Shown in pieces: positions 1 through 54,478 of a DNA stretch of 54,478 nt (its first letter is position 1; each line of letters opens with the position of its first letter). This stretch comes from Promethearchaeota archaeon (GTDB lineage Archaea > Asgardarchaeota > Lokiarchaeia > Sigynarchaeales > SOKP01). The translations under genes and the position numbers were made by a program. Where the stretch lies: contig JAGXOB010000006.1 in assembly GCA_019894735.1 (NCBI GenBank), forward strand, positions 1 through 54,478, given 5' to 3'. The notes beneath the pieces were generated by a model, which had not been told where the DNA came from, ran no database searches, and saw only the letters and a list, made by a program, of their open reading frames with translations.

Positions 1-113
1 TTATAATTCCCTCGAAATTTTTTTTCAATAAAGCGGTAGACCAACGAAGTTTTACCGACATTAGCTTCTCCGAGCACACAAATCTTTATAATATAGTTAG
101 AATTAACAGTCAT
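1..113 (-). CDS. Ras/Rab-like small GTPase, N-terminus only (cut by window edge)
   Basis: Read on the minus strand from an ATG at 111-113, the frame stays open to the window edge (37 codons). It begins like a Ras-superfamily GTPase: a short beta strand (IIKICVLG) followed by a G1/P-loop GEANVGKTS and a helix ending FIEKKFRGNY, where the switch I region would follow. The rest of the protein lies outside the window. It is one of three small GTPases here, consistent with the expansion of this family known in Asgard archaea. Subfamily cannot be assigned from this piece. Confidence 0.8.
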   Translation of the reverse strand, partial: MTVNSNYIIKICVLGEANVGKTSLVYRFIEKKFRGNY

Positions 114-243
114 ATTTACTCACAAGATCAATTGATTTTTTTTTAATTTCATAATAATATTTATCCTTAATAATAATTTTCATGTCGAGACTGATACGCA
201 TTTTTTTACCATTAAAAGGTGTTCTTAAACCAGCGATACTGTT

Positions 244-630
244 TTATGAAAAATTAGCGTAAGTGTCTATTTTTTGCGATATGGCATTAACAGTGTTAAC
301 ATATTCAGAATACAGTTTTGGAATTAGATTGCTTGTTCTAGCTTTATTATATGCAAACAGAAACAGTTGATTTAAGGAAACATCATTATTAATATCGTAT
401 ATATCCTTATTTAAGTCGAATCTTTCGCTATTTTGATCAATGAAATTACAAAGAAGGTATCTATTTTCGTTAGATAATTCTAATTCGTTCATTAAACCAT
501 ATATCCTTAAAATTAACGGTCCTCGATACTTAATATTTTTGTTGTTAATAGTCTGAAATAATTGAAGGAATTTTTTTCTCTTTAATGACAATGACATGAT
601 TACTAATATCGGAATATTATTTATCATCAT
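244..630 (-). CDS. hypothetical protein (128 aa)
   Basis: Not recognised. The product is mostly helical and polar after a hydrophobic start (INNIPILVIMSLSL); the second ATG at residue 12 is an alternative start that would remove that stretch. It has no cysteine cluster, no nucleotide-binding motif and no clear repeat. It is encoded just downstream of the small GTPase that begins at the window edge and on the same strand, so a partner or regulator of that GTPase is possible, but nothing in the sequence shows it. Confidence 0.55.
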   Translation of the reverse strand: MMINNIPILVIMSLSLKRKKFLQLFQTINNKNIKYRGPLILRIYGLMNELELSNENRYLLCNFIDQNSERFDLNKDIYDINNDVSLNQLFLFAYNKARTSNLIPKLYSEYVNTVNAISQKIDTYANFS

Positions 631-682
631 AAATAATATCTAGGTAATACCTAGAACACAAAAACACTAAATATTCCTAGTT

Positions 683-955
683 TTAAAAATAGTATTCAAA
701 TCCTTTGAATTTATGTTGAGCTTCCTTGTACTCATATTCAACAGTTTCTACTTTAGCGGAGTTCGGACCTTTTTTAGCGAATTTTAATAATTCTTTTAAT
801 GCAGCTTCTGGCCCTTCAGCCTCAATATATACGCTACCGTCAGGTAAATTCTCAACAGTGCCCGTCAGGTCTAGTTTCCTAGCTACTTTGCGCGTTGTAT
901 AGCGAAAAAATACACCTTGAACAAGTCCGTGTACATGTATGATAATTTTTTTCAT
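683..955 (-). CDS. acyP: acylphosphatase
   Basis: Hydrolyses carboxyl-phosphate bonds in small acyl phosphates such as acetyl or carbamoyl phosphate; a soluble cytosolic enzyme. The 90-residue length is typical. The signature VHGLVQGVFFR lies at residues 8-18, with the phosphate-binding loop and catalytic Arg18; the catalytic Asn is Asn36 in the GTVENLPDGSV segment. The C-terminal GFEYYF is also typical. It ends 19 bp before the aminotransferase at 975 on the same strand, so the two may share a transcript. Confidence 0.93.
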   Translation of the reverse strand: MKKIIIHVHGLVQGVFFRYTTRKVARKLDLTGTVENLPDGSVYIEAEGPEAALKELLKFAKKGPNSAKVETVEYEYKEAQHKFKGFEYYF

Positions 956-974
956 AAATTAAAGGGTTCAGGGG

Positions 975-2108
975 CTATTTTTTTGCTAAATTTTTCATTA
1001 TTTCAATATTTTCATCAAGCAACTCTTTTGAGACATTAGGATGAATATCTAAGGCGAATATTTCTTGAGTAATCTTTTCTACTCTAGGTAAATTAACTTT
1101 TTTATAGTCAATTTCTTTACCATAGAAAGGACAAGACCAGGGACATCCATGTGAATACGCTATTTTTTCTTGAAATAATTTGGTCTTATAAAGGGGTTTT
1201 GGATAAAGCACTTTACTTCTTGGAAAAGATTTCAGGAATTGAGGTTTTGTTAACCCTAAGATATCTGGATTGATGCGCCCAATCCAATAATTAAATGCGG
1301 GACTGCAATAATCAGGTACGAAAGGGGGTTGTATCCCTGGAATCTCAGAAGTTGCTTTAGACATATATAGTGCATTTTCATTTCTAATCTTAATGAAATC
1401 ATCTATTTTTTTTAGCTGGACTCTACCAATTGCACCTTGAATTTCGGTCATTCTATAATTATAACCTAATCTATTATATACATACCACTCAGGTTCACCA
1501 TGATGTCTTAATAATCGACTTTGTTCAGCTAACGCATCATCGTTAGTAGTAATCATACCCCCTTCCCCTGTAGTTATATTTTTAGAAGGATAAAAACTAA
1601 AGCACCCTATATGACCTATAGCTCCGACTTTTTTGTTATAGCATTTTGTTCCAATGGATTGAGCCGCATCTTCTATAATGTGAATTTCATTATCTTTTGC
1701 AATATCCATAAGAGCACTCGTATCGGCTCCAATTCCGGCTAAATGGACAGGAATTATTGCCTTAGTTTTATCTGTTATTTTTTCCTTAACCGAATTGGGA
1801 TCCAGAGTGTAAGATTTATCATCGATATCAGCAAATATAGGGATTGCGTTATTGTGGAGAACTGAACTGGCTGTTGCAATAAAAGTAAATGGCGGAATTA
1901 TTACCTCATCTCCTGGGCCGATATTTAAAGCAGCAATGGCGATATGAAGTGCTGCTGTACCAGAATTTACAGCAATGGCATGTTTTACACCGATATAACG
2001 AGCGAATTCCTCCTCAAACTTCTTAACGAATTCACCGTGTAATAGGGTTAGCATCTGCGATTTCATAACTTTTAGAACTTCGTTTTGTTCCTCGTCTGAA
2101 AGATTCAT
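975..2108 (-). CDS. DegT/DnrJ/EryC1/StrS family PLP aminotransferase
   Basis: Probable sugar aminotransferase of the kind that adds an amino group to keto-sugar nucleotides for glycan or lipid decoration. The 377 residues cover the whole family fold. SGTAALH (49-55) binds the PLP phosphate region, IIEDAAQS (144-151) holds the Asp that contacts the pyridine nitrogen, and SFYPSKNITTGEGG (171-184) holds the Schiff-base lysine, Lys176. An active-site-like HHGEPEWYVY segment and a C-terminal glycine/proline-rich CPWSCPFYG stretch follow. The substrate cannot be told from sequence. No other sugar-modification genes are adjacent, although an epimerase lies at 53.1 kb. Confidence 0.9.
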   Translation of the reverse strand: MNLSDEEQNEVLKVMKSQMLTLLHGEFVKKFEEEFARYIGVKHAIAVNSGTAALHIAIAALNIGPGDEVIIPPFTFIATASSVLHNNAIPIFADIDDKSYTLDPNSVKEKITDKTKAIIPVHLAGIGADTSALMDIAKDNEIHIIEDAAQSIGTKCYNKKVGAIGHIGCFSFYPSKNITTGEGGMITTNDDALAEQSRLLRHHGEPEWYVYNRLGYNYRMTEIQGAIGRVQLKKIDDFIKIRNENALYMSKATSEIPGIQPPFVPDYCSPAFNYWIGRINPDILGLTKPQFLKSFPRSKVLYPKPLYKTKLFQEKIAYSHGCPWSCPFYGKEIDYKKVNLPRVEKITQEIFALDIHPNVSKELLDENIEIMKNLAKK

Positions 2109-2212
2109 AATTATCTCAATATTATTTTAAAAAGCAAATTTTAAACTTATAATAATTAGAATAAATGCCTTTTTAATAATCTAATTCTTTATTAAAGCGC
2201 TTTTCAACATAA

Positions 2213-2830
2213 TTAGATATTAAGAAAATATGAATCTTTTTCACTATTATAACTGATGACTTTATTTTTAGACAGGGTTCTTAGAACATCATCTAACCAA
2301 CTTTTACTGGTATTAATAGAAGTTCTTAACTTTTTATATTCCATCTCATTATTAATAGCTAATAAAAATTGAATTTTACTCTTAACTTTTAGGTGATCTG
2401 ATTTTACTATCTTCTCAAATCTTTTTTTTAAATCATATTCCATAGTTTTTAGTTGGGCTACTTCATTGCTTAATTTACCTATAACTTCATCTCTAGTCCT
2501 GAAAACATTTAACGAGAGCTTGTATATTCGTTCTAAGTGCTCTTTGAGCTTATTTTCATTTAATTCTAACTCAAGTTCTTTTTTAAATTCATCTAAAATG
2601 ATGGTGTAATCCGAACTATCATCATATTTATCTAGAACTAATACTATTATAATTTCTTTATTTTCGTTGTAGTAAGATATCGAATTCCAGTCTTTTTCTT
2701 CAATAGTAATGTAGGATTCAACAAAATTATGTGAAATTTGAATTTGCTGCACAACATTATCCAGAATTTTTAAACTCTCCGGAAACTGCATGTGTATGTT
2801 TCCACCAAGAACCTCATCCCACTTAATCAA
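2213..2830 (-). CDS. longin/roadblock-like N-domain with coiled coil and C-terminal winged helix
   Basis: Not assignable to a named family. The N-terminal ~95 residues begin IKWDEVLGGNIHMQFPES and then run strand-helix-strand (IIIVLVLDKYDD); this resembles the small longin/roadblock-type sensor domains that are abundant in Asgard genomes. A charged helical stretch (residues ~95-145, LKTMEYDLKKRFEKIVK) follows. The last ~55 residues (KIQFLLAINNEMEYKKLRT...VLRTLSKNKVISY) look like a winged helix. A regulatory or scaffold role is inference only. The gene stands alone between 100-190 bp AT-rich gaps. Confidence 0.55.
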   Translation of the reverse strand: MIKWDEVLGGNIHMQFPESLKILDNVVQQIQISHNFVESYITIEEKDWNSISYYNENKEIIIVLVLDKYDDSSDYTIILDEFKKELELELNENKLKEHLERIYKLSLNVFRTRDEVIGKLSNEVAQLKTMEYDLKKRFEKIVKSDHLKVKSKIQFLLAINNEMEYKKLRTSINTSKSWLDDVLRTLSKNKVISYNSEKDSYFLNI

Positions 2831-3024
2831 ACAAATACCTAGAGGAAAAGTAACTCACCAGAAAAACCTAATGCTTCCTTTAAAAATTATAAAAGTTTTT
2901 ATTAATAAATTTACTTTTTAATTGTTTGATTTGACAAATATAAAATCTATTTAGAGGAATTACTTTCTCTCATATAATAACAGTATTAGGTTAGGTGTCC
3001 GCCAATAAAAATAAATAGTAGAAA

Positions 3025-3336
3025 ATGTATCTTATAAATAGTGATTCTGGTATGTACCTTTATTATGTCTATATTTTAGAAACAATCGCAAAAAATAACA
3101 GAAAATATTTCTATACGGGATACACAAATAACTTGTATAGAAGATTACAAGAACACAAAAAGGGAGCGGGAGCTAAATTTTGTCGTGGAAAGAAGAGCGT
3201 TACACTTAAGTATTTTGAAACTTATTACGAAAGGAGTTTGGCTATGAAACGAGAATTGGAAATTAAAACTTTTACAAGAACACAAAAAATTCAACTTATA
3301 AGAACTTTTAATGAAGATGATCTAGCTGAACAATAA
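3025..3336 (+). CDS. GIY-YIG domain protein (UPF0213/YhbQ-like)
   Basis: Small single-domain member of the GIY-YIG nuclease superfamily. The YVYIL strand at residues ~14-18 and YFYTGYTNNLYRRLQEHKKG form the GIY...YIG core with the conserved Arg, and RELEIK provides the catalytic-type Glu. Family members nick or cleave DNA, but the physiological role of YhbQ-like proteins is not settled. The annotated ATG gives a nine-residue lead; a second ATG at 3052 (MYLYYVYILE) fits the family start better. The stop codon at 3334-3336 overlaps the open frame of the following kinase. Confidence 0.82.
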   Translation: MYLINSDSGMYLYYVYILETIAKNNRKYFYTGYTNNLYRRLQEHKKGAGAKFCRGKKSVTLKYFETYYERSLAMKRELEIKTFTRTQKIQLIRTFNEDDLAEQ

Positions 3337-3349
3337 CTCAAACTTTCTA

Positions 3350-4111
3350 ATTATTCTAGTAGGATTACCTGCATCGGGAAAATCTAGTTTTGCAGTTAAA
3401 CTAAAAGAAAATTTGGAGTCGAATTTTCAAACTAAAGTAAAAATTATCGATCCAGACATTATTAGAGACGTTACTTCTCCAAACAGTTTTGATTTTAAAA
3501 ATGAGCCCCAAATACGAGAAAAAACTATACAATCAGTAAGGAAACACCTTAATAAGGGAAAAATTGTTATCAGCGATGATTTAAATTACTATTCAAGCAT
3601 GCGACACGATTTAAAAATAATTGCTGATAGTTTAAACATTAATTTTTATATCGTATATATCTCAACGCCGCTTAAAATTTGTTTGAAAAGGAATGAAGAG
3701 AGAGGAAAACCGATTCCCAACAAAGTTATTGAAAATATTTACGCTAAATTTGATAACTTTAATAAATATAAATGGGATACTCCATTCGAAACTTATGAGA
3801 TTACAAAAACTGAAGATGTAATTCGATTTATCGAGATCTTAAGTGACAAGATTGCTTTAAATCTTAAAGAACAAATAAAAAGTATAGAACCATTACAAAA
3901 TAAACCTTCTAATTCAATTCGGGAGGAATTAGATTTAATCACGCGAAAATACATTGGTGAACTATTTAAAAATCCAAACAATCATAGTTTAAGAGAAGCA
4001 ATTTTAGAATGTAGGAAATCATTTGTTAAAAGTAACTCTGATGAATCCCTTGATGTCAATAAGATTTTAGAAGATTTTAAATTATATTTAGATAAAAAGT
4101 TAAAAATCTAA
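3350..4111 (+). CDS. P-loop kinase resembling L-seryl-tRNA(Sec) kinase (PSTK); start codon non-canonical
   Basis: Archaeal/eukaryotic PSTK phosphorylates Ser-tRNA(Sec), the step before SepSecS makes selenocysteinyl-tRNA. The frame carries a P-loop (LVGLPASGKSS), a Walker-B-like IVISDDLNY, and the segment CLKRNEERGKPIP...KFDNFNKYKW, which matches the RNxxR...PxP...W region of PSTK; a helical C-terminal domain follows. The P-loop lies upstream of the first ATG/GTG/TTG (a TTG at 3413 that would remove it). In this frame a TAG at 3323-3325 limits any extension, and the only likely starts are ATT codons at 3350/3353 or a CTG at 3326. No Shine-Dalgarno is visible; coupling to the GIY-YIG stop 14 nt upstream is possible. 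The start is inferred; the PSTK assignment is likely but not proven. Confidence 0.65.
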   Translation: MILVGLPASGKSSFAVKLKENLESNFQTKVKIIDPDIIRDVTSPNSFDFKNEPQIREKTIQSVRKHLNKGKIVISDDLNYYSSMRHDLKIIADSLNINFYIVYISTPLKICLKRNEERGKPIPNKVIENIYAKFDNFNKYKWDTPFETYEITKTEDVIRFIEILSDKIALNLKEQIKSIEPLQNKPSNSIREELDLITRKYIGELFKNPNNHSLREAILECRKSFVKSNSDESLDVNKILEDFKLYLDKKLKI

Positions 4112-4444
4112 AACTTTACATTAGATTAAAGTATTAAAGCCTTCTCGAAATTTGAATCGAATTCTAAATATCTCTTTCATTAAAGTTAATTGTTCAGTTT
4201 TTTAAAACCAACCATTTTAGGTTTTTAACTTTTATACTATTAAGTGAGATCAAAAAACTAGCTTATCGTAAAAATAAATCCTTTAGCGAATTAAGCAAAT
4301 CTGGTTTTTAAACAATCTTTAGCGGATTATAACTCTTAATTTACTTGAAATGAGCTATTCAGACACATTATAATAAATAATGCAAAAGAAAATAAAGAAC
4401 CATTATTTCTTTTAGAGTAGAGAAAAAAAAATAATTTGAATATA
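4112..4444. other. intergenic region before cdc48, no gene seen
   Basis: 333 bp of AT-rich DNA without a convincing frame. An inverted repeat AAAACC/GGTTTT at about 4204-4225 could end transcription of the upstream kinase. A TATA-like TTATAATAAATA at about 4369-4380 is a plausible promoter element for the AAA ATPase gene that follows. No tRNA or other RNA gene was recognised. Confidence 0.4.
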
Positions 4445-6724
4445 ATGAGCATAGAAAGGGAAAAAAAAACAGCGAAACTAAAAGTAGAAAGATTAGAACC
4501 AAGCCGAAGTGGAAGAAGTCTATGTTATATAGATCAAGCCATATTGGATAAATTAGATTTATCTACTGGTGATATAATAGAAATAATTGGCAGAAAGAGA
4601 ACTGCGGGTATTGTTGTAGCTAGTTTTGCTGACAAGGGAAAAGATTTTATTAGAATAGACGGAATTCAAAGAAAAAATTTAGGTTCTACTATTGGAGAAT
4701 TTGTAACAATACGACCCACGCTTGCTTCACCTGCGAGAGAGATAGAACTTGCTCCAACAAAGGAAATTTACGATATTAAAAAACAAGCTGACATAATAAA
4801 AGGGAAATTGATTGATAAACCTATTATGACCGGTGATGTTATTGATGTTCCTGGAGCCTTCATTAAAACTGACGAAGAAACTAATCCTATGAATGGATTT
4901 ATGAGAATGTTAGGGGGTGGAGGGGGTTCAAGAAGACCAACTCTCGGACCATTAAGATTAATTGTGCTAAATACGAAACCTAATAACGAAGTAGTTAAAT
5001 TTACAAGGGACACTAGGATAAAATTAAATAAAAAAGTTGCTTTACTCAATGTTTCCGGTGAAATTATTACTTATGACGATGTGGGAGGGTTAACAGACGA
5101 GATTCAGAGAATTAGAGAAGTAGTGGAATTACCTATCAGACATCCCGAATTATTTCGTAGATTGAACATTGAACCACCAAAAGGAGTCCTCTTTTATGGC
5201 CCTCCTGGCACGGGGAAAACCTTAATAGCTAAGGCTGTTTCTCAAGAGGCGAACGCGAATTTCTTTCTAATAAACGGCCCTGAAATTATGAGTAAATTCT
5301 ACGGAGATAGCGAGAGGAATTTAAAAGGTATTTTTGATGAAGCTGAAAGAAATTCACCTGCGATAATATTTATAGATGAACTCGACTCAATCGCTCCTAA
5401 ACGAAGTGAAGTTACAGGAGAAGTTGAACGAAGGGTTGTATCCCAGCTACTTACTCTGCTTGACGGGATGAAGGGGAGGGAAGGTGTAATAGTGATCGGT
5501 GCTACAAATCGAATTGATGCAATTGATCCTGCATTACGAAGACCAGGACGGTTTGATACTGAAATAAAGTTTAGAGTTCCAAATAAAAAAGCAAGAAATG
5601 AAATTTTTAAGATTCACACTCGGGGAATGCCAATAGAAGCGGATGTTGACATTGAATTCTATTCTGATACAACTCACGGATTTGTAGGCGCGGATATCAT
5701 GGCATTCGTTAGAGAAGCGGCTATGGACGCTATAAGAGATATATTACCTGAAATTAACATCGATAAATTAATCCCTATTGAAATTATACAGAACTTATTT
5801 GTAAAAGATAAAAATTTTCAGAAAGCTCTTAGAGAAATAAAACCATCTGCCGTAAGAGAATATCTAAGGGAGATTCCCGAAGTTTCTTGGGATGACATTG
5901 GAGGTTTAGAAGAAATAAAACGAGAATTAATTGAAACTGTTGAATGGCCATTAAAACATCCAAAATTATTCAGTAAGGCGGGAATTCGGCCTGTTGGCGG
6001 TATATTACTTTTTGGGCCCCCGGGTTGTGGGAAAACGCTTTTAGCAGAAGCAGTAGCCACCGAAACGAACTCCAACTTTATAGCTGTTAAGGGGCCTGAA
6101 CTAATGTCGAAATGGGTAGGTGAATCTGAAAAAAACATTCGAGGAATATTTGCTAAAGCTCGAGAGTTATCACCTTCAATTATTTATTTTGATGAGATTG
6201 AAGCTCTTACATCCACTAGAGGAGAATGGAAAGGGTCTGCAGTATATGATACCGTAATGACCCAACTTTTAACTGAAATGGACGGAATTGAGAGTAATGC
6301 AGGTATTATTATTTTAGCAAGCACGAATCGTCCAGATTTAGTTGATCCCGCACTATTACGTCCGGGAAGAATCGATAAAATCCTTTATGTAGTTGCTCCA
6401 AATTACGAAGGAAGAATCAAGATTTTAGAAGTCCATACGAGAAATATGCCATTGAAAGAAGATGTTTCTTTGAAGAATTTAGCTTTGATGACGGAAGGTT
6501 ATAGTGGAGCAGATTTAGAAAACTTATGTAGAGAAGCAGGGTTACAGGCAATAAGAGAGAAATTGGAAGACTTTGATTTTATAGAATTGAAGCACTTTGA
6601 GTATGCACTTTCGAAAGTTGGCTCAACATTACATAAAGAAACTATTGATAAGTACGAAAATTTAGCAAAACAACTTACTCAAGACCAAAAAATAAAAGAA
6701 AGCGATTCAAACTTGTACAAATAG
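4445..6724 (+). CDS. cdc48: Cdc48/VCP-type AAA+ ATPase
   Basis: Hexameric unfoldase/segregase of the p97-VAT family, acting in the cytosol on tagged or misfolded proteins. The N-domain double-psi barrel spans residues ~8-95 (KVERLEPSRSGRSLCYID), followed by a glycine-rich linker (GGGGGSRR near 160). The first AAA module has Walker A GPPGTGKT (~255) and Walker B FIDELDSIAPKR. The second has Walker A GPPGCGKT (~527) and YFDEIEALTSTRG. Sensor/second-region motifs GATNRIDAIDPALRRPGRFD and ASTNRPDLVDPALLRPGRID are intact. ATG at 4445 is chosen over a TTG nine bases upstream because the N-domain starts directly after it. The C-terminal tail is short, without an HbYX motif. Confidence 0.97.
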   Translation: MSIEREKKTAKLKVERLEPSRSGRSLCYIDQAILDKLDLSTGDIIEIIGRKRTAGIVVASFADKGKDFIRIDGIQRKNLGSTIGEFVTIRPTLASPAREIELAPTKEIYDIKKQADIIKGKLIDKPIMTGDVIDVPGAFIKTDEETNPMNGFMRMLGGGGGSRRPTLGPLRLIVLNTKPNNEVVKFTRDTRIKLNKKVALLNVSGEIITYDDVGGLTDEIQRIREVVELPIRHPELFRRLNIEPPKGVLFYGPPGTGKTLIAKAVSQEANANFFLINGPEIMSKFYGDSERNLKGIFDEAERNSPAIIFIDELDSIAPKRSEVTGEVERRVVSQLLTLLDGMKGREGVIVIGATNRIDAIDPALRRPGRFDTEIKFRVPNKKARNEIFKIHTRGMPIEADVDIEFYSDTTHGFVGADIMAFVREAAMDAIRDILPEINIDKLIPIEIIQNLFVKDKNFQKALREIKPSAVREYLREIPEVSWDDIGGLEEIKRELIETVEWPLKHPKLFSKAGIRPVGGILLFGPPGCGKTLLAEAVATETNSNFIAVKGPELMSKWVGESEKNIRGIFAKARELSPSIIYFDEIEALTSTRGEWKGSAVYDTVMTQLLTEMDGIESNAGIIILASTNRPDLVDPALLRPGRIDKILYVVAPNYEGRIKILEVHTRNMPLKEDVSLKNLALMTEGYSGADLENLCREAGLQAIREKLEDFDFIELKHFEYALSKVGSTLHKETIDKYENLAKQLTQDQKIKESDSNLYK

Positions 6725-6830
6725 CCGTTAAAAAATAAAGTATTAGCGGATTTACTATTTTTTTAATTATTATCTAATTTTTAAAATCCTTTATTTTTGT
6801 AGAAAGCAATTTTAACTAACTTCTAATATT

Positions 6831-6867
6831 ATACTCCTTTTGATGGATTATTATATTAAAGGAGTAT
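6831..6867. terminator. 10-bp inverted repeat between cdc48 and the peptidase
   Basis: ATACTCCTTT at 6831-6840 pairs perfectly with AAAGGAGTAT at 6858-6867, leaving a 17-nt AT-rich loop. It lies about 110 bp after the Cdc48 stop and 40 bp before the peptidase start. It could be a transcription terminator for cdc48 or an operator for the next gene; the sequence does not decide between these. Confidence 0.4.
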
Positions 6868-6909
6868 TAATAATTATAAAATTAAGCTAAAAAACCTAAA
6901 TTTCAGATT

Positions 6910-8037
6910 ATGAATGCTAATTTAGAGCAAATTCTTAAGAATTTGGTAAAAATACCTACGGAAAATCCACCGGGGAAAACTGATGAAATCATCGCCTACC
7001 TAATCTCTGATGTTTTTAAGGAGTCTGACGGTTTTCACAATGAGATTATGAATTACAATAAAAAAGACATCGAGTTAAAGAACCTTATTACGAGAATCGG
7101 AACCGGGAAGGAGAAAATTATACTTTCAGGGCATTTGGATGTTGTACCGGTAGGCGAAGAATCACAATGGAAATATCCTCCTTTCTCTGCCGAAGTTATT
7201 AATGGAAAAATGTATGGTCGAGGGACTTGTGATATGAAGGGGGGTTTAACCATGCTTATTGGAACATTATTAAATCTAAAAAAACATCCGGAATTTTTAG
7301 AAAAATACACAATTATCCTAATAGCTAGTGCTGACGAAGAAGCAGGAATGACTGGAGCATATAATTGTGTTAGAAAGGGTATTATGAAAGATTCTATTTT
7401 ACTTATAGTTGGAGAACCGACAAATATGAATATAGGAATAGCCGAAAAAGGATTATTATGGGCTGATATCCATATTTATGGAAAAGCTGGGCATGCCTCA
7501 ACCCCCGAATTAGGTATAAATTCCATAGAATGTACATTAAACCTTATTCCACAGCTTCATAAATGTTTAGATAACATTGAGAATCGAGTTCTGGGTAACT
7601 CTACTTTAAATATTGGAAGAATATCTGGAGGAATTGCGAATAATATTGTTCCAGAAAAAACTATTTTATCTGTTGACTATAGGTATATCCCTGAACAAGA
7701 TTATATGAAATTGAATGAGAACATACGAGCCATCGATGCTTCTCCATGTAGATCAGAAGTTAAAATTACCCACACTCTTCCAGCAATTCAGACTGATACG
7801 GGAAACCTTTTTATTCAGAATCTTAAGAAGATTAATGGAAAAGAATTTATCGGCTTACCTTATGCTACAGATGCAGGAGTTCTGGTTCAAATAAAAAATC
7901 CTGTTCCATTTGTGATCTATGGCCCAGGCGACCCTGGAGTAATCCATAAACCGGATGAATATATTGAAATAGGAGATGTTCTTAAAGCAACAGAAATTTT
8001 ATCTCAGGCTCTTCTACATACATATATAGGAAAATAA
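6910..8037 (+). CDS. M20 family metallopeptidase (ArgE/DapE/CPG2-like)
   Basis: Di-zinc amidohydrolase that removes acyl or peptide groups from amino acids; ArgE- or DapE-type specificity cannot be decided. Metal and catalytic residues are all visible: SGHLDVVP (His75, Asp77), GRGTCDMKGG (bridging Asp108), ADEEAG (general-base Glu143 and ligand Glu144), GEPTN (Glu169) and a C-terminal HKPDEYIEI with the last ligand His. The dimerisation lid begins at GKAGHASTPELG. Its 375 residues are normal for the family. It converges on the aminotransferase encoded on the other strand, with only 3 bp between the two stops. Confidence 0.92.
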   Translation: MNANLEQILKNLVKIPTENPPGKTDEIIAYLISDVFKESDGFHNEIMNYNKKDIELKNLITRIGTGKEKIILSGHLDVVPVGEESQWKYPPFSAEVINGKMYGRGTCDMKGGLTMLIGTLLNLKKHPEFLEKYTIILIASADEEAGMTGAYNCVRKGIMKDSILLIVGEPTNMNIGIAEKGLLWADIHIYGKAGHASTPELGINSIECTLNLIPQLHKCLDNIENRVLGNSTLNIGRISGGIANNIVPEKTILSVDYRYIPEQDYMKLNENIRAIDASPCRSEVKITHTLPAIQTDTGNLFIQNLKKINGKEFIGLPYATDAGVLVQIKNPVPFVIYGPGDPGVIHKPDEYIEIGDVLKATEILSQALLHTYIGK

Positions 8038-8040
8038 CAT

Positions 8041-9192
8041 TCATATCTTCCTCATAAACTTTTCAATCCTATTCATAGCTTCTTCGAGTTTTTCTAATTT
8101 TGTGGCATAAGACATTCTTAACATGTATTCTGAATAAGAACCAAAGACATTTCCAGGTACGATAGCAACGGCTTGATCTTTCATAACCCTTTTCGAAAAT
8201 TCAGCTCCAGTTAATTTAGAGTTGTTGATTTTCGGCATTATATAAAACGCTCCTTTTGGTTTTACAACTTCAAAACCCATTTCGCTTAATCGATTGTAAG
8301 CTAATAAGCGCCTCTCATCAAAATTCTTTAATATATCGTTAAAAAAGCTGTTATCCATTTTTAAAGCCTCTAAAAATCCATACTGAGCTGCATGGTTTGT
8401 GCCTGCTACGGTGTATTGATGATATTTTTCCATTGTATCTATAATTTCTTTATTGGCAGCTACATACCCTAATCTAAACCCTGTAGCGGAATACAATTTT
8501 GACATAGCGTTTATAGTTATAGTTCGCTCAAACATGTCTTTTAATGAAGCTGGGCTTGTATGTTTATTGCCATCATAAAGGTAATTTTCGTAAACTTCGT
8601 CAGAAATTAAATATAAGTCGTTGTTTTTAACGATTTCAACGATTTCCTCTAATTCGTTTGGATCTAAAGAATATCCGGTAGGATTGTTAGGTGAGTTAAT
8701 TAAAATCGCTTTAGTCTTTTCTGAAATTGAATCTTTTATTTTCTCAATATCGGGACTAAAATCGTTTTTTCTCTCTATTTCAATAACTTTTAAGTCAAAG
8801 AATGAACTCAAATAGAAATATGAGATGAAGTTTGGAGAGTTGATTATAATTTCATCACCAGGATTAAAGATTGATGCAAAAGTAAGACTAAGCGCTTGGG
8901 ATCCTCCGTTTGCAAGCATTATATTATCTTTCCAGATAGTATCAATGTTGTTGACAGTTTTTAATTTATTTTCAAGCTGCTGCAATAACTCTGGAATACC
9001 TCTAGTGGGTGCGTAATATGTAAATTTCTTGTTTAAGGCATTTATATTTCCTTCTATTGCTGGTTGAGGCGTTGGAAAATCCGGTTGACCAATTCCTAAG
9101 CTTATAACATCAGATCGTCCTGCAGCAAGGTCAAAAAGCTCTCGTATTTTTGATTTTGGTGCATTTCTTATCTTTGTTGATAGTTCTTTCAT
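8041..9192 (-). CDS. class I/II PLP-dependent aminotransferase (aspartate-type fold)
   Basis: Transfers amino groups between amino acids and 2-oxoacids; the exact substrate pair is not evident. GIGQPDFPTP near the N-terminus, SPNNPTGYSLD (Asn contacting PLP), SDEVYENYLYDG (Asp/Tyr of the cofactor site), AMSKLYSATGFRLGY (Schiff-base Lys and phosphate-binding Arg) and the C-terminal LRMSYA (carboxylate-binding Arg) are in the expected order. An in-frame GTG lies nine bases upstream of the chosen ATG at 9192; either would give a functional enzyme. Confidence 0.93.
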   Translation of the reverse strand: MKELSTKIRNAPKSKIRELFDLAAGRSDVISLGIGQPDFPTPQPAIEGNINALNKKFTYYAPTRGIPELLQQLENKLKTVNNIDTIWKDNIMLANGGSQALSLTFASIFNPGDEIIINSPNFISYFYLSSFFDLKVIEIERKNDFSPDIEKIKDSISEKTKAILINSPNNPTGYSLDPNELEEIVEIVKNNDLYLISDEVYENYLYDGNKHTSPASLKDMFERTITINAMSKLYSATGFRLGYVAANKEIIDTMEKYHQYTVAGTNHAAQYGFLEALKMDNSFFNDILKNFDERRLLAYNRLSEMGFEVVKPKGAFYIMPKINNSKLTGAEFSKRVMKDQAVAIVPGNVFGSYSEYMLRMSYATKLEKLEEAMNRIEKFMRKI

Positions 9193-9279
9193 TTTTACCA
9201 CTTAATCAAAATAATATATAATAATGATTAGTACCTTAAAAGGGATTGAACTGGAGATTTATTCTACAATTAAGCTATC

Positions 9280-9828
9280 CTAAATTTTTTCTCCATAATT
9301 TCGTAAAATTTGGTACACTAAATTTTTAAAGGCTTCTTCTACGTTTTTTCCAAATTTAGCGCTTGTTTCAATAAAAGCACTAGCACCGATTTGTTTAGCT
9401 AAATTTTCACCCTCTTCTTTACTGACTACTCGCTGTGCATCTAGATCGATTTTATTGCCAATTAAGATATATGCACCTTCTTTTTTTACGAAATTTTTAA
9501 AATCTTTTAACCATTTTGATTCGATCGCGGAAAAACTTTCGTGACGAGTGACATCGTACACAAGCAAACTCCCAACACATCCTTGAAAATACATGCTACG
9601 AATAACATTATATTTCTCTTGACCTGCGAGATCCCACATTATTAATCGTACCTTAGCATTAACTTTATCTATGTTTACATCTTTCCGGATTATATTTGCC
9701 CCTAATGTAGGCTTATAATCTTCTTGAAACGAACCTTCTGTAAATTGATTAATAAGTGAAGTTTTCCCGACTGCACTCTGTCCTAAAATAGTGATCTTAA
9801 AAACATATTCCTTAATTTCAGTGGACAT
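9280..9828 (-). CDS. Ras/Rab-like small GTPase
   Basis: Guanine-nucleotide switch of the eukaryote-like Ras/Rab superfamily. Counting from the ATG at 9828, the motifs are G1 GQSAVGKTS (16-24), a switch I threonine in PTLGANI, G3 WDLAGQE, G4 GNKIDL and G5 ETSAK. The protein ends NYGEKI with no C-terminal cysteine, so it is not a candidate for prenylation. A TTG 15 bases upstream gives a five-residue extension and is less likely. The V4R-like gene begins about 90 bp upstream on the same strand, so the two are probably co-transcribed. Confidence 0.95.
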   Translation of the reverse strand: MSTEIKEYVFKITILGQSAVGKTSLINQFTEGSFQEDYKPTLGANIIRKDVNIDKVNAKVRLIMWDLAGQEKYNVIRSMYFQGCVGSLLVYDVTRHESFSAIESKWLKDFKNFVKKEGAYILIGNKIDLDAQRVVSKEEGENLAKQIGASAFIETSAKFGKNVEEAFKNLVYQILRNYGEKI

Positions 9829-9932
9829 ACCTTCTGCTGGCAATTTTACGATAAATCTCTTGTGATTTTTAGAATTGAAATAAATATGACAAAAAGTATT
9901 TTGATTTTTGATATATTTAACCTTTCGTGATT

Positions 9933-10520
9933 CTAGGATATAAATGTTTTCTCAATTCGCAATTTCAATACAAACGAATTATGATTTGGATTATTAATAT
10001 TTTCTTTCGTTTCGTAGGGAACTACGCAAAAATCTGAAGGTAAACTTTTTTCTAACGAATGGATTAAAAAACTTTTAAACAGTTCGCAAGAAATTCCAAT
10101 TTCTGAACAAAAAATACACTTATCAACCCGAATGATAACCGTCTCAGCTCTATTTTCCACAATCTTAACTTTCCAATCAGTGACAATCAAATTATTGATT
10201 TCTTCCACAATTTCTTCGAAAACTTTTCCATAAGGGAATAAATAAAATGAGAATTTTCGACCAATTTCAGATAACAATTCAGTTGAGTCGAAAAGCAAAC
10301 AATTTTGAGCAGAAATTATCTTTTTAAACGAAAAAAAATCAATTTCTCCCTCGGGATCCACCTCTCGTATATCTTTCAGTTCCAACAGTCCCGCTTCTTT
10401 TAAAATTGATTTCATGCCGTCGTAATCTAGGTTATCCATATAGGATTGTAATAACGCGGTTAACACTCTATTTTTGACCGTTCCTCGATATTCTCCTATT
10501 ATATCCGTATTGTCTACCAT
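9933..10520 (-). CDS. V4R-like domain protein (TRAPP/Bet3-related fold)
   Basis: The 195-residue protein has an N-terminal helical region (GTVKNRVLTALLQSYMDNLDYDGMKSILKEAG). A later segment, VDKCIFCSEIGISCELF (about 131-147), resembles the cysteine-containing core of V4R domains, a small-molecule-binding family related to the TRAPP subunit Bet3. It sits directly upstream of, and on the same strand as, a Ras-like GTPase. Since TRAPP acts as a Rab exchange factor in eukaryotes, a GTPase-partner role is an attractive inference, but only the fold resemblance and adjacency support it. Confidence 0.55.
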   Translation of the reverse strand: MVDNTDIIGEYRGTVKNRVLTALLQSYMDNLDYDGMKSILKEAGLLELKDIREVDPEGEIDFFSFKKIISAQNCLLFDSTELLSEIGRKFSFYLFPYGKVFEEIVEEINNLIVTDWKVKIVENRAETVIIRVDKCIFCSEIGISCELFKSFLIHSLEKSLPSDFCVVPYETKENINNPNHNSFVLKLRIEKTFIS

Positions 10521-10666
10521 AAAATCTGAATCATTACTACTTCTTCTTATATATCTAATAAATAAGAGTTTAAATTTAAATACTATTTGTTAGTAATGTG
10601 TTTCTAAGGTTCATAAAAATGAAGTAAAAATAAGTAATAAAACAAGATAAAAATTTAAAAAAACGA

Positions 10667-12367
10667 TTATTCCTTAACAGTTTCTAGCAGTTCTTTGATC
10701 TCTGCTTGGATAACTTCTGCTTTTTTAGCTGTTTCGCCTTTAATGGCATTGGCAAGCTCTAATCTTTCGCGATGTAGTGTGTTCATCGCGCAGAAGGGTA
10801 TCTCCAAAGTTTTTGAGTTATCTTCAGGATCTACTACGCCGTAATGGACCAAGCATCGACAAACTCTGTCCAAATCAAAATTGTATGCGTCTTGAAAATG
10901 CATTGCACTTATCATGAGATTTTTAGTATGCAAAAAGTTCGCAGCGCTTGCTAAGTTTGGTGACGCAATAAGTCGCGCAAATCCTTGATAGGTTTTATTA
11001 GTTAAGATTTTTTCTGGATGTTTTATGTATTTAATTCCTCCAGCAAAGTAATATGCTTTCATCATCTGTCGATATCCTAAATCGGTCATTTCGTCTATGA
11101 ATTTCCCAACAGTACTAGCAATAACTCCATAATCTTTAAGATTTATGCTCCCTAATAAACCCGTAGGTTTTGGGATTTCTTTATTTTGAATCATGTCATA
11201 AACTTTGTTTGACCACTCAATAAGACCTTGCGAGTCAAAATAATCATCGAGGGATTCCCATTCGTCCTTGTCATTAACAATTATTATCGTAGCAAAACCG
11301 CAATCCTTGTGGCTCGTCATACCAAATTCGGGCATGTTATCGAACCAAGCTAATAAACGGGTCATTTTTGCTGTGGTTGCTATAGGATAAAATCTTTTTA
11401 TTGCGTTGTTTGTGTGTTTATTTATGGCTACCTTGAGATCTGAAGTCGTATACCTTAAATCCATCAGTTCTTCAAAACTGATCCGTCCACAAAGTGCGAC
11501 TGGCTGGAAAACTACTCCAGAAACTACATCGCTGTTCGCCTTCGCAAAATCTAATATATTTCCGATTTCATGATCGTTAACGCCTTTCGCAATTACAGGA
11601 ACTAACATTGTACCGAAATATCCGATTTTTCGACAATTTTCGATAACCCGCTTCTTTAACGGCCATAGGTTGACTCCACGAACTTTTTTCCAAGCTTCTG
11701 CATCGTCTGTAGCATCAAATTGTAAGTAGATCGCATCCATTCCTGCGTCCTTGCACTTCTGTAAAAAATCAATCGACTTCGCGAACCTCACACCGTTGGT
11801 TGTCACCATTACTTCAGTGAACCCGAGTTCTTTTCCTTTACGGATGATGTCTGGGAGATCGTCTCTAATTGTAGGTTCTCCACCAGATATTTGGAGCATA
11901 ACAGCTGGAACTGGTTTCATTGATCTGAAGTGTTCCATTATTTGGACTATCTGATCGTACGTGGGTTCTACAACGTACCCTTTCGCACTTGCGTTCGCAA
12001 AGCAAATTGGACAAGTTAAATTACAGCGGTTCGTAATATCGATTAGACATATGTTAGGCGCACTTTTGTGATTTTCACAGAGACCGCAATCGTATGGACA
12101 GCCTTCATCGCACTCTTTAATTCCAGAAGAAACGGATTCAGGTTTAGTAGTGTGTCCTACGGTAGAGCCTATATCGTCCGTGAAAGTTTCGCTCCACTTG
12201 TATTCTTCTGGATCAATAGAGAGTTTGTCTTTAAAATGTCCATGCTCCTTGCAATCTTTTCTCATCATGACAAAGTTAGTTTCTGGATCGACGTAAATTT
12301 CCGCTGAAATAGTCTGTAAGCATTCTGGGCAGATGCTTCTTGTTTGCCTTATAATATCTTCTGTCAT
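10667..12367 (-). CDS. tes: radical SAM enzyme of the Tes/MJ0619 family (tetraether lipid synthase-like)
   Basis: Members join the phytanyl chains of archaeol-type lipids to make tetraether lipids. An N-terminal zinc/iron-type CPEC (16-19 of the longer reading) and DCKEHG precede a cysteine cluster (ECDEGCPYDCGLCENH) and the radical SAM signature CNLTCPIC (Cys118, 122, 125), followed by LQISGGEPTIRDDL, the SAM-binding GGE motif. The C-terminal part has further cysteines (CRCLVHYG, IPFCAMN). Length and N-terminal layout match Tes/MJ0619 rather than simple radical SAM enzymes. Three near starts exist (TTG 12376, ATG 12373, ATG 12367). The exact substrate is inferred from the family. Confidence 0.8.
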   Translation of the reverse strand: MTEDIIRQTRSICPECLQTISAEIYVDPETNFVMMRKDCKEHGHFKDKLSIDPEEYKWSETFTDDIGSTVGHTTKPESVSSGIKECDEGCPYDCGLCENHKSAPNICLIDITNRCNLTCPICFANASAKGYVVEPTYDQIVQIMEHFRSMKPVPAVMLQISGGEPTIRDDLPDIIRKGKELGFTEVMVTTNGVRFAKSIDFLQKCKDAGMDAIYLQFDATDDAEAWKKVRGVNLWPLKKRVIENCRKIGYFGTMLVPVIAKGVNDHEIGNILDFAKANSDVVSGVVFQPVALCGRISFEELMDLRYTTSDLKVAINKHTNNAIKRFYPIATTAKMTRLLAWFDNMPEFGMTSHKDCGFATIIIVNDKDEWESLDDYFDSQGLIEWSNKVYDMIQNKEIPKPTGLLGSINLKDYGVIASTVGKFIDEMTDLGYRQMMKAYYFAGGIKYIKHPEKILTNKTYQGFARLIASPNLASAANFLHTKNLMISAMHFQDAYNFDLDRVCRCLVHYGVVDPEDNSKTLEIPFCAMNTLHRERLELANAIKGETAKKAEVIQAEIKELLETVKE

Positions 12368-12611
12368 AAGCATCAATTTAAGTAGTTTTTTAGTATTTAT
12401 TTAACAATTTGTTTATTAAAATAACATTCTATTTTAATTTTATAAGAGAATTAAGAGTATTTATTGTATTATCTTATAAAAAAGAATTGCTTTACTCCTA
12501 AAACCAATCGTTACTTATTTATTCTCCTCATCTCTTCATTTCAAAAATAAAACTTTTTTTTAGTACAACCCTCAAAAATTATAACAGCAGTTTAAATAGG
12601 AATTGAAGGGA

Positions 12612-12726
12612 GACTCCTGCCACCAAGACCTAATAAGAAGGTCAGAAATAAAATAGGGGGAGGAGGGCGAAATGAGTGTGTAAAACACACTACCAAAAGA
12701 CAAAAATCCAGGGCGGGGCAGGAGTC
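12612..12726. ncRNA. unidentified structured RNA, G-rich, closed by a 10-bp stem
   Basis: In a 690-bp gap, a GC-rich island stands out from very AT-rich surroundings. GACTCCTGCC (12612-12621) pairs perfectly with GGCAGGAGTC (12717-12726), enclosing a hairpin GACC/GGTC (12627-12643), a purine-rich stretch with G-tracts (12656-12667) and a 7-bp hairpin AGTGTGT/ACACACT with an AAA loop (12675-12691). GC islands in AT-rich archaeal genomes often mark RNA genes. It does not match tRNA, 5S, SRP RNA, RNase P RNA or any riboswitch I can recall. A TATA-like TTTAAATA at 12591-12598 favours plus-strand transcription, and an imperfect hairpin with T-runs at 12729-12765 could end it, but the strand is not certain. 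Confidence 0.65.
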
Positions 12727-13062
12727 ATGGTTTTATATAAAATCCCTATTTTATTATTTTTAAATTTGTTTTGCTTTATTTTTAAATTTTTATCTTAAAC
12801 GATTATTATATGTTTTACACATATAAATTTTTATCTTATAGTATTATTATCTTTCGTCGTATTTAAAAGAATTGTCGATAATTTGAAACTTTTTGTCCTA
12901 AATATACACCATGTATTCACCAAAGTATTTTTTCAGTAAGTTACCTCAATTAGAATTGTCAACAATTTTTTAATATGTTTAATTATCAGTCATAACTTTA
13001 GGTAGTTTATATAATTTATTTTAAAGATTTTTTAAAAATAAGTATAGAATAAAGAGATTCAG
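12727..13062. other. AT-rich intergenic DNA before the small membrane protein
   Basis: 336 bp with no convincing frame. It begins with GGTTTTATATAAAATCC (12729-12745), an imperfect palindrome followed by T-rich runs, which could end transcription of the RNA just upstream or act as a TATA-containing promoter on the minus strand. The remainder is low-complexity AT-rich sequence and probably holds the promoter of the gene at 13063. Confidence 0.35.
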
Positions 13063-13464
13063 ATGAATGTAACAAAAGAGAAAAAAGATGGAACAGGAGA
13101 ACAGACAGAAAAGGAATTAAAATTAGATATGTGGACATTCGTATTTGTTGGTATCGGCTTCATTGCTTCTTGGGTTAACATGCTATTTATTTTGGATGCA
13201 CCTCGAACAATTGAAGTTTTAGCATTCCTCTCTATAATATTTACGACAATGATTCCAGGTATAATTATAGCGCTAATTAATAGGTATTGGGGTTATGGTT
13301 ATTTGATAGGATTTGCGATCGCAGGTATCCCTTTTTTGATTATCATCGATCTTTTTATTGGAGGCTATACTTTCGCCACCACTATTTTTATTTTTATCAT
13401 TTTGTGGTTGATTTTCTGGAAAACATGGCGAAGTTTAAGTTCTATTAAAGCCGGGAGACAATAA
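13063..13464 (+). CDS. small integral membrane protein, four TM helices
   Basis: A charged, lysine-rich cytoplasmic-type N-terminus (residues 1-20) is followed by four hydrophobic segments at about 23-44, 51-72, 79-99 and 102-119, ending in a basic tail (WKTWRSLSSIKAGRQ). By the positive-inside rule both ends probably face the cytoplasm. No enzymatic motif is visible and the family is not recognised. The two nearest genes, Tes on the left and the ACT-like protein on the right, are on the other strand, so it is probably a single-gene unit. Confidence 0.75.
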   Translation: MNVTKEKKDGTGEQTEKELKLDMWTFVFVGIGFIASWVNMLFILDAPRTIEVLAFLSIIFTTMIPGIIIALINRYWGYGYLIGFAIAGIPFLIIIDLFIGGYTFATTIFIFIILWLIFWKTWRSLSSIKAGRQ

Positions 13465-13487
13465 AAGCGTTTTATATTTTATTAAAG

Positions 13488-13964
13488 TTAATTCTGATGA
13501 ATAGGAATATCTTCAATTACGACGTTAACAATTTTATCTATTGCCAAAAATTTATCTTTAATTGCATTAATTGAGACATCTCCTGAATTTAGAGAAGCTC
13601 CTAGCAAATAAGTTTCGTAGAAGCAATTTTCTAACTCATAGCATATTCCCGTAGTATGTAGGATATCTCTGCTTAAATTAAGTTCACTTAATACTGTAGA
13701 TATGCCCTTAACAAGATCAGGTGAAAATTCTATTAATTTTATTAGAATTTTTTTAATATTTTGGGTTTGTGTAGGAAAACAACTAATTTTTATAGAATCT
13801 TCGCGAGAGATGAAAATTAACAAATAATAAGGAGCTTCATTAATCTCATATTTAACTTCTTCGGGGAAAATAGTAGAATTAAAATCCTCTTTCGAGAGAA
13901 TTTTGCCTATTGAAATTTTATTTTTTTGTTTTATGTTATTATTATTTACAACCATGTTCATCAA
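13488..13964 (-). CDS. ACT-like small ligand-binding protein (tentative)
   Basis: 158 residues. After a polar N-terminus the alternation YYLLIFISRED...IKISCFP, a helix (SPDLVKGISTVLSELNLSRD), then TTGICYELENCFYETYLLG and KIVNVVIEDI is the beta-alpha-beta-beta-alpha-beta pattern of ACT domains, which bind amino acids or similar effectors. No catalytic domain is attached. The assignment rests on the secondary-structure pattern and the 'dlVkgIstvLselnl' helix, not on a specific motif, so it is tentative. Confidence 0.5.
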   Translation of the reverse strand: MMNMVVNNNNIKQKNKISIGKILSKEDFNSTIFPEEVKYEINEAPYYLLIFISREDSIKISCFPTQTQNIKKILIKLIEFSPDLVKGISTVLSELNLSRDILHTTGICYELENCFYETYLLGASLNSGDVSINAIKDKFLAIDKIVNVVIEDIPIHQN

Positions 13965-14165
13965 AAATTAAAATATGATAAGTAGAGTATATGTCTAATA
14001 ATAAAATGTTTTTATTTTAAATTTTTAGTTTTTTTTGGAATAAGTCTATATTTATTAAAATAAAAAAAATTATCAGCATGTCACTAAGATAACATTTGCA
14101 TTTTAAATCTAATTTGGTTTCATGTTTAAATAGTAAATATTCTTATGGTTGAAAGTCGCTGAATT

Positions 14166-14681
14166 ATGTCATATAAGTGGAATAGTAATAATAATCTCGA
14201 GAAGTCATATGGATTTAATCTAGAAAAAATAGATTCTAGTAATAGTCGATTTCACGCAATTTATTTTTTAGACAATTTTACGGGTTCTCTCCTTCTTAGT
14301 AATAAATATACAAATAATGCCAAGTTTTCTTCTCACGAAGATTTAATAAGTGGGTTCTTGAACGCACTAAATCTATTTATGAACGAAATAAAACCAGAAT
14401 CGGAGAACGATGAGATTCAGGAAGTTAACTTCAGAGAAAGTAGAATATTGTACGAAAGAAGAGGTAGACTATCCGTTATAGCAATTTCAAAAAAAACTAA
14501 CTTACAAGCAGAAAGAGTTATCTTACATCAAGTTATGGAAGATTTCTATAATAAGTTTGAATTTGCAATAAAAAATTTTAACGGAAATATTGATCCTTCA
14601 ATTTTACAGTATAAAAAAAGATTGAAAAATATGGATTTAAATGAGTTATTTAAATTTAATAATAACTATGATTATAGGTAA
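14166..14681 (+). CDS. longin/roadblock-like small protein
   Basis: The segment FHAIYFLDNFTGSLLLSNKY, then SHEDLISGFLNALNLFMNEI, then IQEVNFRESRILYERRGRLSVIAISKK, then a long helix ERVILHQVMEDFYNKFEFAI follows the strand-strand-helix-strand-strand-strand-helix order of longin and roadblock domains. Such stand-alone domains are common in Asgard archaea and in eukaryotes act on Ras/Rab-like GTPases. An N-terminal asparagine/serine-rich stretch and a polar C-terminal tail flank the domain. It is not adjacent to a GTPase here, so a specific partner cannot be named. Confidence 0.65.
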   Translation: MSYKWNSNNNLEKSYGFNLEKIDSSNSRFHAIYFLDNFTGSLLLSNKYTNNAKFSSHEDLISGFLNALNLFMNEIKPESENDEIQEVNFRESRILYERRGRLSVIAISKKTNLQAERVILHQVMEDFYNKFEFAIKNFNGNIDPSILQYKKRLKNMDLNELFKFNNNYDYR

Positions 14682-14702
14682 TTCATTAGAAGATTGTAAC
14701 CC

Positions 14703-16100
14703 TTAGGTAGGATGCTCATCCTTCTTTCTTTTTTCAATTTTTTCAATTTGATTTGCGATTTTTAAACCTATGCCCTCTATATCGGGTTTAAGTTCCATTC
14801 TTTCCAAATCTCGCTCTTTTTGCTTTTCTATTATGAAAGCTTTTTCACCAATAGTTTTTTCTATGGCCTCACTAAATTTCTCGATTTCAGGTTTTATCTC
14901 CATTCTTTTCTTGTCCATTTCTTTTTGTTTTTCAATTCTAAATGCTTTTTCATCAATTGTTGATTGAATTGCTTGGCTGGCTTTTTCTAAATCTGGTTTA
15001 GCTTCCATCCTTCGAAAATAATCATCTCGTTGTTTATCTCTTAAAAATGCTTTTTCTTGTATTGAAGGATTTATTATCTCTGCTGTTTTTTCAATGTCTG
15101 GTTTTAATTCCCTTTTTTTTTCGTAAATTTCACGCTGTTTTTCCACTCTGAATGCTTTTTCAGCGACAGTAGTACTAATTGCGCTGCTCGATTTTAAAAA
15201 ATCTGGTTTTATCTCCATTCGCTTGAGATCCTTCTCTCTTTGTGTTTCTCTTATAAAAGCTTTTTCACCTATAGATTGAGATATACTTTCTCCTGGTTTA
15301 TTAATATCTGGTTTTAATTCTTTTATTATTCTGTCTTTATCTTTTTGTATATCGATCCTAAATGCTTTTTCGTTGATGGTCGCTTCAATCGCTTCTCCTT
15401 TTCCAGCTATATCGGGATGCAACCCTAATTTCCTCTCGTCTAGTTCTTTCCTTTTCTCCATTCTAAACGCTTTTTCAGCTACAGTTTTATTAATTGCTTC
15501 TCCAGTTTTCATAAAATCTGGTTTTAGTTTCATTCTTTCGAGATCGGTTTCTCTTTGCTTCGCTCTTAAAAATGACTTCTCCTCTATTGATTTACTTATT
15601 GCTTCGCTTGCAGTAATGGTATCAGGTTTTAAATCGTGTATACTTGAAATACTCTCTTTCTTTTTTTCAATCAAAAAAGCTTTAGTGTCAATGTTTTTAC
15701 TAATTGCTTGTCCCGTGCTTTCAATATCGGGTTTTAATTTTAATCGTTGTGTGTCCGTCTCTCTTTTTTTCTCGATTAAAAAAGCTTTATCATCAATAAT
15801 TTTACTAATCACCTCTCCTATGCCTCTAATATCGGGGTTTATTTCCTTTCTTATTTGTTCTTCTTCTTTATGCTTTTCTATCATAAATGCTTTTTCACCG
15901 ATAGATTTTTCAATAGCTTCTCCAGTTTTTTCGATTTCAGGTTTTATTTCTATTCTTTCTAAATCTCGCTCTCGTTGTTTTTCTCTCATGAAACTTTTTT
16001 CCGAGATCAATGAAGAAATCAAGGTTTTGCTCTCTTCAAATGATGCCTTACGTTCCTCCTCGAAACTTTTTAAGTAATTTTCTCTGTCTTCCTTTTCTTT
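14703..16100 (-). repeat. 12 tandem coding repeats of about 105 bp
   Basis: The coding sequence repeats every 105 bp. In the plus-strand listing the recurring blocks are the GCTTTTTC word (reverse of GAAAAAGC, coding EKAF) and the TC(G/T)GGTTT word (coding KPD/KPE), about every 105 bp from 14.8 to 15.9 kb. Units diverge at the DNA level but keep length, which indicates old internal duplications under protein-level selection. Confidence 0.85.
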
Positions 16101-16184
16101 CTTATATAAGTTATCGACAATCTTCTTTTGCTTTTCAATTTCTTCGGGAGTTAAAGGTTTATCGTTTTCTTCCAATTTTCTCAC
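14703..16184 (-). CDS. twelve-fold 35-residue tandem-repeat protein
   Basis: Of 493 residues, about 425 are twelve head-to-tail units of almost exactly 35 residues. Consensus of one unit: EKAFxxEKQRExDlxRmxlK, then PDIexxgEAIxxSI. Each unit is highly charged and helical, punctuated by a conserved KPDI/KPEI break; no unit is lost or frameshifted. There is no signal peptide or membrane segment. The 35-residue period equals five heptads, so a rod or bundle of helices is likely, probably a cytosolic structural or scaffold protein. Family not recognised; its resemblance to actin-binding nebulin modules (also 35 residues with a PD turn) is only in layout. The final unit is followed by a basic coiled-coil tail. 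Confidence 0.85.
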   Translation of the reverse strand: MRKLEENDKPLTPEEIEKQKKIVDNLYKKEKEDRENYLKSFEEERKASFEESKTLISSLISEKSFMREKQRERDLERIEIKPEIEKTGEAIEKSIGEKAFMIEKHKEEEQIRKEINPDIRGIGEVISKIIDDKAFLIEKKRETDTQRLKLKPDIESTGQAISKNIDTKAFLIEKKKESISSIHDLKPDTITASEAISKSIEEKSFLRAKQRETDLERMKLKPDFMKTGEAINKTVAEKAFRMEKRKELDERKLGLHPDIAGKGEAIEATINEKAFRIDIQKDKDRIIKELKPDINKPGESISQSIGEKAFIRETQREKDLKRMEIKPDFLKSSSAISTTVAEKAFRVEKQREIYEKKRELKPDIEKTAEIINPSIQEKAFLRDKQRDDYFRRMEAKPDLEKASQAIQSTIDEKAFRIEKQKEMDKKRMEIKPEIEKFSEAIEKTIGEKAFIIEKQKERDLERMELKPDIEGIGLKIANQIEKIEKRKKDEHPT

Positions 16185-16344
16185 TTAAGGAGTTATTAAT
16201 TGTTTTTTTTAATATTAATATCAAAATTTGTATTTAATAATTTACTTATCCAAGATTTAATAGATTTCAATATCTTAAATGTTCAAATTTCCACAATTTT
16301 TAAAAATAACTAATTTTGGAATTGAACAAAAATCAAAACCTCGA

Positions 16345-17097
16345 TTAAGGCATTAGATTTATTGGAATAGGTTCAAATGAATCGTCCGATATCGATTCCA
16401 TTAAACTAAGCATCGCAAGTCTCATAGATAACATTTCCATTACGTCTGTAAAAAGATTTAAGTAAAAATCAGAATTTAATATAATTTTAAAATCACTTGC
16501 TAAATCTTCGTATTTTTTTCTCAATTCTGTTCTGATTTTGTCTTGATTGCTTAAAGTAATAACTTGAGTCTTTAACCAATCGTCAATAATTGTTTTTATT
16601 TTAATTTCAATCTCATCAAAAAGAGAATAAGAGATTTCTACTTCCTTCGTATTGTTTGCTCTGTCAAGATAGGCTTTATCTTGATACATTGGTTTAAGAA
16701 GAAGCCCTAAATTAATTATAATAGGCTGAATTTGAAGTTTATCAAATGAATCTGATAAAACTTTTAGGATTTGTCTTTTTTGCGTTAATTGAGCGTAGTC
16801 AATGTATTCTTGAACAAACCTCATTAAGGCATTTTTGACTAGAAGCTCTTTAAAATCACTTACGGATTCAACTCTAATATCTAAAGTAGTTTCAATGCAG
16901 TAATATACAGAATTCATGAAGGGTTTGACATTCTTAAAAATTGAAAAATAATTGATAAACTGGGTAATTTTACTTAAAATTTCCATCTTAAGGGTATCTG
17001 AATCAAAATGTTCATCAATCTTTTTATCCAAGTTAAATTCTAGCTCAGAAACCGATAGAAATTGTTTTATTTCAAAATATTTTGATTCAAAATCCAT
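16345..17097 (-). CDS. hypothetical helical protein (250 aa)
   Basis: Not recognised. The product is acidic, almost entirely alpha-helical by composition, and lacks cysteine pairs, nucleotide-binding loops or membrane spans; a proline-rich end reads FEPIPINLMP. It is encoded upstream of, and on the same strand as, the 35-residue repeat protein, with a 160-bp gap, so the two may be functionally linked, although a separate promoter between them is likely. Confidence 0.6.
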   Translation of the reverse strand: MDFESKYFEIKQFLSVSELEFNLDKKIDEHFDSDTLKMEILSKITQFINYFSIFKNVKPFMNSVYYCIETTLDIRVESVSDFKELLVKNALMRFVQEYIDYAQLTQKRQILKVLSDSFDKLQIQPIIINLGLLLKPMYQDKAYLDRANNTKEVEISYSLFDEIEIKIKTIIDDWLKTQVITLSNQDKIRTELRKKYEDLASDFKIILNSDFYLNLFTDVMEMLSMRLAMLSLMESISDDSFEPIPINLMP

Positions 17098-17189
17098 TAT
17101 TAAATTTATTGAACCATCTTATTAATAAAACATTATTTTTCTTTTACAAAAAAGTAAATGATTAAAATGAAGGAATTAAAAACATAGAA

Positions 17190-18524
17190 TTATAAAGGGA
17201 CTAAAGCAGTACTTCCGTGTTCCTTAGCAGTATCAATAAGAGACATCAATTTTTCACTGGAAAGTGATACTAAATCAAAAACCGTCATACCTGATAATTT
17301 TAGAATTGCCTTAACTGTTTCAGCTAAATTATTGCAATCACCAGAAAAAAAGACTTTGCGTTTCCCAAATTCGTTCCGAAGTTTTTCACCCACCTCATCA
17401 ATAGCACAATATCCTGCTACCAGCCCTTTACTGAAACCTTTTTCTTTCAAGAGTTCCACAATATTTTCGTCGTGTCCTTTGCCCATTACTAAAAACCAAC
17501 CTCCTTTGAACTTTTCTTTGTGATCATATGCAAAAGTTTGTAAAGTAGCTAAGGGATTGTTTTGGCAACCTTCTCTACATAATAATTCAGTGCCCTTCAC
17601 AATCATAACATTCTCTGGGAATTCTTGTAATAAATCCCAGGGATATTTCTCTGTATAATCATCTAAATTTTTACCTATTACCTGAATTTTACTTAAATCT
17701 CCTTCTCCTAATCCTCTCTTGTTAGCTATATTAAGGTGAGGAACTTCGTCTATTGTTAAACCAAAAATTCTTGCTCCAACAACATCAACAGCCAAAGTAT
17801 CTCTTCCACTGATCAAAATCTCGAATTTCTTAACAAGACGGTCTTCCCATGCTGTAGGAGGATAATGTCCATGAATAGTACCCTCAGTTCCATCAATAAT
17901 TGTAATGTCTGGTTTGATATATTCGTAAACATCTACTAATTTAGAGTGTAAATTGTAATTATGATCTTTTCCTCGATCGGCATGTTGGGGAAATCCCCAT
18001 TGATTTTTTATTCCAAGCGTTACTCCTGCCATTGAATGAGTTTTAAGCTTGGGTATATTTATATATGTTATTGAATCCCTGTTTTTCATAATTTTTATTA
18101 TCGTTTTAGGCAACCTAAAACTCTTTAAGTTGTAACCCATAGGTTTATCTTCTATAGAAGGTTTTCCCTTAAATTCAAATGATTCAGTATCCTCCTCGTC
18201 TAAATATACGATTTCAGCACCAGTTTTTTCGCAAACTTCTTTAAAACCGTTGATTGCGAAAACTATTCGAGTCATATTTGCTTGAGTAGAATTCTCCATT
18301 ACATAAATCTTGGCATCAATGTCTTTTAAATATTTAATGACTTCTTCAAGTACTTCTGGAGAGGTATAGGCATGTTTTTTATAATCGATTCCATTTACCT
18401 TAATATACACTTCTTTTGAGCTTTTTAGGATTGGTCCGGATTTTATTAAATTCGAAAATATCTCATTTACGGCCTTACCAACGCCCATTTTTGTGTCTGC
18501 TATAAAAACTTCAGTCATTTTCAT
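17190..18524 (-). CDS. DUF362 domain protein
   Basis: DUF362 proteins are often linked to iron-sulfur or redox proteins, but their reaction is unknown. The family marks are present: IYVMENSTQ, ITYINIPKLKTHSMAGVTLG, then KNQWGFP, and DITIIDGTEGTIHGHYPP, then DTLAVDVVGARIFGLTIDEV and a GLGEGDL helix. A C-terminal ~130-residue part (from ~315: GTELLCREGCQNNPL) adds a Cys-x3-Cys pair, which might bind metal. No ferredoxin domain is fused. Two starts are possible (ATG 18524 and ATG 18518). The gene is divergent from the PadR/ABC operon across 164 bp holding two palindromes, so it may be co-regulated. Confidence 0.85.
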   Translation of the reverse strand: MKMTEVFIADTKMGVGKAVNEIFSNLIKSGPILKSSKEVYIKVNGIDYKKHAYTSPEVLEEVIKYLKDIDAKIYVMENSTQANMTRIVFAINGFKEVCEKTGAEIVYLDEEDTESFEFKGKPSIEDKPMGYNLKSFRLPKTIIKIMKNRDSITYINIPKLKTHSMAGVTLGIKNQWGFPQHADRGKDHNYNLHSKLVDVYEYIKPDITIIDGTEGTIHGHYPPTAWEDRLVKKFEILISGRDTLAVDVVGARIFGLTIDEVPHLNIANKRGLGEGDLSKIQVIGKNLDDYTEKYPWDLLQEFPENVMIVKGTELLCREGCQNNPLATLQTFAYDHKEKFKGGWFLVMGKGHDENIVELLKEKGFSKGLVAGYCAIDEVGEKLRNEFGKRKVFFSGDCNNLAETVKAILKLSGMTVFDLVSLSSEKLMSLIDTAKEHGSTALVPL

Positions 18525-18592
18525 CTTTTATAAACAATTTTACTATAAATAATCGCGATTTACTATATAAGGATTTCATAAAAAAATTAATA

Positions 18593-18605
18593 TTTCAAAA
18601 TGAAA
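18593..18605. promoter_or_regulatory. palindromic operator candidate, copy 1
   Basis: TTTCAAAATGAAA is a 13-bp interrupted palindrome (TTTCA-N3-TGAAA) embedded in AATATTTCA...TGAAAAAAATT. An equivalent site lies 51 bp to the right. Both sit in the divergent promoter region between the DUF362 gene and the PadR-like regulator gene, where an autoregulatory site would be expected. Confidence 0.6.
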
Positions 18606-18643
18606 AAAATTATAAAATAAAGAATGTTTCGTCTTTCATAATA

Positions 18644-18656
18644 TTTCATTTTGAAA
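18644..18656. promoter_or_regulatory. palindromic operator candidate, copy 2
   Basis: TTTCATTTTGAAA, the inverted equivalent of copy 1, again within AATATTTCA...TGAAAAAAATT, so both the palindrome and its flanks recur. It lies about 33 bp before the regulator's start codon, close to the expected transcription start. A dimeric winged-helix regulator binding both sites is the simplest reading. Confidence 0.6.
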
Positions 18657-18688
18657 AAAATTTTCTAATTTACACTTTTTATACAAAA

Positions 18689-19228
18689 TTGTGGCCTAAA
18701 GGATTTAAATTTTTCATAGAATTCTCAGAGGAACTAAAAACACTTTTTATGTTCAATACAGTAAAAGATTTTCCAGAAGGTTTAACATATTACGATTTGA
18801 AGAAGTTTGGAAATATACCGCATTCGAAAGTATATCGAATGATGAAGGAGTTAGCAGAAGAAGGCTTTTTGTCAATAAAAGACGATGTAAGTAAAGATAC
18901 TGGACGTCCAAAACACCTATACTTCTTAACCGATAAAGGTGAAAGTAAATTATTAGATCTTCGTGGAAAACTTGGAAAAATTTTTGAATTTATTAAACAT
19001 AGATTCCCGGAAAGTTGTATAGAATTTGACCATGAGGAATTTCTAAAGGAAGCGACGTTTAGCGTATGGTCGAGTCCGGTTGAGTATATAATGCAAAAAG
19101 ATATTCCTAATGAGGAAAAATTGAATTTTTTAACCTATATGGAAAAAGATGTGAATGAGATATTGCGAAAAATTAGAAAAGAAAAAGTGAAGTTACAAAA
19201 ATTAAATACTCTACAAACAAAGGTGTAA
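18689..19228 (+). CDS. PadR-like winged-helix transcriptional regulator
   Basis: Residues ~25-95 form the winged helix (YYDLKKFGNIPHSKVYRMMKELAEEGFLSI, then the wing GRPKHLYFLTDKGESKL), and the C-terminal half is a helical dimerisation region. PadR-type regulators usually repress a neighbouring drug exporter; here the next two genes are ABC exporter halves, the first starting 7 bp downstream. The start is a TTG; no in-frame ATG precedes the conserved domain except at residue 21. Two TTTCA-N3-TGAAA palindromes upstream are its probable operators. The inducing ligand is unknown. Confidence 0.85.
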   Translation: MWPKGFKFFIEFSEELKTLFMFNTVKDFPEGLTYYDLKKFGNIPHSKVYRMMKELAEEGFLSIKDDVSKDTGRPKHLYFLTDKGESKLLDLRGKLGKIFEFIKHRFPESCIEFDHEEFLKEATFSVWSSPVEYIMQKDIPNEEKLNFLTYMEKDVNEILRKIRKEKVKLQKLNTLQTKV

Positions 19229-19235
19229 GGTATCC

Positions 19236-20981
19236 ATGAATTCAATGCGAATGATATTTAAATATTGGGCAAGATCAAAAAAAGATCTCATTTTCCAATT
19301 GATATTTCTCGGAGTATCGACGATTTTTTACACATTTGTTCCTATATTTATAGGAAGAATGATTGGAGGATCGGTTAATGTTAATATTTTACTAATAAAT
19401 TTTTTACTCGTGATAGGATTCTCACTTATCGTATATTTTGCCAACCGAGCTGGCAGACTTAAAGGTGCAGAAGTATCTGCAAGAGCTATTTATCATTTAC
19501 GGACAGATATTAGTAATGCAATATATCGCCAGTCTTTTTCATTTTTTGATAAAACAGAAACGGGTCAATTAATTTCAAGAGCTACTAGCGATATTGAGGA
19601 GACTCAAATGATTTTTGGTATGGGGTTAATTATGGGATTGCAATCTATTCTTCAGTTAGTAGGTGTGTTGGTAGGTTTTTTCCTTTTTAGTATCGAACTA
19701 GCAATAATATTAGTAATTGTATTTGGAGGGTCTTTAGCTGTATCTTATTTCATCGCGAAAAAGCTAAAGCCGATTTTTACAGAAACTCGAGAAAGTTTTG
19801 GCGATTTAACTAATACAATTAGGGAAAATATCGTTGGAGCGGAGGTTGTTAGAATGTTTAGCACACAGGATAAAGAGTTGCATAAGTTCCAAGAAAGTAA
19901 TACAAGATTCTACAAGGCTAGCGTTAATTCCGTTAAATATAATTCTTTGTACATGCCTCTTGTATATGTAGTAATAGGTTTCATGACAATTATTACTTTT
20001 TTCCTGAGTGGAATGTGGTTTATTGAGGGTAAAATGGGATATGATGTAATAGTAACATTACTAGTATTTATAGCTTCACTTGGGTTCCCTCTAGTGATGT
20101 TAGGACAAATTATGTTAATTTATGTGCAAGCTGATGCTGCACTTACGCGCGTGAGGGAGGTCATTGATTCTGCACCAGAAATTGAGGATTCTCCCGACGC
20201 AGTACCAATAAAACTAATGAGGGGCGAAATTATTTTCGATAAAGTTTCTTTTGGTTACACATCCGAACATAGAATATTAAAGGATGTATCCTTTAAAATT
20301 CCGGAAGGAAAGAAGCTAGCAATACTGGGAACAACAGGTTCTGGTAAATCAACGATTATAAACTTAATCCCAAGATTTTACGAAATCAATGGGGGTACTA
20401 TTAAGATCGATGGTGTTGGTATAGATAAATATGTATTGAAAGATTTACGTAGAAATATTGGGTTAGTCTCCCAAGAAACTTACTTGTTTAATAAAAGTAT
20501 TGCAGATAATATTGCTTATGGCAAGGAAGACGCAAAATATGAGGACATCGTAGAAGCTGCTAAAATCGCAGAACTACACGATTTTATCGTAAACTTACCA
20601 GATGGTTATGATTCATTAGTAGGAGAAAGAGGGACTAGATTGTCAGGAGGACAGAAACAACGATTATCTATTGCCCGAGCTCTAATTGTAAAGCCAAAGA
20701 TCTTGATTTTTGACGATTCAACCAGTTCGGTTGATGTAGAAACTGAATTTAAAATTCAAGAAGCTCTAATGAGAATTATGAAAGGAACAACGACCATAAT
20801 AATAACCCAGCGTATATCAACAATTCGTAATGCGGATTTAATATTAATCTTAGATAGAGGTCGCGTAGTTGGATTAGGCAATCACGAAGATTTAATAGAA
20901 TCCAATGTGTTGTATAGACAAATATTTGAGACTCTTTATCAAAAACAAAAATCTAAAGGAGGAGAGTATAATGAGCAATAA
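19236..20981 (+). CDS. ABC exporter half-transporter A (degenerate nucleotide site)
   Basis: One half of a heterodimeric multidrug/lipid-type exporter in the cytoplasmic membrane. Six membrane helices fill residues ~20-310. The NBD has Walker A GTTGSGKST, Q-loop VSQETYLF, signature LSGGQKQR and Walker B ILIFDDSTSSVD. The catalytic Glu after Walker B is Asp, and the H-loop His is Gln (IITQRIST). This is the known pattern of the catalytically weak NBD in asymmetric exporters such as TM287/288. Its 3' end overlaps the start of the partner by 11 bp, indicating translational coupling. Confidence 0.95.
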   Translation: MNSMRMIFKYWARSKKDLIFQLIFLGVSTIFYTFVPIFIGRMIGGSVNVNILLINFLLVIGFSLIVYFANRAGRLKGAEVSARAIYHLRTDISNAIYRQSFSFFDKTETGQLISRATSDIEETQMIFGMGLIMGLQSILQLVGVLVGFFLFSIELAIILVIVFGGSLAVSYFIAKKLKPIFTETRESFGDLTNTIRENIVGAEVVRMFSTQDKELHKFQESNTRFYKASVNSVKYNSLYMPLVYVVIGFMTIITFFLSGMWFIEGKMGYDVIVTLLVFIASLGFPLVMLGQIMLIYVQADAALTRVREVIDSAPEIEDSPDAVPIKLMRGEIIFDKVSFGYTSEHRILKDVSFKIPEGKKLAILGTTGSGKSTIINLIPRFYEINGGTIKIDGVGIDKYVLKDLRRNIGLVSQETYLFNKSIADNIAYGKEDAKYEDIVEAAKIAELHDFIVNLPDGYDSLVGERGTRLSGGQKQRLSIARALIVKPKILIFDDSTSSVDVETEFKIQEALMRIMKGTTTIIITQRISTIRNADLILILDRGRVVGLGNHEDLIESNVLYRQIFETLYQKQKSKGGEYNEQ

Positions 20982-23517
20982 TCGGGAAGATAATAAAGAA
21001 GAAAATGAAATTATTCAACCAAGCGTTGGTATGCGTCATGGGCCACCAATGATGGGTAGTGGAAAATCTAAATTAGAACACCCCAGACGCGAGTTATGGA
21101 AATGGCTTTTTTCATATTTGGGTCGGTATAAGTGGAAATTCATGACTTTTCTAATCTTGTTACTAATCGGAACACTAGTTTCATCGATAAGTCCGATTAT
21201 TTCAGCAAATATTGTAGACTACGGTATTGTAGCAAAAGATAGTGCATATATTGTTTTTATGAGTACTATCTACTTCTCTTTACTTGTATTCATGGCGATT
21301 ACAACCTATTTTGCGATGTATGGCATGGGGAAAATATCGCAAAATATAACTTATGAAATTAGAAATGACCTCTTCCATAAACTACAAAATATGTCTTTAA
21401 GTTATTTTGATAGACGATCATCAGGGGATATAATGTCGATAACAACCAACGATGTGACTCAGTTGAATCAATTAGTCGGAGGCCAATTTGTAGCAATTAT
21501 AACGAGTATTGTTAGTTTGATTCTTACAATCTTCGTAATGTTTTTCCTCAATCCATATCTAGCTCTGCTTTCTTTAGTGATTTTTCCAGTGTTCTTTTTA
21601 TTCACATTTATCTTTAGAAAAGTAGCAATGGGCCTTTTTAAGGAATCAAGAAAAACAATTGGTAAAGTAACCTCCTCAATCCAGGAAAATATTGCAGGAG
21701 CAAAGGTTGTTCAAGCTTATGGACAAGAGAAGAAGGCTTCTACTGAGTTTGACGAAGCAAATACAGCTAATTATAACGCAATGATGAAAATAAGGAGATT
21801 TATGGCAACTATCTTTCCTCTAATTAACCTTGTTACATCACTACTCACCGCAGGTATTCTATTAGCTGGAGGGTTTAGTGTCTTAGGAAATGTTTCTGTT
21901 TTTGGTATTATAGTTACAGTAGGAGTTCTAACCGCATATATTGGTATTCTGGGTCAATTCTTTAGACCTTTTATGACATTGATGCAAATTCAGGAAATGA
22001 TCGCTTCTGCTTTAGCAGCGAGCGATAGAATATTTACGTTACTCGAGGAAAAAGTAGATATTCCCGACATTGAGAACCCAAAACAGCTTGAAAATATTAT
22101 TGGTGAGATAAGATTTGATTCAGTGAATTTTGGTTATATTTTGAAAAATGGATTAGATATTAATGGAAAATCTGAATTAACTCAAATTGAGCCTAAAGTT
22201 ACACGACCAATAGAAATTTCAGGTCCTCCAGGTATGCCAGATAATCCAATGATGAAACAAATGATGCAACAAGCAATGGATTTTATGAAGTCACTTCCCG
22301 AGCCTTACTCTTCTTTTATGATGAATAATGTCATGCTCATGCCTCAAAATATTAGACAGAAATTATTTATGAATCTTATGAGGCAAAATCCTTCTGAAGC
22401 TCCTAAGCTAATTGATTCAATTTTAGCCGAATTTAGTTACGCTGTACCGGGCACAGATAATGCTAATAATCATCCGGAATTTATAACTTCCTTTAAAGAA
22501 GCTACAACTAAAAGTGAAAGAGATAGTGTATCTGCATTCCCAACTCTACCTCCTGCAGCTATTTTGCAAATGAGTAAATTCCTAGAAAAAAATTTGAAAA
22601 GTAAAGCCGCAATCCAATCTTCAGGAAGTGAAATGGGCGAGGGGGGAGGAATGATGGGAGGAGGAATGCCACGAATGTCCCCTCAATCAATGGTTAGGAT
22701 GTTAGCAACTACAAAAATTAATAAAGAGATTTATGAACAACTTCCTAAAATAGTTAGAGATGCAATTGAAGAAGAGAAGACAATTATTCAGCATGAAGAA
22801 TCTAAGGGTTATGTGTTAAAGAACATAGATTTAGAAATTCCTCCAGGTAAGACTATGGCTATTGTTGGAGAAACGGGCGCTGGTAAAACGACTATAACTA
22901 AATTGATTTCTCGATTCTATGATGTAACTGATGGGGAGATAACGCTAGACAATGTAAACATCAGAGAAATCAGCAAGAAAGATCTTCGGAATTTGATAGG
23001 TTTAGTGCCACAAGATGCGTTTCTATTCACAGGAACAATAAAAGAGAATTTACTTTATGCGTTTGACAATCCTAACCCTGAAATAGAAAAAAAAATGATA
23101 GAAGTATCGAAGTTTCTCGGTTTGCATAATTTTATTGAAGCATTACACAAGAAATATGATACGAAACTTAAAGAAAATGCTTCTAACATCTCAATTGGAC
23201 AACGACAATTGATAGCATTTGCTCGAGCACTAATAACAGATCCAAAGATATTAATTCTCGATGAAGCAACATCTTCAGTTGATCCTTATACTGAAACTTT
23301 AATCCAAGATGCTTTAAATAAAGCTCGAAAGGGTAGAACAACAATTATAATCGCACATAGGCTTTCTACAATTAAAAATGCCGACCATATAATCGTGTTA
23401 AGCGCAGATAAAAAAGGTATAATAGAACAAGGAACTCACGAATCTCTACTCGAAATGGACGGCAAATATAAGCGCCTTTTGGAAATGCAACACCGGGACA
23501 TTGAATTTGGAAATTAA
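20971..23517 (+). CDS. ABC exporter half-transporter B with large Met-rich insert in the NBD
   Basis: Partner of the preceding half-transporter. ATG at 20971 follows a strong GGAGGAGAG ribosome site; an upstream TTG-type extension is rejected. After six membrane helices (~35-350) the NBD begins (IRFDSVNFGY, A-loop Tyr near 390), is interrupted by ~220 residues rich in Met, Gly and Pro (NPMMKQMMQQAMDFMK, GGGMMGGGMPRM), and resumes at GYVLKNIDLEIPPG. Walker A GETGAGKTT, Walker B ILILDEATSSVD with the catalytic Glu, and the H-loop IIAHRLST are intact, but the signature is ISIGQRQ rather than LSGGQ. The deviant signature and the partner's altered Walker B would lie in the same composite site, leaving one active site. 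Confidence 0.93.
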   Translation: MSNNREDNKEENEIIQPSVGMRHGPPMMGSGKSKLEHPRRELWKWLFSYLGRYKWKFMTFLILLLIGTLVSSISPIISANIVDYGIVAKDSAYIVFMSTIYFSLLVFMAITTYFAMYGMGKISQNITYEIRNDLFHKLQNMSLSYFDRRSSGDIMSITTNDVTQLNQLVGGQFVAIITSIVSLILTIFVMFFLNPYLALLSLVIFPVFFLFTFIFRKVAMGLFKESRKTIGKVTSSIQENIAGAKVVQAYGQEKKASTEFDEANTANYNAMMKIRRFMATIFPLINLVTSLLTAGILLAGGFSVLGNVSVFGIIVTVGVLTAYIGILGQFFRPFMTLMQIQEMIASALAASDRIFTLLEEKVDIPDIENPKQLENIIGEIRFDSVNFGYILKNGLDINGKSELTQIEPKVTRPIEISGPPGMPDNPMMKQMMQQAMDFMKSLPEPYSSFMMNNVMLMPQNIRQKLFMNLMRQNPSEAPKLIDSILAEFSYAVPGTDNANNHPEFITSFKEATTKSERDSVSAFPTLPPAAILQMSKFLEKNLKSKAAIQSSGSEMGEGGGMMGGGMPRMSPQSMVRMLATTKINKEIYEQLPKIVRDAIEEEKTIIQHEESKGYVLKNIDLEIPPGKTMAIVGETGAGKTTITKLISRFYDVTDGEITLDNVNIREISKKDLRNLIGLVPQDAFLFTGTIKENLLYAFDNPNPEIEKKMIEVSKFLGLHNFIEALHKKYDTKLKENASNISIGQRQLIAFARALITDPKILILDEATSSVDPYTETLIQDALNKARKGRTTIIIAHRLSTIKNADHIIVLSADKKGIIEQGTHESLLEMDGKYKRLLEMQHRDIEFGN

Positions 23518-23635
23518 AACAATCAAAATTCTGGTAAATTCTAATTTATATTACATTTTTTAAAATTTGATAAGTCTAAATTAGTTCTATCTTTTTCTTA
23601 AGTAACTTTAATTATTTTAACTTTGATTGATGTGA

Positions 23636-24394
23636 ATGTTTTTAGAAATTGAAAATAAGAAGATCTTTTATGATATAAAGGAATCGGGAAAACCTAAGGC
23701 TATTATATTTATCCATGGATCGGGCGGAAGCTCATACACTTGGAAAAATCAATTGAATTTAGATATTCAGTATGATATAGTCGCGTTGGATTTACCTTCT
23801 CATGATAAATCTGATAGTTTTTCGGAGCTATCTCTCAATTTGTACGTCGAAGTAGTTCGCCAGTTAATTAAATCTTTAAAATACGAAAGTGTAATTTTAT
23901 GTGGTCATTCTTTAGGAGGCGCAATTGTTCAACAATATTATTTTACATATCCTAAGGAAGTGTCAGGTTTGATCCTATGTAACACGGGGGGAAGATTACG
24001 AGTTGCTCCTTTCTTCCTTGATTCGTTAAAAAAAAATTATCAAGAATTCTTAAAGTCTGTGCCAGCTGGCGCATTTTATCGTGCAACTTCAAAAGAAATA
24101 ATAGAACAATATATGCAAGAAGCATCGAAAGTCAGCGCAGAAGTCACTTATACAGATTTTAAAATTTGCGATAATTTTGATGTGTTGAGCAAGCTAGATA
24201 CTATTGAAATTCCATGTTTAATTATTGTAGGGAAACAAGACCAATTAACTCCTGTTAAATATTCGGAATTTTCTCACAACAAAATTAAAAACTCAGAACT
24301 CTACATAATCAACAAAGCTGGACACATGGTTATGCTAGAAAAACCTAACGAGGTTAATCAAGCAATAGAGAGTTTTATAAATAATTATTTTTGA
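23636..24394 (+). CDS. alpha/beta hydrolase
   Basis: Soluble serine hydrolase of the epoxide-hydrolase/BioH type fold. The oxyanion loop FIHGSGGSSYTW (25-36), the nucleophile elbow CGHSLGGA with Ser92, the acid in GKQDQLTP and the catalytic His in AGHMVMLEKP are all present and correctly spaced for a 252-residue enzyme with a small cap. Substrate unknown. It follows the ABC exporter by 118 bp on the same strand and may or may not belong to that operon. Confidence 0.9.
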   Translation: MFLEIENKKIFYDIKESGKPKAIIFIHGSGGSSYTWKNQLNLDIQYDIVALDLPSHDKSDSFSELSLNLYVEVVRQLIKSLKYESVILCGHSLGGAIVQQYYFTYPKEVSGLILCNTGGRLRVAPFFLDSLKKNYQEFLKSVPAGAFYRATSKEIIEQYMQEASKVSAEVTYTDFKICDNFDVLSKLDTIEIPCLIIVGKQDQLTPVKYSEFSHNKIKNSELYIINKAGHMVMLEKPNEVNQAIESFINNYF

Positions 24395-24544
24395 AAAGTT
24401 CCAAATATATATTAATTATTCTCATAAGCATAAAGTAGTATGAGGCATGTAAAAAATTGATTTCATTTCATTTGTTGTAAAAAATAGAGAGATATTATCA
24501 ATAGTAAATTTATCTAATTTAATTAAAAAATTAAATTTCCCAAA

Positions 24545-25333
24545 ATGCGTCAATATACCTATGGTCCGTTTAATTCGAGGAGGTTAGGACTCTCCTTAGG
24601 GGTAGATGTATTACCCAATTATAAATTATGTACCTATAATTGTGTATATTGTGAAATTGGTCCTACGTATCAAGTAGTATCTCCAAAGGATAGAGTTAAG
24701 GCTCCACCTTCATCAAATTTTCGAAAAGAACTTAAAGATATATTAAAGTTTGTACCTCATTTAGATTCAATTACGTTCGGCTATAATGGTGAGCCAACAC
24801 TGAACGACTGTCTATTAGAATTTTATAATATTACTTTAGATGTCAGAAGTGAGTTAAAATGGGATAAAAATCCACCGATGATAACGCTGTTTACGAATTC
24901 AACTACACTCTATATAGAAGAGGTCCGAGAAAGAGTGAAACATTTTGATCTCGTATTGGCAAAATTAGATTCTGCCACGGATAAAGATTTAAGAATAACT
25001 AATCGCCCACATAAAGACTGTCCAGATATCGCTACTATTACCAATTCCCTTATACAACTGAGAAAAGTTATGCCAGATAAGAAATTAGCTATACAGTGTT
25101 TGATTAGCAGATCTTATCGAGAAGATTTCTACTCAAATGATAACGATGAAAATATTGAACAAATAGCTCATATTATAAAAGAAATTAATCCAAATATTGT
25201 TCAACTCTATTCAATCGCAAGAATACCTGCAGAATATTTTGTGTATGCAATTGATGAAATAAGAAAAAAAGAAATAGTAAAGATTTTTAGAGAAATAATT
25301 AATAACGATTTAATAGAGATTAATTATTATTAA
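24545..25333 (+). CDS. radical SAM protein (COG0731-like)
   Basis: The N-terminus YGPFNSRRLGLSLGVDVLP followed by CTYNCVYC (CX3CX2C, about residues 29-36) is characteristic of an archaeal radical SAM group of unknown substrate; the SAM-binding region reads ITFGYNGEPTLN. The protein is short (262 aa) and lacks an extra C-terminal iron-sulfur domain. It lies upstream of the ROK kinase and phosphohexomutase genes on the same strand, with a 29-bp gap to the first, so it probably belongs to that transcript, though no functional link is evident. Confidence 0.85.
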   Translation: MRQYTYGPFNSRRLGLSLGVDVLPNYKLCTYNCVYCEIGPTYQVVSPKDRVKAPPSSNFRKELKDILKFVPHLDSITFGYNGEPTLNDCLLEFYNITLDVRSELKWDKNPPMITLFTNSTTLYIEEVRERVKHFDLVLAKLDSATDKDLRITNRPHKDCPDIATITNSLIQLRKVMPDKKLAIQCLISRSYREDFYSNDNDENIEQIAHIIKEINPNIVQLYSIARIPAEYFVYAIDEIRKKEIVKIFREIINNDLIEINYY

Positions 25334-25362
25334 ACTATGAAATATTCATATTTCAATTAGAA

Positions 25363-26376
25363 GTGGTGTTGAAAATAGAGGAATATATCGTTGGAGCGGA
25401 TATTGGGGGCACTTGGATTCGAGTTGCGATATGTCCCCAAGATTTAAAAAAAGAGAATATTATCAGAAAGGTAACCCAAACTCCAAAGGAAAACGAGTAT
25501 TCTATTAGTAATACAATTATATCTCTGCTCACACAACTATTAATCGAAAATAGCATCGAAAAAGATCAAATACTCGGAATCGGTTTAGCATCAGCGGGAC
25601 CTTTGAATGTAGAAACTGGAGAAGTATTCAATAATGCAAATTTGGGATTTAAAGAAATACCGTTAAAAAACCCTATCCAAGAGAGATTTCCTGAAATTCC
25701 AATATTTATGATTAATGATTGTAACGCATCTGTTTTAGCAGTTCATTTTTTTGAAGCAGATGATAAGGAAAGAGATAATCTCGTTTACATTACAATGTCA
25801 ACTGGAATTGGAGGGGGAGCTATTTGTAATGGACGATTATTACTTGGAAAAGACGGAAATGCTGCAGAAGTTGGACACGGAATGGTGAATCGTCATAGTA
25901 AGTCTCAGTGTAATTGTGGGGCTTTTGGATGTTGGGAAGTATATAGTTCTGGAACAGGAGTTAAAAACAGAGCATTAGAAGCGATAAAAACAAGTACGTT
26001 AAGTTCAAGAATATTGATGTTCATGATTGATAACGATGAGTCCAGGATTACAGCAAAAGAAATTTTCCAAGCAGCACGCGGGGGAGATAAATTTTCTAAG
26101 AGTATAGTTGACCAATTTGTTTTTTATACCAAAGTAGGAGTGGGTTTAGTAAATAATTATTACGATTGTACCTCAATTTATTTTGGTGGAGCTATGATGA
26201 AAGATTCTGACTTAATTTTACCGCCCCTTATCGAACAGTTCAATACTGATCCAATTTTGTTTACAATTAATCATCCTCCCATGATAAAAGCAACAAGCTA
26301 TTTAGAGGAAATAGGCTTAATGGGAGCGTTAACACTAGTTAAATATAAGCTAGAAGGAAATCCGATTTTAGTGTAG
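25363..26376 (+). CDS. ROK family sugar kinase (glucokinase-like)
   Basis: Phosphorylates a hexose, probably glucose or N-acetylated sugars, with ATP. The N-terminal phosphate loop GADIGGTWIRVA, the sugar-site INDCNASVLA with catalytic Asp, STGIGGG, and the ROK signature AEVGHGMV...CNCGAFGCWEVYSSG with its zinc-binding cysteines are complete. The start region offers GTG-GTG-TTG in tandem; the first is used here. The phosphohexomutase gene begins 23 bp downstream, so together they would make and isomerise hexose phosphates. Confidence 0.92.
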   Translation: MVLKIEEYIVGADIGGTWIRVAICPQDLKKENIIRKVTQTPKENEYSISNTIISLLTQLLIENSIEKDQILGIGLASAGPLNVETGEVFNNANLGFKEIPLKNPIQERFPEIPIFMINDCNASVLAVHFFEADDKERDNLVYITMSTGIGGGAICNGRLLLGKDGNAAEVGHGMVNRHSKSQCNCGAFGCWEVYSSGTGVKNRALEAIKTSTLSSRILMFMIDNDESRITAKEIFQAARGGDKFSKSIVDQFVFYTKVGVGLVNNYYDCTSIYFGGAMMKDSDLILPPLIEQFNTDPILFTINHPPMIKATSYLEEIGLMGALTLVKYKLEGNPILV

Positions 26377-26399
26377 ATACTTTCATAAGTCGATTAATT

Positions 26400-27839
26400 A
26401 TGGGAGATAGCAGCCTAATTTTTACTTTTAGTGGAATTCGAGGAGTTTTTGGCAAAGATTTAAACTTCGATGTAGCAAAGAAAATTGCTATTTCATTTGG
26501 TGAATGGTTTGCAGGGAACGAAAAAAAAATCATAATCGGCCGTGATACTCGCCCAAGTGGAGAGATCCTTCAAGAAGGCGTAATTGAGGGATTAATTGCA
26601 ACAGGTTTTAAGATAGTAAATGTCGGGATATGTCCTACACCGATTATAATCTTCGCAAAAGATATGCTTAATATACCTTCGGGAATGATTATTACAGGAT
26701 CCCATAATCCTCCAGAATGGAACGGAATGAAACTCTTATCCTCGGTAACATATTTGCATAATAATGATCTAGAACATGTTTCTAATCTATTAACTCAAAT
26801 TGATCTAAACGGTTACAAAATTGAGCGCAAAATAATAAAAAAACGCGTTTCTATTTACAACCCAGTCTTAGATTATGTTCAAACTCTATACAAGTATCTC
26901 GATATTGAAAAAATAAAAGAAAACAATACTCTTAAAGTGGTCGTAGATACTGGTGCGGGAGCAGGGAAGTATGCGACACCTCAAATACTTAAAGGTATGG
27001 GGTGTGAAGTTAAAGTGATTAACGATGATTTACTTGTAAATAATGTCTTTCCGAGAGAAATTGAACCAATAAAAAAAAACTTGACAGATTTGATTATGGA
27101 AGTCTGGCAAAGAAAATTTGATGTCGGATTCGCTCACGATTGCGATGCTGATAGGTTGGCTATAATTGGAGAAAATGGTACATGTTATCCCGAGGATATA
27201 GGATTAGCTCTTATTGCTGAAGATTATTTAAAAAACAGTGACAACAAAGCAGAAGAAGTCACATTCATAACGAATCTAGCTTCATCATTAATGTTTGATG
27301 TTATTGCTGAGAAATACAACGCAAAAGTAAAAAGAACTCAAGTAGGAGAGGTCTTTTTAGTTGAAAAAATGCAAGATTTAATGAATATTAAAAATAAGGG
27401 TTTAAAAAATTGCTTTGTTTTTGGGGGTGAAGGATCATGTGGGGGAGTTATGTTTCCGAACTTCAATAATACCCGGGATGGTATCTTTGCAGCAGCTAAG
27501 ATTATAGAAATCTTAGTGAAAACTGGAGAAAAGATATCTAAGCTTGTTTCTAAATTACCGAAATATTACTCCTATAGAAGAAAAATTGGGATAAATAAAA
27601 AGGATACAAATACCATAATCAACAAAGTTAAACAAGAACTAATTGATGAGGGAGAAAAAGTTGAACAAATTGGCTACGATCTTAGAATCAGTAAAGAAAA
27701 AGAATGGTTTGTTCTTATTCACCCCTCAAATACCGAACCAATAATCAGAGTTATAAGCGAAGCAAAAAGGGAATCTCTGGCTAGAGTTTATTGTGAAGCA
27801 ACAGCTGAGCTTGTAAACCTAGTGATCAACGGAATGTAA
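26400..27839 (+). CDS. phosphoglucomutase/phosphomannomutase/phosphoglucosamine mutase
   Basis: Interconverts hexose 1- and 6-phosphates. The phosphoserine is Ser101 in ITGSHNPPEWNGMK, the magnesium loop is DCDADR, the sugar-specificity loop is GGEGSCGGV and the C-terminal phosphate-binding loop is HPSNTEPIIRV. The specificity loop differs from the usual GEQSGH of glucose/mannose enzymes, so the preferred sugar is uncertain. Four domains are present in 479 residues. It is the last gene of the plus-strand cluster and converges on uvrC, whose stop lies 38 bp away. Confidence 0.93.
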   Translation: MGDSSLIFTFSGIRGVFGKDLNFDVAKKIAISFGEWFAGNEKKIIIGRDTRPSGEILQEGVIEGLIATGFKIVNVGICPTPIIIFAKDMLNIPSGMIITGSHNPPEWNGMKLLSSVTYLHNNDLEHVSNLLTQIDLNGYKIERKIIKKRVSIYNPVLDYVQTLYKYLDIEKIKENNTLKVVVDTGAGAGKYATPQILKGMGCEVKVINDDLLVNNVFPREIEPIKKNLTDLIMEVWQRKFDVGFAHDCDADRLAIIGENGTCYPEDIGLALIAEDYLKNSDNKAEEVTFITNLASSLMFDVIAEKYNAKVKRTQVGEVFLVEKMQDLMNIKNKGLKNCFVFGGEGSCGGVMFPNFNNTRDGIFAAAKIIEILVKTGEKISKLVSKLPKYYSYRRKIGINKKDTNTIINKVKQELIDEGEKVEQIGYDLRISKEKEWFVLIHPSNTEPIIRVISEAKRESLARVYCEATAELVNLVINGM

Positions 27840-27876
27840 GGTGATATTGGGTTACTATCTAAACAAGATAATTAGT

Positions 27877-29709
27877 CTAATCATTTAACTCTTTTGAAAT
27901 GATATCAGCTAATTTTTTCCCGACTACTTGAGTTATCGCTTCAGAAGTAGATTTTTTGATGTTATCTACACTTCCAAAATGTTTAAGCAGTTTATTTCTA
28001 AGAGCGGGACCTATTCCTTTTATGTCGTCTAAAACCGATCTCTGTACCCTTTTTTCTCGTTGTTTTTTATGCAACTTTACAGCGAATCTATGAGCTTCGT
28101 CTCTAACTTGCTGAAAAATTTTAAGAAGATTAGAATTCCTTGGTAGTATAATCGGTTCTTTTTTGTTAGGGACAAATATTTCTTCAAATTTTTTAGCTAA
28201 TCCAATTATTGGGATACCTTCAATACCAAGTTCTTTTAAAACTGAAAACCCTGCGTTCAATTGACCTTTTCCACCATCTACAAGTATCAGATCGGGTAAT
28301 GTAAGATTATTTTCCAAAAGCATAATGTATCTTCTTTTAATCACCTCTTTCATCATTGCGACATCGTCAGGAGTAGATTTTGTTCGAATGTTAAAATATC
28401 GATAATTTTTATTATAAGGACGTCCTTCAAGAAAATATACCATGGATCCCGTTGCGTCTGTCCCCTCGATATTGGAGATATCGAAGCCTTCAATTATTCT
28501 TGGCACATTCGGTAAATTTAAAATTTCTTTAGCTTCTTCTAATGCTTTCTGAATTTGATCTCCTTCCTTTTTCTTAATTAATTCCATTTGAATTTCTTGT
28601 TCGACAATAACTTTTGCGTTTTTGCTAGCAATCCTAAGTAATCCATATTCTTCTTCAATGGGAGTTCTGATCTTCAAATCAGCATTATATTCCTTAAGAA
28701 TTTCTCTAAATACATCTACTCCATCATAAATTTCGGGAATAATAATGACTTCGGGTAAATCGTGCGTTAAATTTTGGTAAAACTGTTCCATAATTGAGGA
28801 GAAAATATTTTTTTTATGAACTATTTTATCTTCGATATTGAAAGAAAAGGAACTCTTATTCATTATTTTCCCTTCACGGATATGAATAATAACCATTGCG
28901 GTATACTTCATTTTATCGTCATTAAAATAGCCTATAATATCTTTATTTTCCTTCCTTTCTAATAGTACATTTTGAGTAATTACAGAATGATCTATTGCTT
29001 GAAGTTTATCTCTCCAAAAAGCCGCAATTTCATAATTTTGATCGTGTGCTGCGATATCCATTTTTTCTTGTATTTGTCCCTTTAATTCTTCCGTTTGACC
29101 TTTCAAAAACAATTCTATTTGTTTTATGTTTTGCACATATTCATCTACCGGTATTACTTCAATACAGGGTCCTGGACAGAGTTTTAATTGATAATAAAGA
29201 CAAGGTCGTTTACTTTTTTTCACTTTTTTTTTGCATGAACAATAAGGGAAAATTTTACGTAAATCTCGTAAAATTCTAGTAATTTCCTTTTTATCAGTAT
29301 AAGGTCCTAAAAATAAGTTTTCCTGAGAAAATTTTTCAGGACCTCTAATGATTCGGATTCGGGGGTATTTTTCAGAGTAGAAAAAACCAACCCAGGGATA
29401 AGTCTTAGAATCTCGCATAACAACGTTAAAACGAGGTTGATGCTTTTTTATTTGAATGTTTTCTAAAATTTTAGCCTCTTTTTCGTTCTCAGTAACAATA
29501 AATTCTATAGATTGAATATTCTTGACGAGTTCTCTAATTTTTTCTTCATAAAAGGGATCGGTGTATTTTGTTTTCAGGAAATATTGATTAACCCTCTTTC
29601 TAAGATTTATAGCTTTCCCAATATAAATAATGGTGGATTTTTTATTGAGAAAAAAATAAATTCCTGGCTCATTGGGCAAACTCTTTCGTTCTAAGTCTAA
29701 AGTGCTCAT
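27877..29709 (-). CDS. uvrC: UvrC, excinuclease ABC subunit C
   Basis: Makes the two incisions in bacterial-type nucleotide excision repair. The GIY-YIG nuclease spans ~10-90 (GIYFFLNKKSTIIYIGKAINLRKR), a Cys-rich CSCKK...CLYYQLKLCPGPC region follows, then a UVR motif (~200-235), the RNase H-like 5' nuclease (EGFDISNIEGTDATGSM, LILVDGGKGQLNAG) and terminal HhH repeats (LDDIKGIGPALRNKLLKHFGS). All domains are present. UvrA and UvrB are not in this window. Such systems reached archaea from bacteria, so a transferred origin is likely, though base use resembles the neighbours. Confidence 0.97.
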   Translation of the reverse strand: MSTLDLERKSLPNEPGIYFFLNKKSTIIYIGKAINLRKRVNQYFLKTKYTDPFYEEKIRELVKNIQSIEFIVTENEKEAKILENIQIKKHQPRFNVVMRDSKTYPWVGFFYSEKYPRIRIIRGPEKFSQENLFLGPYTDKKEITRILRDLRKIFPYCSCKKKVKKSKRPCLYYQLKLCPGPCIEVIPVDEYVQNIKQIELFLKGQTEELKGQIQEKMDIAAHDQNYEIAAFWRDKLQAIDHSVITQNVLLERKENKDIIGYFNDDKMKYTAMVIIHIREGKIMNKSSFSFNIEDKIVHKKNIFSSIMEQFYQNLTHDLPEVIIIPEIYDGVDVFREILKEYNADLKIRTPIEEEYGLLRIASKNAKVIVEQEIQMELIKKKEGDQIQKALEEAKEILNLPNVPRIIEGFDISNIEGTDATGSMVYFLEGRPYNKNYRYFNIRTKSTPDDVAMMKEVIKRRYIMLLENNLTLPDLILVDGGKGQLNAGFSVLKELGIEGIPIIGLAKKFEEIFVPNKKEPIILPRNSNLLKIFQQVRDEAHRFAVKLHKKQREKRVQRSVLDDIKGIGPALRNKLLKHFGSVDNIKKSTSEAITQVVGKKLADIISKELND

Positions 29710-29884
29710 TATATCAAATAAATTATAGATTTTAAAATATAAATTATTACCTCAGATTAATTATGCGTATCATATTTATGATCATCTATTATATTAATAA
29801 TGAAAGAGACTAAATGTTATTTATAATAAAATACTCCATTTCACATTAAGTTCAATTTTTTAATTAAAAATTTCCAAATACAAG

Positions 29885-30073
29885 ATGACACGTATAAAAA
29901 TTTGTCCGAAATGTAAAAAACCTACCTTAAAAAACGCGGTTAATGTTTCTGGCTGGTTAGCACCAAATATGTATGAATGTACTTCTTGTAATTATATTGG
30001 ACCTCTTTTCTTAGAAATCGATCCAAAGGATTTAAAAAAAGAAAATTTTGCATTCGATGAGGATTCCGATTAA
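29885..30073 (+). CDS. small zinc-ribbon protein
   Basis: A 62-residue protein with CPKCKKPTLKNA at residues 7-18 and CTSC near 37-40, i.e. two CxxC knuckles about 27 residues apart, which is a typical zinc ribbon. It ends in an acidic tail (FAFDEDSD). Such proteins are usually RNA- or protein-binding accessories; no specific role can be given. It lies 67 bp upstream of the isomerase start on the same strand and may share its transcript. Confidence 0.8.
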   Translation: MTRIKICPKCKKPTLKNAVNVSGWLAPNMYECTSCNYIGPLFLEIDPKDLKKENFAFDEDSD

Positions 30074-30128
30074 TTATGAATATAATAAAAACTATTGTCT
30101 CCTAATTATTAACTAAGAATAGGAAAAA

Positions 30129-30133
30129 GGTGA
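30129..30133 (+). promoter_or_regulatory. GGTGA Shine-Dalgarno deciding an ATT start
   Basis: GGTGA at 30129-30133 is complementary to the archaeal 16S 3' end and lies six bases before ATT at 30140. No ATG, GTG or TTG is available in that frame until a TTG at 30227, which would remove conserved N-terminal sequence. The GTG that overlaps this motif reads into a stop after four codons. Confidence 0.7.
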
Positions 30134-30139
30134 AATTAA

Positions 30140-31081
30140 ATTAAAGAATTATTAAGAGATGCAGAAAAGATTAAATCTTTAGAAATACAAGGAGCGACAA
30201 ATGTCGCGCTCAGTGCGATCGATTATTTGCATGATTATGCTAAAAGGCTCACAGATGGGGGCTCTACCGAAGATTTTTTAATTAAATTGGATGAAGCGAA
30301 AGTGATTCTTTTTAATATTCGCCCAACAGAACCCGCGCTAAGAAATGGTTTAAATTTTATTTTAAATAGTTTAAAAAAACCAAAACATGATTCAAAGCAA
30401 GGAAATCTTTTAGATTTAATATCGTATTATAAGGATAAATATAAAGTGATGATTCAAAACTCCAAAAAGAAAATTGCTGAAATAGGGGCTCGAAGAATAC
30501 CTCATGTAAATGCTGATAAAGATTATACAATTATGACTCATTGTCACTCCTCTGTAGTTACGGCTATTTTATTAGAAGCAAGAAAACAAGGAAAACATTT
30601 TAGTGTCATAAATACTGAGACTCAACCTCGACTTCAAGGAAGACAAACTGCCAAAGAATTAATAAAGGCGGGAATCAAAGTTTTTCACATTGTAGATAGC
30701 GCAATGCGATGGGCTGTTAATCACTACGAAGTAAATCTCATACTTATAGGTGCAGATAGCGTTACAAGCGAGGGAACAGTTCTAAACAAAATTGGGTCAA
30801 GACTTTTAGCCTTAGTAGCCCATGAAGAGCATGTGCCTTTTTATGTTGCTACTCCGCTACTGAAATATAACCCTCAGACTTCTTTTGGTGTTATTGAGAA
30901 GATAGAGATGCGTGAGCCATCAGAAATATGGGAAAATCCCCCTGAGGGTGTTGAGATATTAAATCCGGCTTTTGAAACTGTAAGTAGAAGATACATTGAT
31001 GGTTTAATCACTGAAGCCGGGATTTTTGCGAGTAGTCACGTACACAATTATTTTGAAAAATTATATCCGGATATGGTATAA
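30140..31081 (+). CDS. ribose-1,5-bisphosphate isomerase (R15Pi), eIF2B-like family, ATT start
   Basis: Converts ribose 1,5-bisphosphate to ribulose 1,5-bisphosphate, the substrate of the RuBisCO encoded 23 bp downstream; this is the AMP degradation pathway of archaea. The eIF2B/MtnA-type fold shows IMTHCHSSVVTAIL with the catalytic Cys, NTETQPRLQGRQTAKELIKAG, VDSAMRW, and IGADSVTSEGTVLNKIGS with the catalytic Asp. From ATT at 30140 the protein (313 aa) starts KELLRDAEKIKSLEIQGATN, which matches the N-terminus of known R15Pi. A TTG start at 30227 would lose this. The helix-rich N-terminus binds AMP in the family. The initiation codon is inferred from the reading frame and the ribosome site. 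Confidence 0.9.
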   Translation: MKELLRDAEKIKSLEIQGATNVALSAIDYLHDYAKRLTDGGSTEDFLIKLDEAKVILFNIRPTEPALRNGLNFILNSLKKPKHDSKQGNLLDLISYYKDKYKVMIQNSKKKIAEIGARRIPHVNADKDYTIMTHCHSSVVTAILLEARKQGKHFSVINTETQPRLQGRQTAKELIKAGIKVFHIVDSAMRWAVNHYEVNLILIGADSVTSEGTVLNKIGSRLLALVAHEEHVPFYVATPLLKYNPQTSFGVIEKIEMREPSEIWENPPEGVEILNPAFETVSRRYIDGLITEAGIFASSHVHNYFEKLYPDMV

Positions 31082-31104
31082 AGTAAGTTAAAGGTGATAT
31101 TAAG

Positions 31105-32379
31105 ATGAAATACGAAGATTTTTTGGATTTAGAATATGAACCAAGTGAGGAAGACCTTGTATGTTTATTTAAAATTATGCCCTCTAGCGGTTTTACAGTC
31201 GAAAAAGTAGCTATTAGAGTTGCTGCTGAAAGTAGTAATGGAACATGGACTGCTCTTAAAATTCCAGATCACATTAGAGTTTTGAGTGCAAAAGTTTATC
31301 AAATTAATGGGAATTACGTAAAAATTGCTTACCCAAATGCGTTATTTGAAGAAGGGAATATGCCCCAAATTTTAAGCTCTATTGCGGGCAACGTTTTCGG
31401 AATGAAGGCTTTAGAGGGCTTAAGATTAGTCGACGTGAAGTGGCCTCGAAATATAATTCATTCCTTTAAAGGTCCTCAATTTGGTGTGAAAGGAATAAGG
31501 GAAATATTAAAAATTGATAAAAGACCAATAACAGCAACCGTCCCTAAGCCAAAAGTGGGCTATTATGCTGAGGAACACGCTCAACATGGGTATGAAATAT
31601 GGATGGGAGGCGTAGATTTATTAAAAGATGATGAAAACCTATCGAATCAGAAATTTAATAGGTTCGAAACAAGGCTTGAACTCAGTATGAAAATGAGAGA
31701 CAAAGCAGAAAATGAAACTGGAGAAAGGAAAAGCTATTTAATAAACATAACTGCTGAAGTTGATGAAATGAAACGTCGTGCTAAATTAGTGAACAATTTT
31801 AACAACGAATACATAATGATCGACATTCTTACTATTGGTTGGGCAGCAGTGCAAACCGTCAGAAATATATGCGATGAGTTAGGTTTAGCAATTCACGCTC
31901 ATCGAGCGTTTCATGCTGCTTTTGATAGAAATCCTAATCATGGAATGAGCATGAAAGTCCTCGCAGAAATCGCTAGGATACAAGGAGTCGATCAACTTCA
32001 CATTGGAGGTTTGGGAAAATTAGCTGGTGATAAAAAAGAAGTGCGTGATAACTATATTAAGATTGCTTTAAACTCAAATGTAGCAGCTAACGAGGTTTTA
32101 GAACAGAATTGGTATGGACTGAAAAATTCTTTGAGCGTATGTTCAGGAGGTGTCCATCCCGGAATAATTCATCGTCTAATGGAGTTGCTATCTACTGATA
32201 TTGCCGTTCAAGTTGGGGGAGGTGTTTTAGGTCATCCCGGAGGAACGAAAGCTGGGGCAAAGGCCTTAAGGCAGGCTATCAATGCTTATATGGATAATAT
32301 TGGCGTAAAGGAATATGCTAAAAATCATATCGAATTGGAACAAGCACTAGAATTGTGGGGGGATGAAACACCAATATAG
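31105..32379 (+). CDS. rbcL: RuBisCO large subunit, archaeal form III type
   Basis: Carboxylates ribulose 1,5-bisphosphate to two 3-phosphoglycerates. Active-site residues are retained: Thr in NGTWTA (45-50), Asn in GNVFGMKAL, Lys148/Lys150 in TVPKPKVG, the carbamylated Lys174 with Asp/Glu in DLLKDDEN (metal site), HAHRAFH (264-270), His299 and loop-6 Lys305 in HIGGLGKLAG, and SGGVHPG. It is therefore a true RuBisCO, not a RuBisCO-like form IV protein. GGTGATATTAAG precedes the ATG. Pairing with R15Pi indicates AMP salvage rather than a Calvin cycle; no phosphoribulokinase or small subunit is present here. The AMP phosphorylase is expected elsewhere. Confidence 0.95.
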   Translation: MKYEDFLDLEYEPSEEDLVCLFKIMPSSGFTVEKVAIRVAAESSNGTWTALKIPDHIRVLSAKVYQINGNYVKIAYPNALFEEGNMPQILSSIAGNVFGMKALEGLRLVDVKWPRNIIHSFKGPQFGVKGIREILKIDKRPITATVPKPKVGYYAEEHAQHGYEIWMGGVDLLKDDENLSNQKFNRFETRLELSMKMRDKAENETGERKSYLINITAEVDEMKRRAKLVNNFNNEYIMIDILTIGWAAVQTVRNICDELGLAIHAHRAFHAAFDRNPNHGMSMKVLAEIARIQGVDQLHIGGLGKLAGDKKEVRDNYIKIALNSNVAANEVLEQNWYGLKNSLSVCSGGVHPGIIHRLMELLSTDIAVQVGGGVLGHPGGTKAGAKALRQAINAYMDNIGVKEYAKNHIELEQALELWGDETPI

Positions 32380-32476
32380 AACTTGCTTAATTTTTTCTCT
32401 TTCTAGTTTATAATTTTTCATATTTATTAGAAAAAAATTTATAATGCCATTAATTATACTACAAAGTGATTAGTAT

Positions 32477-32788
32477 ATGAGTGAAAACGATACAAAAGAA
32501 ATAACAATTGAAGTAAAAGAGTTAAGCATTGAAAAGGACCAACATGTTGAAGATCTTTTAAGGTTTTTAGAGGAACAACTACCACAAATTGAAATCTCTC
32601 GAAGTGGAAATGAAGTTGGAGTTGTTATGCCTCGAGAAATGTCAATCAGAGTGATTAAATTAAGAATTAAAAAATTTTTGCATCGAAAAAATCTTACAGA
32701 AAAATTTAGACCGATCTCATATAAAACATCAGATAATCAGGGTTATATGATAAAAGAGAAAAGGACTTTAGAATTAACTTATTATTAA
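32477..32788 (+). CDS. eL22-like ribosomal protein
   Basis: Eukaryotic eL22 is a large-subunit protein otherwise absent from most archaea. The 103-residue product has the eL22 layout: a beta-rich first half, then VVMPREMSIRVIKLRIKKFL, the KKFLHRKNLTEKFRPIS segment that parallels the YLKKNNLRDWLRVV region of eL22, and a final strand RTLELTYY in place of YELRYF. Such homologues are reported from Lokiarchaeota. It follows RuBisCO by about 100 bp on the same strand. The match is short and distant, so a database search is the decisive test. Confidence 0.7.
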   Translation: MSENDTKEITIEVKELSIEKDQHVEDLLRFLEEQLPQIEISRSGNEVGVVMPREMSIRVIKLRIKKFLHRKNLTEKFRPISYKTSDNQGYMIKEKRTLELTYY

Positions 32789-32837
32789 TATATCTTTTAA
32801 ACAAATTATTATTGATTTTACAATTAATATCTTAGAT

Positions 32838-33800
32838 GTGTTTATTATAGATATTAAAATCAAATTATTTGACGACCTGGTACGGTGTGTAAATCTTTCG
32901 AGCTTATTGGAATTATCTGGATGGCCAAAGCCTGGAAATGTCCACAGAACAAAAGATTTCGAAGATACCAGGTTTGAACACTTCCTAGCCGGAATTACAG
33001 CCATACAACCTAATTTTAGGGAATTGTGTAGAAAAATAAACAAATCTCTTGAAAGTAACGCGATAGAATTTACAGCAATTGAATTAGGCCTTTTTTATAA
33101 AAAATCAGCAAAAGAAATGATGAGGTGGCAGTCTGGAGGTAATGTTTTACTAGGACACATACTCATCTTAGCCCCATTAGTTTCCGCTGCTACAATTTGT
33201 ATCAAAACGAACAGGGTAAAAATCGAAGAATTTGAATTTATATTGAAGAAGATTATAGAAGACGCTACAGTTGAAGATACTCTAAATTTGTATGATGCTA
33301 TTAAAATTTGTAATCCAGGAGGGTTAGGAAGAATAGAAAAATATGATATTTATGGAGAAAATTCAAAACAGGAAATAAGACAGGATGGTATTACTCTAAA
33401 AAAGGTTTTCGAGCTTTCAAAAGATTACGATTTAATTAGTAACGAGTATTCTAGTGGATTTAATATTGTTTTAAAAGAAGGTTTGCCGTATTTCCTAGAA
33501 ACTTTTAAAAATTCTCAAGATATTAATATTACTATTGTGAATACTTACTTAAAGTTGCTCAGCAACCATTTAGACACATTAATTATACGCAAGACAAGTA
33601 AAAAAGATGCGTTGGAAGTCTCTAAAAAAGCTTTAGATATTTTGAGTTATGGGGGTATATCTACCAAAAAAGGATTAGAATTAACGATAAAATTTGATAA
33701 AGACTTACACAAACAAAATGGAAAATTGAACCCCGGAACGACCGCTGATTTGGTAGCGGGAACAATATTTTGTGCTTTACTATTTGGGTTAAAGTTTTAA
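32838..33800 (+). CDS. CitG/MdcB-like triphosphoribosyl-dephospho-CoA synthase family protein
   Basis: COG1767-type protein. Bacterial members build the prosthetic group of citrate and malonate lyases; archaeal members have no established substrate. Family marks are ELSGWPKPGNVHR near residue 30, the all-helical core, ARMMRWQSGG-type segment KEMMRWQSGGNVLLGHIL, IKICNPGGLGRI and the terminal NPGTTADLVAGTIF. GTG is the start used here (32838). No citrate lyase genes are nearby. It is therefore best taken as a family-level assignment only. Confidence 0.8.
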   Translation: MFIIDIKIKLFDDLVRCVNLSSLLELSGWPKPGNVHRTKDFEDTRFEHFLAGITAIQPNFRELCRKINKSLESNAIEFTAIELGLFYKKSAKEMMRWQSGGNVLLGHILILAPLVSAATICIKTNRVKIEEFEFILKKIIEDATVEDTLNLYDAIKICNPGGLGRIEKYDIYGENSKQEIRQDGITLKKVFELSKDYDLISNEYSSGFNIVLKEGLPYFLETFKNSQDINITIVNTYLKLLSNHLDTLIIRKTSKKDALEVSKKALDILSYGGISTKKGLELTIKFDKDLHKQNGKLNPGTTADLVAGTIFCALLFGLKF

Positions 33801-33864
33801 TTTTTAAGGATTAATTTTTGATCTATTATGAAAATAAACGGATACTAAAAATGGAGTAAAAATA

Positions 33865-34215
33865 ATGCAATTTTGCGATGAATGTGGTTCCATGATGCTT
33901 CCCTCGACGGTGAAAGGTGAAAAAGTATTTAAATGCAAATGCGGTTCGATAAAACCTCTTTCTGTTGCAAGTACTAATTCCTATAAAATAAAAACAATAA
34001 TTGAGCAACCAATTAGAAACGAGGTAACAAATCTTTCTGATGTGATGAAGTGGAAAGAAAAAAATCTAAGAAGCTCTATTAAAAATTTTAAATGTTCAAA
34101 ATGTGGTTACGACAAAGCTCATTTAGAAACTAGGCAAACAAGAAGTGCAGATGAGGGCATGACCCATTTTATAATTTGTTTAAAATGCGGAAAAATGAGA
34201 AAGATTGGTTCTTAA
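33865..34215 (+). CDS. transcription factor S (TFS/RPB9-TFIIS-like)
   Basis: RNA polymerase cleavage factor that rescues backtracked complexes. An N-terminal zinc ribbon (CDECGSMMLP...FKCKCG) joins a linker to a C-terminal TFIIS ribbon, CSKCGYDKAHLETRQTRSADEG, then FIICLKCGK. The acidic hairpin Asp-Glu (ADEG) that enters the polymerase secondary channel is kept, so cleavage activity is expected. At 116 residues it is the normal size. ATG follows GGAGTAAAAATA. It converges with the DUF167 gene, whose stop abuts it. Confidence 0.9.
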   Translation: MQFCDECGSMMLPSTVKGEKVFKCKCGSIKPLSVASTNSYKIKTIIEQPIRNEVTNLSDVMKWKEKNLRSSIKNFKCSKCGYDKAHLETRQTRSADEGMTHFIICLKCGKMRKIGS

Positions 34216-34521
34216 TTAACCTATAAGTTTTTTAATTATATCTATTCTTTCAATATTGTCAAGAAATTTAATTTCTAATGTTTTGTGTGTTTTCTTCAAC
34301 CCTGATATTATGTGAATTTGTGCTGAACTAATGGCTATTCTTTTTTTAATAAGATTTATTAGTTCTTTATTAGCTCTGTTCTTAACGGGCTTAGACTTTA
34401 GCTTAATTGTTAACCAAGAGTCAGTTTCAGTATATGGGAGTATTTCTTGATTAAAAGAATTAGTTTTTACCTTTATTCGCAGTAAATAAACATCATGCGC
34501 TTTATTTTCAAGAAAATCCAT
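34216..34521 (-). CDS. DUF167/UPF0235 (YggU-like) protein
   Basis: Small alpha-beta protein of a widespread family with no established function. The family signature WLTIKLKSKPVKNRANKEL, then a second helix, SSAQIHIISGLKKTHKTLEI and a final helix are all visible in 101 residues. It lies 24 bp downstream of the DHH phosphoesterase on the same strand, so the two are probably co-transcribed. Confidence 0.85.
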   Translation of the reverse strand: MDFLENKAHDVYLLRIKVKTNSFNQEILPYTETDSWLTIKLKSKPVKNRANKELINLIKKRIAISSAQIHIISGLKKTHKTLEIKFLDNIERIDIIKKLIG

Positions 34522-34545
34522 AAAACTTTTTCACTTTATTAAGAG

Positions 34546-35931
34546 TCATATAAATTTATCAACATTTTCCTTTAATAGTTTAAATGAGGGTATTGATAAT
34601 CTTATTCCTCCAGCTAACTTATGACCTCCCCCAGTCCCCCCTAGTTTTTGTTTGATCGTATTAATGACATGGTTTACGCCCTTGCTGTTGTTTTCAAGGT
34701 ACTTTCTAGAGCATCTAATGCTTAGTTTAACCATTTGAGTTTTTTTTTCAAGCCCACCAAAAAAAAGCATCTTAGAAGGCTCCAATAACCCATTTACAGA
34801 GGTAAAACTTGCGGTATCAGACCAATTACTCGGTGGTATTTTACCGTTTCCAGCATCAATAAATATAGCATTTTTAGTTTCATAACGAGGCAATTCGTTT
34901 GCTAATAGCTTTAGATTCTTGGATAAAGCATTAATATATTCGTAATAGATTTCTTTGGCATATCGGGTTATTGATTTCTGTTGCATAATTGAAATTGCTG
35001 CACTGATGTTCTTAAAAGATAAAATATTCAATAAAACCGCATGTTCGAAAGCAAAGTTCAGTAATCCTTGTTTTTGAGGTAATATTGCATAATGGCCTAC
35101 CTTAATATTAGAATTTTTGAGAATGTTTTCAGTTTCTGCTTGAGTAAGATCAACCACTTTTTTATTTGGGCTTATTCCAAACTTGTCAAGGAATAATTTA
35201 ATTTTTTGATCATCCTCACCACCAAATCCATTTAAAAATGGCAAAATACTGTTCTTAAGACCATTTTTTATTGAGTCATGCATACCTCCGAATAATATTA
35301 ACCCTTCTCTATCAATAACGAGTTCTTCATCACAAATTTCTTGATAGATTTCCTTATTGAACGACTGAAGCTTTTCCATTGACTTTAGGGAATCACCCGC
35401 AATTCCAATTACTGCTAGCCAACCTTGTTTAATTATTGATAGATTTATCTTTTTCGCAAACATATACGCTAAAGTAGCTCCTGACACATGATCAAGTCCA
35501 TCAAATCCAAATACTGTAGGGTTTACGAAAAAAAGATTTTCGGGTAGATCATCTACATCTAAATCATAATCTACTTCATGGTGATCAAGGATATAAAAGT
35601 GTTCCTTCCTTTCCTTAATAATAGGGACTAATTCAGATAAATTAGAGCCAACATCAGTAAAAATCAGTGCCGTCTTATTAGTGTGATTTCTAGGCAAGAT
35701 TCCCGAGAGATAGTTTGCCCATGATACAGATCGATTATATATGAAATAATCATAATTGAACTTCATTTTATGGAGTAAATTCTGAATAATTTGTAAACTA
35801 CTAATACCATCCGCGTCATTATGTGAGATTGCGACGACATTATTGTAGAGATTATGAGAATAATCTTCAAAAAAATCTACGGCACTATTTAGATTTTCTA
35901 GAAATTTGTTTCGATCTGGTTTCCGAGTCAT
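34546..35931 (-). CDS. DHH-family phosphoesterase, archaeal RecJ/Cdc45-like
   Basis: Manganese-dependent single-strand nuclease or nanoRNase-type enzyme. The DHH motifs are HNDADG (motif I, near residue 40), FTDVGSN (motif II), LDHHEVD (motif III) and GIAGDS (motif IV). The C-terminal DHHA1 domain has GGTGGGHKLAGG for the substrate. Motif spacing and the RecJ-like C-terminus fit the archaeal proteins related to GAN/RecJ that associate with the replicative GINS. The ATG at 35931 is preferred to a TTG nine bases upstream. Whether it acts on DNA or RNA cannot be decided from sequence. Confidence 0.9.
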   Translation of the reverse strand: MTRKPDRNKFLENLNSAVDFFEDYSHNLYNNVVAISHNDADGISSLQIIQNLLHKMKFNYDYFIYNRSVSWANYLSGILPRNHTNKTALIFTDVGSNLSELVPIIKERKEHFYILDHHEVDYDLDVDDLPENLFFVNPTVFGFDGLDHVSGATLAYMFAKKINLSIIKQGWLAVIGIAGDSLKSMEKLQSFNKEIYQEICDEELVIDREGLILFGGMHDSIKNGLKNSILPFLNGFGGEDDQKIKLFLDKFGISPNKKVVDLTQAETENILKNSNIKVGHYAILPQKQGLLNFAFEHAVLLNILSFKNISAAISIMQQKSITRYAKEIYYEYINALSKNLKLLANELPRYETKNAIFIDAGNGKIPPSNWSDTASFTSVNGLLEPSKMLFFGGLEKKTQMVKLSIRCSRKYLENNSKGVNHVINTIKQKLGGTGGGHKLAGGIRLSIPSFKLLKENVDKFI

Positions 35932-36217
35932 TAAAATCAATTATTACATTTTTCGTCTTTAGCACGCTTAATTTGGTATAAATAGACAAAATTCATGCAT
36001 TATTTTAAATTTTCTAAGTAATAATATTGTTAAAAACTTGTTTTTAGCGTATGTATGCCTTTTTAAGATGTCATGAATAAAATAAAAATATTTTCAATAA
36101 ATATAAATATTCGTATCAACAAACAATCGTGGAAATTGAAGTAAAAGTTAAAATCAAAAGAAAAATTAATTAATTTTGATTAATTTTTTGTTTAAAAAAT
36201 GTTGTTTTAAAATAATA

Positions 36218-37930
36218 ATGATAGACAATAATTTTAAGAAAATTTCGATAATCACAATTTTAATTTTAACTGCCTTAGTTCCAATTGCTTTTATGGATGA
36301 CCTGTTCATCTATAATACGCTAGATAACAATACAGATACTATTGGCACGGATATAAATACAAGTTTATTTTCAAAAGACGATTACATTCCAATTTTAGAG
36401 GAGCCACAACAAGGTCTTGGAAACATTTCAATAAATAAGTTTACTTTTAATGAAATTGGATTTTTTAATGACTCAGAGTGGTACCCTGCATTAGTCAACG
36501 ATTTTAAATTTGGAGCGCTAAACATCACATATTTAGGTACGGATTATATAGAAACTCTTGAAGTTGCACAATTTAATAACCTTGACGAATCATTACCACA
36601 AACAAGTAAAATCACAGTTCTGCTTAACGAGTCCATCAGCATTCAATACAATAGCTCCATACCGCAATCAGATGGATATCTAATTTATAATCCAAAATTA
36701 TTTCCTAGGAAGATTAAACATATATATGTTCAAAATCAATCTGATCCGGATATTGTTGAACTTACCGACGAAGATTACTCTTTAGGTAATAACGAATACT
36801 TGAAGTTTAATTATCAAAAATACTTCCTGACGGATTTTCATAACTTCTCAATGTATTTTATTTTTGAATACGAGGTGATTAATGAAGGTTGGGAACTAAC
36901 TCAGAAATCAGAAGATACTCTTACAATTACACAACAAGAACAAACATTTACTCCAGAATTTTATTACAATTTTACATTGACAGGTAGAAAATACACCGGT
37001 AATTACTCTAATCCGGTAGAACTAGCAGATAACCTTATAATTGAGTTAATTATCGATCCTCTTGATAAAGATTTATTTTTTGATCGTAGCCTAAAAATAA
37101 ACGATCAAACTATTATTGATTTCTTAATGCCAGATAATAAAATTAATGTTACGATATCTGCTAACGCGAAATTATTGTCTTTAGAATTTAAAGCAAATTT
37201 CACCCTTGGATTTGAAGACCCCGTTGATTACAGCTGGGCAATTGATAGGTTATTTGGAGATAGAAATATTAGGCAGAGAATTTACTTCCCTTCTTTAATC
37301 TCAGGTCCAGAACATATATTTCTTAAGGATATAACGCTAATTGAAAAGACCATCATATCAGATCAAATCATAGAAAATAGCTCATTATTTGAAAGACCAG
37401 TAAACTACTTTGATGTAATAGAATTTATTAATCAAGAAACAATTGAAAATAGCCTTATTTTTACAGACAATGCAGTAAAAATGAAAGGTTTAAAGATAAT
37501 TGTCCCTTATCTCATTGTTGGTGAAATTAATCCATGTACGATAACTTACGACGCTACAAATGATCTCAAAATTATCATAACAGACAACACACGCATGCCT
37601 TTAGTTGGTTATCGGGTTGAATTAATATATTTTGGGAAAAAATACGGTACTTATATCTCAAATGATTTAATTCAACCTATGGCCAAAACTTATACTGATG
37701 AAAATGGAGTCGTTTTGATTGAAAATGTTCCCAACGGAAATTACACTGTGAGAATTTACCAAGGTAGTACAATAATATCCGAAACATTAATCAACACTTT
37801 TAGAGAAGTTAATTATTTTATAACTGACGTTTTTCACTTCCCTCTTTTGATTCTTATATTTGGGGGAATAAGCGGAATTCTGTTTTTAATAGGGTTAGTG
37901 TTCTATTTTAATTATTTGAAACGTTCATAA
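36218..37930 (+). CDS. secreted, membrane-anchored surface protein
   Basis: A signal/anchor segment (KKISIITILILTALVPIAF) follows the ATG at 36218. A long Asn/Asp-rich extracellular region with many N-glycosylation sites (NxS/T) follows, and a C-terminal membrane helix (FPLLILIFGGISGILFLIGL) ends in a short basic tail. Near the membrane, residues ~465-540 (DLKIIITDNTRMPLVGYRVELIY...YTDENGVVLIENVPNGNYTVRI) look like a carboxypeptidase-regulatory or CARDB-like beta-sandwich domain. No enzymatic motif is seen. Probably a cell-surface or adhesion protein facing outward. An upstream TTG would add 14 residues and is unlikely. Confidence 0.8.
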   Translation: MIDNNFKKISIITILILTALVPIAFMDDLFIYNTLDNNTDTIGTDINTSLFSKDDYIPILEEPQQGLGNISINKFTFNEIGFFNDSEWYPALVNDFKFGALNITYLGTDYIETLEVAQFNNLDESLPQTSKITVLLNESISIQYNSSIPQSDGYLIYNPKLFPRKIKHIYVQNQSDPDIVELTDEDYSLGNNEYLKFNYQKYFLTDFHNFSMYFIFEYEVINEGWELTQKSEDTLTITQQEQTFTPEFYYNFTLTGRKYTGNYSNPVELADNLIIELIIDPLDKDLFFDRSLKINDQTIIDFLMPDNKINVTISANAKLLSLEFKANFTLGFEDPVDYSWAIDRLFGDRNIRQRIYFPSLISGPEHIFLKDITLIEKTIISDQIIENSSLFERPVNYFDVIEFINQETIENSLIFTDNAVKMKGLKIIVPYLIVGEINPCTITYDATNDLKIIITDNTRMPLVGYRVELIYFGKKYGTYISNDLIQPMAKTYTDENGVVLIENVPNGNYTVRIYQGSTIISETLINTFREVNYFITDVFHFPLLILIFGGISGILFLIGLVFYFNYLKRS

Positions 37931-37936
37931 AGAATA

Positions 37937-38266
37937 TTGATAGTAATTTTCATTGATAACATTGAAAATTTCTTAAGTTTTTTAGAAAAGAGAATAATGG
38001 ACGAAGTGTTCTACGAATTTAAAGAGATTAAAAACGATACAGAAATATCGATAAATGTCAAAATCGAGATAATTCTTCATTTTCTTGCCAAGGTAGGAGA
38101 TACATTAATTCTATACGAAACAAGGCAAATAGTTCCAAAACCAGCTAATTCCGATAACGATTCGTTAGTAATTGATACACTGCAAAAAATATTCGATCAA
38201 ATAGATGTCTCCCTAAAGTTAATAAAGGGAAAAATTAGAGAAATTTTCCTCTCGTATTCTCCTTAA
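37937..38266 (+). CDS. hypothetical protein (109 aa)
   Basis: Not recognised. A mostly helical acidic-to-neutral protein (FLSFLEKRIMDEVFYEFKEIKND...IDVSLKLIKGKIREIFLSYSP) with no motif. The start is a TTG with no clear ribosome site. It follows the surface protein by 6 bp, so it is likely in the same transcript. Confidence 0.5.
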   Translation: MIVIFIDNIENFLSFLEKRIMDEVFYEFKEIKNDTEISINVKIEIILHFLAKVGDTLILYETRQIVPKPANSDNDSLVIDTLQKIFDQIDVSLKLIKGKIREIFLSYSP

Positions 38267-38292
38267 AAGATAAGAAAGTAAATTTTTTACGC

Positions 38293-39866
38293 CTAATTAT
38301 TAAAATTCTTTCCATAACCTATTAATCGATATCGTCTATTAATAATTCTTGATATCGCAAATACTGAATTAGCTGGAGCGCATATTGGTGGGTTTAAATT
38401 AATGATATAAGAATTTTTTAAAATCTTTACTACAATTCCAGCTGTTTTCTCAGTGCCAACGACTAATAAAAGTTTCTCATTATGTTTAAGTTGTTGGACC
38501 TTCATTTGGACTTCGGATCCAATTACTCTCTCTAACAAATTGACTTCTAATTCGACTTCGGATATTACTTCAGGTAATGTGTCAGGTCTACCAGCTAAAT
38601 GACCTATTAAAGAGTCTCCTTTTGATAAGGCAGGATCCAACATCGTGCCTAAACCAATTAAACCCCCTGGTTTAGCTTCATCTAAGAAATTATTTCCTTG
38701 ACTAATGCTTACTATTTGAGTTTTTAGCGAATTATACTTATTTTTGATCCGAAACCCAGGTCTAATCTCAATTTCTTCACCAACTTTGATTTTACCTTTT
38801 AAAACCGAACCTCCAATAACTCCACCATTCAATTCATTAATTGGAGTACCAGGGCGATTTATATCGAACGATCGAGCAACTAAGAATTGAAATTCGTCCT
38901 CTTCGTTAACTTTTGGAGAAGGAATTATTTCTTCGAACGCTCGAACTACTATCCCAAGATTTGCTCCAAAAACCGCAGATACAGGGATAATAGGAGCTCT
39001 TTCTGCGATTGTATCTTTTACAAATGCTTTAATTTGGTTGTAGTTTTCGAGAGCTTGCTCTTTTGAAACAGCATCAATTTTATTTTGGATAATTATTATT
39101 TTTTTGATACCGGCAATATTTAATGCGGCTAAATGTTCTCTAGTTTGTGGTTGGGGGCACACTTCATCAGCAGAAACTAATAAACACGCGCCATTCATTA
39201 ATGAAGCGCCGCTTAACATAGTAGCCATTAAAATCTCGTGACCTGGAGCATCTACAAAAGATATATTTCTTCTAAATTCTAGCGTGTTTGAACAAGCTGG
39301 ACAATTGAAGCTAGGTTGTCCTTTATTTCTAGCAATTTCTGACATGTAATACGTAAGATACTCATCACATTCGGGACAATGTAAAATAGTGGCGTTTGAA
39401 TATCCCAATTTTATAGATATTCCTCTTTCTTGTTCTTCTGAATGCCTATCTGTCCAATCACCCGTTAGGGCCTTGACTAGTGTAGTTTTTATAGGAAATG
39501 TCGAAATGACTAATTCATTCCATGATCTACATGGCCCACTAGTCCAATATTACACTCAGCTTGCTTTTTTATTAGTTCTTTAAGGTTAGTACTTTTAGTT
39601 GGCTTTTTCTGCTTTGAGATTTGTGTTTTTTTATCAGGTTTCTCTTTAATTTCAGTTGTTTCTTTTGCTGATTTCTCTTCCACTAATAATCTTGCACTCT
39701 CTATTAATTTCAATGCTGTAGCTTTACCAATACCTTTGATTTTTAATTTCACAACATCTTCTAGTTTGGAAGAAGCTAACTCTTCTACAGTCTTAATGCC
39801 TGCTTCTTCGATTTTTTTAGCCATTTCAGTACCAATGCCTTTTACATCTACTAATTGATAAACCAT
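38293..39866 (-). CDS. aIF2-gamma with N-terminal HhH domain, interrupted by a 29-nt insertion in the P-loop
   Basis: The gamma subunit of aIF2 binds Met-tRNAi and GTP on the small ribosomal subunit. Exon 1 (39866-39518) encodes an ~85-residue helix-hairpin-helix region (VDVKGIGTEMAKKIEEAG, VKLKIKGIGKATALKLIES) and a basic linker before NIGLVGHVDHG; exon 2 (39488-38293) encodes KTTLVKALTGDWTDRHS, GISIKLGY, a zinc knuckle (CPECDEYL...CPAC), FVDAPGHE, QNKIDAV and the C-terminal barrels. Unspliced, the frame stops at TAG after HVDHGMN. Removing 29 nt restores the P-loop exactly and gives 514 residues. All other GTPase motifs are intact and the gene is single in the window, which argues against decay. 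Confidence 0.85.
39489..39517 (-). other. putative 29-nt archaeal mRNA intron with relaxed bulge-helix-bulge
   Basis: The insertion splits the aIF2-gamma P-loop between HG and KTT. Because the flanks share A residues the cut can be placed at three adjacent points; with GGAA^TG...ATAA^AAA the transcript folds as follows. An outer stem UGUAG/CUACA joins the exons. A central 4-bp helix AUGG/CUAU (one G-U) follows, then a 3-nt bulge AA|U at the 5' site, an asymmetric loop AUC/AAAAA that includes the 3' site, and an inner hairpin starting GAA/UUC and GUC/GAC. Cut points two nucleotides into each bulge match the splicing endonuclease rule. The 3' side is looser than canonical. Confidence 0.6.
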
Positions 39867-39963
39867 ATTAGAATTAGTTTTTTATTATAATTATTTCTTA
39901 CTAATTATTTCTTAATTTCATCATTAATTTTCTCAATAATTAATAAAAAGTTAACCTCTAAAA

Positions 39964-40065
39964 TTATATTTCCCATCCATCATATAACCTTTTAAGAGTA
40001 TTTCTTCCAACACCGTATTTTTTAGCTAGCTGTGTGTAAGAAGAGGTTTTTAAGAAGAAGAATTT
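39964..40065 (-). pseudogene. remnant of a helix-turn-helix protein
   Basis: An open stretch of 33 codons on the minus strand, without a start codon, ends at a TAA and reads TSSYTQLAKKYGVGRNTLKR before LYDGWEI. That is a well-formed helix-turn-helix of the kind found in transposases and small regulators. No other part of the parent protein is recognisable on either side. It may be the last trace of a mobile element, or chance. Confidence 0.35.
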
Positions 40066-40110
40066 CTATTTAATGACGCAGAGAAAATCGATTTAATGGA
40101 AGAAAATATA

Positions 40111-40338
40111 TTAATCTATTGTTTCTAATGTTTTAATAGCGCCGGATTTCTTCTCATGCTCTCTATAGGAAACCCTTAAAAGACTATCAACGTAAAATGT
40201 TGAAATTTTTCCACACGATTCACTTTTATGAAGAATATATACTGGAGCAGGATAATTTGAGGAATTTATATCGTTTTCATCAATTTTGAATACTATCCTT
40301 TGGTTACAATGTGGGCAAGAATTAAATCTAAGGGGCAT
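40111..40338 (-). CDS. small protein with CPHC knuckle
   Basis: A 75-residue protein beginning MPLRFNSCPHCNQRIVFKID; the CPHC pair is the kind of knuckle that binds zinc, and a later single Cys (SESCGKIS) may supply another ligand. The second half (FYVDSLLRVSYREHEKKSG) is mixed. Function not recognised. It ends in a region that separates it from the aIF2-gamma gene by about 240 bp. Confidence 0.65.
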   Translation of the reverse strand: MPLRFNSCPHCNQRIVFKIDENDINSSNYPAPVYILHKSESCGKISTFYVDSLLRVSYREHEKKSGAIKTLETID

Positions 40339-40465
40339 ATTAATTAGTTAGTTTTTTTATATAATAAGCGTATACTTATTTTTAATTTGTTATAATATAA
40401 GCAAATATATTTTTACTTTAAAAAAATATTATATACCAAGTCACTCTCTATTTAATTGATTTTCT

Positions 40466-42610
40466 ATGGGGAAGCTAAGTTTAAAAAAATTCATTCTCAT
40501 ATCAATTATTGTTCTAATTCTTATTCCCTTTATTCCCCTCAATATAGAAGATGGAATTCAAGGCAATGATCGTCGACATAATCTGATAAACTTGAAAATC
40601 GCGACTACACCGGTAATTAATATATCCAAATTACCAGAAATCAATTATAGTGCATTAAACGCCTTATGGAACGATCAAAAAATAGAAATGTTAATTATTG
40701 TTAATGATTCAAGTTTCATAGATGCCGCTACACCTTTAGTGGAATGGAAGAACGAGAAAGGCGTCAAAACAATCATTTTATCCAACTATTCAGATTACGA
40801 AGGGAGGGATAAAGCAGAAAAAATCCGAAACATGATAAAAGATTGCTACGAGAAGGAAAATATTCAGTGGGTTCTTCTTGCTGGTGATGCTGAAGAAGAT
40901 TTAATCCCTATTAGAGAAGTATATAACCCAGATGTTGTTTTAGTAGGTGGGGAATCTGAATACTCTACTTGGGACGATTATTACAAACCAACTGATTTCT
41001 ATTATGCTGATTTAACAGGTTCTTGGGATGATAATAACAATAGCATATGGGGAGAATCTGCCGAACACAATGGAGAAATAGATGAAATTTCGTGGATTCC
41101 TGAAGTTTATGTAGGTCGATTGCCCGCTAGTAATCCCTCTGAGCTGTCAGTAATGATCAATAAAACCTTAAAATATGAAACGGATCCTAATACTGGAGAC
41201 TGGATGAATAGAATGCTCCTCGCGGGTAGTATATCATCATATTCTCCTCCTGAGGATGAAGCACGCCTTACAGAGTATATTTGGGAGAATTATGTGATTG
41301 ATGAGATGAACTTTACACACCTAGCAAAAACCACATCTTCTTTTACACCAACCACCCCTTTACTCCCAAACTCGCTTGGCTCTCTTAATAGCACTAGTTT
41401 TCGTGGCGAATTTGATTCGGGCTATTCTACGGTAATAATTGCTGGACACTCAGATCCAACCAAAATTACTGATGATAGCGGTGAAACATATTACAATAAC
41501 GCAGATGCTCTATCAAGCGACAATGTAAATATGCCTTCCTTATTTTACGCCGATGCATGCACAACATCCTCGTACGACAAAGGAGATAATAGTATTGGAG
41601 AAAGACTATTTACTAGAGCTGACTCCGGAGCAATTGGCTATATTGGCGGTCTACGCGTTAATTGGTATTATGATTATGATGAAGAATTGGAAAAACTTAA
41701 CAGAGCTAATGCTAAGTTATTTTGGAGAGCATTTTTCGCAGAAAAAAAGTTCCAGCAAGGAAGGGCTCTATATGATTCCAAGGTTGAGTATATGAATACC
41801 AATTATTTTGTGCGAGGAGATGCTTCGATGATTCAAGAGTGGCAGCGTAAAAATGTGTTAACTTATAATTTGCTAGGTGACCCCGAACTTGATGTATACA
41901 CCAAGGTTCCTACAGAAGTTCCAAATTATTTTACCGGGAATATTTATGAAGGTCAGTGCATATCTTTTCAAGTTAAAGATAATCTTGGAAGAGTAGTTCC
42001 AAGAGCAAGAATTAATATAAGAACTTTAAGCGGAAAGTATCGAACAGTTTATGCTAGTATAAATGGTTTTGTAGATTTTAGATTACCTGCTGAAGCAAAT
42101 GAAAATTATAGCGTAATAATCACAGGACACAATGTAATTCCTTCCTACTTTAACTTTACAACATTACCCGATACTGATACGCCTGAACTACACACCATTA
42201 ATCAAATCCCTTTAAATCCTACAACAACAGACAACATTTTCTTCTCCTTTAATGCAAGTGATAATCACTCGGGAATCGAAAGCGTGTTCCTTTTAATATC
42301 AAAAAATAATTTTTCAGACTATTCATTAACTAGATTATACAATGATTTCAATGAAAATAAACAGGAGTTTAATATTACTTTAAATAAATTAGAACCAGGT
42401 GAATATTCATATCTTGTTATAACGAGAGATTATACAAACAGAACTTCTGTTTTTTACGAAGATAATTTAAAGTTTTCACTTCCTAAACCAATTATAGATT
42501 ATGTGCTCGTAATTGCTTCCATTATGATAGTTGGATTAGTGGGAATCTCTATAGCGGTTGTTATAACTGGAATGAAGAAACACAAAAAGAACGCTAGAAA
42601 GTTGATGTAA
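40466..42610 (+). CDS. secreted C25 (gingipain-like) cysteine peptidase, membrane anchored
   Basis: An N-terminal signal segment (KFILISIIVLILIPFIPL) is followed by the C25 peptidase domain: MLIIVNDSSF, WVLLAGDAEE, EVYVGRLPASN, catalytic His near 329 in IIAGHSDPT and catalytic Cys near 365 in YADACTTSSYD, then NLLGDPELDVYT. An Ig-like or Big-type beta domain follows (from ~500), and a C-terminal membrane helix (YVLVIASIMIVGLVGISIAVVITG) ends in a basic tail. It should act on the outer face of the cell. Length (714 aa) and domain order match archaeal relatives of the bacterial family. Confidence 0.9.
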   Translation: MGKLSLKKFILISIIVLILIPFIPLNIEDGIQGNDRRHNLINLKIATTPVINISKLPEINYSALNALWNDQKIEMLIIVNDSSFIDAATPLVEWKNEKGVKTIILSNYSDYEGRDKAEKIRNMIKDCYEKENIQWVLLAGDAEEDLIPIREVYNPDVVLVGGESEYSTWDDYYKPTDFYYADLTGSWDDNNNSIWGESAEHNGEIDEISWIPEVYVGRLPASNPSELSVMINKTLKYETDPNTGDWMNRMLLAGSISSYSPPEDEARLTEYIWENYVIDEMNFTHLAKTTSSFTPTTPLLPNSLGSLNSTSFRGEFDSGYSTVIIAGHSDPTKITDDSGETYYNNADALSSDNVNMPSLFYADACTTSSYDKGDNSIGERLFTRADSGAIGYIGGLRVNWYYDYDEELEKLNRANAKLFWRAFFAEKKFQQGRALYDSKVEYMNTNYFVRGDASMIQEWQRKNVLTYNLLGDPELDVYTKVPTEVPNYFTGNIYEGQCISFQVKDNLGRVVPRARINIRTLSGKYRTVYASINGFVDFRLPAEANENYSVIITGHNVIPSYFNFTTLPDTDTPELHTINQIPLNPTTTDNIFFSFNASDNHSGIESVFLLISKNNFSDYSLTRLYNDFNENKQEFNITLNKLEPGEYSYLVITRDYTNRTSVFYEDNLKFSLPKPIIDYVLVIASIMIVGLVGISIAVVITGMKKHKKNARKLM

Positions 42611-42764
42611 GTCTAATAGGTTTAATACAAATCCTTTTAAGTTTAACGATTTGTCATGAAAAAGTTTAATTACTAGTCTTTACTATTTCTATTACTTACA
42701 ACCACATAAATAAAGCATTTTACAATAATATAGCCGAACTTATGGAATGGTTGTTAGTGGTGTT

Positions 42765-42944
42765 TTTAACCACATAATCTTGTAGCGATTAGCTACAACG
42801 CCGGAAGTTAAACTGTTTTGCGTTGCAGATAGTACTGTAGTTGAAAATCTATGGGAACTTGCAAACTGTAGCCTCGGCTACGGTCATGGTAATACAGGAT
42901 AGTACCCGGTACCATCCGAACCCGGAATCGCAAATGTGGTTAAA
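42765..42944 (+). rRNA. rrf: 5S rRNA, circularly permuted (3' half precedes 5' half)
   Basis: The 3' half of a 5S rRNA comes first (42801-42873: GGAAGUUAAAC, GCG, AGUACUG, helix IV CUGUAG/CUAUGG, loop-E GGGAA, then CUGUAGCC), joined by UC to the 5' half (42876-42927: GGCUACGG, helix II AAUACAG, CCCGGU, CAUCCGAAC, CCCGGAA). Helix I is thus a hairpin, CUGUAGCC/GGCUACGG. Helix II pairs AAUACAG (42891-42897) with CUGUUUU (42813-42819), one mismatch. Leader UUUAACCACAU (42765-42775) pairs with trailer AUGUGGUUAAA (42934-42944). A normal linear 5S is not present in the window. Core from the first G of GUUAAAC (42805) to 42927 is 123 nt. A T-run follows at 42962. Confidence is high for 5S identity and for permutation of the gene; processing is inferred. 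Confidence 0.9.
42780..42798 (+). other. leader hairpin resembling helix I
   Basis: TTGTAGC (42780-42786), loop GATTA, GCTACAA (42792-42798) forms a 7-bp hairpin in the leader of the permuted 5S gene. Its stem sequence repeats that of helix I (TGTAGC/GCTAC). Part of it, GCGATT at 42785-42790, is also complementary to AATCGC at 42926-42931 in the trailer, so two alternative pairings exist. Confidence 0.6.
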
Positions 42945-43042
42945 CAATATCACTGAAATCGTTTTTTCCTTATAAAAAATGTTTTTAAATCATACATTAT
43001 AAGATCTAATAAGAGTTAATTAATTGAGTTTTGAAGATTTAT

Positions 43043-43585
43043 ATGCCTGGAAAATTTGTAAAAACACTGAAAGCAATTGGAAGAAAGTGGTTTATATTTC
43101 TCGTTGCTGTAATCCTTATCGTTTTTATCTTTAATCAATTTGCTGCTATAATAATCACAATTATTACTATAGTCTTATTCGCTCTTTCTTATGTACCAAC
43201 TTTGTTGTTTCATAAAAAATTAGTTAAATTTTTGAACGAGACTGATACAATTGACGACAAGACCGTAGCGAGAAAATTAAAACATCCTTTAGCTCAAATA
43301 CAAGAGATTATGTTTAAATTATCAAAAAAGCAGAGTAAAGATAGTTCCTTAATAATTTTCACTAACGGACACTATAGTTTTTATAGCGAGAAGGTTATTA
43401 CGTATTTTAAATCTTATTATAATAAAGGCTTAGGAGAAAAAGAGGTTCTCGAAAAATTAAGCAAATATTATATAAAAACAAGAACAGAAATTAAAACTAT
43501 TGAAGAGACGCTAATTAAGCACGATAGATTAGAAGAAAGAAAAGTCTCTGTTAAAGAGTATAGAGATAAAAAAAGATTTGACTAA
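43043..43585 (+). CDS. membrane-anchored hypothetical protein
   Basis: After the ATG at 43043 (a TTG 12 bases earlier is less likely) two adjacent membrane segments follow (FIFLVAVILIVFIF and AAIIITIITIVLFALSYV), then a cytoplasmic charged region (HKKLVKFLNETDTIDDKTVARKLK...) that looks like a small helical or winged-helix domain, ending in a basic tail. Not recognised as a family. It is the gene immediately downstream of the permuted 5S, about 100 bp away. Confidence 0.65.
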   Translation: MPGKFVKTLKAIGRKWFIFLVAVILIVFIFNQFAAIIITIITIVLFALSYVPTLLFHKKLVKFLNETDTIDDKTVARKLKHPLAQIQEIMFKLSKKQSKDSSLIIFTNGHYSFYSEKVITYFKSYYNKGLGEKEVLEKLSKYYIKTRTEIKTIEETLIKHDRLEERKVSVKEYRDKKRFD

Positions 43586-43604
43586 GCAAATTCCTTTTTG
43601 AATA

Positions 43605-45713
43605 TTATTTTTCATTACTTTTTGGTATTTTAATGACTGTACCTTCGACTTCTATGGGGTTGCCTTTATCATCCCTTATCAAGTGAGAATTTAGTTGAAC
43701 GGTTATAACTTCTCCATTAATTTTCTTAAGTTTTGTGATAAAGTTAATAATATGCCCGTTGTCCAATAACCCGCGATAATAACATTTATGTTCATTTGGA
43801 TCAGAAAGAAATCGTGAAGATTGAGAGCCAACTAAAGATATATCTTCGGCTAAACCTAAAATTTTGTTTAAAGCAATATTATGCATTAGTAATTTGCCTT
43901 TGAATTCTCCCTTATAGAAACCAACCTCTAAATCATTTAATATTCTTCTATAAATTTCCTCAGATTTTCGCAATTCTTTAGTTCTTTCTTCTACTTTTTG
44001 AAGTAATGTTTGATTTAACAATCGCAAATTCTTTTCAGAGTTAATTAGCGTTTTTTCCATTGATTTTCGTGTCGTGATGTCCCGTAATATCATAATAGCT
44101 AACTCTGTTTCTCCTTCCAAATTTAATCCTGCTGTACTTGAAGTACACCAAAAAATTAATTTTTTCGAATTTATAGTGGTGAATTCCTTCTCGTCCTCGT
44201 GTACTTTTCCATCTGTAAAGGTTTTGAGGGCATTACATTCAGTACACGGCTTACCTCGATGAGCAAAAACTTTATAACATTTTTTTCCAGTTATATGCAT
44301 TCCAAAAAGTTGTTTAGCGGCATTGTTCGCCCAACCTATATTATAATGAGTATCTACGAGATAAATTGTTTCGGTTAAAGAAGAAATAATTCCAGCGAGT
44401 AATTGATGGCTACTTTTCAGGGTTTCCTCGGCCCACTTACGTTCTAATGCATTTCCAATAATCTCAGAAGTGGTGCGAAGAATATCAAAATCATATTTGT
44501 CCCAATTACTTATATGATGAATGTTATCAAATCCAATATATCCAAAAGATTCGTTTTTAATTTTTATCGGAAAACCAAGCACAGAATTAATATTTAATTT
44601 TAATAATTCCTTTTTAAGGTTAATTGCTTCTTCTTGAAGCTCCGAAGTGTCTTTTATGTGGATTAATTCATTTTTTCTACCGAGATTGAAGATCCAAGGG
44701 AAGGTTGTTTCGTTTATACCAGTTAAATTTATCATTTGTGGTTTTACACCATCAGCACACCACTCTTGTATATAAAACTCTAGGGAACCTTCTTCGTTAA
44801 AAAGTAAAATATATGCGCGTGTGGCGCCAATTAGGACTCCCATCTCGAGAAGAGATGTACTTAATGCCGTATCAATATCTAAAGTACTAAGAAGTCTCGA
44901 TGAAATGGTAGAGATAAATTTTTCATTTTCGAGTTTTCGCTCAATTTTTTGCTCGAAATTCTTACTCTCTGTAATGTCAATTATAAAAGATTGTATCATT
45001 GGTTTGTCATCAAGATTTACCAAAGACATATGATTAACAATCCATGATTTGCTACCATCTTTTTTATATATCTCAAATTCAGAATGTTCAATTGGTTTCC
45101 CTTCCTTTATTTGAGATAGCCTTGTTCTAAATCGAGGAATTAGTGTAGGAGAATACATACCTAAGTTAAAATAGTTTTTTCCAATTATATCTTCCCTCAG
45201 ATAGCCAAACTGGTTCTCTGTAGCCAAATTACAATCAATTAATGTACCTTTTAGATCTGTTAGTGCAATTGGTATAGGAGACCTATCAAATAGAAGTTTA
45301 TATTTTTCTTCAGAATTTTTAAGTTTTTCATCTGCTAATTTCCATTGGGATATATCCCTTATGTGAACAGTTATATAATTGGGCGGAAGATAATGAATTT
45401 TAATTGAAATATAAACCTGTTCTCCTGTGGTCTTCATCAAATATTTTGACTTTTTTGAAATACTTTTTTTTTTCGTAAAGCACTCGTTTATAGCATCTAG
45501 AATATCAGGTCTATCACTATGAACTTCAGAAGCATTCTTATTTAAGTAGTCTTTAATTATACCATTAGTATCTTTTTCTGCTGCATTGTTATAATCAACT
45601 AATACAAAATCATTCTCTATTTTTTGCCAAACATATGAGGGAATTGGGATATTATTAAATAATTTTTTAATATTTTCCTCTAAAAGAAATGATTTTTTCT
45701 CGAGGTAACTCAT
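43605..45713 (-). CDS. multi-PAS/GAF sensor protein without an output domain
   Basis: The 702 residues contain PAS (~5-120), PAS (~135-255, IPIALTDLKGTLIDCNLATENQFGY), GAF (~265-425, WDKYDFDILRTTSEIIGNALE), PAS (~440-550, including GKKCYKVFAHRGKPCTECNALKTF), a coiled coil (~555-590, LLQKVEERTKELRKSEEIYRRIL) and a last PAS. No histidine-kinase, GGDEF or other effector follows. The cysteine pattern in the third PAS could bind metal or haem. It probably signals by contact with separate partners. It has no membrane segment. Confidence 0.88.
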   Translation of the reverse strand: MSYLEKKSFLLEENIKKLFNNIPIPSYVWQKIENDFVLVDYNNAAEKDTNGIIKDYLNKNASEVHSDRPDILDAINECFTKKKSISKKSKYLMKTTGEQVYISIKIHYLPPNYITVHIRDISQWKLADEKLKNSEEKYKLLFDRSPIPIALTDLKGTLIDCNLATENQFGYLREDIIGKNYFNLGMYSPTLIPRFRTRLSQIKEGKPIEHSEFEIYKKDGSKSWIVNHMSLVNLDDKPMIQSFIIDITESKNFEQKIERKLENEKFISTISSRLLSTLDIDTALSTSLLEMGVLIGATRAYILLFNEEGSLEFYIQEWCADGVKPQMINLTGINETTFPWIFNLGRKNELIHIKDTSELQEEAINLKKELLKLNINSVLGFPIKIKNESFGYIGFDNIHHISNWDKYDFDILRTTSEIIGNALERKWAEETLKSSHQLLAGIISSLTETIYLVDTHYNIGWANNAAKQLFGMHITGKKCYKVFAHRGKPCTECNALKTFTDGKVHEDEKEFTTINSKKLIFWCTSSTAGLNLEGETELAIMILRDITTRKSMEKTLINSEKNLRLLNQTLLQKVEERTKELRKSEEIYRRILNDLEVGFYKGEFKGKLLMHNIALNKILGLAEDISLVGSQSSRFLSDPNEHKCYYRGLLDNGHIINFITKLKKINGEVITVQLNSHLIRDDKGNPIEVEGTVIKIPKSNEK

Positions 45714-45877
45714 AGGATTCTCCAGATGCTAATATTTCTATTATTTATTATTTAAAAAGCCTATCTCAATAAATAAAATAAAACAGAATTTTATCTCAAC
45801 TATAATTTCATCAGATGTGTATTTAATATTATGGTTGTTGAAAAAAATCAAAAATTAAAAAAAAAGTATAGATCAGT

Positions 45878-46156
45878 TTAAATATTCAAATCTCCAAAGT
45901 TATAGTATTTTCTCACCGGTTTCTTAATGTTCCAAACGCATTCCAATCCTTTAGGAAATTGTACTAAGTCTCCTTTTGCAAATTCGAGTTTCTCTCCAGA
46001 TGCATTGTCAGTTACCTCTACTTCTCCCTCTAAAATATAACACGTTTCTGTATCACTGTAAGACCAATCAAAAATACTCTTTTCTTTTTCCCAAACGCCC
46101 CAGGAATTTACCCCTAATTTATCCAACTCTTCTTCAGTGGGAATTTTCTTTTTCAT
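45878..46156 (-). CDS. cupin domain protein (EutQ/cupin_3-like)
   Basis: A short single-cupin protein: SWGVWEKEKSIFDWSYSDTETCYILEGEVEVTD and FAKGDLVQFPKGLECVWNI carry the two cupin motifs with the usual glycine turns. This sub-family (DUF861-like) lacks most of the classical metal His residues, as here. ATG at 46156 is preferred over an upstream start that would add 11 residues. Function unknown. Confidence 0.85.
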   Translation of the reverse strand: MKKKIPTEEELDKLGVNSWGVWEKEKSIFDWSYSDTETCYILEGEVEVTDNASGEKLEFAKGDLVQFPKGLECVWNIKKPVRKYYNFGDLNI

Positions 46157-46516
46157 GAGTGTCACGCGTTTTTGAAATCTGATTAACAAATTTGAAATTT
46201 TTGATCAGTAATAAGAAAGAATAGATTAAATATTAATTGTTTAATCCCGTTTTAGATTTTATCGTACATAGACTTTTTCAAAGAATAGTAAAAAACATGT
46301 AAGATATTAAATTTAGTTAAGAAGATAATAAAAACTTAAAAAAGAAATAGAATTTAGATTTACTTAAATCAAAAAGGTAAAAAATGAAAACTATTATTAA
46401 CTAATAAAATAATATTTTAAACTTTTAATCGAATAATAAAGTATAGCTATCTTCAACTCTATTATTATAGGCTATCATTTATCGAAGAATATTAATCGCG
46501 CGAGAAATCAGGAAAT
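46157..46516. other. intergenic region before the second small GTPase
   Basis: About 330-360 bp of low-complexity AT-rich DNA between divergent genes. No frame of note, RNA element or strong inverted repeat was recognised; A-tracts and TTAATTGTTTAA-like motifs probably serve as promoter sequence for both flanking genes. Confidence 0.35.
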
Positions 46517-47035
46517 ATGAAAAAGTTCATCTTAAAGATTCTTTTAGCGGGAGAAGGCGGCGTTGGTAAAACCACACTTCTTCATCGTTATGTGGAAGGG
46601 AAGTTTAGTGCTGAAACGCGTATGACTATTGGCGTAGAATTCTTTCTGAAAGAAGTAGAAATCGATAATCAATATTGCACTCTCCAATTATGGGATTTTG
46701 GTGGCCAAGAGAGATTCAGATTCTTGCTAGAAAGTTATGTTTTAGGAGCAAAAGGAGCTCTACTACTTTTCGATTTAACTCGCCCTATTACATTAGAAAA
46801 ACTTGAAAATTGGGTAAGTATTTGCAGAAGAGGGAATCCCAACTTACCTATTCTCTTCCTTGGCACGAAGCACGATTTATCTAACGATATTATGGTTACC
46901 GACGATTATGCATTTGAATTTAAAGAAGCATTTAATTTGTTCAATTATTTAAAGGTTTCAAGTAAATCTGGAGAGAACGTTCAGAATGCATTTACCTTGT
47001 TGACCAAGAAAATTTTAGATCTTCAAAGTCATTGA
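46517..47035 (+). CDS. Rab-like small GTPase with divergent G4 motif
   Basis: Ras-superfamily switch. G1 is GEGGVGKTT, switch I Thr lies in RMTIGVEFF, G3 is WDFGGQE, G4 is GTKHDL (Thr replaces the usual Asn of NKxD) and G5 is SSKSG. The protein ends DLQSH with no prenylation cysteine. Its stop is 19 bp before the PIN-domain gene, so the two are in one transcript. The Thr for Asn change may lower guanine specificity. Confidence 0.93.
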   Translation: MKKFILKILLAGEGGVGKTTLLHRYVEGKFSAETRMTIGVEFFLKEVEIDNQYCTLQLWDFGGQERFRFLLESYVLGAKGALLLFDLTRPITLEKLENWVSICRRGNPNLPILFLGTKHDLSNDIMVTDDYAFEFKEAFNLFNYLKVSSKSGENVQNAFTLLTKKILDLQSH

Positions 47036-47054
47036 ATATTAATTAATAACGGAA

Positions 47055-47486
47055 ATGATGGATAATCTCATAGTAATTGATGCTAATTTTATTTTACTTC
47101 CGTTTCAGTTCAAGATTGATTACTTAACCGAAATTACGGCCAGTTTGGAAGGATTAACTCGATTTGTTGTATATCGGCAAATTCTCGACGAATTAGAAGC
47201 TAAGAAAATTCGAGAACCAAACTCTACTAAATTTCATATGAATTTAAAATCGGGACTTTTGTACCTAGAAACTAACAGCCCTAAGTTCAATATCCTCTAC
47301 AAAAAACGCATAAAATCAAAAGAAGAAACTACGGATAGTTTTCTCCTAAAAATCTGCCAAGAACTAAAGGAAAAAAACAAAAAAGTATACTTAGCATCAA
47401 ATGACGCTGATCTACGTCGAAAAGCAAGGAAAATAGGGATTAACACGATTTTTTTGCGACAGAAGAAATATCTTTCTTTTGATTAA
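47055..47486 (+). CDS. PIN-domain protein, archaeal FCF1/VapC9-like
   Basis: Metal-dependent RNase fold. The first acidic residue is in IDANFILLPFQFKID, the second in ILDELEAKK, the third in ETTDSFLLKIC and the fourth in LASNDADLRRKARK, in correct order over 143 residues. The N-terminal segment matches archaeal PIN proteins related to eukaryotic Fcf1 and Utp23, which process rRNA, rather than typical toxin-type VapC; no antitoxin gene is adjacent. Co-transcribed with the small GTPase upstream. Confidence 0.85.
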   Translation: MMDNLIVIDANFILLPFQFKIDYLTEITASLEGLTRFVVYRQILDELEAKKIREPNSTKFHMNLKSGLLYLETNSPKFNILYKKRIKSKEETTDSFLLKICQELKEKNKKVYLASNDADLRRKARKIGINTIFLRQKKYLSFD

Positions 47487-47525
47487 ATTTCATCCTATGA
47501 AGATTACGGGACTATTTTATTTATT

Positions 47526-48713
47526 CTAGATACGATTTAGTAATATCTCATTCAAATCTTCACGCATAAGGTGAACTGGATTATTTTTTAATCTCGTTCT
47601 TTCTATAATATTATCAATGTCTGTAGTTGTGATACCATACTTACCTAGAAGATCGATGTTTAATTGCTTAGTCCATTTTTCAAGAGTTTCTACTAATATT
47701 GAACATAAATGTGGAATATTATTCTTTTCAAAACTTTCCTTTCCATTGAGTAATGCGCCTACAATCGCGTGCTTTAATAAGCCATTTTCGCCTTTAGTAC
47801 CTAACTGTTCTAATCTCTTTATATTCATTTTGGTACTTTCAGCAAGTAGAGTCCCACACACGACACCGTGAGGAATATTAAACAACCCTCCTATAGAAGA
47901 TGCGAAACCATGAACGATTCCCAATCCTGCGTTAGCAAGAGCAATTCCGGACATTAACGAACCATAAGCCATGGCAATTCTTAGAGTTATATCTGAGGGT
48001 TTTTCCTTGTAGACGGGTATTATCGCGTCTTTCATTCGCTTTATACCACTCATTGCTAATGCATCAGTAATAGGATTTGCTTTAGGTGAAACATATGCTT
48101 CGAGTAATTGTGTGAAGGCATCCATACCACAGGAGGCAGTGACTGATTTGGGACAGGATACTTCAAACTGGGGATCGATAATAGCATAATTTGGTATTAA
48201 ATTATCGTGACGAAGAGATTTCTTAAATCCTTCAATTCCAACCTCAGTAATAACAGCATTCTTAGTTGCTTCGCTTCCAGTTCCCGATGTTGTGGGAACG
48301 GCAATATAGGGGATTTTAACACCATCGTGAGTTTTACTTCCAACGCCTTCAAGGTAGTTTCTGACTGAATCAATTTTTGGAAGCATTGCCGAAATCGCTT
48401 TACCTGCATCAATAACGCTTCCTCCCCCAATTCCAACAACAAGATCTATTTTTTGATTCCTAAAGTTTTTCACCGCATCATCTACTAAAGTTGGAGTTGG
48501 TTCTCCAGTAACTGAAATTTCTGAGAAATTAACATTCTTCTTTTTCATTGCATATACAATCTCGTCCCATTTTCCTGATTTCTTAAGAGATGATCCTCCA
48601 ATTACATAAAGAACATTATTTCCAAATTTTGGTATTAATTCGTATAATTCATTTAATCTTCCCGCACCAAAAATGATGTGTGGTATACTAGCAAAATTAA
48701 AATCTAAAAACAT
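47526..48713 (-). CDS. iron-containing alcohol dehydrogenase (group III)
   Basis: NAD(P)-dependent oxidoreductase of primary alcohols or polyols. The dinucleotide motif GGGSVIDAGKAIS is near residue 95, AVPTTSGTGSEAT follows, and the metal ligands are in GMDAFTQLLEAY (Asp), GLGIVHGFASSIGG (His) and FNIPHGVVCG (His). 395 residues is normal. Cupin genes lie on both sides (45.9 kb and 48.8 kb). Substrate unknown. Confidence 0.93.
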   Translation of the reverse strand: MFLDFNFASIPHIIFGAGRLNELYELIPKFGNNVLYVIGGSSLKKSGKWDEIVYAMKKKNVNFSEISVTGEPTPTLVDDAVKNFRNQKIDLVVGIGGGSVIDAGKAISAMLPKIDSVRNYLEGVGSKTHDGVKIPYIAVPTTSGTGSEATKNAVITEVGIEGFKKSLRHDNLIPNYAIIDPQFEVSCPKSVTASCGMDAFTQLLEAYVSPKANPITDALAMSGIKRMKDAIIPVYKEKPSDITLRIAMAYGSLMSGIALANAGLGIVHGFASSIGGLFNIPHGVVCGTLLAESTKMNIKRLEQLGTKGENGLLKHAIVGALLNGKESFEKNNIPHLCSILVETLEKWTKQLNIDLLGKYGITTTDIDNIIERTRLKNNPVHLMREDLNEILLNRI

Positions 48714-48801
48714 ATTACCTACCTACTTAGAATTAAATTAATAAGATTTTTAACTTAATTTAATTTAGATAATTTGTTTTGAATAAATAAGTTATAGTTT
48801 C

Positions 48802-48806
48802 GGTGA
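48802..48806 (+). promoter_or_regulatory. GGTGA Shine-Dalgarno before an ATT start
   Basis: GGTGA, six bases before ATT-AAA at 48813, in the same arrangement as before the R15P isomerase at 30129. In this frame no ATG, GTG or TTG occurs until an ATG at 48876, which would remove conserved cupin sequence. Confidence 0.6.
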
Positions 48807-48812
48807 TACCAA

Positions 48813-49148
48813 ATTAAACAGATTAACGAAAACGATTTTAAGTATAGAGGCGGGGATTCTGGAGTTAAGTACTTAATGCGAGGCCCAAGTATTGACTGGG
48901 GAGTTATACTGCTCAATCCAGGTGAATCATTGGCTGAACAATCTCATGGACACAACTTTATTGATGAAACTTTCTATTTTGTTGAAGGAAATGGCATAAT
49001 GATTATCGACAATAAAAAAATAAATGCATTAGAAGGAAGTGTATTCTTGGTTGAGCCAAAGGAAATGCATAATATTCGAAACGAAAGTGACAAAGCTATA
49101 AAGATCGTATTTATCAAAGGAGAATATAAACCTGAAGATAAATACTAA
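48813..49148 (+). CDS. cupin domain protein, ATT start
   Basis: A 111-residue single-domain cupin. From ATT at 48813 the frame reads KQINENDFKYRGGDSGVKYL, then MRGPSIDWGVILLNPGESL, and the cupin motifs HGHNFIDETFYFVEGNG and VEPKEMHNIRN with metal-type His and Glu. The segment GVKYLxRGPxIDWGV is a natural part of this cupin type, and an ATG start at 48876 would cut it. It ends 38 bp before the aIF1A gene. A sugar or small-molecule isomerase-type role is possible but unproven. Confidence 0.75.
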   Translation: MKQINENDFKYRGGDSGVKYLMRGPSIDWGVILLNPGESLAEQSHGHNFIDETFYFVEGNGIMIIDNKKINALEGSVFLVEPKEMHNIRNESDKAIKIVFIKGEYKPEDKY

Positions 49149-49186
49149 TATCAAAGAATACAAAATTGAAAAAAAAGGGATAAACT

Positions 49187-49576
49187 ATGGCTAAAAAGAA
49201 AGGAAAGGAAGTAAAGAGAGGAAAAGGTAGTAGAGGCCCTTATGTTCCACCTGTTATAACGCGCGTGAAATTTCCTACTAAAAGAATCGGAGAAATGTTT
49301 GGTAGAGTTACAGAGATATATGGTAATGAGCGAATGGGCGTATTTTGTGAAGATGGAAAACAAAGAGTAGGTAGAATTCGTGGTAAAATTAAAAAACGCG
49401 TTTGGATAAGGAAAGGTGATTTAGTAATAGTGTCTCCTTGGGATTGGGAAACGGAAACTCCAGATAAACCAGGAAAATGCGAGATTACTTGGCGATACAC
49501 TAATGCGGAAATTTCTTGGCTTGAAAGAAATAGAAGAATTCCAGAAATATTAGATATCAACAATATTCCTTTCTAA
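49187..49576 (+). CDS. translation initiation factor aIF1A
   Basis: Binds the A site of the small subunit during initiation. A basic N-terminal tail (KKKGKEVKRGKGSRGPYVPP) leads to the OB/S1-like core (GEMFGRVTEIYGNERMGVFCEDGKQRVGRIRGKIKKRVWIRKGD), which holds the RIRGKIKKRVWI signature, then WDWETETPDKPGKCEITWRY and a short acidic tail. 129 residues is typical. GGGATAAACT precedes the ATG. Followed by Spt5 on the same strand. Confidence 0.95.
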   Translation: MAKKKGKEVKRGKGSRGPYVPPVITRVKFPTKRIGEMFGRVTEIYGNERMGVFCEDGKQRVGRIRGKIKKRVWIRKGDLVIVSPWDWETETPDKPGKCEITWRYTNAEISWLERNRRIPEILDINNIPF

Positions 49577-49756
49577 TAACCTGAGGTAAGTCGAATTTTT
49601 GAAATTAGGTATGGTTCTGTTTCTAATATTAAATATCTTTAAAAAGCAAAATTTTTTAATTTATAATTCCCTTTATATTTTAGACTTCTGTTCTAAGAAA
49701 TCATAATTTAAGCATCTTAAATTTGGATAATTCAAATAAGGAAAAAGTGAGTAAGT

Positions 49757-50527
49757 ATGGTTGATCAAGAGGACCAAGTAGAAAATAATGAGAAAGAAGA
49801 CGAGGAATTAGATAATGTCATTGTAGTACCTAAAATTGAGGGAGATGACGGAAGTGAGCCCGCCACAACTCTATTTGCTGTAAGAACTACAATTAACCAA
49901 GAAAGCAACATTTTAAGACAAATCTTTTATCGGTTTAAAATCTTGGATTCGGTTCCTGATATTAGAGCGATGCTCGTATCCCCATTATTACCCGGTTATG
50001 TATTCTTTGAAGCCCCTCAAAAGAGATCTGTTCAGATAGCTGTGCAAGGCATACCTCACATTAAAGGAAGAATCGTTCAAAATATTAATTTAACGGAGTT
50101 AAAGCACGTTTTGCTTCCAAGAAGCGTAACAGAATATTTAGAATCAGGAGATACGGTTGAAATTATAAGTGGAGTCTTTGAAGGGTCCAGAGCGATTGTC
50201 ATGCGTATGCCACACGATACCTCAAGTAGCGAGGAGGTTGTAGTACGTCTGCTGCAAGAAGAAACGCCTATAACAATTAAAATACATGGTGATTATCTTA
50301 AACTCGTTGAAAAGAAGAAACTTGTAAAGGAACCGATCCCAGAAATAACACTTAGCGATGAAGAGGTAGCAGCCGATTTAGATAAGGCAATTAGTTTTGA
50401 CGATGATTATGACGAATACGAAGAAGAAACAGCTGAAGGTGTTAAAGCAGAAAAATCTGAAATATTATATGATGATGACGAGGAAGCTGAAGAGGACGAC
50501 GAGTGGGCTAAATTTGATGGCTTCTAA
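49757..50527 (+). CDS. spt5: Spt5/NusG transcription elongation factor with acidic tails
   Basis: Clamps RNA polymerase to keep elongation processive. An acidic N-terminal tail (VENNEKEDEELDN) leads to the NGN domain (residues ~38-130, TLFAVRTTINQESN...LLPGYVFFEAPQKRSVQIAVQGI) and a KOW motif (~135-180, SGDTVEIISGVFEGSRAIV). The long acidic C-terminal tail (SFDDDYDEYEEETAEGV, then YDDDEEAEEDDEWAKF) is absent from most archaeal Spt5 and recalls the acidic ends of eukaryotic Spt5. Confidence 0.93.
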   Translation: MVDQEDQVENNEKEDEELDNVIVVPKIEGDDGSEPATTLFAVRTTINQESNILRQIFYRFKILDSVPDIRAMLVSPLLPGYVFFEAPQKRSVQIAVQGIPHIKGRIVQNINLTELKHVLLPRSVTEYLESGDTVEIISGVFEGSRAIVMRMPHDTSSSEEVVVRLLQEETPITIKIHGDYLKLVEKKKLVKEPIPEITLSDEEVAADLDKAISFDDDYDEYEEETAEGVKAEKSEILYDDDEEAEEDDEWAKFDGF

Positions 50528-50721
50528 ATTCTTTTTTTTTTAAAATAAATACTCAATTAGAAAATTTTTCTTCTTTCTTTAGATACTGACAAAAAAGGCG
50601 CAAGTTAATCGCTTTTACATATGAATCCCGATATATACAAGAGTTTTTAAATCTAAACTATTATTAAAAGATTATAAAATCTCTATTCGTGAGTTAAAAC
50701 TTAATATTTTTACATAGTACT

Positions 50722-51465
50722 ATGATAAAAAATATCTTCATAATGAAATCTACAGGGGAACTTCTTTTCTATAAAACTTATGAAGATACTTTTGACATTA
50801 AACTTACGAGTAGCTTCCTAAGTGCTATTTTTTCGTTTGTTAAGCAGACTTTGAAAACAAAAGAGCTATCAGAAATTGAAGTAGGACCTTTTAGATTTAT
50901 CTTTGAAGTAGAAAAAGCGGACTCCAGCGAATTAATGTTTGCGTTATTTAGTGATAGAACTGATAATCTCGTCGAATTGAGAAACCATTTAAGAGCAATT
51001 AAAAGCGAATTCTTATCTGAATTTGATCTAACACGATTAACTGAAAATTTCGACGGTGAAATCTCAAAATATCAAAACTTTGATAAAAATGTCGATGAAA
51101 TCATCGAAAGCAAAAAACTAGTTTCAGAAGAAATTCAAAAGGATTTGATTGAAGTTTTCAAAGAACTCCATACATTTTCTTCTTTTGTCATCTCGTCTGC
51201 TTTATTAACTCAAACCGGGAGAGTAATAGTTTCTTACCTAAGTCCTAATGTTTTATCCGATATTATAAGGTTATTAGAAAGCCGATTTATAATTGGAAAT
51301 TCAAGAATTAGTGAATTAATATCACTCGAGGAATACGGTATCCTATCGTTAGTTGGAATTGACAACTTTATTTCTATAATCCAGTTCAAGAAAAATTGTC
51401 ATTTCGAGACGAGTTTGATGATATCTAAAAAGTTTTCAAAGAGACTCAAGAAGCTGATAATGTAA
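50722..51465 (+). CDS. longin-roadblock two-domain protein
   Basis: The first ~100 residues (MIKNIFIMKSTGELLFYKTY, SFLSAIFSFVKQTL, FRFIFEVEKADSSELMFALFSD, LRNHLRAIKSEFL) follow the longin fold as in adaptin sigma and SNARE-type subunits. After a charged helical linker the last ~100 residues (VISSALLTQTGRVIVSYLS, LISLEEYGILSLVGIDNF, IIQFKKNC) resemble roadblock/LC7. In eukaryotes both domains act on small GTPases and traffic complexes. No membrane segment. Fold assignment is by pattern. Confidence 0.7.
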   Translation: MIKNIFIMKSTGELLFYKTYEDTFDIKLTSSFLSAIFSFVKQTLKTKELSEIEVGPFRFIFEVEKADSSELMFALFSDRTDNLVELRNHLRAIKSEFLSEFDLTRLTENFDGEISKYQNFDKNVDEIIESKKLVSEEIQKDLIEVFKELHTFSSFVISSALLTQTGRVIVSYLSPNVLSDIIRLLESRFIIGNSRISELISLEEYGILSLVGIDNFISIIQFKKNCHFETSLMISKKFSKRLKKLIM

Positions 51466-51604
51466 AAACGATAATAACTCCCAATTCTCCCATTTATTTC
51501 GTCAGTTTTGCGAAGAACTTTATGCTTTAAACAACCATAATTGATTACGCTTTTTAACAAAAATAAATAAAAAAAAAATGTAAAATTTACAAAATTTAGC
51601 GGTT

Positions 51605-52909
51605 TTAGATACCAGACATCTTATAAACTTGACGTAACGACATCGACATGACATAATTTTGGATTTGCCTGCTTCCACCTATGATTTCAGCGATTCTAGA
51701 GATGTTTACCAGGTCGGTCATTAAAGTGTTATCGCATAGTCCAGCACCTCCCATAAGATTGGCAGCTTCGTAGCAAATCTCTTCTGTAAGTTTAGCAACA
51801 TGATACTTGAACTGACTAGCAGAAGCTACTAAGGCTTGTGAAATGTTTCTGGGAAGCTCCCCTCCAAACTTTTCCATTTTGCCATCATAATTTTTACAAA
51901 ACATTAAAAGTCCAAGCGTGACGTTAGTTAATCTTGCCCAAAGGTCAGTTAACGTAAAACCTACTCCTTGAAATTTCAAAATCACTTGATCGAATTGCAT
52001 TCTGTTATTTACATATATAGCCGCGTGGGCAATTGCGTTCCAACTTTTGGATATACAATCGATTGCTATCCCTATCCTTTCCGGAACCAATCCTTCAAAA
52101 AGATGTTCTCGCCCCTTACCTACACCACCTAACACATAATCCTTAGGTACTCTAAGGTTATCAAACCTTTCCTTACCTAGCCACACTTTTGGTACATATG
52201 GTATGAAAACGCGTTCAACGCTCCAACCATCCCACGATGTATCAATTAAGAACTGAGCCATTGTATTCCCGTTGTTCTGCTCTGCAGTAGCGTAAGCAAC
52301 GACGTATCCTGCCTTAGGGGCGTTAGTGCTGTAAATTTTTTCTCCGTTTAGAAGAAAGGATCCGTCAGGTTGCTCATCGCATGTGCTTAACATATGTACT
52401 GCGTCCGAGCCCCTTTCTGGTTCGGTGATTAATATTGCTCCTGGTGTTTCTCCCGTTACGAATTTTTTTAGTACCTCTAACCTGATAGGAATGTTTTCGT
52501 GATGTTCTAAAAGAGGATTAATAGCTAATTGAGTTGCCCCACCAGCCATGGCAAACTGAGGGTCAAAAAAGCCTACGGCTAAATTCCTCATCAATTCCAT
52601 GACTAGACCATAATCGGTGTAATTAAGATCAATCAAGTCGAAATTGTGAGATCTTGTTAGGTATCCTACGGCTCCAAATGCGGGGATCCAATCGTAAACA
52701 TCTTCATCAGGACCATGCGTAATCTCGTTTTTCTTTTCGAAACGCATGCAGAATTTTTGAGCTTGTTTTAGAAAATTAAACTCCTTTGGTTCCAAAATAG
52801 CCGTTAGGTTCGTATTTAAAAACGCATATCGGTTTTTTAGACTTAACTTTTCAAGGATTTCGTCACTTATAGCTTGAGTCATATATTTTTTCTTTTTATT
52901 TTCTTCCAT
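51605..52909 (-). CDS. acyl-CoA dehydrogenase family protein, canonical Glu absent
   Basis: FAD-dependent oxidation of acyl-CoA in fatty or amino-acid catabolism. FAD-binding ILITEPERGSDAVHM and the YVNNRMQFDQVILKFQGV helix are present, and GGAGLCDNTLMTDLVNISRIAEIIGGSRQIQ covers the C-terminal region. The position usually held by catalytic Glu (EGTxEIQ) is Gly (IIGGSRQIQ). Some family members use a Glu elsewhere, so a changed mechanism or substrate is possible. 434 residues. No electron-transfer flavoprotein genes are nearby. Confidence 0.88.
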   Translation of the reverse strand: MEENKKKKYMTQAISDEILEKLSLKNRYAFLNTNLTAILEPKEFNFLKQAQKFCMRFEKKNEITHGPDEDVYDWIPAFGAVGYLTRSHNFDLIDLNYTDYGLVMELMRNLAVGFFDPQFAMAGGATQLAINPLLEHHENIPIRLEVLKKFVTGETPGAILITEPERGSDAVHMLSTCDEQPDGSFLLNGEKIYSTNAPKAGYVVAYATAEQNNGNTMAQFLIDTSWDGWSVERVFIPYVPKVWLGKERFDNLRVPKDYVLGGVGKGREHLFEGLVPERIGIAIDCISKSWNAIAHAAIYVNNRMQFDQVILKFQGVGFTLTDLWARLTNVTLGLLMFCKNYDGKMEKFGGELPRNISQALVASASQFKYHVAKLTEEICYEAANLMGGAGLCDNTLMTDLVNISRIAEIIGGSRQIQNYVMSMSLRQVYKMSGI

Positions 52910-53118
52910 TTTTATAACTCCTATATTGAATATTGTTAAAATTAACTAGAGAAATAGTCTTACTTAGAGAAATACAAATTCTTTTTTTAATTTTGTTTAT
53001 TTTGAATAAAATAATTAAAAAAGTAATATCCAATTTCTTTATAGCTCTTTATTTTTTTTTTTAATTTGTTTTTATTTAAGATAAGTCTTAATTAACATCC
53101 AAGTCATTTTATACTACA

Positions 53119-54018
53119 ATGAAAATTTTAGTAACTGGAAGCTCTGGTTTCATTGGTTCTACCCTAAAGCGATTTCTAGCAGAAAAAGGTATTGAAGTTA
53201 TACCTTTTGATATTAAAGAAAATCCATTGGATGATGTTCGAGATTTTTCTGCTTTACAATCTAGAGTAATGGGCATAGATGGCATTGTTCATTTAGCGGC
53301 AGTTAGTAGAGTAAAAATAGCTCATGAAAATCCCTTAGAATGTATTAAAACTAATGTAGGGGGAATGATCAATGTTCTCGAATCTGTGAGAACCCAAATG
53401 GCTGAAGATAAACACCCTTGGGTGATTTTTGGGTCTTCAAGAGAAGTTTACGGAGAACCAAGGAATTTACCGGTTGTAGAAACTTCAGATCGGAAAGCTA
53501 TTAATGTGTATGGAGTCTCTAAATTAACTGGAGAAGAACTTTGTAAGGTATACTCAGAAAATTACGGATTAAAAACTAGAGTGTTAAGGTTTTCAAACGT
53601 ATATACCGGAGTCAACGACCATCTGGACCGAGTAATCCCAAAATTTATACTCCGTGCTTTCAACAAAGAAGACTTGGTAATTAACGGTTCGGGAGAGGAA
53701 ATATTTGATTTCACTTACATTACGGACACTATTCGGGGAATTTGGGGTTGCATTCAAGAAATTGAGAGAAATTTGCATTTATATGATGATTTTAACATTT
53801 CTACAGGAGTCCCGATATCCTTAAGAGATTTAGCAGAAATTATCATTGAAAAAACGAAAAGCTCGAGTAGAGTTAATTACATAAAATCTAGGTCCTACGA
53901 TGTTAATAAATTTTACGCGAATCCCGGAAAAGCAAGGAAAATACTTGAATTTTCTCCCAAAATAACATTAGAAAATGGAATTGAATTAGCTATAAAGGAA
54001 TTAGAGAGTTTAAAATAA
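53119..54018 (+). CDS. NAD-dependent nucleotide-sugar epimerase/dehydratase (SDR)
   Basis: Extended short-chain dehydrogenase of the GalE/UDP-glucuronate-type group. Dinucleotide motif TGSSGFIGS (6-14), VHLAAVSRV, Ser107 in FGSSREVYGEP, and catalytic Tyr131 and Lys135 in NVYGVSKLTGEE; substrate region FSNVYTGVNDHLDRVIPKF follows, and ISTGVPISLRDLAEII matches the C-terminal domain. Natural partner of aminotransferases such as that at 975 in making surface sugars, but not adjacent. Confidence 0.93.
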   Translation: MKILVTGSSGFIGSTLKRFLAEKGIEVIPFDIKENPLDDVRDFSALQSRVMGIDGIVHLAAVSRVKIAHENPLECIKTNVGGMINVLESVRTQMAEDKHPWVIFGSSREVYGEPRNLPVVETSDRKAINVYGVSKLTGEELCKVYSENYGLKTRVLRFSNVYTGVNDHLDRVIPKFILRAFNKEDLVINGSGEEIFDFTYITDTIRGIWGCIQEIERNLHLYDDFNISTGVPISLRDLAEIIIEKTKSSSRVNYIKSRSYDVNKFYANPGKARKILEFSPKITLENGIELAIKELESLK

Positions 54019-54055
54019 GGAAAAATAAAATAAAAAAAATAAAGTCTTTTAATAA

Positions 54056-54268
54056 TTAATCGTCATCTTCGCCGTTGCTCATTAGGGATTCGATTTTTTC
54101 TTCTAATTCTTCAATTTTGTCATTAAGACTATCAATTTTTTTGTACGTTTTGCACGTTTCACACGCATCGTCCTCAGAGCATTCGGGGAGGGTATCACAA
54201 ACCTCTTCGAGTTGGTCCATTTCAATTTTTAGTTTTTCTACTTCTTCTTCGAGCTCTTCAATACTCAT
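54056..54268 (-). CDS. small acidic coiled-coil protein with Cys pair
   Basis: A 70-residue protein: two acidic heptad stretches (EELEEEVEKLKIEMDQLEEV and KIDSLNDKIEELEEKIESL) around a cysteine segment, CDTLPECSEDDACETC, that could bind zinc or form disulfides. GGTGTGAAAT precedes the ATG, a good ribosome site. Function unknown. Confidence 0.75.
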   Translation of the reverse strand: MSIEELEEEVEKLKIEMDQLEEVCDTLPECSEDDACETCKTYKKIDSLNDKIEELEEKIESLMSNGEDDD

Positions 54269-54388
54269 ATTTCACACCTATTAAAATAACAATGGTAGAT
54301 CTTATTTTTGGTATAATTTATTTTTTTTTATCTTTAAGAATCTTATTAATACTGTAATAAAAAAGAAAAGTTGAAGTTTTAAAGCTTT

Positions 54389-54478
54389 TTATTTAGCTTT
54401 TAATTTATTCAATTGATTTTCAATTGTTTTGTTCAAAGATTCAATTTCTTTGTCGAGTTTTTTCATCTCTGCAGAAAT
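54389..54478 (-). CDS. C-terminus of a coiled-coil protein, cut by window edge
   Basis: On the minus strand the frame is open from the right edge to TAA at 54389-54391 and reads ISAEMKKLDKEIESLNKTIE, then NQLNKLKAK. It is a charged helix with heptad spacing. The start and remaining sequence are beyond the window, so family and true length cannot be given. It is on the same strand as the preceding small coiled-coil gene. Confidence 0.5.
   Translation of the reverse strand: MSAEMKKLDKEIESLNKTIENQLNKLKAK

Follow-up and report, generated by a model that had tools for sequence, protein, structure and literature searches.

Few RNAs are as conserved as 5S rRNA, and no known group is more closely related to eukaryotes than the Asgard archaea. 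A permuted 5S rRNA was reportedly described in mitochondria by Valach in 2014, and neither a bulge-helix-bulge (BHB) motif nor splicing machinery is known to be associated with it. In archaea, a permuted gene is known for the SRP RNA of Thermoproteus tenax, where a BHB is cleaved in vitro by the splicing endonuclease EndA and the RNA is circular (Plagens 2015, PMC4731332, accessible part of the text). According to the accessible part of another study, archaeal 16S and 23S pre-rRNAs are circularised at a BHB by EndA and RtcB, and circular 23S rRNA is found in ribosomes; it is 16S and 23S, not 5S, that are processed in this way in the cultures studied (PMC12918454). Circular RNAs containing 5S have been recorded from Halobacterium and Sulfolobus, with variable ends and a suggested origin in degradation (PMC12558985, accessible part), and the reversed halves of permuted tRNA genes are rescued by circularisation (PMC10085705, accessible part). 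As for the Asgard archaea, a 2022 study of closed genomes states, in its accessible part, that existing models could not predict their 5S genes (PMC8813620). A literature search, with preprints and most subscription papers outside its scope, found no report of a permuted archaeal 5S.

The locus described here lies in a 54,478-nucleotide stretch of lokiarchaeial DNA, here called the window. The RuBisCO encoded in it is 95% and 93% identical, over the best segment, to that of Candidatus Lokiarchaeia/Lokiarchaeota MAGs, which marks the source as a Lokiarchaeia-type Asgard genome. At positions 42807-42927 there is a complete 5S rRNA whose 3' half comes first and whose 5' half comes last, with helix I between them under a tetraloop cap; the flanks carry elements that may serve in its expression and maturation:

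42739..42747, + strand: TATA-box-like stretch CTTATGGAA (CTTATAAAA in G008), from the sequence and an eight-sequence alignment; 18-26 nt before the leader stem; putative promoter
42765..42775, + strand: 5' arm of the outer leader/trailer stem, TTTAACCACAT; exact reverse complement of 42934-42944
42780..42798, + strand: leader hairpin TTGTAGC-GATTA-GCTACAA, from the minimum free energy fold
42799..42807, + strand: 5' half of the BHB, with outer CG, central CCGG (42801-42804), bulge AAG and predicted cut after 42806
42807..42927, + strand: predicted mature 5S rRNA, 121 nt, permuted, whose ends would be joined after BHB cleavage
42807..42873, + strand: 3' half of the 5S, with the 3' strand of helix II, helices IV and V, and the 3' strand of helix I
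42866..42883, + strand: helix I as a hairpin, with a CUCG tetraloop at 42873-42876
42876..42927, + strand: 5' half of the 5S, with the 5' strands of helices I and II, helix III and loop C
42922..42930, + strand: 3' half of the BHB, with central CCGG (42922-42925), bulge AAU, predicted cut after 42927 and outer CG
42934..42944, + strand: 3' arm of the outer leader/trailer stem, ATGTGGTTAAA; pairs with 42765-42775 (11 bp)
42962..42967, + strand: six-T run in the sequence, possible archaeal terminator

The outer-stem core TTAACCACAT with ATGTGGTTAA is common to all eight aligned sequences, and by eye the leader of G008 keeps a hairpin of changed sequence. Scans for sigma-70 promoters and hairpin terminators returned nothing above chance. 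The limits 42765-42944, which the first-pass annotation had assigned to the gene, are the ends of the 11-bp leader/trailer stem and not those of the 5S.

Rfam holds a family for permuted 5S rRNA as well as the ordinary one, RF00001. At Rfam's own cut-offs no RNA family was called in the window: there was no gathering match to a permuted 5S family, RF00001 was the only 5S family to appear at E <= 10, and in genomic order no 5S match reached its gathering score of 38 bits. What RF00001 does find are two weak halves in swapped positions, 42876-42961 at 18 bits and 42783-42866 at 15.3 bits, and a score under the cut-off is what a permuted order would be expected to give. When the 121 nt are read as a circle, that is, as the sequence joined to itself, an HMM trained on 27 linear 5S genes from this phylum (and distinct from the Rfam model) scores them at 38.0 bits, covering positions 4-118 of 120; in genomic order the score is 13.1 bits. 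The same reading raises the score in 92 of 92 main-type loci (median 21.5 to 44.2 bits, where the linear 5S genes themselves score 89.4 bits), and shuffled circles gave zero matches to this HMM. The de-permuted RNA is predicted to fold as a three-way 5S, and all its helices pair when laid out by hand. The earlier claim that the 3' half lies upstream of the 5' half is thus confirmed by the swapped Rfam halves and the circular reading, and we consider the permuted order of this gene virtually certain. The break falls in the AA bulge of helix III, so that 42927 would join 42807; it had first been placed in loop B, a position that we read, by eye, in one other genome, G092. Helix I, as had been proposed, becomes a hairpin and is present in the fold, with a loop formed by the four bases CUCG (UUCG in each of the seven sequences aligned with it) in place of the two-base UC thought to join the normal ends.

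The pairing of helices I to V, also asserted in the first-pass annotation, is upheld both by this layout and by covariation. The sample for covariation, loops and BHB motifs consisted of 100 loci, namely that of the window plus 99 from 98 genomes, drawn from 139 genomes with a permuted gene; loci left out include L066, L116, L125, L144, L146, L182, L185, L186 and L197. Among its 99 distinct sequences all five 5S helices are present and covary: 95.8% of cells are paired against 64.2% in shuffles, 30 of the 32 pairs have changed on both sides, cells changed on both sides number 983 against 267 in shuffles, and the covariation score is 0.807 against 0.212, all figures that lean towards the model because the alignment was fitted to it. 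Sliding the partner by 1-3 columns leaves only 34-45% of cells paired. The 5S structure is under selection in the permuted loci. The loop of helix I has exactly four bases in 82 of the 100 loci and is of the UNCG kind in 62. As a minor point, helix IV of the 5S at L023/L058 (G008) is some 28 nt larger than in the window.

How widespread is this arrangement? Each of the seven near Lokiarchaeia genomes has one permuted 5S gene. In the phylum that contains Lokiarchaeia (227 genomes, taken to be the Asgard archaea), where the best 15 candidates per genome were scored, the permuted order was found in 139 genomes and a linear 5S over the Rfam cut-off in 64. The two forms are nearly mutually exclusive, occurring together in five genomes (G002, G049, G118, G021, G038), and neither was detected among the best 15 candidates in 29. 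Two covariance models were used in these searches. R1, built from eight sequences, matches 85 of the 227 genomes at E <= 0.1; the broader R2, built from 45, matches 156 at E <= 0.01, reduced to 139 once 17 weak matches were dropped, again on the best 15 candidates per genome. Part of these 139 match by construction, because the training sequences of R2 came from this very collection of genomes, and R1 is the more independent of the two. The 139 score either 41.0 bits (one fragment at a contig end) or at least 53.9 bits; among 194 genomes drawn from a control phylum, that of the 'Parvarchaeota' MAG G007, 50 gave weak R2 matches at E <= 0.001, with a top score of 34.2 bits. Permuted is thus the commoner 5S state in the phylum.

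The matches set aside deserve a word. The 17 weak R2 matches (E 1.1e-5 to 0.0087) all come from genomes with a linear 5S and were taken as partial matches; an R1 match in G186, at 22.9 bits, was discarded likewise, this genome having a linear 5S over the cut-off. As to the five genomes with both forms, the linear 5S of G002 adjoins a bacterial-type 23S, and its contig was taken as foreign, of plastid or bacterial origin; the locus L034 (G002:C263) of this Lokiarchaeota MAG carries a bacterial-type 23S, a 5S, a tRNA and, by eye, a LysR-like gene, and was read as plastid or bacterial contamination. The linear genes of G049 and G118 also have a bacterial-type 23S alongside, on contigs taken as foreign; the 23S gene at L081 (G118:C68) has a group I intron match. 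The contig that carries the linear gene of G021 was likewise taken as foreign: its rpoB is in two pieces, and its ORFs, inspected by eye, suggest a different archaeon. The linear hit of G038 is a marginal, spurious match of 38.4 bits overlapping the permuted copy. In the seven nearest Lokiarchaeia genomes, all of them MAGs in which every candidate was scored, no linear 5S was accepted as the genome's own, the sole match over the cut-off being taken as a contaminant. The window's own genome presumably lacks a linear copy too, judging from these relatives, and the permuted gene is very probably the functional and sole 5S gene of these genomes.

A putative processing signal overlooked in the first-pass annotation sits at the borders of the gene. 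The leader CCGG at 42801-42804 can pair with CCGG at 42922-42925 (4/4 pairs), between the bulges AAG and AAU. Beside the bulge, the outer helix of this BHB has 2 bp in the window and 3 bp (ACG/CGU) in six close relatives. Across loci, central helices include CCGG/CCGG, CUGG/CCAG, CCGA/UCGG, CGUG/CACG and CGGG/CCCG, and outer stems reach up to 16 pairs. For a count of the motif, 8 of the 100 loci were excluded as belonging to other or unusual types (L134, L136-L139, L120, L128 and L195, the last of which looks by eye like a main-type locus whose loop C has gained an insert). Four central pairs of four, a three-base 3' bulge and at least three outer pairs are found in 64 of the remaining 92 loci, whereas mixed leader/trailer pairs show them in 601 of 8372 cases (7.2%), taking for loci and control alike the best of five registers that were picked after inspection of the loci, with related loci not independent of one another. 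With at least five outer pairs the count is 44 of 92, against 1.8% of mixed pairs, and under a looser rule (which also admits 3/4 central pairs if the outer stem has at least 4) it is 73 of 92, against 9.9%.

EndA usually cuts both bulges after the second base. Applied to the two commonest registers, this rule would give canonical 5S spacing, ...CGAACxCGGAA/GUUAAG... and ...CGAACACGGA/AGUUAAG... (the slash marks the join). In a third register (7 loci) one base would be left over, unless the 3' bulge were cut after its first base, and L193 and L194 deviate in another way. The joined sequence, allowing up to two mismatches, is absent from the DNA of 7/7 genomes, and it is absent from the window DNA. 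The central BHB helix appears in the minimum free energy fold of 20 of 76 precursors, and that of the window is not among the folds that contain it; imposing it has a mean cost of 1.5-3.3 kcal/mol by group. The helix is disfavoured because it competes with helix III of the mature RNA for the same strand, and thermodynamic folding alone, as predicted here, does not pick the BHB. In a Heimdall-like block (most of L161-L173, around G015-G037) the 5S is permuted, but a BHB is mostly absent from the registers examined; this block possibly uses a different end-joining signal. A more distant candidate stem can be seen there by eye, CCAG/CCGG/CCAA against CU(A)GG or UU(A)GG.

The best explanation of the locus, to which we give a probability of roughly 0.8, is that EndA excises the RNA and RtcB closes the 121 nt into a circular 5S. 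The gene would be expressed as a short separate transcript of about 200 nt, folding with its leader paired to its trailer. The leader repeats the sequence of the helix III 5' strand and would pair with the 3' strand of that helix, forming the 4-bp helix between three-base bulges that defines the BHB. EndA would cut within both bulges, RtcB would ligate the 121-nt piece to itself, and the join would restore the canonical ...CCGAACCCGGAA/GUUAAAC..., upon which helix III could re-pair within the RNA, helix I having been sealed by its tetraloop before joining. With its ends joined and helix I sealed, the RNA received by the ribosome would be a covalently closed circular 5S. EndA-type proteins were found in all eight genomes tested (seven permuted and one linear, G186), with two copies in six of them, and so was RtcB, a weak test because both are general archaeal enzymes. 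In G016 (G016:C1:1674331-1677159) the RtcB match falls into two segments of a single 993-aa frame, a pattern that an intein would produce.

Compared with the systems described above, the locus shares with the T. tenax SRP RNA a permuted gene for a universal RNA, a BHB at the ends, a splicing endonuclease and a working circle, here proposed. The RNA and the lineage are different, and cleavage and circularity were demonstrated there, whereas the 5S is known here from its anatomy; also, the accessible part of that paper names two Thermoproteus species for the permuted SRP RNA (PMC4731332), whereas the permuted 5S extends through much of a phylum (139 of 227 genomes). The circularised 16S and 23S precursors would involve the same BHB, EndA and RtcB as those proposed for the 5S, but come, in the accessible account, from genes in normal order (PMC12918454). 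The 5S circles of Halobacterium and Sulfolobus are covalent, like those proposed here, and no permuted gene is mentioned in the accessible part of the report (PMC12558985). The permuted mitochondrial 5S has the order in common with ours, but that gene is organellar, whereas this one is chromosomal, archaeal and equipped with a cut-and-join signal.

Could the permuted gene be functional and its RNA nevertheless stay linear, EndA or another nuclease trimming a transcript whose ends, at the AA bulge of helix III, are held by pairing? Some mitochondria may keep their permuted 5S RNAs in this form. Permuted organellar 5S RNAs have been reported (Valach 2014, as cited in the accessible part of PMC10085705), and helix III would indeed keep such ends together. 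A BHB with covarying outer stems is, however, the substrate of a cut-and-join pathway, RtcB is there in 8/8 genomes, and in most loci the predicted join restores a canonical 5S, something for which an unligated RNA would have no use; we therefore regard a linear product as unlikely, with perhaps one chance in eight or so conceded to it in our judgement. Less probable still, and by a wide step, is that the RNA becomes a circle which is later opened close to helix I to give an ordinary linear 5S. This is the course taken by permuted tRNA transcripts, which are circularised and then cleaved, so that the circle is reopened to the standard form, unlike the proposed 5S (PMC10085705, accessible part). 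Here the four-base helix I loop of most loci, so often of the UNCG kind, leaves no extra linker in which a cut could fall, and selection seems to have favoured a stable cap.

The idea that the locus is a pseudogene, an assembly artefact, or a copy beside an overlooked true linear 5S draws on the incompleteness and contamination of MAGs, on the silence of Rfam at this locus and on the restriction of the phylum searches to the best 15 candidates per genome. Against it stand the same order with compensatory changes in 139 of 227 genomes and the scoring of all candidates in the seven near genomes. Furthermore, G175 and G016 have permuted 5S genes (two copies in G016), and the RF00001 matches listed for them are all under the cut-off and overlap the permuted loci. 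An explanation of this sort is close to refuted. The initial reading of a permuted 5S gene stands, and the permuted order is the commoner state of the phylum; the break site has to be moved and the BHB added.

If EndA and RtcB do produce a circle, ribosomes with a circular 5S would be standard in Asgard archaea, and 5S would join the RNAs that depend on tRNA-splicing enzymes. Existing models missed the Asgard 5S genes because these are permuted, and permuted covariance models find them. The system also offers a testable case of how a gene permutation becomes fixed and perhaps reverts.

Its history appears to be a complex one. In L134 and L136-L139 (G107, G132, G130, G127, G126) the break lies opposite the usual one in helix III, on the loop C side, with BHB-like ends by eye, and a third site, apparently in loop B, was read by eye in L120/L307 (G092:C63); since the break sites differ, the permutation has moved or arisen more than once. 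On an rpoB tree of 89 genomes, the linear 5S occupies four separate groups with permuted genomes between them, and the linear form needs four changes, at least three of them forced by well-supported branches. This tree is a single-gene, unrooted one from a quick search, with genes hand-chosen from the 200 of 227 genomes that had a match; one of 90 genes, L237, fell out for an internal stop, and the change count covers genomes with one or the other 5S form. Two histories would fit: an early permutation in the phylum, reversed on several occasions, or repeated origins at the same place. A bolder and tentative reading, which we hold at rather less than even odds, is that a circular 5S is the ancestral and still the commonest state of the Asgard ribosome, and that the four clades with a linear 5S, perhaps eukaryotes too, regained it from a permuted gene, tandem arrays being one conceivable route. 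One such array occurs at L183 (G062:C510:3474-4090), where two permuted 5S genes follow each other at 157 bp from start to start, with unrelated outer stems that each pair with their own trailer. Between the two copies the 5S can be read in normal order (RF00001, 31.2 bits, under the cut-off), which provides a route between the permuted and linear forms in either direction. Among linear genes, G095 (C1:1399892-1400758) has three in tandem, of equal score and with a period of about 375 bp.
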